NCBI GenBank assembly: GCA_023247445.1
Contig: JAHFGL010000016.1
Location: 1 to 32,264, forward strand
Origin: Candidatus Omnitrophota bacterium
GTDB lineage: Bacteria > Omnitrophota > Gorgyraeia > Zapsychrales > Zapsychraceae
Direction: 5' to 3'
DNA: 32,264 bases
A model generated the notes under the pieces. It was given only the letters and a program-made list of their open reading frames with translations. It was not told where the DNA came from and did not search any database. A program made the translations under genes and the position numbers. This document shows positions 1 to 32,264 of the stretch, in pieces (the first letter of the stretch is position 1; each line of letters begins with the position of its first letter).

Positions 1-2
1 AG

Positions 3-3000
3 TCTTATGGATGGGAGATTGTTGACAGAGTTGAAGATATAATTTCTGAGAATAGTGGTAATCCTGCAATTAACGGAGAAGTCTCAAAATTTCGCGATAC
101 GGTAAAAATTCTTGCGGATGTTCGCGACCCCGCGATGCTGACGGTTAACAAGGACGGGCAGATTGCACATCAGAATCGTTTGGACAAAAACCACTATGAT
201 CTTCCGCTGGAGAGGTTTGGAGTTTCGGGAGTAAATATAATTGATGATTTACGTGCATCAGCTCGAGAAGCTTTAGGAGAAGATCCTCTCATCGCTGCCT
301 ACGGCTCATCGACATATGCGCTTACCCCTCAGGGAAAAATTGATTGGAATAAGATAACTGATATTGATTTACGAATACATGCAACGGCTATGACCGCGCA
401 ATCCTACGATAAGATTATGGTTAATCTCTATCGATTTCTTATTGAAAAGTTAGGAGCAAAAGGGGTGTTTGCCGAAAACATAAATAATGGTAACGAAGCT
501 ATAAGAGCTCAGGCTATGAAAGAATGGGGGATCCGGGATCAAAAGACCGGGAAGGTTATAAAAATTCATTTACAAATGTCAAATTACGATGAACTTTTTG
601 ATAAAGATTATATTGGTTACCGAACATATAGTTTTCTGGAATCATATTTTGGTAACACAGATGAGTTAAATAAAGTTTTGAATGCGCAAGGCGTAGAAAA
701 TATTATCGATCTACAGCTTCAATATTATAAAAATACACTTGAGGAAGTTAAGGAGGCAAGTACATCTATCTTTAGAGACAAGACACGCTTAATAAAATCT
801 TTATACCAACTATATTGGCTTACCGGGCAAACCAGACAAGGCCGATTTTTATTAGATACGCTGGAAGAACTTGGAATTTTATCTGGTATTCGCGATCGTC
901 GATATCAATTTGAATTTGAACGAAGGTTTGTGACTGATTTTAAGACGGCCGCATCGAAATTATCAACGGATTTAGAAAATGGAACAGCGCGAAAGTTATT
1001 GGAACAACAAGTTTTAACGGACAATGCGATGTTCAGTGCCTCGCAATGGAAACAATTAAGAATTGAACCAGGGATAGATGTCGAAGAGGTTAAAGCAAAT
1101 CTTCGTGAGATTAAAAGAAACATTAATTATACCAATAGCGATCTTGACCCCGACCAAAGAAAATATAATACAGATGATTTTAGTGATCAAATCATCGAGC
1201 AATACGGTGATGCCATCGATATTTTTAATAAAGTCATTCTTAATGGTCCAATGGATGCCGACGGATTAGAACGAGTTTTCTTAGGCTTCCATGAAGCCTT
1301 TGGAAAAGATATTGTTAGAGAAGCTGGAAATTTTGGAGATCCAAGGGATCGTAGAATTGTGCATGAATTATTTACAGATTTATTTGCTGATAAGTTTGAT
1401 CAAGAACTCAAGAGCGATCCAATAGCGGTGGCCGCTGATTTCTATGTCACCTTAGTCAATCTTCAATCTTTTCATGACGGAAATAAACGTAATGCAAATC
1501 TTATTATGAATTACATTTTATTAAAATCTGGATATACGCCTTTTGTTCTTTCTCTAGATAATGCCAAAGAATTCGCGAGCATTGTTTTGCCTCATGATGA
1601 CGAATATGACATTGATAAAGAAAAATTTGAAGAGTTCTTAAGGGAGAACGTTCGTCTACGCGACCCCGCGATGCTGACGAAGATTCCAATTGTAAAATTA
1701 ATAAGCAAAAGTGGTTTCAAAAATCTGCCAATTTCTCCACTCAATGCCAAATCTCAAATGCGTCTAGATGACGCCAAGCGTATGTTTGCTCGGTATGACG
1801 AAGATAATTGGATTGATTTAAATACTAATCAGCCAAATATTTTAGTCATTGGTGGGATTAGGGAAGAACTTGAATTTTTATTTAAACGCTATCCTAACGC
1901 CACTATTAGCGTTGTTAATCTTAATGAAGAATATTTAACAGAAATCCAAACGGCCTATCAAGGCTCGGAGTTGGCCAGAAGAATTAAATTGTTTTTGGCT
2001 GATGCCAGGACATTGCCTGTTGATCAGTTTCCCGATAAGTCTTATGATTTAACATTTGCCAATGGCGTGGATGAATCAGGTTTTGATCCAACATCAGCCA
2101 GAGAATTTGTAACACGCATCAAATTTATGAAGGATATTATTGCCCAAGAAATACGGTTACTTAAGCCGAGTGGAGTGATGTATCACAATACAATGGATCC
2201 AAAGGATTTCTTTGATTCGGCAATAAGAGAAGGCGTCCTTATACCTCTGCCCCCTAAAAGTTATCCGTTATTTCTAAGAAAAGCTTCCGACCTCGCGATG
2301 TTGACTCAAGTAACGTTTACACTAAAGAAAGACGACGGGCTTTATGTAAAATTGCCGGATGATACTGATCCTTTGGGCAAACGAAATCCCATAACAGTTT
2401 TTGCTAAAGATGGACATGATTTGCTTCATCTAATTATTGCCAAGCATGGTGAAAGTTTTGTGGTTGATTTTCTGGCCCAAGTAGCCGCAGGTAATCGAGG
2501 ACGTGAATTACCCGCTGCTAATCAAAAGCGCTTGGATGAAGAGATTTTAGTAAGAGGACTTCGTGATTATGTTTCAGCGTTTCAAGAGAATAATGCTACT
2601 AAGGCCCAAGAAGTTCTCGATCGTTTAATGGCCAGTGTAAATTTAAAAGATTTTGAATTGGATGAGGAAAAATTTTTATCCGCGGCAGCAGATTTAATGG
2701 CACAGAGAGAAATTTTGGCGAAGGACGGACAGGTTAGTTTTACCTTTAAACAAAAGCAATCTGACCAATTCGAGGGCGTACCTGTGTTTACGAAGATTGA
2801 CGAGTCGGCAGTCGCTCCCCAATCCGTTGGTGAGGACGAGTCGCTGCTGGGAACTCAACAGAAGCGGCTGATGATGGATACGTATGGATACTTTCGATCT
2901 TTAACAGCAAAACAAATTATAGATGAATTAGGAGAAGGGTATGAAAAATTAAAAGCTGAATTGAGAACAGTTTCCCCAGACTATTTGTCAGACGCCATGG

Positions 3001-4334
3001 CACAAAAGTTACGCGAGATTATTGTTGGAGTCACCGCTAAAGTTAGATTTGGTGAAAAGTCTATTAACGCACTTATGTTAGCAGCGGCAAAGGCAAGATT
3101 AAAGCAGTTAGGACTTCCAGCCACTGAAGATTATTCAAAAGCCAAAGCCGCTATTATAGAGAAGGAACAAACGTTAAACCAAAAATTATTTGCGCAAAGG
3201 CAAAAAGCTAAAACGGATATCGAAGAATATTTCCATGGGCAAGAGCCTTTAGAGGAAATCGCTGAAGCTATGGATGGGGGAATTATCAAAGATTTTATTT
3301 ATAACGCTATGTTTGATAGTTTAATTATAAAAAGTGAAGAATCTAGAATCCATTTAGCGGAGATTATTGATGTTTTAGATGCTAAATCAATAGTGCTTTT
3401 AATGAGCGCAGTTAGGAAGGTTGTCGGAGACAGAGCAAAGAAAGTCCCGGGGCAAGTGGACGAGTCGATGCTGACATTGAAACAACAATATATTAATCAA
3501 TTTCGTGAATTAGGAATTAGAATTCTAGATCAAACGATTGCCAGTGGCAGTATCTTTTTTGAACCAGGCGGAGTCCAACCTGCCTATGGAGACGTGGAAT
3601 ATTTTAAATCCAATGAGCTCATTATGCATTTGGCTCCTTCAACGACGATTGATTTAATCGCCGTTATGAGAGAATTAGGGGAGGGTAAAGCACTTCGCCA
3701 GTTAAGAGATCAAGGGTTTAAACGTATCTATTTACCTGTCCATACACCGCAGATGCAAAGTTTAGTTAGAAGAATGGCGGCTAAATTAAATGTTGATTTA
3801 ACTCCAGAGTTTGAACTAACGACTAATCATGAAAAATATTTAAATGGAAGTAGGGTTGATTATGAAGAGAAGGCCAAAAGCCAACCAGATGTATTTTCTC
3901 CAACATCAGATTATTTTACGTCACAATTATTTTATATCGACTTGGATCCAGCACTAGTAACACAAGAACCTAAGCTGCGACAAAGTCAAGCGGCTGCAGT
4001 AACAGCGCCACCTCAAAATCAAGATTCGCAAAACGTCGGTGGTATTAACTTAAATCCAGCATTGCTTGATTTGCAAATTAAGCGTGACGGCAACGGCATT
4101 CCGCTGCCGATGGAATCTCAGGATTGGCAGAATATGCAAATCGAGGGATTTGTCCCCATTATTATTAATGTCGTGCCGGTCTCCAACTTGCCGATGCTCT
4201 TGGGCGTTAACGAAAGCCAAGAAGAGAAACCCTTTAATTCTGCGCAAGACACCAAGCCGCAAAATTTAAGTTATGATTTTGACCGAAACAAAAGAATGAG
4301 CTTCGTGTTTAATAAACTAGGCGTTACAATGTAA
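3..4334 (+). CDS. Large multidomain protein, 5' truncated by window edge: N-terminal nucleotidyltransferase-like segment, Fic/Doc-like domain, Rossmann SAM-methyltransferase-like domain, long helical C-terminal part
   Basis: Frame stays open upstream of the ATG at 135 to the window start (SYGWEIVDRVEDIISENSGNPAINGEVSKFRDTVKILADVRDP-AMLT), so the true start lies outside the window. Fic-like motif LQSFHDGNKRNANLIMNYILL at ~1461-1523. Rossmann-like NILVIGGIREELEFLFKRYPNATISVVNLN...LADARTLP...YDLTFANG. Confidence 0.75.
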   Translation, partial: SYGWEIVDRVEDIISENSGNPAINGEVSKFRDTVKILADVRDPAMLTVNKDGQIAHQNRLDKNHYDLPLERFGVSGVNIIDDLRASAREALGEDPLIAAYGSSTYALTPQGKIDWNKITDIDLRIHATAMTAQSYDKIMVNLYRFLIEKLGAKGVFAENINNGNEAIRAQAMKEWGIRDQKTGKVIKIHLQMSNYDELFDKDYIGYRTYSFLESYFGNTDELNKVLNAQGVENIIDLQLQYYKNTLEEVKEASTSIFRDKTRLIKSLYQLYWLTGQTRQGRFLLDTLEELGILSGIRDRRYQFEFERRFVTDFKTAASKLSTDLENGTARKLLEQQVLTDNAMFSASQWKQLRIEPGIDVEEVKANLREIKRNINYTNSDLDPDQRKYNTDDFSDQIIEQYGDAIDIFNKVILNGPMDADGLERVFLGFHEAFGKDIVREAGNFGDPRDRRIVHELFTDLFADKFDQELKSDPIAVAADFYVTLVNLQSFHDGNKRNANLIMNYILLKSGYTPFVLSLDNAKEFASIVLPHDDEYDIDKEKFEEFLRENVRLRDPAMLTKIPIVKLISKSGFKNLPISPLNAKSQMRLDDAKRMFARYDEDNWIDLNTNQPNILVIGGIREELEFLFKRYPNATISVVNLNEEYLTEIQTAYQGSELARRIKLFLADARTLPVDQFPDKSYDLTFANGVDESGFDPTSAREFVTRIKFMKDIIAQEIRLLKPSGVMYHNTMDPKDFFDSAIREGVLIPLPPKSYPLFLRKASDLAMLTQVTFTLKKDDGLYVKLPDDTDPLGKRNPITVFAKDGHDLLHLIIAKHGESFVVDFLAQVAAGNRGRELPAANQKRLDEEILVRGLRDYVSAFQENNATKAQEVLDRLMASVNLKDFELDEEKFLSAAADLMAQREILAKDGQVSFTFKQKQSDQFEGVPVFTKIDESAVAPQSVGEDESLLGTQQKRLMMDTYGYFRSLTAKQIIDELGEGYEKLKAELRTVSPDYLSDAMAQKLREIIVGVTAKVRFGEKSINALMLAAAKARLKQLGLPATEDYSKAKAAIIEKEQTLNQKLFAQRQKAKTDIEEYFHGQEPLEEIAEAMDGGIIKDFIYNAMFDSLIIKSEESRIHLAEIIDVLDAKSIVLLMSAVRKVVGDRAKKVPGQVDESMLTLKQQYINQFRELGIRILDQTIASGSIFFEPGGVQPAYGDVEYFKSNELIMHLAPSTTIDLIAVMRELGEGKALRQLRDQGFKRIYLPVHTPQMQSLVRRMAAKLNVDLTPEFELTTNHEKYLNGSRVDYEEKAKSQPDVFSPTSDYFTSQLFYIDLDPALVTQEPKLRQSQAAAVTAPPQNQDSQNVGGINLNPALLDLQIKRDGNGIPLPMESQDWQNMQIEGFVPIIINVVPVSNLPMLLGVNESQEEKPFNSAQDTKPQNLSYDFDRNKRMSFVFNKLGVTM

Positions 4335-4376
4335 ATGGTTTAAAAACACGAAAGGCCGCCTTCAAGCGAGCCTCGT

Positions 4377-4398
4377 CATTTCCTCTCTAAAGGAAATG
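4377..4398 (+). other. Intergenic hairpin CATTTCC...GGAAATG between the giant gene and the next CDS
   Basis: catttcc (4377-4383) pairs with ggaaatg (4392-4398). No clear T-run follows, so it is not called a terminator. Confidence 0.4.
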
Positions 4399-4421
4399 GA
4401 AAAAATGACGGGAGATTCACA

Positions 4422-5012
4422 ATGAATAAGAAAGTTTTGACACTCATCATGGTTGGTCTGTTAGCCGTTCCAGTTTTAAGTTGGGCGGAAAAGGATGAAG
4501 CTTCTAAGGGACATCGTAAAGAAATGAAGGCCAAGGTGGCTGCTCATCGCCAAGAAAAAAAAGAAGAGAACAAGGCTTTTCGCGAAACACTCAAAGACAA
4601 AACTCCGCAAGAACGAGCTCAGGCAATGTTGGAACATCGTAAAGCCGAACATCAAGAGCAGATAGCATTTCAAGAAAATAATTACAATGAGCGACTGACT
4701 CATTTAAAAGAAAATTTAGCCAATAACAAGAAATTAAGCGAAGAACAAAAAAGCGAGCTGCTTAGTTCATTTGAGAAAAATCACCAAGAGAATGTCGCTT
4801 TTCGTGAAAATCAATATCAAGAGAATATTAGCTTTATAGAAAGTTTAGCTAACAATCCCAACTTAACTCAAGAACAAGCTCGTGAAGCAATGAAGGCGCA
4901 TCGTCAAGAGCAGAAGAGCGAAAACCAAGAGTTCTTTAAATCTCAGCGTAAAGAAGTTAAATCCAAACGAGATCAGATGCGCTCGCAAGTTAAGGATGAC
5001 AATAAAGATTAG
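4422..5012 (+). CDS. Secreted, highly charged coiled-coil protein with internal repeats
   Basis: Signal peptide MNKKVLTLIMVGLLAVPVLSWA; the rest is Glu/Lys/Gln/Arg rich with recurrent H(R)QE..N.AFRE blocks; followed by a strong terminator. Confidence 0.75.
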   Translation: MNKKVLTLIMVGLLAVPVLSWAEKDEASKGHRKEMKAKVAAHRQEKKEENKAFRETLKDKTPQERAQAMLEHRKAEHQEQIAFQENNYNERLTHLKENLANNKKLSEEQKSELLSSFEKNHQENVAFRENQYQENISFIESLANNPNLTQEQAREAMKAHRQEQKSENQEFFKSQRKEVKSKRDQMRSQVKDDNKD

Positions 5013-5023
5013 TAAATGTTTTT

Positions 5024-5060
5024 AACCCCTTGTGGTTCTTTCTCACAAGGGGTTTCGTTT
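5024..5060 (+). terminator. Rho-independent terminator
   Basis: Perfect 11 bp stem aaccccttgtg (5024-5034) / cacaaggggtt (5044-5054), then T-rich tttcgttt, 12 nt after the stop codon at 5012. Confidence 0.85.
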
Positions 5061-5119
5061 GCATTTTCAAAATGCGTCATATATACTTTCGTTAAATATT
5101 ATTTGAAAGGATTGATGTG

Positions 5120-5494
5120 ATGCCTAGAAATAGAAATTATATAAAAGTTATCATTATTGGACTTACTCTTTGTACCTTTGGCGTAACCCCCAGCTATGCT
5201 CAGTTCAAGAAGCGCAATGTCTTTGAGGCTTTGGGAGATAGTATTAAAAATTTCCAAACTAAAATGCAAGAAAACAAGGCCAAGCAAAGTGAACTTAAAG
5301 GAAAGTTGGCCGATCAAAAAGCCGATCAAGAATCATCCAGAAATAAATTGAAAGACATGAATAGTAGAGCGCAACGATCAATTGATGATGCACGGCACCA
5401 ACGTAAAGCTGCCGAGGATAGTATGCGGCGCGCCAAGATTATGCAAGATCAGCAACGGCAGATGTTCGACAGTAATAGGCGAAGCCGTCATTAG
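5120..5494 (+). CDS. Small secreted, charged coiled-coil protein
   Basis: Signal peptide-like MPRNRNYIKVIIIGLTLCTFGVTPSYAQ followed by Lys/Gln/Arg-rich helical sequence. ATG at 5120 preferred over GTG at 5117. Confidence 0.65.
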   Translation: MPRNRNYIKVIIIGLTLCTFGVTPSYAQFKKRNVFEALGDSIKNFQTKMQENKAKQSELKGKLADQKADQESSRNKLKDMNSRAQRSIDDARHQRKAAEDSMRRAKIMQDQQRQMFDSNRRSRH

Positions 5495-5510
5495 TTTTAC
5501 ACCTTTGCCC

Positions 5511-5538
5511 TTGTTCCAACCAAAATTTGGGATAAAAT
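5511..5538 (+). promoter_or_regulatory. Candidate sigma70-like promoter for xseA
   Basis: TTGTTC (5511-5516), 16 nt spacer, TAAAAT (5533-5538), 7 nt before the ATG at 5545. Confidence 0.35.
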
Positions 5539-5544
5539 AGCCCC

Positions 5545-6849
5545 ATGTCCCAAGATGTTTTAAAAGTTTCAGAACTCAACCAATTCATCAAAGACGTTAT
5601 CAATTCAGGATTCCCTCAAGCCATTTGGGTCTGTGGAGAGATTCAAGGTTATGATCGCAATAAAGATCGAACCCATGTTTTTTTTGAACTTGTCGAAAAA
5701 GATCCCAATTCCAAAGACATCGTGGCCCGCATCGGACTTGTTATCTTCGCCAATCGTAAATTTCAAATCGAAAGTGTTTTAAGGCGCAGTGAAAATGCTT
5801 TTGCGCTTAAAGATGACATTGAGGTTAAGTTTGCCTGCAAAGTAGATTTTTATGCACCGCATGGCGCGGTTCGACTCATTGTCGAAGACATTGATCCAAC
5901 ATATACGCTTGGAAAGATTGCCCAGGAAAAGCAACGGCTCATTACGCTTTTAAAAGAGAAGGGTGTTCTTGATAAAAATAAAGAACTGAAGTTACCGACA
6001 GTTGCGCTTAATATTGGACTCATTACCGCCTATGATTCCGCCGCCTATAATGATTTTATTTCGGAGCTACAGAAAAGTGGGATTGGTTTTAAAATTTATT
6101 TACGGGATAGTTTGATGCAGGGCAAAAAGGCAGAAGCGGATATCGTAAAAGCCATTGATAAACTTAATCGAGTTAGCGCGCTTGATGTGATTGTCATTAC
6201 CCGCGGTGGTGGGTCGATTTCAGATTTGAGTTGTTTTGATAGTCAATTGATCGCGGAAAGAATCGCGGCATCAAACTTTCCTGTTCTTAGTGGCATTGGA
6301 CACGAGATTAATACAACCATCACCGATTTAGCCGCGCATACGTATGCCAAAACGCCGACGGCCATTGCCCAATTTCTGGTTGGGTCTGTCCAAAACTTTT
6401 TAAACACGCTTAATGAACAGGGAAGTAAAATTGTCGAGCTGGCAGAGAACATGATTGATCGAGAGCGGCAGCGCTTAAAAGATGCCGCTGTGAATTTACA
6501 AAACACAACCAGACATTTTTTAAAAGAACACAATGAACAAATCATCCGTATTGAGGAAGTGATTCGGCATAAACCGGAGAATATTTTGGCTAAGGAACGA
6601 TCGTTGCTTACGAATAGTCAGGAAATTCTAAAGAAAGTTATTAAGACGCGTTTGCAAAACGATCAGTGCAAATTGGAAAGTTATCGCAAGATTATTGACA
6701 TTGTGCATCCGGCTAATACAATGAAGCGCGGGTTTAGCATCACCCGTAATAGTCAGGGGAAGGTGGTCAAAGTGGTGAAGGATGTTCGAGCGAAAGAACA
6801 GCTGACGACAGAGTTGATGGATGGAGTAGTTCGAAGTGAAGTGAAATAG
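5545..6849 (+). CDS. xseA: Exodeoxyribonuclease VII large subunit
   Basis: N-terminal OB-fold (KVSELNQFIKDVINSGFPQAIWVCGEIQGY) and catalytic-domain motifs (GLITAYDSAAYNDFISELQ, DVIVITRGGGSISDLSCFDSQLIAERIAASNFPVLSGIGHEINTTITDLAAHTYAKTPTAIAQFLV) match XseA. Confidence 0.95.
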   Translation: MSQDVLKVSELNQFIKDVINSGFPQAIWVCGEIQGYDRNKDRTHVFFELVEKDPNSKDIVARIGLVIFANRKFQIESVLRRSENAFALKDDIEVKFACKVDFYAPHGAVRLIVEDIDPTYTLGKIAQEKQRLITLLKEKGVLDKNKELKLPTVALNIGLITAYDSAAYNDFISELQKSGIGFKIYLRDSLMQGKKAEADIVKAIDKLNRVSALDVIVITRGGGSISDLSCFDSQLIAERIAASNFPVLSGIGHEINTTITDLAAHTYAKTPTAIAQFLVGSVQNFLNTLNEQGSKIVELAENMIDRERQRLKDAAVNLQNTTRHFLKEHNEQIIRIEEVIRHKPENILAKERSLLTNSQEILKKVIKTRLQNDQCKLESYRKIIDIVHPANTMKRGFSITRNSQGKVVKVVKDVRAKEQLTTELMDGVVRSEVK

Positions 6850-6857
6850 TTTTTATC

Positions 6858-6938
6858 CGTCATTCTGAGCACCACAGGTGCGAAGAATCCCAAAACATTT
6901 AAGAAATTCTGAGATCCTTCACTTCGTTCAGGATGACG
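6858..6938. repeat. Intergenic palindromic (REP/MITE-like) element, copy 1
   Basis: cgtcattctgag...ttcaggatgacg, with internal aatcccaaaacatttaagaaattctgagatccttc; strongly similar to the element at 20771-20853. Confidence 0.85.
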
Positions 6939-6962
6939 TGAAGATGTTTATAGGAGAATAAT

Positions 6963-7169
6963 ATGGCCGAAAGCAAATATAGTAAATCGATCAAGAAGCT
7001 GGAAGAAATTATTGAGAGGATCGAGAACGAAGAAATTGATGTCGATGAATTATCCGACAAGGTCAAAGAAGCCGTTACGCTGATTAAAGATTGTAAGAGC
7101 AAGATTGAGAAGGCGGAGTTTGAAGTTAAGAAAGTTGTCGAAGATTTTGACATTGAAGAGAAAGAGTAA
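6963..7169 (+). CDS. xseB: Exodeoxyribonuclease VII small subunit
   Basis: 68 aa helical hairpin protein SIKKLEEIIERIENEEIDVDELSDKVKEAVTLIKDCKSKI, next to xseA. Confidence 0.92.
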   Translation: MAESKYSKSIKKLEEIIERIENEEIDVDELSDKVKEAVTLIKDCKSKIEKAEFEVKKVVEDFDIEEKE

Positions 7170-7177
7170 CGTTAAGT

Positions 7178-8086
7178 ATGCTATCAATCTCCACCTCTTG
7201 GAACTCCAACGCTGATACCAACTGGCAAGAATGGTTAACTCAAATCAAAGATTTGGGTTTAAATTCTATTGAGCTCAGCTATACCCTCAGCGACACTCAG
7301 TTAAAATCAATTGAAGCGTTAATTAAAACGATGCACATCAGTGTTTCGAGCATCCACAATTTTTGTCCAATTCCTAACGATGAACCCTCACCGCGGCATG
7401 TCTCGAATTATTATCGATTGTCTTCTCTTGATGATCGGGAGCGCGCGCAGGCGATTAAGTGGACTAAAATTTGCATCGACACCGCTGTTCGCGTTGGCGC
7501 AAAGGTTGTTGTTATTCACGCCGGGACGCTTGAGCTTGCTGATGACCCATCGATTGTTCTTATTAAATTATTTAAGGAAGGAAAAAAGGATTCGGATGAA
7601 TTTAAACAAGCCAGGGAAAGATTAATCGCGGTTCGAGAAGCGCATCGCGCTCCGTATATCAAAGCGCTTGAAAAAAGTTTGTTTGAGGTTGTCAACTATG
7701 CGAAGCAAAAAGAAATCAAGATCGGTTTAGAAACACGTTATTATCCGATTGAAATGCCTAATTATGATGAGATCGATTATTTTTTAAATCTCTTTGGTTC
7801 GTATGGAATGTATTATTGGCATGATGTTGGACACGCCCAGATGCAACAGAAACTTGGACTCGCGCAGCATAAAGATTTCTTAAGCCGATATAAAGACCGT
7901 ATGATTGGTGTTCATCTGCACGGAATGAAAGAGGCGCGCGATCATTTGGCCCCGTTTGACGGAGATCTCGATCTGACGGAAATTCTTCCACTACTCAAAG
8001 ATAATATTTATCGTGTGATCGAAGCCCGATATGCCACACTTGAGCAAATCAAAACAGCTGTCGATAAATTAAGTACCCGCAAGTGA
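7178..8086 (+). CDS. Sugar phosphate isomerase/epimerase-like TIM-barrel protein (AP endonuclease family 2 fold)
   Basis: LSISTSWN...IKDLGLNSIELSYTLS..., VVVIHAGTLEL, IKIGLETRYYP, WHDVGHAQ, GVHLHGMKEARDHLAPFDGDLDL are typical of this superfamily. Confidence 0.8.
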   Translation: MLSISTSWNSNADTNWQEWLTQIKDLGLNSIELSYTLSDTQLKSIEALIKTMHISVSSIHNFCPIPNDEPSPRHVSNYYRLSSLDDRERAQAIKWTKICIDTAVRVGAKVVVIHAGTLELADDPSIVLIKLFKEGKKDSDEFKQARERLIAVREAHRAPYIKALEKSLFEVVNYAKQKEIKIGLETRYYPIEMPNYDEIDYFLNLFGSYGMYYWHDVGHAQMQQKLGLAQHKDFLSRYKDRMIGVHLHGMKEARDHLAPFDGDLDLTEILPLLKDNIYRVIEARYATLEQIKTAVDKLSTRK

Positions 8087-9624
8087 GCCTAAATTTGCGT
8101 ATCCGCCAATTTTTTTATGCCCTCATGGTTCTTGTCATTGTGGTGGTCAACGTTACGCGATTTATCGATTTAGATAAATCTCCCCCTGGATTTCATGTCG
8201 ACGAAATGGGAGCGGCCGTGACAAGTTATTGTCTGGCCACCGAAGGCGTTGATGCCAAAGGAATTTCATACCCAGTCTTTAGTGATTTAAATTACGGTAG
8301 CCCTAAACCTCCCACTTATATTTATCCGATGGCGCTGTGGTTAAAAGTATTTGGATTATCCAGAGCCAGTGTCCGGGCACTATCGGCGATGTTTATTGTC
8401 TTAAGTATTTTGGGATTATTTATTTTTGGTCGCCTGACCGTCGGCTGGTCTTATGGATTATGGGCTGCTTTTTTTGCATCGATCTCACCGTGGATTTGGA
8501 CATTTTCGCGCATCGGATATGAATCTTCATCGTGCGTTACATATTTAATTTGGGCCATGGTTTTTATCGCCTGTGGACCAAGGACACTTTATATGATCGC
8601 CGCCGGATTTTTTCTTTCCTGTGCCATGTATGCCTATCCACCGATGCGTGTTCATGTGCCTTTAATGCTGCCCTTTTTAATTTGGTATGGGACTAAAAAA
8701 TTAAATTTAAAGTTCAAACATTTCTCAATTTTCTTTTTAAGTTTATTTGCTTTTTCGATTCCCCTGATCATAAAAGTTTTAAACGGCTCGTTACAGCAAA
8801 GATTCAATGAACTCAGTATTTTTGCTCCAGAATACTGGAAGACCCTCGGAATTAATCATCCCGGGGTGTGGGATTATGCCTATTTGTTTTTTAACAACAT
8901 GTTAAAACATTTTCAGCCGAATTTTTTATTTCTTCATGGGGATCAAGCGATTGTCCATTCAACACAATTCTCAGGCGAGATATGCTGGCTAGGTATCCTG
9001 ACACTTATCGCCGGCATCATCTGGATTTTATTTAAGCTCCTGCCTTGCGTGTCATACCCGCGAAAGCGGGTATCTAGAATCAGCGAGGTAAACTCCAGCG
9101 GGAATCTAGATGAACACAAAACTGGATGCCCGACAAAAACATTCGGGCATGACAATACAAAGAAAAATCCATCGCCATTATTTTTGTTCGCCAATATTGT
9201 CATCGGCATTGTTCCTGCGGCCTTAACTTATGATGGTTCGCCGCATGCGCTACGCAGTATCGGGGCGTGGCCGTTTGTTATATTGACTTTAGCCCTAATC
9301 ATGTACACGATCAGCCGTGATTGGCCAATTATGCTGCCCCTGGGCGTCATAACCGGCATGTTATTTTCATTCTTTTATTTGAAAGACTATTTTCAAGTTT
9401 ATCCGAAGAAATCTTGGGGAATGTTTAACACGTGGTCGACCGAACAAGCCCAGGCTGCCAAAAGCGAGAAGGACTGGCTAAAGTTTATGATCGTTAATTA
9501 CGGTAAGGATCTTAATGTGCGTTATTATTTAATGGAACGTGAAGGTGTCGGCTGTTTTGAATCAGCAACAATCTGGGAAAAAATTAATCAAAAGGTTATT
9601 ACTGAATTAAAGAAAAAGCCATGA
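8083..9624 (+). CDS. Polytopic membrane glycosyltransferase-like protein (GT39/ArnT-like), GTG start, carrying an in-frame repeat insertion
   Basis: FHVDEMGAAVTSYCLATEG (DE motif in the first loop) and multiple TM helices; 4 nt overlap with the upstream CDS. Residues from 9051-9153 derive from a palindromic repeat. Confidence 0.75.
   Translation: MSLNLRIRQFFYALMVLVIVVVNVTRFIDLDKSPPGFHVDEMGAAVTSYCLATEGVDAKGISYPVFSDLNYGSPKPPTYIYPMALWLKVFGLSRASVRALSAMFIVLSILGLFIFGRLTVGWSYGLWAAFFASISPWIWTFSRIGYESSSCVTYLIWAMVFIACGPRTLYMIAAGFFLSCAMYAYPPMRVHVPLMLPFLIWYGTKKLNLKFKHFSIFFLSLFAFSIPLIIKVLNGSLQQRFNELSIFAPEYWKTLGINHPGVWDYAYLFFNNMLKHFQPNFLFLHGDQAIVHSTQFSGEICWLGILTLIAGIIWILFKLLPCVSYPRKRVSRISEVNSSGNLDEHKTGCPTKTFGHDNTKKNPSPLFLFANIVIGIVPAALTYDGSPHALRSIGAWPFVILTLALIMYTISRDWPIMLPLGVITGMLFSFFYLKDYFQVYPKKSWGMFNTWSTEQAQAAKSEKDWLKFMIVNYGKDLNVRYYLMEREGVGCFESATIWEKINQKVITELKKKP
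9051..9153. repeat. Palindromic repeat element (GTCATACCCGCGAAAGCGGG...CCCGACAAAAACATTCGGGCATGAC) embedded in the CDS
   Basis: Terminal gtcat/atgac; left hairpin acccgc-gaaa-gcgggt; right hairpin tgcccga...tcgggca. It resembles the widespread intergenic GTCATTCCCGCGAAAGCGGGAATCC-type elements. Confidence 0.8.
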
Positions 9625-10361
9625 CAGATTTACCCACTTATCTTTCCATCATTATCCCAGCTTACAACGAAGCTGACCGCATCATTCCTACGATTGAAGA
9701 TGTGATCAACTATTGTCAGAGTAAATCTTTTCGTTACGAAATTATCGTTGTCAGCGATGGCAGTGAAGATAAAACTGTCCAAATCGTCAACGCAACGTTT
9801 CATCTGCAAAAAGAACGTATGAGTAGGGGCATTGGTATTGTTCTAGGTGAAGAGAGCAATCACGGTAAAGGGTATTCCGTCCGTAAAGGCATGCTTCACA
9901 GTAAAGGAGAGTTGGCCATTTTTTGTGACGCCGATGGATCCACTCCTTTTTTAGAGATAGAGAAGATGCTGCCCTTTCTTGGACAGTACGATGTGTGCAT
10001 TGGATCTCGGGCTCTGGCGGGAGCCGATATTGTACGCCGGCAGAATTTGGTTCGTCAGACAATGGGAAAAACGTTTAATTTTTTAGTGCGGCAATTAACT
10101 CAACTTCCCTTTAAAGACACTCAATGCGGTTTTAAGTTGTTTACCCGTCAGGCCGTTAATACGATATTTCCCCGCGTACGACAAAATGATTTTTCTTTTG
10201 ATGTAGAACTTTTAGATCTGGCCTTGCGATCTGAACTTAAGGTCAAAGAAATTCCCATCCGTTGGATCAATCATCCACATTCAAAAGTTCGGATAGGGCA
10301 AGATTCATTTAATATGCTGAAAAATTTGATAACGATGCGAAGGCAACCGTCCAGCGATTAG
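9621..10361 (+). CDS. Glycosyltransferase family 2 (dolichyl/polyprenyl-phosphate glucosyltransferase-like)
   Basis: LSIIIPAYNEADRIIPTIEDV, EIIVVSDGSEDKT, GKGYSVRKGMLHSKGELAIFCDADGSTP, DTQCGFKLFTRQA, FSFDVELLDLA, EIPIRWINHPHSKV. Confidence 0.88.
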   Translation: MTDLPTYLSIIIPAYNEADRIIPTIEDVINYCQSKSFRYEIIVVSDGSEDKTVQIVNATFHLQKERMSRGIGIVLGEESNHGKGYSVRKGMLHSKGELAIFCDADGSTPFLEIEKMLPFLGQYDVCIGSRALAGADIVRRQNLVRQTMGKTFNFLVRQLTQLPFKDTQCGFKLFTRQAVNTIFPRVRQNDFSFDVELLDLALRSELKVKEIPIRWINHPHSKVRIGQDSFNMLKNLITMRRQPSSD

Positions 10362-10373
10362 CGATTATCTCTA

Positions 10374-10402
10374 TCGACAAATGAATATTTCTTTGTTAGA
10401 AT
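10374..10402 (+). promoter_or_regulatory. Candidate sigma70-like promoter upstream of the transketolase N-terminal subunit
   Basis: TCGACA (10374-10379), 17 nt spacer, TAGAAT (10397-10402), 13 nt before ATG 10416. Confidence 0.4.
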
Positions 10403-10415
10403 CCGGATATTAATT

Positions 10416-11237
10416 ATGGAAAATCAATCTGTGATTTCCCCTTACAAAATTCGCGAAATTATCCTCGACCAATCCAAACGAGCTCATGTTGGTCATATCG
10501 GCTCGGCCCTTTCTGTTACCGACATTTTATCCGTCCTTTATGGAAGTATCCTCAAAATTTCTGATCCTGATGATCCGCTGCGCGATCGATTTATTCTTTC
10601 CAAAGGCCATGCGGCATTGGCTTTGTATGCCACCTTTTATCTGAAGGGATGGTTAACCAAAGAACAGTTGGATACCTATTGCGCCAACGACAGTCATTTA
10701 GGTGTTCATCCAGAACATCATCTGCGGGGAGTTGATTTTTCAACCGGTTCATTAGGACAAGGATTGTCGATTGGTGTTGGATCAGCTTTGGCGGCCCGAT
10801 TAAAAAAAACTTCGCAGCGGACATTTGTTTTAGTCAGCGATGCCGAATGCAATGAAGGTTCTGTGTGGGAGGCGGCGATGGTCGCGGCGCACCAAAAACT
10901 TTCTAATTTAATTGTCATCATCGATTTAAATGGTCAACAGGCGCTGGGCTACACCAAGGATGTGATTGATTTAAATCCGATGTCCAAGCGCTGGCAATCT
11001 TTTGGTTGGGATGTGCATGATGTCGACGGCCATAGCATTTCGCAGATGACAGAAGTTTTATCAGGTCTTAATACAAATTCAGAAACTCCGCATGTGATTG
11101 TTGCCCACACCACTTTTGGCAAAGGTGTTTCTTACATGCAAAATAAAATCAAATGGCATTACTGGCCGATGTCGGAGGAAGAGTACCGAACTGCAAAAGA
11201 AGATATCGCAAAATTACAAATCACAAATTCTAAATGA
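10416..11237 (+). CDS. Transketolase, N-terminal (TPP-binding) subunit
   Basis: AHVGHIGSALSVTDILSVLYG, LSKGHAALALYATF, STGSLGQGLSIGVGSALA, VSDAECNEGSVWEAAMVAAHQKLSNLIVIIDLN. Confidence 0.92.
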   Translation: MENQSVISPYKIREIILDQSKRAHVGHIGSALSVTDILSVLYGSILKISDPDDPLRDRFILSKGHAALALYATFYLKGWLTKEQLDTYCANDSHLGVHPEHHLRGVDFSTGSLGQGLSIGVGSALAARLKKTSQRTFVLVSDAECNEGSVWEAAMVAAHQKLSNLIVIIDLNGQQALGYTKDVIDLNPMSKRWQSFGWDVHDVDGHSISQMTEVLSGLNTNSETPHVIVAHTTFGKGVSYMQNKIKWHYWPMSEEEYRTAKEDIAKLQITNSK

Positions 11238-11358
11238 CAAACAAATTACAATTATCAATAAACAAATTCCAAAAAATGAATATATTTCTGAAGTTGGTCA
11301 TTGGTATTTGAATATTGTCTGTAATTTGAGATTTTGTTTTTGGAATTTAATTTCAAAA
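11211..11358. repeat. AT-rich imperfect inverted repeat (CAAATTCC/GGAATTTG family), copy 1
   Basis: aaattacaaatcacaaattctaaatgacaaacaaattacaattatcaataaacaaattcc ... ggtatttgaatattgtctgtaatttgagattttgtttttggaattt; same style as 19654-19770, 26654-26779 and 32179-32264. Confidence 0.7.
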
Positions 11359-11359
11359 T

Positions 11360-12331
11360 ATGCGTAACACTTTTATACAAACCTTAACAGAATTAGCCGC
11401 CCAAGATCCGCGCATTATTTTCTTAACCGCCGACCTTGGTTACACTGTTGTTGAACCATTTGCGAATCGTTTTCCCAATCGATTTTTTAACGTCGGAGTA
11501 GCTGAACAAAATATGATCGGCATGGCCACAGGAATGGCGGAGGCAGGATATATTCCCTTTGTTTATTCCATTTCAAATTTCGCGTGTCTTCGTCCTTATG
11601 AATTTATTCGTAATGGTCCTGTTCATCATCAACTTCCCGTACGCATTGTTGGTGTCGGTGCTGGATTTGATTATGGCTCTGCTGGGATAACGCATTATAA
11701 TTTGGAAGATGTTGGGGCGCTGCGCATTCAAAAAGGTCTCAAAATTATTGTCCCGGTGGATAATGAGCAGACAAAAACAGCGTTACTTAAAACATGGAAT
11801 TTACCTGGACCAAGTTATTATCGTTTGGGAAAGGGAGAGAAGAAACAGGTTCCAAATTTAAACGGAAACTTTGATTTAGGACAGGCGCAGCGCATAAGCG
11901 ATGGCAAAGATGTTGTTTTCATTTGCATGGGCACGATCAGTCATGAGGTGATCGAGGCAACGGATGCCCTTTCAAACAAAGGAATTTTTTCTTCGGTCGT
12001 GATTGTCTCTAGTTTTAATCCTTCGCCGGAACAAGATATTGTTAAAATTTTAAAAGATTTTCCACTGGCCATTACCGTTGAAGATCATTATATTACCGGA
12101 GGCTTAGGTTCATTTGTTGCCGAGGTTGTGGCGGAAAACGGGTTAGCCACTCAACTTGTTCGTTGTGGCATCCGAGGCTTGGTTGAAGAAACGGGCAGCC
12201 GCGCTTTCATGAATGACAAATACGGAATATCCAGTCAAAAATTAGTTAAGACCGCAATCGATTCACTTAAGAAAATAGGAAATGCAAAACCATCTCATCT
12301 CTATAATTCTTCCTATACACAAACAGTCTGA
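11360..12331 (+). CDS. Transketolase, C-terminal subunit
   Basis: DPRIIFLTADLGYTVVEPFANRFPNRFFNVGVAEQNMIGMATGMAEAGYIPFVYSISNFACLRPYEFIRN and C-terminal transketolase domain. Confidence 0.92.
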   Translation: MRNTFIQTLTELAAQDPRIIFLTADLGYTVVEPFANRFPNRFFNVGVAEQNMIGMATGMAEAGYIPFVYSISNFACLRPYEFIRNGPVHHQLPVRIVGVGAGFDYGSAGITHYNLEDVGALRIQKGLKIIVPVDNEQTKTALLKTWNLPGPSYYRLGKGEKKQVPNLNGNFDLGQAQRISDGKDVVFICMGTISHEVIEATDALSNKGIFSSVVIVSSFNPSPEQDIVKILKDFPLAITVEDHYITGGLGSFVAEVVAENGLATQLVRCGIRGLVEETGSRAFMNDKYGISSQKLVKTAIDSLKKIGNAKPSHLYNSSYTQTV

Positions 12332-12983
12332 TCATATCCAAAACCTCGTTGATCAATTCGAAGCCGAGCTCTCCAAACTGCCGGTTGCCCATGAGCTGCT
12401 TTTGGTCGTCAATGGTGATGATAAAAAATCATTAAAGGCCTGTCAGGAAGTTGCGCAAAATCATAAATCGATTCGAGTTTTGTTTAGTGAAAAGTCCGGC
12501 TGGGGCTTGGCCGTTCAGTTGGGACTCAAGGAAGCTAAGGGCGATATTCTTTGTTACACCAATTCGGCGCGCACGACACCTAAAGATCTTCTTTTATTTT
12601 GTGTGTATGCTATTGCCAATCCTGAGGTCGTGTTAAAGGCAACGCGCACCATTCGTGACAGTGTGATTCGAGCATTGGGATCTTTACTTTACAATATGGA
12701 ATGTCGCGCACTTTTTGATTTAAACAATTGGGATGTTAATGGAACGCCGAAAGTGTTTCCTCGAAAATTTGATCGATTGACTAACCTGTCGAAAGAAAAT
12801 GATTTAATCGATTTGGAATTTAGTCTTGTGTGTAAAACCCAAAATTATCCAATGCTTGAAATTCCTATTTTGTCTTCAAGACGACACGGGGGATATTCGA
12901 CGACCAAGATTCCTTCTGCGTTTCGAATGTACTCCGGCGCCTTCCAAATGTGGCGAGCTCACCGAAAAGATCTTACGAAATGA
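12282..12983 (+). CDS. Glycosyltransferase family 2
   Basis: MQNHLISIILPIHKQSDHIQNLVDQFEAEL...HELLLVVNGDDKKS...GWGLAVQLGLKEAKGDILCYTNSARTTP. The start gives a ~50 nt overlap with the transketolase C subunit. Confidence 0.8.
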   Translation: MQNHLISIILPIHKQSDHIQNLVDQFEAELSKLPVAHELLLVVNGDDKKSLKACQEVAQNHKSIRVLFSEKSGWGLAVQLGLKEAKGDILCYTNSARTTPKDLLLFCVYAIANPEVVLKATRTIRDSVIRALGSLLYNMECRALFDLNNWDVNGTPKVFPRKFDRLTNLSKENDLIDLEFSLVCKTQNYPMLEIPILSSRRHGGYSTTKIPSAFRMYSGAFQMWRAHRKDLTK

Positions 12984-14176
12984 ACACGTCTTTAAAAGCC
13001 GACGAACAATTGTGGAGTGAGCATCATGCCCAGTGGCGTAGTCCTGCCGAAGTTATTAATTTAAGAAAGAATAGTGCCGACGTTAATTTGGAGCTTCTTA
13101 CACATACAGAAGAAGGCGCGTGGTGGGATCTTTTATCGAAGTTAAAAATACGGCTTTTAGTTTCGCGTGAATATGAACATTTACTTTTGTCGTTGGGCGC
13201 TGGTTCACGTGGGCCAGAAATTTCTTTCATGTCGTTACCGCATCCTTCGGGAATCGCCGTTGACCGAACGAATAAATTGGTATATATCGCCAGTACCCGA
13301 AATCCCAATCAGGTTTTTACCCTTGCCCCGGCCAAAGGGTTGGTTCCGCGAACAGATTTAAAAGATTTTAAAAAGGCAAGCGCACATGATCACGCCAATC
13401 GATTAGTGCCGATTAAGACACATTTCTTGCCGGGAAGTTTATACATTCATGATTTAAGTTTTATTGGCAAGAAACTTTATGCCAATGCCGTTGGGCATAA
13501 TGCGATTGTGGAGTTGCCAGAAAACGGTGGATATAAATATGTTTGGTGGCCAAAGATTGTTGATACCAAGGGTGGATTTAATGCCAAGGCTAATTATCTG
13601 CAGCTAAATTCTATTGCCGCTGGCAAATCAATCCGTGATTCGTTTTATTCTGCCTCAGCGAGCAAGATTTTGAAATATCGGCCAGGGCATATTCGTTTTC
13701 CTGTTGATGGGCAGGGTGTGGTTTTCTCCGGGAAAACCCGTCAGACAATTTGCGCTGGATTAACGCGGCCACATTCGGCGCGGTTGTATCAAGGAAAAGT
13801 TTGGTTAGATAATAGCGGTTACGGAGAATTTGGATTTGTTAATAAGAAAAACAAATTTGAATCGATTGTTAAGTTGCCCGGTTGGACCAGAGGATTGTGC
13901 ATCATTAAGGATGTTGCTTTTGTTGGAACTTCCCGCGTTATTCCAAAATTTGCCTGTTATGCTCCGGGATTAGATGTTAAGAAAAGTCATTGTGCCATTT
14001 ATGCGGTTGCGTTAAAATCGGGAAAAGTTTTGACCAGTTTAAAATGGCCTTTGGGCAATCAGATTTTTGCCATCGATTGGATTCCACGCAAATTTTCAGA
14101 AGGTTTTCACTACGATTATTTACCGACGAAAAGATCAGAACATATTAAACATTTATACTACACGTTTAAAACTTAA
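12980..14176 (+). CDS. DUF4915/TIGR03032-like conserved protein (beta-propeller-like)
   Basis: ATG at 12980 overlaps the upstream stop (ATGA). HPSGIAVD, FLPGSLYIHDLSFIGKKLYANAVGHNAIVEL, LTRPHSARLYQGKVWLDNSGYGEFGFV, KLPGWTRGLCIIKDVAFVGTSRV resemble this family from memory. Confidence 0.55.
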   Translation: MNTSLKADEQLWSEHHAQWRSPAEVINLRKNSADVNLELLTHTEEGAWWDLLSKLKIRLLVSREYEHLLLSLGAGSRGPEISFMSLPHPSGIAVDRTNKLVYIASTRNPNQVFTLAPAKGLVPRTDLKDFKKASAHDHANRLVPIKTHFLPGSLYIHDLSFIGKKLYANAVGHNAIVELPENGGYKYVWWPKIVDTKGGFNAKANYLQLNSIAAGKSIRDSFYSASASKILKYRPGHIRFPVDGQGVVFSGKTRQTICAGLTRPHSARLYQGKVWLDNSGYGEFGFVNKKNKFESIVKLPGWTRGLCIIKDVAFVGTSRVIPKFACYAPGLDVKKSHCAIYAVALKSGKVLTSLKWPLGNQIFAIDWIPRKFSEGFHYDYLPTKRSEHIKHLYYTFKT

Positions 14177-14193
14177 AATGAGAGGAATCAATC

Positions 14194-15120
14194 ATGAGCA
14201 AAGGTTTTAAGCTGCTAATGTTGGGCGCGATGTATGAAAATGGCGGAAACACAACCCACCGATTTTTAGATGGCCATCCCGAGATGTTTGTTTATCCTTT
14301 TGAATCTCAAGTGGGAACGAAGCTGGTTAATGATCAATTATCGTCGTTATTTCCTTTGAAATATCGTTGGCCGGTATTTCCTTTGGATGGAACAGCGTAT
14401 GAAGATTACAAATTAATCATTGATGAAGAAGGTAAGGTTCGCGCTCGGACACCTCAAGTCAGCAAATTTCGCCATGCCAATTTTGATTGCTCAGATGATG
14501 AACGCTGTGAAATTTATCAAAAATATATCCGTAAGTTAGGCCGATCCCGCGCAAACAATATGGAAGCATTTTTTCGCAGTACCTTTGACGCGTGGAAAAG
14601 TTATAAACGCACCGGCAAAGAAAAGTTTCACGTTGGCTATTCGCCTATTTTGGTCGTTGATGCCGACAAGATTTTAAAAGAAATGCCGCAAGCGCATTTC
14701 GTTCATGTTGTTCGTAATCCTTGGTCGGCGTATGCGGATACGAAAAAACGACCAGTTCCGCTGAGTTTGAACAATTATACTTTTTGCTGGAGCGTGAATC
14801 AGTATTACGCGCTTTTATTTAAAAAGAAATATCCAGATCGTCTTCATATTATTCGTATTGAAGATGTTTTAAAAAATCCTTACAAGACATTGGGATCGCT
14901 ATGTGAAAAACTTGGGGTAAAGGCCGCTGATTCCCTTAAGCAAGTCAGTTGGAATGCGGAGCCACTACAGCAAGTTTATCCGTGGGGAACCATCCGTAAT
15001 GCTACCGTCGATGCGAATGTCGAAACAGCTCACGAGCTTTCCAAAGAAGAACAGGATGAAGTTAGAGAGCGAACCTGGCTGTACATTGAAATTTTTGATT
15101 ACAAGAATTTCTTAAAATGA
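14194..15120 (+). CDS. Sulfotransferase-family protein
   Basis: PAPS 5'-PSB-like segment ENGGNTTHRFLDGHPEMFVYPFESQ; 3' motif-like HFVHVVRNPWSAYADTKKR; LHIIRIEDVLKNPYKTL. Confidence 0.75.
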   Translation: MSKGFKLLMLGAMYENGGNTTHRFLDGHPEMFVYPFESQVGTKLVNDQLSSLFPLKYRWPVFPLDGTAYEDYKLIIDEEGKVRARTPQVSKFRHANFDCSDDERCEIYQKYIRKLGRSRANNMEAFFRSTFDAWKSYKRTGKEKFHVGYSPILVVDADKILKEMPQAHFVHVVRNPWSAYADTKKRPVPLSLNNYTFCWSVNQYYALLFKKKYPDRLHIIRIEDVLKNPYKTLGSLCEKLGVKAADSLKQVSWNAEPLQQVYPWGTIRNATVDANVETAHELSKEEQDEVRERTWLYIEIFDYKNFLK

Positions 15121-16109
15121 GTTTATCCTCTCAAAAGAAACGCGTCCTTTTAACCGGGGGCACAGGATTTATTGGGGCGAATCTTGCCCGGCGTCTTTTA
15201 AAGGACAACCACGATGTACATCTTCTTTTAAGATCACAACACAAAAAATGGCGTATTGCAGAAATTAAAAATAACGTTCGTTTGCATGTTTGTGATTATA
15301 CAAAGAAATCATCCGTCATAAAACTTTTCAAAAAGATTAAACCTCAGTGGATTTTTCATCTGGCCGCTTACGGGGCCTATTCAAATCAAACCGATCTTGA
15401 TCAAATGACACAAACCAATATTGTTGGTCTAAATCATTTGGTTGAAGCGGCGCTCTCAACTAATTTTGAAGCATTCGTTAATGTTGGATCTTCATCCGAA
15501 TATGGATTTAAAGATCATGCGGCCACCGAAGAAGAGTGGCTCGATCCTAACAGTCAATATGCGCTAACCAAGGCCTACGCCACGATGTTTTGTCGTCATA
15601 TGGCGGTGAAACATCAAAAGCATATTGTCACGCTACGTCCATATTCTGTTTATGGCCCATACGAAGAACCAACGCGATTAATTCCTACCATGATTATTAA
15701 AGGAAGTAATGGTGAGTTTCCGCCACTAGTTAACCCCAACATTGCCCGCGATTTTATTTATGTCGATGATTTTGTTCGGGCCTGTGTCTTGGCCGCGAAA
15801 GGCACTCATCTTAAACGTGGCGCTGTTTATAATGTCGGGACAGAAATACAGACAACGATTAAAAAAGTAGCCGATGTTGCCAAACGTGAATTAAAGATTA
15901 CGAAGAAACCAACGTGGGGATCGATGAAAAATCGTCTTTGGGATACGCATGTTTGGGTGAGTGATTGCCGTCGGATTAGAAAAGATTTGGGCTGGAAACC
16001 AACGTTTTCATTTGACGAAGGTTTTAGGGAAACCATCGAGTGGTTTAGGAAGAATCCATCCTGGTTTAAGTTTTATAAGAAAAATATCTATTCGCCGCAT
16101 TCAAAATAA
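15117..16109 (+). CDS. NAD-dependent epimerase/dehydratase (extended SDR)
   Basis: RVLLTGGTGFIGANLARRLL, GSSSEYG, YALTKAYA, LRPYSVYGPYEEPTRLIP, ARDFIYVDDFV. Confidence 0.92.
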   Translation: MSLSSQKKRVLLTGGTGFIGANLARRLLKDNHDVHLLLRSQHKKWRIAEIKNNVRLHVCDYTKKSSVIKLFKKIKPQWIFHLAAYGAYSNQTDLDQMTQTNIVGLNHLVEAALSTNFEAFVNVGSSSEYGFKDHAATEEEWLDPNSQYALTKAYATMFCRHMAVKHQKHIVTLRPYSVYGPYEEPTRLIPTMIIKGSNGEFPPLVNPNIARDFIYVDDFVRACVLAAKGTHLKRGAVYNVGTEIQTTIKKVADVAKRELKITKKPTWGSMKNRLWDTHVWVSDCRRIRKDLGWKPTFSFDEGFRETIEWFRKNPSWFKFYKKNIYSPHSK

Positions 16110-16718
16110 ATGAGTCTAATCGATACAATCTTGGAATCATCAACCTGCTACGCCATTTGGTCCGCATTTTTTAATGCTGAAAAAATCAAGGCCATCAAAT
16201 TGTCTCTTCCCGATTTAAAAGCAAAGAAGGTCTTAGATTTGGGTTGTGGTCCGGCGACTAATACAAAAATATTTTTAGAAGCAGACTATACCGGGATCGA
16301 TATTAATCCTCGTTATATTGAAAAAGCCAAAGGAGCTTACCCGCAGTTTCAGTTTTTTACTCAGAGTATTTTAGCGCTTGAACTTAAAGGGCAAAAATAT
16401 GATGTTATCCTGATGAATTCGATTATTCATCATCTGTCAGATTTTGAAGTGACCAAGCTTTTTACAGATCTTAAATCATATTTAAAGCCAGGAGGGACCA
16501 TCATTCTTTCCGAGCCACTTTTGCCAACGCCAAAGGATGGCTTTAAATATTATATGATGCGCTTAGATCGTGGGAGACACTTTCGAACGTATGAAGGGTA
16601 TTGTTCTCTTTTTGATAAATATTTTTTGATTCAAGAGAAGCGTGAATACAATTTGAAAGTTTGTGGTCTCATTTTAACCGTCGCCCGTATGCTCGTCTTA
16701 AGATTAACCCAGAAATGA
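16110..16718 (+). CDS. Class I SAM-dependent methyltransferase
   Basis: KVLDLGCGPATNTKIFLEADYTGIDINPRYIEKAK, DVILMNSIIHHLSD, LKPGGTIILSEP. Confidence 0.9.
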   Translation: MSLIDTILESSTCYAIWSAFFNAEKIKAIKLSLPDLKAKKVLDLGCGPATNTKIFLEADYTGIDINPRYIEKAKGAYPQFQFFTQSILALELKGQKYDVILMNSIIHHLSDFEVTKLFTDLKSYLKPGGTIILSEPLLPTPKDGFKYYMMRLDRGRHFRTYEGYCSLFDKYFLIQEKREYNLKVCGLILTVARMLVLRLTQK

Positions 16719-18559
16719 ACTTAAATAAAAAATATTTCTTTCCAATTCTTGCCGTATTAGCCTGCACTGTCCTATTTTATCTTATTAAATTTTATGGACC
16801 TGCCGCAACCGAAAATTTATACAACAAAGGTTCGTTCGCTGTTTTGGATCAGATTTCAGGCAATGAAGAGTCCGGGCGCAGTCTCGGCTATTATCAAGGG
16901 AAAATCGAAAAGGTTCTTTTGGGGCCCATAAAATCAGTTGCTGCTGGAATAGCTCTTTTAATAATCTGTTTAATTTACTTGCCGCAAGCATCGTCCTGGA
17001 AAATTGGTTTTACGATTTTGATTTATCTTATCGCTACACGCTTTGAATCGTTATGGGGCCCGATCTACGGTGAATCAATCACGGGGCCTTTTACCGATGC
17101 GATGTGGTTATATCAAAATAATCTTAATTATTTTGGGCTTCTTCACCAGAATACTTTTGTTCAAGGGGGCGTCCAAATTTACCCCACGTCACTGTATCCG
17201 TTTTTTCTCGCTGTCATGATGAAGCTTTTTCCTTCGGCTAAATTGTTTTTGTTTGTGATGCATCTACTTAATTTCATTCAAGCCGCGATCATTGCTGTAA
17301 TCTTAAGAAAAATGGCTTTAAAGCATTTTAATACGGTAACGGCCATGTGCGTGGCGCTACTATTTGTTTCTCTGCCGCTTTTTCAAAGTATGGTGGAGGT
17401 CGTTAACATGGAAATGTCATGTCTTTTCTTTGGTGTTCTGACGATTTGGTTCTTAGCAAAAGGGCGGTGGATGTTGGCGAGCCTAATGGCGCTGAGCTCT
17501 CTTTTTGTTAAAGATCCAGGGATCATTGCGTGCATTATGGTTTTTATTGTGGGTCTTTATTTATTATTTTTTAAGCCAGATTCATTGGGGGAATATCGCC
17601 TTCATCCAAAGGAACGAATCAACATCTTTCTTGTGGGGCTTGGAATATTTTTAATCGCTATTATTAAAGGAATTTGGCGATCAAAAATAATTGGCGCGCA
17701 GATTCTAAGCAATAAACTTGCATTTGTCAGTGGCTGGCCAAATATGGTGGCCAGTCCATGGTTTTGGATTTATTGGATTGTTCTTGTGACGCTTATCATC
17801 CGTTTGATGAAATGGTGGCAAGTTAAGCCCAGAGATGAGCGAAGCATTACAAAACTCGTCAACGATCATCTTTATATTCTCCTTTGTTTTGTCATGGCCG
17901 GATTGTGGTTTGCCCTTTATATCAATTTTGCTTTTATAAACCATCGGTATCAATTTTTGTTAAGTGCTTTTTTTGCTTTTTGTTTCGTCTATCTTATCAC
18001 TGTTATTTTGGAGAATAAGAAAGCATGGCAACCCGGTGTTTTTGTTTTTATTATCATGTTTTCTTTTTTTTGTTCGCACGGATTTATTTATTCTTTTGAA
18101 AAAGAGAAGGCGTATAACCCGACGCAGTTTGAACGAAGTTTAGAATATCGTAATTATTTAACTCAGCAGATTCTTATTTGCAACGAAATCGAGAATAAAT
18201 TTTCTGATTTTGCTATTGGGGCCCCATTTGGGTTGGCTCAATCTCTGGCGTGGCCGCAGATTGGTTATGTCACAAAGAAACTTGATGTCCTGATGTATGG
18301 CATGCCGGCTATTCTTGGTATAAAATCTTTTAAGGGATTACAAAGTCTTGATCTAAGTAAGACTGTTTGGATTGGTTTTCGACATGATCAAGTTATGCCC
18401 GAGATCACGGATTACCCAATTCATCCGCTCGATAAGATTATTGAAGATGTGACATTTGGTGATGTTTCCGCAACCATTTTTATGGGAGGATATGGCATTG
18501 AGAAAATGCGAAAGATTCTGGTATATATCCTTAAAATGCAGCCTACTCTTAGCAAATAG
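16715..18559 (+). CDS. Polytopic membrane protein, GT-C glycosyltransferase-like, paralog A of three
   Basis: ATG at 16715 overlaps the upstream stop (ATGA). YGESITGPFTDAMWL, PLFQSMVEVVNMEM, FERSLEYRNYL and the C-terminal segment (GYVTKKLDVLMYG...YPIHPLDKIIEDVTFGDVSATIFMGGYGIEKMR) are shared with the ORFs at 23587 and 27998. Confidence 0.75.
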   Translation: MNLNKKYFFPILAVLACTVLFYLIKFYGPAATENLYNKGSFAVLDQISGNEESGRSLGYYQGKIEKVLLGPIKSVAAGIALLIICLIYLPQASSWKIGFTILIYLIATRFESLWGPIYGESITGPFTDAMWLYQNNLNYFGLLHQNTFVQGGVQIYPTSLYPFFLAVMMKLFPSAKLFLFVMHLLNFIQAAIIAVILRKMALKHFNTVTAMCVALLFVSLPLFQSMVEVVNMEMSCLFFGVLTIWFLAKGRWMLASLMALSSLFVKDPGIIACIMVFIVGLYLLFFKPDSLGEYRLHPKERINIFLVGLGIFLIAIIKGIWRSKIIGAQILSNKLAFVSGWPNMVASPWFWIYWIVLVTLIIRLMKWWQVKPRDERSITKLVNDHLYILLCFVMAGLWFALYINFAFINHRYQFLLSAFFAFCFVYLITVILENKKAWQPGVFVFIIMFSFFCSHGFIYSFEKEKAYNPTQFERSLEYRNYLTQQILICNEIENKFSDFAIGAPFGLAQSLAWPQIGYVTKKLDVLMYGMPAILGIKSFKGLQSLDLSKTVWIGFRHDQVMPEITDYPIHPLDKIIEDVTFGDVSATIFMGGYGIEKMRKILVYILKMQPTLSK

Positions 18560-18574
18560 GAGCAAAATTTTACC

Positions 18575-18603
18575 TTGTGCGCATAGTTCATCCCGTGTAG
18601 AAT
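18575..18603 (+). promoter_or_regulatory. Candidate sigma70-like promoter upstream of the Gfo/Idh/MocA gene
   Basis: TTGTGC (18575-18580), 17 nt spacer, TAGAAT (18598-18603), in a 90 nt intergenic gap. Confidence 0.4.
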
Positions 18604-18649
18604 AGCGCATATTTTTCTACTACTATTAATAATATATTAATTAGAGATC

Positions 18650-19654
18650 ATGCTTAAAATAGGTGTTATTGGATACGGTTATTGGGGCCCGAACATTGTC
18701 CGGAATCTCGCGGACATCAAAGAGGCCAAGGTTCAAGCAATTTGCGACCTTAATCCAGAAATCGTAAAGCGTCTTAAAGAAAAATACCCCTACCTTAAAA
18801 TTACTTCCGATTACAAAGATATTATCCAATCCAAAGATATTGATGCGGTCGCGATTATCACGCCGGTTTCAACGCATTTTGAGTTAGCCAAAGCCGCGCT
18901 AGAACATGGCAAACATATTTTTGTTGAAAAACCATTTACAGCGAATGTTAAACAAGCGCAGACGCTCATTAATCTCGCGCGCAAAAAAAAGTTAACGATT
19001 ATGGTTGATCACACCTTTATCTTTACCGGTGCGGTGCGTAAGGTTAAGGAATTAATTGATAACGGTACGCTCGGCGATCTTAATTATTATGATTCGACAC
19101 GCGTCAGCTTGGGACTTTTTCAGCATGATGTGAATGTGATTTGGGATTTGGCGCCACATGATTTTTCTATCATTGATTATGTGATCAAAAATAAACCGGT
19201 GGCCTTAACCGCGCAAGGCGTTGATCACATTGGCCGCGGCAAAGAAAATATTGCGTACATCACGATGTATTATGACAACAATCTTATTGTCCATATTAAT
19301 GTCAATTGGTTATCGCCGGTAAAAGTACGAACCACGTTAATCGGTGGGCAAAAGAAGATGCTTGTCTGGGATGATTTGGAAACGGATGAAAAGATTAAGC
19401 TCTATGATCGCGGCGTTGATGTCAAAAATAAAGAAGGGATTTATCGTTTGATGGTTGATTATCGCTCAGGGGACATGTGGTCGCCACGGGTGGATCATAC
19501 CGAAGCACTAAAAAAAGAATTAATTTATTTCGCGCATTGTATTGAAAAGAATGAAACGCCCATTAATGACGGCGAGGCGGGACTACGCGTTGTCAAAATG
19601 TTGGAACTCGCGGATAAATCGCTCAGGGCGGGTGGAAAATTAATTAAACTCTAA
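18650..19654 (+). CDS. Gfo/Idh/MocA family oxidoreductase
   Basis: KIGVIGYGYWGPNIVRNLADIKEAKVQAICDLN, DAVAIITPVSTHFELAKAALEHGKHIFVEKPFTANVKQA, WDLAPHDFSII. Confidence 0.93.
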   Translation: MLKIGVIGYGYWGPNIVRNLADIKEAKVQAICDLNPEIVKRLKEKYPYLKITSDYKDIIQSKDIDAVAIITPVSTHFELAKAALEHGKHIFVEKPFTANVKQAQTLINLARKKKLTIMVDHTFIFTGAVRKVKELIDNGTLGDLNYYDSTRVSLGLFQHDVNVIWDLAPHDFSIIDYVIKNKPVALTAQGVDHIGRGKENIAYITMYYDNNLIVHINVNWLSPVKVRTTLIGGQKKMLVWDDLETDEKIKLYDRGVDVKNKEGIYRLMVDYRSGDMWSPRVDHTEALKKELIYFAHCIEKNETPINDGEAGLRVVKMLELADKSLRAGGKLIKL

Positions 19655-19770
19655 ATCCAAAACCCAAAACCCTAAATAAACCAAAAATCTCAAATACAAA
19701 ATTTAAAGATTTGGACATTGTAGTTTTAAATTTTGAGTTTATTTAGGGTTTAGAGTTTTGTGTTTGTTGG
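19654..19770. repeat. AT-rich inverted repeat, copy 2
   Basis: Left arm ctctaaatcc...aaaaccctaaataaacc; right arm ttttgagtttatttagggtttagag. Confidence 0.75.
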
Positions 19771-19778
19771 GAACTCAT

Positions 19779-20768
19779 ATGAACAATCTAAAAGACTCTC
19801 GAATTTTAATCACCGGTGGCGCGGGCTTCGTCGGCTCCTACGTTGTTGAACAACTTTTGCAGGACGAGGTTAAGGAAATTGTTATCATTGATAACTTAAT
19901 CCGCGGTTCACAAAAAAATATCAGTGATTCATTAGCCTCCGGCCGAGTGAAACTTATTGATGGAGACATTCGTAATCGAGAACTTTTGGATCAAGAATTT
20001 AATGGCATCGATTATTGTTTTCATTTGGCGGCGCTGCGCATAACTCATTGCGCAAGCGAACCGCGCGAGGCGCTCGAGATTATGTACGGCGGAACTTTTG
20101 ATGTTTTAGAAAATTGTGTCCGTCACAAAGTTAAAAAATTAATCCTGGCGTCAACGGCATCCATTTATGGTCAAGCCGAAACATTTCCCACCAAAGAAGA
20201 TCATCATCCGTATAACAATTACACGCTCTATGGCGCGGCCAAGATGGCGAATGAACTTATGTGCCGTTCATTTGCTCAGATGTTTGATTTGAAATTTAAC
20301 GCGCTACGCTATTTTAATATTTATGGTCCGCGGATGGACACCTACGGCAAGTATACAGAAGTTTTGATTCGCTGGTATTATTTGATCAAAGAAGGCAAGG
20401 AACCTTTGATCTATGGTGATGGCAAGCAAACGATGGATTTTATTTACGTTGGCGATATTGCCAAGGCGAGCATCCTGGCGCTTAAATCTGATGTCACCAA
20501 TGAAGTTTTTAATGTCGCGTGCGGCGTTGAAACCTCGCTTGAGCAACTTTGCTGTGCGCTGCTTGAGGTCATGGGATCAACGCTTAAACCAAAATATGTT
20601 CCCGTGCCCGATGAACGCAAAAAAGTTGAAGTGATGCGTCGCTGGGCGGATGTAGCAAAGGCCAAGAAGATGATTGGCTTTTCCGCGCAAGTAAATTTAA
20701 AAGAAGGTCTAACTAAACTCGTTGAATGGTTGGATAAGCAACCAAAAAGAGAATTAGCCGCTAAGTAG
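19779..20768 (+). CDS. NAD-dependent epimerase/dehydratase (UDP-glucose 4-epimerase-like)
   Basis: SRILITGGAGFVGSYVVEQLL, STASIYG, YTLYGAAKMANELMCRSFA, LRYFNIYGPRMDTYGKYTEVL, MDFIYVGDIAKA. ATG at 19779 preferred over the in-frame start at 19758 inside the repeat. Confidence 0.92.
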   Translation: MNNLKDSRILITGGAGFVGSYVVEQLLQDEVKEIVIIDNLIRGSQKNISDSLASGRVKLIDGDIRNRELLDQEFNGIDYCFHLAALRITHCASEPREALEIMYGGTFDVLENCVRHKVKKLILASTASIYGQAETFPTKEDHHPYNNYTLYGAAKMANELMCRSFAQMFDLKFNALRYFNIYGPRMDTYGKYTEVLIRWYYLIKEGKEPLIYGDGKQTMDFIYVGDIAKASILALKSDVTNEVFNVACGVETSLEQLCCALLEVMGSTLKPKYVPVPDERKKVEVMRRWADVAKAKKMIGFSAQVNLKEGLTKLVEWLDKQPKRELAAK

Positions 20769-20770
20769 TT

Positions 20771-20853
20771 CCGTCATCCTGAGGAACGTAGTGACGAAGG
20801 ATCTCAAAACACTTAAGAAATTCTGAGATCCTTCGCTGCGCTCAGGATGACGG
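20771..20853. repeat. Intergenic palindromic (REP/MITE-like) element, copy 2
   Basis: Perfect 13 bp terminal inverted repeats ccgtcatcctgag (20771-20783) / ctcaggatgacgg (20841-20853); core nearly identical to 6858-6938. Confidence 0.88.
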
Positions 20854-20874
20854 AAAGAGTTAACTTCAAACACG

Positions 20875-22020
20875 ATGATTCCCATTACCAAACCAAACTT
20901 TGGCCAAGAAGAAATTGCGGCAGTTGAAAAAGTTATTCTTTCCGGCTGGGTGGCGCAAGGCCCAATAGTCGTTGAATTTGAAAATCAATTTGCTAAGTTT
21001 GTTGGCGCCAAATATGCGGCGGCCACATCCAATTGCACAACCGCATTACATTTAGCGCTACTGGCCGTGGGAGTCAAACCCGGTGATTATGTCTTAACTG
21101 TCAGTCATTCTTTTATTGCCACCGCCAATGCGATCCGTTACTGTGGCGCTGAGCCAGTTTTCGTCGATATCGATTTAGATACATATAATATTTCCGCTGA
21201 CGCGTTAAAAAAATATTTAGAAAAAAACAAATCACGTGTGGCGGCAATTCTTGTCGTTCATCAAATGGGCATGCCGTGTGATTTGAGATCTATTTTATCT
21301 TTAGCGAAGAAATTTAAATTGCCGGTGGTTGAAGATGCGGCGTGCGCTGTTGGCAGCGAGTACTCTGCTGATAAAGGAAAGTCGTGGCAAAAGATTGGAC
21401 GGCCTGCGGGCGATATTGCTTGTTTTTCTTTTCATCCCCGCAAGATTTTAGTCACGGGTGAAGGGGGGATGCTCACCACCAATAATGCAAATTATGATAA
21501 GCAGTTTCGTTTGCTGCGTCATCAAGGGATGAGTGTCTCCGATTTGCAGAGGCATAAGGCGAAGAAAATCATATTTGAAGAATATCCACAGCTAGGGTAT
21601 AACTATCGCATGACGGATATTCAAGCGGCGCTTGGTATTGAACAGTTAAAGAAGTTGCCAGCGATGATTAAAAGACGTCGAGAGTTGGCTAAGATTTATT
21701 TGAAGGAGTTAAGGACGATTTCCTGGCTTGCATTGCCAAAGGAACCAAAGGAATGTAAAACCAATTGGCAAAGTTTTGCGGTACGTGTTTTGGGTAATGC
21801 GCCGCTTAAACGAAATCAACTTATGCAACATCTCTTGGATCAGGGAATTGCCACACGGCCTGGCATCATGAATGCGCACGAAGAGAAAATTTATAAAGAT
21901 AAAAAGGTTTCACTTACGAATTCAGAACTGGCGAGAAATTTTGTTCTTATCTTGCCTTTGTTCCATCAAATGACAGATCCAGATATAAAGCGTGTGATCG
22001 AGGTTTTAAAAAATGTCTAA
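20875..22020 (+). CDS. DegT/DnrJ/EryC1/StrS family sugar aminotransferase
   Basis: MIPITKPNFGQEEIAAVEKVILSGWVAQGPIVVEFENQFAKFVGAKYAAATSNCTTALHLAL, VVEDAACAVGSEY, ACFSFHPRKILVTGEGGML (PLP Lys), LGYNYRMTDIQAALGIEQL. Confidence 0.95.
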   Translation: MIPITKPNFGQEEIAAVEKVILSGWVAQGPIVVEFENQFAKFVGAKYAAATSNCTTALHLALLAVGVKPGDYVLTVSHSFIATANAIRYCGAEPVFVDIDLDTYNISADALKKYLEKNKSRVAAILVVHQMGMPCDLRSILSLAKKFKLPVVEDAACAVGSEYSADKGKSWQKIGRPAGDIACFSFHPRKILVTGEGGMLTTNNANYDKQFRLLRHQGMSVSDLQRHKAKKIIFEEYPQLGYNYRMTDIQAALGIEQLKKLPAMIKRRRELAKIYLKELRTISWLALPKEPKECKTNWQSFAVRVLGNAPLKRNQLMQHLLDQGIATRPGIMNAHEEKIYKDKKVSLTNSELARNFVLILPLFHQMTDPDIKRVIEVLKNV

Positions 22021-22657
22021 GCCCTTAATTATTTTTCCTTTTGGCGGCAATGCCCGTGAAGCTCTGGCGATCATCTTGGCCAATGATGGGCTTAAAAGGG
22101 AATGGGATGTTTTAGGATTTATTGACGATAATAAGTCCACGTGGAAGAAAGAAATTGGTGGGATCAAGGTTTTTGGTGGCAAAGATATATTAAAGAAATA
22201 TCCAACGGTTTCTGTTTTAGCTGTGCCTGGAAATCCTGATAATTATAAAGAACGTGAAAAGATTATTGCTGGTTTAAAAATTAAAGAATCACGCTTTGCG
22301 ACCGTAATTCATCCTTCGGTCATCGTCCCCACCAATGCGAAGATTGGGTACAACTCGCTTGTGATGCCGTATGTTGTCCTTGGTTCGAATGTTACCATCG
22401 GTAATCATTGTGTGATTTTACCAAACACAACCATCGGCCATGATAGTACAATTGATGACTACTCCTGCGTGGGTTCAAATGTCAGTATCGCTGGATCAGT
22501 TACAATTAAAGATCATTGCTATATCGGTTCTGGTTCAAACCTTCGCGATGGGATTACAATGGGGGCCAAGAGCCTCGTTGGTTTAGGTTCAAATGTCATT
22601 ACAAATGTCAAAAAAGAAGTTGTTGTGGCGGGAAATCCTGCCAAACTATTGAAATAA
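22013..22657 (+). CDS. Sugar O-/N-acyltransferase with PglD/NeuD-like N-terminal domain and left-handed beta-helix
   Basis: KPLIIFPFGGNAREALAIILANDG...VLGFIDDNKS followed by hexapeptide repeats (IGYNSLVMPYVVLGSNVTIGNHCVILPNTTIGHDSTID) and VVAGNPAKLLK. Confidence 0.9.
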   Translation: MSKPLIIFPFGGNAREALAIILANDGLKREWDVLGFIDDNKSTWKKEIGGIKVFGGKDILKKYPTVSVLAVPGNPDNYKEREKIIAGLKIKESRFATVIHPSVIVPTNAKIGYNSLVMPYVVLGSNVTIGNHCVILPNTTIGHDSTIDDYSCVGSNVSIAGSVTIKDHCYIGSGSNLRDGITMGAKSLVGLGSNVITNVKKEVVVAGNPAKLLK

Positions 22658-22661
22658 TAAA

Positions 22662-23579
22662 ATGATTTCTCTTATTTTTCCAACCTTTAACGAACAAGAT
22701 AACGTAGAAGCGCTCTATAATGCGTTATATATCGTTGTGCCCAAAATTAAAGGCCAAGAATTCGAATTTATTTTTGTCGATGATTGTTCTACCGATAAAA
22801 CACCAGAGGTTCTAAGGGAACTGCATCAAAAAGATCGCCGGGTAAAAGCTATTCGTTTTGCCCGCAATTGTGGAAGTCATGCGGCCATTCGGGCTGGCCT
22901 TGAACATTGTCAGGGAAATTGTGCCATTGTTTTAGCCGCAGATCTGCAAGATCCTCCAGAGATTATTATCAAAATGATTGAAGAGTGGCAAGCTGGCGCA
23001 AAAATTGTTTGGGGTGTGCGCATTGATCGCAGAGGCCCAAGAAGTTTAGAAAGAATATTTTCAAGATTATATTATTTTTTGATGAACTGGTTGACGACGG
23101 TTAAAATGCCGCCTTCGGGAACAGATGTTTTCTTGGCTGATCGTGTGGTTATCGAGGCCTACCGCCAAGTTACCGAAAAACACACCTCTGTTTTTATGAC
23201 CTTGGCCTGGTTAGGTTTTAAGCAAGCGAGTTTCGAATATGCCAAACACCGACGATTATCAGGAAAATCAAAATGGACGTTGCGGAAGAAAATCAAATTA
23301 ACGATCGATTCGCTCTTAGCCTTTAGCGATGTTTTTATTCGCTATATGAGTGTGATTGGATTTTTAGTTGCCTTTTTGGGATTTCTCTACGCCATTTATG
23401 TTTTGTGGAGCTATATCAATGGCGCGCCAGTCGAAGGGTGGTCATCTTTGATGGTGGGCATTCTTGTTATTGGTGGTGTTCAGATGATTATGTTGGGAGT
23501 TCTTGGTGAATATTTATGGCGAACCTTCGATGAATCACGTAAGCGTCCAGCTTTTATTATCGAATACATGATAAAGTAA
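22662..23579 (+). CDS. GT2 polyprenyl-phosphate glycosyltransferase with C-terminal TM helices (GtrB/ArnC/DPM1-like)
   Basis: ISLIFPTFNEQDNVEALYNAL, FEFIFVDDCSTDKTPEVLRELH, RFARNCGSHAAIRAGLEHCQGNCAIVLAADLQDPPEII, two C-terminal TM segments, LGEYLWRTFDESRKRPAFII. Confidence 0.9.
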   Translation: MISLIFPTFNEQDNVEALYNALYIVVPKIKGQEFEFIFVDDCSTDKTPEVLRELHQKDRRVKAIRFARNCGSHAAIRAGLEHCQGNCAIVLAADLQDPPEIIIKMIEEWQAGAKIVWGVRIDRRGPRSLERIFSRLYYFLMNWLTTVKMPPSGTDVFLADRVVIEAYRQVTEKHTSVFMTLAWLGFKQASFEYAKHRRLSGKSKWTLRKKIKLTIDSLLAFSDVFIRYMSVIGFLVAFLGFLYAIYVLWSYINGAPVEGWSSLMVGILVIGGVQMIMLGVLGEYLWRTFDESRKRPAFIIEYMIK

Positions 23580-23586
23580 TTAGCCA

Positions 23587-25410
23587 ATGAAAGTTTTAAC
23601 CCAAAAAGATAATTTATTAAAACTATTTTTTATTTTAGTCATTCTTTATTGTGTCGTGAGATTTGGCGAACGACCGGGGATTGAAGCGTTATATCGCCAT
23701 CAGTCGTTTGATCTTTTAAATAGATTAAGCGAGGCGAAATCAAACAGTTCGTTTGATTTTTATCTCGGGCGGATTGATGGGAGAATTTTTGGTCCCATCA
23801 AGTCTGTTGTTGCTGGAGCGGCTCTCGTAGTGTTTAGTTTTATCTATTTGCAAAATGCCCGGGCGCGACATTTTGCTCTAGCTATTTTGGTTTATCTTCT
23901 AGCCACTCGATATAAATATTTATTTGCCCCGCCCTATGGTGATGCAGCCAGCGGGCCCTTTATTGAAGCGATATGGCTCAAACGACATGCGTTTAATTAT
24001 TGGGCGCTTGCCCAGCAGCCAGGATTTGTCGCTGGCGGTCCCAAAGTTTATTTGTTTTCAATTTTTCCTACCTATCAAGCAATCTTAATGAATATTTTTC
24101 AGAATTTAAAAGTATTCTTATTTGTTAATCACTTGATTGTTTTTATTATGGGCAGTGTCGTCATTACGACCTTTCGATCAATTTTATTAAAAGTTTTTGA
24201 TGAGAAGATTTCATTGTTACTATCTTTACTGCTTCTATCGTTTCCCCTATTTCAAAGTCAGGTTGAGCAACTCAATATGGAAATGCCTTCGTTATGTTTT
24301 GGAATTTTGGCGATTTATTATCTAATTGATCGTAAATTTATTGCGGCCGCACTTTGGGTCATCTTAGCCACGATGGTCAAGGGGACATCAATTTTTATTT
24401 GTCTCACAGTTATTGTTTTTGCAATTATCAGCATTTTCATGGAAAAAGAGAAGACAGCGAAGATTAAAGCGGCGATGGCCGCTATTGTTGTCGCCTTATT
24501 TACTGTCGCCATTGCGTATGCGTCAATTTATATTTTAAACAATGATCATAAACTTGTCATGGTGGGGCCGTTTAAGGCCCTGCGCTGGATGAAGACCTTT
24601 ATTGTGGGATATCTTTTTTTGATCAGCTTTATTTTATTTGTCAAAAATTTTGTTGATGAATATAGCAAAGATGGAGAGACACTTTTAGCGGTTATTAGAA
24701 GAAATTATCTCCCCAGTATTCTTTTTATCTGTGCCTTTTTTTGGTTTGTTGTCTTTATCAATTCTTATGGTGATCAATATCGCTATCGTTTGATCCTTGC
24801 CCCACTTACTACTTTTTGTATCTTTTATATTGTTCAATCCTTTTTAAAGAACAAGCAGATTATTCGATGGACTCTCTTGACAGCGATTCTGTTTTCATTC
24901 TTTTGTGATTATGGATTTCTCTATAAACCCGCAATAGCAAATGTTGATGCTGTTTATGAACGAAGCCTTGAATATCGTAATGATCTTAAACTCGATAGAT
25001 ATATAGCTAGGTCTATAGAAAATGATTATTCAGATCTTACCATTCTTGCTCCTTTTTCAACGGCTCAAATTTTGGCCTTTCCGGAATTGGGCTATGTGCA
25101 TAAAAAGTTAGATGTCGTGCAGTATGGTTATCCCTGCACCTATGAAGATATAAAAGTTTTTGACCAATTGGCGTCGTTTGATTTAAACAAAACGATTTGG
25201 GTGAGTCTTGAAACAAAGCTGCCAAAGAATATGGAGAAGATTCTAAAATATCCTGTTAGTCCAGATGATAAAGTTGTTAAGGAAATTAACATCGGTAGGA
25301 AGAAGGCGCAATTATTTTTGGGTGGATATGCCATTGAAGAAAGACGGCGGCTTATTGATGAAACGGTTACAAAGCATCCTGGTGTGGTGGTTGATCCAGA
25401 TAAGTTTTAA
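23587..25410 (+). CDS. Polytopic membrane protein, GT-C glycosyltransferase-like, paralog B of three
   Basis: YGDAASGPFIEAIWL, PLFQSQVEQLNMEMPSL, YERSLEYRNDLK, GYVHKKLDVVQYG, FLGGYAIEERR. Confidence 0.75.
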   Translation: MKVLTQKDNLLKLFFILVILYCVVRFGERPGIEALYRHQSFDLLNRLSEAKSNSSFDFYLGRIDGRIFGPIKSVVAGAALVVFSFIYLQNARARHFALAILVYLLATRYKYLFAPPYGDAASGPFIEAIWLKRHAFNYWALAQQPGFVAGGPKVYLFSIFPTYQAILMNIFQNLKVFLFVNHLIVFIMGSVVITTFRSILLKVFDEKISLLLSLLLLSFPLFQSQVEQLNMEMPSLCFGILAIYYLIDRKFIAAALWVILATMVKGTSIFICLTVIVFAIISIFMEKEKTAKIKAAMAAIVVALFTVAIAYASIYILNNDHKLVMVGPFKALRWMKTFIVGYLFLISFILFVKNFVDEYSKDGETLLAVIRRNYLPSILFICAFFWFVVFINSYGDQYRYRLILAPLTTFCIFYIVQSFLKNKQIIRWTLLTAILFSFFCDYGFLYKPAIANVDAVYERSLEYRNDLKLDRYIARSIENDYSDLTILAPFSTAQILAFPELGYVHKKLDVVQYGYPCTYEDIKVFDQLASFDLNKTIWVSLETKLPKNMEKILKYPVSPDDKVVKEINIGRKKAQLFLGGYAIEERRRLIDETVTKHPGVVVDPDKF

Positions 25411-25425
25411 AAAAGGTAATCAAAG

Positions 25426-25809
25426 ATGAGAGAAATGATTTTAAGTTGGGGGATGTTGATCTTAAGCGTTGTTTTTAATGCGTACGGCGTTTTTGTTATC
25501 AAACTTAAACTCAATCAATTGGGGGCGATAAAATTAGATTCTCTGAAGGTGGTCCTCAGTTATGCGTTAGAGTTTTTTAAATCACCGTTGGTCGTAAGTG
25601 GTGTTGCCTTATTTTTTGTTTCACCGTTTTTATTTACCATTGCACTCTCGCGAATGGAGATTGTGGTGGCTTATCCCGTGCAGATCGGACTTAATTTTTT
25701 ATTCCTAATTTTATTGGCAATCATTTTTTTAGGAGAGCAGTTAACGCTTTATAAAATTATCGGTATTGTATTTGTTTTTATTGGCATTTATTTTTTAAAT
25801 AAGAGTTAA
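25426..25809 (+). CDS. Small multidrug resistance (SMR/EamA-like) membrane protein, possible lipid-linked sugar flippase (ArnE/F-like)
   Basis: 127 aa, four TM helices, AYPVQIGLNFLFLILLAIIFLGEQLTLYKIIGIVFVFIGIYFLN is typical of SMR C-termini. Confidence 0.8.
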   Translation: MREMILSWGMLILSVVFNAYGVFVIKLKLNQLGAIKLDSLKVVLSYALEFFKSPLVVSGVALFFVSPFLFTIALSRMEIVVAYPVQIGLNFLFLILLAIIFLGEQLTLYKIIGIVFVFIGIYFLNKS

Positions 25810-25811
25810 TT

Positions 25812-26654
25812 ATGGGAATTCATTTAAAAGTTGGGATGGGACAGTTGCTTGTCGAAGGTGGCGAGCCAGAGCGTAATCTTAAGCGCGCAGTGGCCATGAT
25901 CGAAAAAGCGGCGGCCCAAAAATGTGATATTGTTCTTCTCCCCGAATGTCTTGATTTGGCGTGGACACATCCTAGTGCGAAGTCCGAGGCCCAACCTATT
26001 CCGGGCCCTTACAGCGATATTCTTTGTGAACAGGCGAAGAAACATAACATTTATATTTGTGCTGGGCTAACGGAAAAAGATGTTGAGAAAAATCGTGTTT
26101 ATAACGCGGCCGTTTTTATTAATTCTAGCGGTGAAATCATTTTAAAATATCATAAGATTAATTTGTTGCTTGTTGAGCAGGAATATTATCATATCGGGCA
26201 GAGCATGCGGGTTGTTGAAACACCATTTGGTGTCATTGGCGTTAATATTTGTGCGGATAATTATATCGATGGCATTGTGCTTGGTCATGCCTTGGCACGG
26301 ATGGGGCCACAAGTTATTTTGTCGCCATCATCTTGGACAGTTGATTATTCTAAGACAGAAATCGATGATCCGTATGGTGAAAAATGGGTGAAGCCATATT
26401 CGATTTTAGCGAAATTCTATAATTTGGTTATTATCGGAACAACGAGTGTGGGGGTCATTGTCGGTGGGCCATATGAGGGAAAGAAAAGTATTGGCTGTTC
26501 ACTGGCGGTGGGGGCCAAGGGAATTATTAGCCAAGGATCATATAACGAATTTGCTGGAGAATTAGTTGTGGCTGAATTTGATGTGCCTGACCGATCAGAA
26601 AAGGGAACGGCTATTGGCGAGATGCTTAAACGAAAAGGGTATCAGTTTGCTTAA
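25812..26654 (+). CDS. Carbon-nitrogen hydrolase (nitrilase superfamily)
   Basis: Catalytic triad candidates present: E in DIVLLPECLD, K in LKYHKINLL, C in GVIGVNICADNYID. Confidence 0.9.
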   Translation: MGIHLKVGMGQLLVEGGEPERNLKRAVAMIEKAAAQKCDIVLLPECLDLAWTHPSAKSEAQPIPGPYSDILCEQAKKHNIYICAGLTEKDVEKNRVYNAAVFINSSGEIILKYHKINLLLVEQEYYHIGQSMRVVETPFGVIGVNICADNYIDGIVLGHALARMGPQVILSPSSWTVDYSKTEIDDPYGEKWVKPYSILAKFYNLVIIGTTSVGVIVGGPYEGKKSIGCSLAVGAKGIISQGSYNEFAGELVVAEFDVPDRSEKGTAIGEMLKRKGYQFA

Positions 26655-26779
26655 ACACCAAATTCCAAGTACCAAATTACAGGCAAATCACAATCTCCAA
26701 TCAACAAACAATTTTGTAATTTGTTAATTGGGATTTGTATATTGTTTGGTGTTTGGAATTTGTAATTTGGAAATTCTTA
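26654..26779. repeat. AT-rich inverted repeat, copy 3
   Basis: aaacaccaaattccaagtaccaaattacaggcaaatcac...aatttgttaattgggatttgtatattgtttggtgtttggaatttgtaatttgg. Confidence 0.8.
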
Positions 26780-26781
26780 AA

Positions 26782-27981
26782 ATGTCTCAATTTCAAACAA
26801 TAATAAATTCTATGAAGCAATCTCAAGAACGATTTCAAATGTGCGTACGTTGTATCGTGGACACAACTGTGCCCGGACATAATTTTGATGCCCAAGGGTT
26901 GTGCAGCTATTGTCGCCTACATGAAAAGTTAGAACAACAATATCCGCTTAACGAACAAGGCAAAAAATCTTTCGATAAGATTGTCGATGATATTAAACAA
27001 AAAGGGAAGAACAAGAAATTTGATTGCGTCCTGGGGATAAGCGGTGGGCGCGATAGCACATATACGGTTTATTTAGCCAAAAAAGTTTGGGGACTTCGGC
27101 CAATCGCTGTTCACTTTAACGATGGATTTGGGAATCCTGTCGCTGGAGAAAATATGCGCAAGGCGACGCAAAAATTAGGCGTTGAGCTGCGCACAATTAC
27201 TTCTGATTGGCGCGAGTCAAAAGATTTGCGGATCGCTTATTTAAAAGCCTCCACCCCGGATTTAGGAACGCCAACAGATATCGGCATTGCCAATGCTTTA
27301 TATGGTGTCGCCGCCAAAGAAGATGTGTCGTATGTGGTCATCGGACAATCTTTTCGAACGGAAGGGATCGCGCCACTGGAATGGAATTATTTGGATGGAA
27401 AATATTTGTCATCTGTCCATAAACTTTATGGCAAGGTTAAGTTGCGCGGTTGGACACCCACTGACGGCGGCTTTAATTTGACGATGGCGCATATGTTTTA
27501 TTATACGATTGTTCGGGGAATTAAGACCGTGCCACTTCTCTATTATTGGCCGTATGTTCGCTCGGAGGCTGATAAAGTTATTATGAAAGAACTCGATTGG
27601 GTTTATCCCGGTGCTCATTACTATGATGATTTGTATCAAAGTTTAATGACGTATGTGATGCGTAAGAAATTTGATATTGATCGGCGCAAATATAATTATT
27701 CCGCGCTTGTTCGTTCTGGTCAGATGACGAAAGACCGCGCGATCGAGCTTTTAAAGGATGTTTATGTGATTGAAGATCCCAAGGTCATTGATCTTTGCAT
27801 TAAACGTTTGGGATTAACGAAACAAGAGTTTGAAGAATATATGGCGCTGCCGCCGAAAACTTTTCGCGATTATCCCACGAGCTATGATCTCTTGAAGCTT
27901 TTACGCGGGCCAATTAAAATTGCCTCAAAACTGAATCTATTGCCATCCACAACTTACGCCAAGTATTTTGAATGCGTATAG
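26782..27981 (+). CDS. N-acetyl sugar amidotransferase (WbpG/PseA/LegG-like, PP-loop ATPase)
   Basis: CVRCIVDTTVPGHNFDAQGLCSYCRLHE; PP-loop VLGISGGRDSTYTVYLAKKVWGLRPIAVHFNDGFGN. ATG at 26782 preferred because the upstream extension (26728) is repeat sequence. Confidence 0.9.
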   Translation: MSQFQTIINSMKQSQERFQMCVRCIVDTTVPGHNFDAQGLCSYCRLHEKLEQQYPLNEQGKKSFDKIVDDIKQKGKNKKFDCVLGISGGRDSTYTVYLAKKVWGLRPIAVHFNDGFGNPVAGENMRKATQKLGVELRTITSDWRESKDLRIAYLKASTPDLGTPTDIGIANALYGVAAKEDVSYVVIGQSFRTEGIAPLEWNYLDGKYLSSVHKLYGKVKLRGWTPTDGGFNLTMAHMFYYTIVRGIKTVPLLYYWPYVRSEADKVIMKELDWVYPGAHYYDDLYQSLMTYVMRKKFDIDRRKYNYSALVRSGQMTKDRAIELLKDVYVIEDPKVIDLCIKRLGLTKQEFEEYMALPPKTFRDYPTSYDLLKLLRGPIKIASKLNLLPSTTYAKYFECV

Positions 27982-27997
27982 TTTTAAAGAAAATTTT

Positions 27998-29821
27998 ATG
28001 ATGAGTAAGAAAAAAGTTTTAGTGTGGATTGTTTTCGCAAGTTTGCTGGCTATTTCGATTCTCACCAAGATTGTTAGTCCCAAAATTATCGAACAGTGGT
28101 ATTCCCAGGGAAGTTTTGGAATTCTTAATAAGCTAACTCACGCGTCAGAGAATCTTGCCCTTGAATTTTATTTAGGACGGATAGAAGAAGTTTTCTTTGG
28201 CCCGATTAGCATGCTGGCCTCAGGGCTCGCGTTTCTCTTAATTAGTTTTGCCTATCTAAAGAAATCCTCAGGAAAAGTTTTCGGCGTAGCGGTATTTCTC
28301 TATTTATTAATCACTAAATTTGAAATTTTATTTTTCCCTCCATATGGTGACTCCGCTAGTGGTCCATTTGTCGAGGCGATCTGGTTACTGCGAAATAATT
28401 TTGATTACGGCGCCTTGGCTCATCAACCTAACTTTGTTTTGGGTGGACCAAAAGTCTATTTGATTTCGATTTATCCAACCTTTGAAGCACTCCTACTTAA
28501 ATTCATTACTTATAAGCCGTTATTTATTTCAATTAACCATCTGATTGTCTTTGCCTGGGCCGCGATGGTCATTGTCTACTTTAGAAAGATTCTGTTGAAA
28601 GTTTGTGATGAGAATATTGCGTTACTGATGAGCTTTTTGCTTTTAGCGTATCCGTTATTTCAAAGCCAAGCTGAGCAGATCAACATGGAAATGCCGATGT
28701 TATTATTCGCGGTGTTGTCGATGTATTTTTTAAGCAATAAGAGAATATTTTTAGCCGCTGTATTTGCGATGCTGGCCGCTTTGGTTAAAGGCGTTGGTGT
28801 CGCCATTTGCCTGGCGGCGCTTGTTATGAATTGTTTTCTTTTTTTAATTGAAAATAATAAAAAGCAAAGGATAGAAATCTTTTTCTCCAATTTGCTGTTA
28901 GCAAGTTTTGTAGCCATCATGGTGTATTATGCGAAGTTGATTTTAAGTGAGCAGGGAAGTGTCAGTTTGGTTGGATATTTTCAAGGTTGGACGGAGATGA
29001 AGCGTTTAGCTGTTCCTTATTTATATGCAATCGCGTGTTTTCTTTTCCTTGGAAAATTTTTAATTGATAAATTTCAGAAGATTCCAGGGGCCTTTATTGC
29101 GTTTTTAAAAGAGCATTATGTGGCGCTCACGATGTTTGCCGCTGCTGGCGGGTGGTTTGTTGTATTTATTAATTCTGCCGGACAGATGTGTCGGTATCGA
29201 TTGCTTCTTTTGCCATTTATATTCTTCTGTAGCTTTGTTGCCGCTCAGGTTTTGGTCAAATGGACGCGTGTACTTATGGTGGGGCTCTTTGTTTTGATTA
29301 TTCTTTGTTTCATTAATGCGTATGGTGTTTTTTACACGCCCCATCCAATCAGTATTCATTCGGCTTTAGAACGCAGCCTTGAATATCGTAATGACCAAAA
29401 GGTTCAATTGAGGATAGCGAAAGAAATTGAAGAAAAATTTTCAGAGTTTACCATAGGCGCTCAATTTACAATTGCCCAAGTGTTAGCGTTGCCGGAATTA
29501 GGATACGTTCATAAAAAGTTGGATGTGATGATTTACGAGTTTCCGTGTACGTATGGGATCAGAGTGTTTAAGGGGGTTAGTGAATTGGATCTTCGTAAAA
29601 CACTTTGGGTTGGGTTTGAGATGAATTTACCACCGCAAATGGCTTCCTTAAAAGGTTATCCTGTTAGCCCAAATGATTTTATTGTAGCAAAAATTATCTT
29701 TGGGAATCGGCAGGCTACACTATTTATTGGGGGAGAATATATAGAGAAGATACGGATGTTTGTTTTGCAATCAATGAGGCTAAGGAAGCTTCAGGAATAT
29801 ATGCTCAAACAGCATAATTGA
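27998..29821 (+). CDS. Polytopic membrane protein, GT-C glycosyltransferase-like, paralog C of three
   Basis: YGDSASGPFVEAIWLLRNNFDYGALAHQPNFVLGGPKVYLISIYPTFEALL, PLFQSQAEQINMEMPML, LERSLEYRNDQK, GYVHKKLDVMIYEFPCTYG. ATG at 27998 preferred over TTG 27968. Confidence 0.75.
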   Translation: MMSKKKVLVWIVFASLLAISILTKIVSPKIIEQWYSQGSFGILNKLTHASENLALEFYLGRIEEVFFGPISMLASGLAFLLISFAYLKKSSGKVFGVAVFLYLLITKFEILFFPPYGDSASGPFVEAIWLLRNNFDYGALAHQPNFVLGGPKVYLISIYPTFEALLLKFITYKPLFISINHLIVFAWAAMVIVYFRKILLKVCDENIALLMSFLLLAYPLFQSQAEQINMEMPMLLFAVLSMYFLSNKRIFLAAVFAMLAALVKGVGVAICLAALVMNCFLFLIENNKKQRIEIFFSNLLLASFVAIMVYYAKLILSEQGSVSLVGYFQGWTEMKRLAVPYLYAIACFLFLGKFLIDKFQKIPGAFIAFLKEHYVALTMFAAAGGWFVVFINSAGQMCRYRLLLLPFIFFCSFVAAQVLVKWTRVLMVGLFVLIILCFINAYGVFYTPHPISIHSALERSLEYRNDQKVQLRIAKEIEEKFSEFTIGAQFTIAQVLALPELGYVHKKLDVMIYEFPCTYGIRVFKGVSELDLRKTLWVGFEMNLPPQMASLKGYPVSPNDFIVAKIIFGNRQATLFIGGEYIEKIRMFVLQSMRLRKLQEYMLKQHN

Positions 29822-29900
29822 TGATTTTTATACGTATTTCTGAAAAAATTTGCTTTGCAGATATTTGGAATGGTGTTATAGTTCTGAAGATTTTAGATCG

Positions 29901-30268
29901 GCGCCCGCCATTTTTCTGTTAGAAAAATGACTGGCGCAGATTGTTAGTGTTGCGCCCGCCCTTTTACTGTTAGAAAAATGACGGGGTTAAATTGTTAGTG
30001 TTGCGCCCGCCCCAATTTTTCTATGAATGTTTTAGTTGAAATTGGGACCGGCTTGATTTTTCCTGGATATTTAATATTGAAAATCTGCGCCCATAGCTCA
30101 ACTGGATAGAGCATCAGCGCTGGCTTACAATAAAATAACAAATATTTATTTGAAAAAGACAGCGCAGCACCAACTACAATACAAAATTTTAGGGAAGTTG
30201 GTGTTGGCTTCGGATCAATGTAGCAGTTAATGCGCCCGTCCTTTTACTGTTGGTAAAAGGACGGCCGC
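29901..30268. repeat. Upstream hairpin units (GCGCCCGYC + stem-loop) interspersed with a tRNA-Arg-like fragment
   Basis: Units at 29901-29937, 29952-29986, 30003-30052 and 30232-30268 start with GCGCCCG; the 22 nt direct repeat attgttagtgttgcgcccgccc occurs at 29940 and 29991. Confidence 0.75.
30087..30218 (+). pseudogene. Interrupted, incomplete tRNA-Arg-like copy
   Basis: gcgcccatagctcaactggatagagcat (30087-30114) matches tRNA-Arg 30333-30360 with one mismatch. An 89 nt insert of two hairpins follows (30115-30203), then ttggcttcggatcaa (30204-30218) matching the anticodon arm. No T-arm or 3' acceptor strand. Confidence 0.7.
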
Positions 30269-30284
30269 TAATCTTTCTTAATGT

Positions 30285-30313
30285 TGTCTTTGCATCTGTT
30301 GGATGCAAAGACA
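30285..30313 (+). repeat. Perfect 12 bp hairpin with TGTTG loop directly upstream of tRNA-Arg
   Basis: TGTCTTTGCATC-TGTTG-GATGCAAAGACA. Confidence 0.85.
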
Positions 30314-30332
30314 TTTATAGTTATTGAAATTA

Positions 30333-30406
30333 GCGCCCGTAGCTCAACTGGATAGAGCATTTGGCTTCGGACCAAAGGGTTGGGGGTTCGACTCCCTCCG
30401 GGCGCG
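30333..30406 (+). tRNA. tRNA-Arg (anticodon TCG)
   Basis: Cloverleaf read by eye: acceptor GCGCCCG/CGGGCGC, D-arm GCTC/GAGC, anticodon arm TTTGG-CTTCGGA-CCAAA, T-arm GGGGG-TTCGACT-CCCTC, discriminator G. CCA not encoded. Confidence 0.93.
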
Positions 30407-30571
30407 TTCTTCCACAAAATAAAAAAAATAAAACGTTCAGAAAAGAACGCGCCAGTCGTTTTGCATCAGCAAAACGGCGGGCAATCGTTTCAAAATAATT
30501 AATCGGTTGCGAGAAAAAAACGCGCCAGTCTTTGCTTTCATAAAGAAATTAGAAAAGCAACGGCGGACGCG
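30402..30571. repeat. Downstream hairpin units (GCGCCAGTC + stem-loop + GGCGG), inverted relative to the upstream units
   Basis: gcgcgttctt/aagaacgcgc (30402-30411/30443-30452); cgttttgc-atca-gcaaaacg (30457-30476); cgcgccagtc repeated at 30448 and 30521; ttgcttt/aaagcaa (30532-30538/30554-30560). Confidence 0.75.
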
Positions 30572-30675
30572 GTTCATCAATACAATATTTATCAAAACAC
30601 GATTTTTTCTTTGAATTTAACTTTACAATCCAAAACAATTTTTATAAGATAGCCCCGCCATTAGTAAAGGAAGAG

Positions 30676-31776
30676 ATGTTGGTCCAGGAAATTCTCAAAA
30701 AGACACCGCTGTACGAAGAACACGTCGCGCTTGGAGCTCGTATTGTTCCTTTTGGTGGATGGGATATGCCGGTGCAGTATGAAGGCATTCTCGCCGAATA
30801 TCAGCACACCCGATCAGCCGTTACGCTCTTTGATATCTGCCACATGGGTGAATTTACCATAGAAGGTGACTGTCAAGAAACAGGATTGGACCAGTTGGTC
30901 ACGATGTCTTTGGTTGATCTTCCCGTTAAAACGTGTCGTTACGGACTTCTTTTAAATAATCAGGGCGGTGCCATTGATGATCTGATTGTCTTTCGTTTAG
31001 AACAGAATAAATGGTTCATTGTCGTTAATGGCGCAACCACACAAAAAGATGCCGAGCATTTTCGAAAGAATTTAAAACAACCAAATAGTTTTAAAGATGT
31101 TTCATCGCAGACAGGAAAGCTGGATCTTCAGGGCCCATTATCCCGTGATGTTTTAAAGACTTTAGCTCCTGGCATTGAAAAGTTAAATTATTTTTCATTT
31201 GATCATTTTGATTTATTAGGCGAACGTGCGCTGATTAGTCGCACCGGTTATACCGGCGAGTTAGGTTACGAAATATTTTTTCCCTGGAATAAAACAAAAA
31301 ATTTGTGGCAGGAATTACTAAAAAATAGTAAGGTCAAGCCAGCTGGACTTGGGGCGCGGGACGTTTTGCGATTAGAGATGGGTTATAGCCTTTACGGACA
31401 TGAACTTGAAGAAAATATTTCGCCGCTGGAATCGGGACTCAATCGGTTTATAGACTTTAATAAAAATTTTATTGGCAAAGAAGCACTGCTAGGGCAAAAA
31501 GAATCTGGTCTCTCACGTAAACTCATTGGATTTGTCTGTGAAAATCGTCGTACACCGCGCGCGGGATATAAAATTTATTCGGCCACTGAGCAAGACATTG
31601 GCGTTGTCACCAGCGGAACATTTTCGCCAAGTTTAAATTTAGGCATAGGATTAGGTTTTGTTCAAAGCGATCACGGCGCCTTGGGAGAAAAGATTTTTGT
31701 AGGTGATGAGAGAAATAAAATTAGCGCAACAATAACAGGAAAAAGTTTTCATAAAAATACGTCATTGAAAAATTAA
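30676..31776 (+). CDS. gcvT: Glycine cleavage system T protein (aminomethyltransferase)
   Basis: [91 protein letters not shown]. Confidence 0.96.
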
Positions 31777-31785
31777 GGAGGCGCA

Positions 31786-32178
31786 ATGGAAGTCGAAGAT
31801 CATTTACTTTATACCAAAGATCATGAGTGGATCAATATTGATGGCGATGTGGCCACGATTGGCATTAGTGATTACGCTCAAGAAGCTTTGGGTGATATTA
31901 CTTACGTTGAGCTTCCAACGGTTGGGGATGAAATTGAACAGTTCGGTGAGTTTGCTTCAATCGAATCTGTTAAAGCCGCCAGCGATATTTTTTCTCCGAT
32001 GTCAGGCAAGGTTATTGAAGTTAATGAAGGCCTGGAAGCCAAGCCGGGGATGATCAATAAATCTTGTTATGAGAAGGGTTGGATTGCAAAAATTGAAATC
32101 ACGGACATGGATGAATCCTCCAATCTGATGACCGCCGATGAGTATCGTAAATTCTTAGAGAGTGTTGAGTTAAATTAA
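31786..32178 (+). CDS. gcvH: Glycine cleavage system H protein
   Basis: LLYTKDHEWINIDGDVATIGISDYAQEALGDITYVELPTVGDEIEQFGEFASIESVKAASDIFSPMSG (lipoyl Lys in ESVKA). Confidence 0.97.
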   Translation: MEVEDHLLYTKDHEWINIDGDVATIGISDYAQEALGDITYVELPTVGDEIEQFGEFASIESVKAASDIFSPMSGKVIEVNEGLEAKPGMINKSCYEKGWIAKIEITDMDESSNLMTADEYRKFLESVELN

Positions 32179-32264
32179 AATCACAAATCCCAATATCCAA
32201 ATCCCAAACAATATACAAATTTTAAATTCCAAATACCAAACAATGTCCAAATTCCAATGGCCAA
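32179..32264. repeat. AT-rich repeat, copy 4 (cut by window end)
   Basis: aaatcacaaatcccaatatccaaatcccaaacaatatacaaattttaaattccaaataccaaac, same composition as the left arms of the other three copies. Confidence 0.6.

Follow-up and report, generated by a model that had tools for sequence, protein, structure and literature searches.

Mobile hairpin elements at tRNA genes in some Omnitrophota bacteria

Small palindromic repeats that move without coding capacity have been described from several bacterial and organellar genomes. In Yersinia, the YPAL/RU-2 palindromes are non-coding mobile elements of a single ~168-bp sequence, for which empty and filled sites are known, that insert at or next to dyad symmetry with target duplications of 3-26 bp (PMC2229807). 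Rickettsia palindromic elements (RPE; 105-146 bp) are known for insertion in protein genes but also occur in the RNA genes for tmRNA and RNase P RNA, with target duplication unsettled and no nested replacement gene described (PMC2229807). YPAL/RU-2 and RPE are the closest bacterial elements found. Closest in form are the repetitive and double hairpin elements of mitochondria, which are mobile as single, double and multiple hairpins between and in genes; in sponges their stems are the conserved part, and in Allomyces they lack flanking duplications (PMC2800124). REP/BIME sequences, associated with RAYT transposases, are short imperfect hairpins with mismatches, occur as paired and mirrored units, are likely moved as single-stranded DNA, and have conserved stems with a GTAG foot and no target duplication. 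YPAL/RU-2, RPE and the mitochondrial elements are not described in these sources as having variable arms with a constant loop, a CNG target or tRNA cargo, and for YPAL/RU-2 no tRNA association is described there. Here we report hairpins of about 40 bases from Omnitrophota that combine these features. Literature searches, within an open-access library only, found no description of such elements in Omnitrophota or of nested tRNAs of this kind.

The analyzed window comprises 32,264 nt (positions 1 to 32,264, forward strand, of contig JAHFGL010000016.1, assembly GCA_023247445.1) and lies on a 47-kb contig of a 2.29-Mb Candidatus Omnitrophota assembly. Between a long reading frame without a Pfam match (ending at 29821) and gcvT (30676) lie the hairpins, a broken tRNA-Arg copy and an intact tRNA-Arg(TCG). 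The best matches of gcvT are Omnitrophota MAGs at 57-65% identity, several with tRNA-Arg(TCG) just upstream of gcvT. An earlier note, made from the sequence alone, had described four stems with TGTTR loops and mirrored borders around this tRNA, and these were all present at the positions it gave; its observation is confirmed. It had missed that the TGTTR pentaloop represents one subfamily, most units having a ~16-22-nt loop TTCTRRAT...TTRTGG; that a truncated tRNA-Arg remnant, itself interrupted by hairpins, lies within the array; that the borders are CNG triplets (tRNA nt 5-7 and their complement at the 3' end), which give the mismatch seen in the stems; and that the same modules occur at many other tRNA genes of this genome.

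Reading the sequence with CNG triplets as boundaries resolved most of the array. On the plus strand, it begins with unit A (29901-29937), GCGC-CCG-[CCATTTTTC-TGTTA-GAAAAATGA]-CTG-GCGC, identified from the sequence and an inverted repeat search, followed by unit B (29952-29988), a degenerate copy of unit A within a 51-nt direct repeat of 86% identity. The acceptor module of the remnant tRNA (30003-30090, plus strand) reads GCGC-CCG-hp1(30010-30047)-CCG-hp2(30051-30090), with a match to the covariance model R1 introduced below at 30010-30050. The remnant comprises a tRNA-Arg 5' part (30087-30117, GCGCCCATAGCTCAACTGGATAGAGCATCAG, 91% to the intact tRNA) and an anticodon arm (30204-30218, TTGGCTTCGGATCAA, 93%), both detected as direct repeats on the plus strand. 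Inserted between them are two hairpin units (30118-30203, minus strand) separated by CAG (30165-30167), with an R1 match at 30165-30203 on the minus strand. The module upstream of the intact tRNA starts with GCGC-CCG-hp1(30239-30261, TGTTG loop)-CGG (30232-30264, plus strand), an inverted repeat with paralogous hairpins at tRNA-Arg(ACG) and tRNA-Arg(TCT). It continues with hp2 (30265-30336, plus strand), whose arms GCTAAT/ATTAGC carry the leader and the first tRNA bases and whose loop holds a side hairpin at 30285-30313 (TGTTG) that also occurs at tRNA-Arg(CCT) and tRNA-Arg(TCT). The right arm of hp2 holds the tRNA leader plus nt 1-4, and the following CCG (30337-30339), the boundary triplet, is nt 5-7 of the intact tRNA-Arg(TCG) (30333-30406, plus strand; ARAGORN; Rfam RF00005, 67.4 bits), the only Rfam match above the gathering score in the window. 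Downstream, the arrangement is mirrored, with hp2' followed by hp1' (30399-30480, minus strand), as CGG-[GCGCGTTCTT...AAGAACGCGC]-CAG-[TCGTTTTGC-ATCA-GCAAAACGG]-CGG, because the 3' acceptor strand is the complement of the 5' one; this explains the inverted orientation on the two sides and the equality of the border with the acceptor strand, both of which the note had pointed out. A second downstream unit, GCGC-CAG-[30529-30563]-CGG-ACGC (30522-30570, minus strand), contains an R1 match at 30526-30563.

To place the array in its genomic context, we read all 45 detected tRNA genes of the assembly with their flanks; elsewhere in the genome, only search hits and the stretches around them were inspected. 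The 200-nt tRNA flanks hold 94 hairpins with stems of at least 8 bp against 15.4 (range 10-22) in dinucleotide shuffles, although overlapping flanks of clustered tRNAs count a few hairpins twice. A 7-nt copy of the tRNA's own 5' acceptor lies upstream of 12 of 45 tRNAs (permuted mean 0.55, maximum 4). Exact inverted copies of the 7-nt acceptor are not enriched upstream, because the triplet is CNG rather than the true complement. A test of the leader/tRNA junction instead, chosen after that failure, revealed an inverted copy of at least 8 nt upstream of 11 of 45 tRNAs (0.67 expected). Modules upstream of many tRNAs, including the tRNA-Arg(TCG) of the window, carry a hairpin whose arms copy the tRNA's own leader and first 3-5 bases. 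Fifteen modules from several genomes show the same two-hairpin anatomy, with hp2 ending inside the first tRNA bases; a few of them have other loops. Loops of the two hairpins in one module are only slightly more alike than loops of different modules (0.52 versus 0.48), so local duplication of the unit is not shown, although one module, upstream of a tRNA-Asn gene in genome G156 (locus L280, from position 1500), has nearly identical loops on unrelated arms; this gene also carries a group I intron match (RF00028).

Twenty-seven hairpins were aligned (alignment A1) to build R1. In the own genome, R1 finds 52 matches at E<=0.01, 40 of them within 400 nt of a tRNA, but the model was trained there, mostly on tRNA flanks. 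In the related genome G030, not used for training, 5 of 10 matches lie near tRNAs (P=8e-8). The unit is a ~35-50-nt hairpin with a conserved loop and arms that vary freely but stay complementary: over 132 matches, the stem shows 282 double-changed pair cells (86.7 shuffled; best slide control 69) and a covariation of 0.717 (0.249 shuffled). In the 54 matches from relatives, none used in training, there are 37 different arm sequences and 129 double changes against at most 58 in 500 shuffles, and CNG triplets flank the units on both sides here too. The alignment of matches (A2) is fitted to the model and leans towards its structure, and the hairpins of A1 were picked as hairpins, meaning that pairing as such is partly built in; the variety of arms is not. 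G-U pairs make up 0.65% of cells, compared to 5.7% in tRNA acceptor and T stems of the same genome, which suggests that complementarity is kept at the DNA level, or is recent, rather than kept by RNA selection. The note had named the absence of further copies, of covariation beyond chance and of TGTTR loop conservation as grounds for rejecting its idea; when examined, further copies and covariation were found and a loop is conserved, although the commoner loop is not TGTTR.

Evidence for past mobility came from stand-alone copies and empty sites. Stand-alone copies, of which Rfam searches gave sub-threshold matches only, sit in intergenic DNA and inside other palindromes, without tRNAs. Typical forms contain two units (76 bp) or three (112-113 bp), the arrangement being CNG-[a l a']-CNG-[b l a']-CNG-[b l b']-CNG; copies with tRNA cargo are longer. 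Only two elements have true empty-site comparisons; the joined flanks of loci L208 and L224 were left out of the search. In G030 near tRNA-Leu, CCATAGCGG[113 bp]CGGCAAGATT is CCATAACGGCAAGATT in genome G011 and nearly so (one extra A) in genome G031, revealing a CGG duplication. Also in G030, a 76-bp element sits in a repeated palindrome at TTCGTT-CG[...]CG-TCG with a CG duplication, while copies of that palindrome at four sites of genome G029 and one site of G011 are empty (loci L234 and L245 being the same place). A ~100-nt repeat (CTCCTCACTTCGTTCGTCGTATCTTCTTTGCTGCATAGGAAAGG...), seen at L231, L234, L235, L239 and L244 in G029 and G011, has many copies in one genus and serves as a host site for the hairpins. 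In the own genome, a second palindromic repeat, GTCATYCTGAG...CGAAGRATCTC, is widespread (L191, L192, L194, L196-L199) and contains inserted two-hairpin units. Two copies of a larger composite palindrome in the own genome (L184, L185) hold a three-unit element at the same place, so composites may move as a whole. With dozens of dispersed, non-coding copies under 200 bp (apart from those with cargo) and target-site duplications, the family resembles bacterial MITE-like repeats. The ends are complementary, but no autonomous relative was found and genes beside stand-alone copies, read by eye, do not look like transposases, leaving undecided whether terminal inverted repeats are shared with an autonomous transposon.

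A systematic search identified six tRNAs lying inside a split copy of the same tRNA (scores 73-106; null maximum 49 in 120): Val-CAC, Cys, Leu-CAG and Arg-TCT in the own genome, Val-TAC in G030 and Arg-ACG in genome G021. Inner and outer tRNAs share the anticodon; when rejoined, four outer copies were read by ARAGORN as tRNAs of the same anticodon as the inner one. Most insertions show duplicated CAG, CTG or CGG triplets, for example GTCTCAG[...]CAGAAGCC in Leu-CAG, GCTCAG[...]CAGCTGG in Val-TAC and ACCGG[...]CGGTTC in the Cys T arm, while the Cys D-loop insertion, which holds the inner Cys gene, has no clear CNG duplication. In most of these, the inner tRNA occupies the loop of the middle unit of a three-unit form. 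Some outer copies are decayed (Val-CAC, Arg-ACG of G021 and the remnant in the window) and others intact, as expected if they lost their task at different times; comparison with relatives did not show whether the inner or the outer copy is the resident. A tandem rather than nested case was found at L039 (own genome), where an intact tRNA-Pro(CGG) is followed by a second, broken tRNA-Pro(CGG) with hairpin units inside. No tRNA-Glu(TTC) was detected in the assembly, although tRNA-Glu(CTC) is present; a test for an interrupted copy found nothing; possibly there is an assembly gap.

The distribution is patchy. Matches occur in 9 of 32 genomes of the same family at E<=0.01, in 5 of 154 across the phylum under stricter filters and in none of 20 genomes outside it, the last set lacking a positive control. 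Because R1 is trained on one genome, the counts are lower bounds; tRNA flanks of genomes G018, G019, G021 and G022 and of locus L151 show modules by eye that R1 counts partly miss.

We consider it likely that the array consists of copies of a non-autonomous, MITE-like mobile hairpin family of Omnitrophota. What the data demonstrate is a family that has moved, with a conserved loop and variable complementary arms, whose units lie singly or as two- and three-unit forms at CNG (sometimes CG) sites, duplicate that site where an empty site or an interrupted tRNA allows a check, favor tRNA genes while others lie in other palindromes, and include same-anticodon tRNAs within some inserts. Beyond this, we infer that the units move as folded single-stranded DNA recognized through hairpin shape and loop by an enzyme we did not find, that arms are kept complementary, and at the acceptor site newly written, by fold-back copying of flanking DNA, and that insertions at essential tRNA genes survive because an intact same-anticodon tRNA lies inside the element or because the arm next to the gene re-supplies the leader and the first tRNA bases; the order of events is likewise inferred. 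Arm rewriting rests on the acceptor modules, and selection or gene conversion after insertion could give the same pattern. The interpretation in the earlier note is partly supported: its first suggestion, a tRNA-associated mobile hairpin family, is supported by the dispersed copies, empty sites, target duplications and covariation, while a structured RNA precursor is not supported as the main cause and a recombination-site array is not supported, since insertions have their own short target duplications. No cassette genes, as would accompany an integron attC array, lie between the hairpins in the window; integrases were not searched for.

Among alternative explanations, all of which appear unlikely, REP/BIME-like repeats moved by a RAYT-type Y1 transposase retain the most plausibility, given four Y1 transposase genes in the genome, imperfect hairpins and mirrored pairs. 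However, target duplications and a constant loop with variable arms contrast with REP sequences, and the four Y1 loci carry no R1 hairpin; they lie by the different palindrome GTCATYCTGAG, similar palindromes being seen beside the Y1 genes in L200, L202 and L203. Slightly less likely are structured leaders and trailers of tRNA precursors, with hairpins selected as RNA for processing, stability or control of tRNA maturation and the inverted acceptor copy competing with the true acceptor strand. The regular position next to tRNAs and the strong covariation agree with this view, and the complement of leader plus nt 1-4 could pair with either copy, but the near absence of G-U pairs, the stand-alone copies away from tRNAs, the empty sites with target duplication and the many orthologous tRNA-Arg genes without any module argue against it. 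Replication template switching alone, producing quasi-palindromes by fold-back errors at tRNA genes, would fit the inverted and direct copies of local sequence beside tRNAs and the nearly perfect arms with few G-U pairs; the process may still shape the arms, but the shared loop motif in unrelated places and genomes, the fixed unit sizes and the empty sites with C(N)G duplication need a defined element. Hairpin introns spliced from the RNA, so that outer and inner tRNAs both work, are the least likely, because although several outer tRNAs (Leu-CAG, Cys, Val-TAC) still form good cloverleaves despite 10-20% divergence from the inner copy, others have decayed (Val-CAC lost G1G2, Arg-ACG of G021 has a changed T-loop, the copy in the window lost its 3' third) and the clear interrupted tRNAs come with an intact same-anticodon copy, no RNA data having been examined for removal of the inserts.

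A more far-reaching possibility, which we regard as tentative and less likely than not, is an element whose inherited part is essentially only the loop. In this view, the arms are rewritten at insertion as an inverted copy of flanking DNA, so that the element adapts to the tRNA it enters and regenerates the 5' end of that tRNA, while some copies carry a whole replacement tRNA inside the tRNA they interrupt; it would be a new class of mobile DNA with built-in repair of its target. Relative to other small palindromic mobile repeats, the family is unusual for its inferred arm rewriting and its tRNA cargo. It would add a patchily distributed class of very small mobile DNA that targets tRNA genes and survives there through same-anticodon tRNA cargo or rebuilt acceptor ends. 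It bears on how tRNA genes are duplicated and replaced and on how palindromes keep perfect arms while changing sequence, and the rule of variable arms with a constant loop gives a testable case of hairpin copying at the DNA level.
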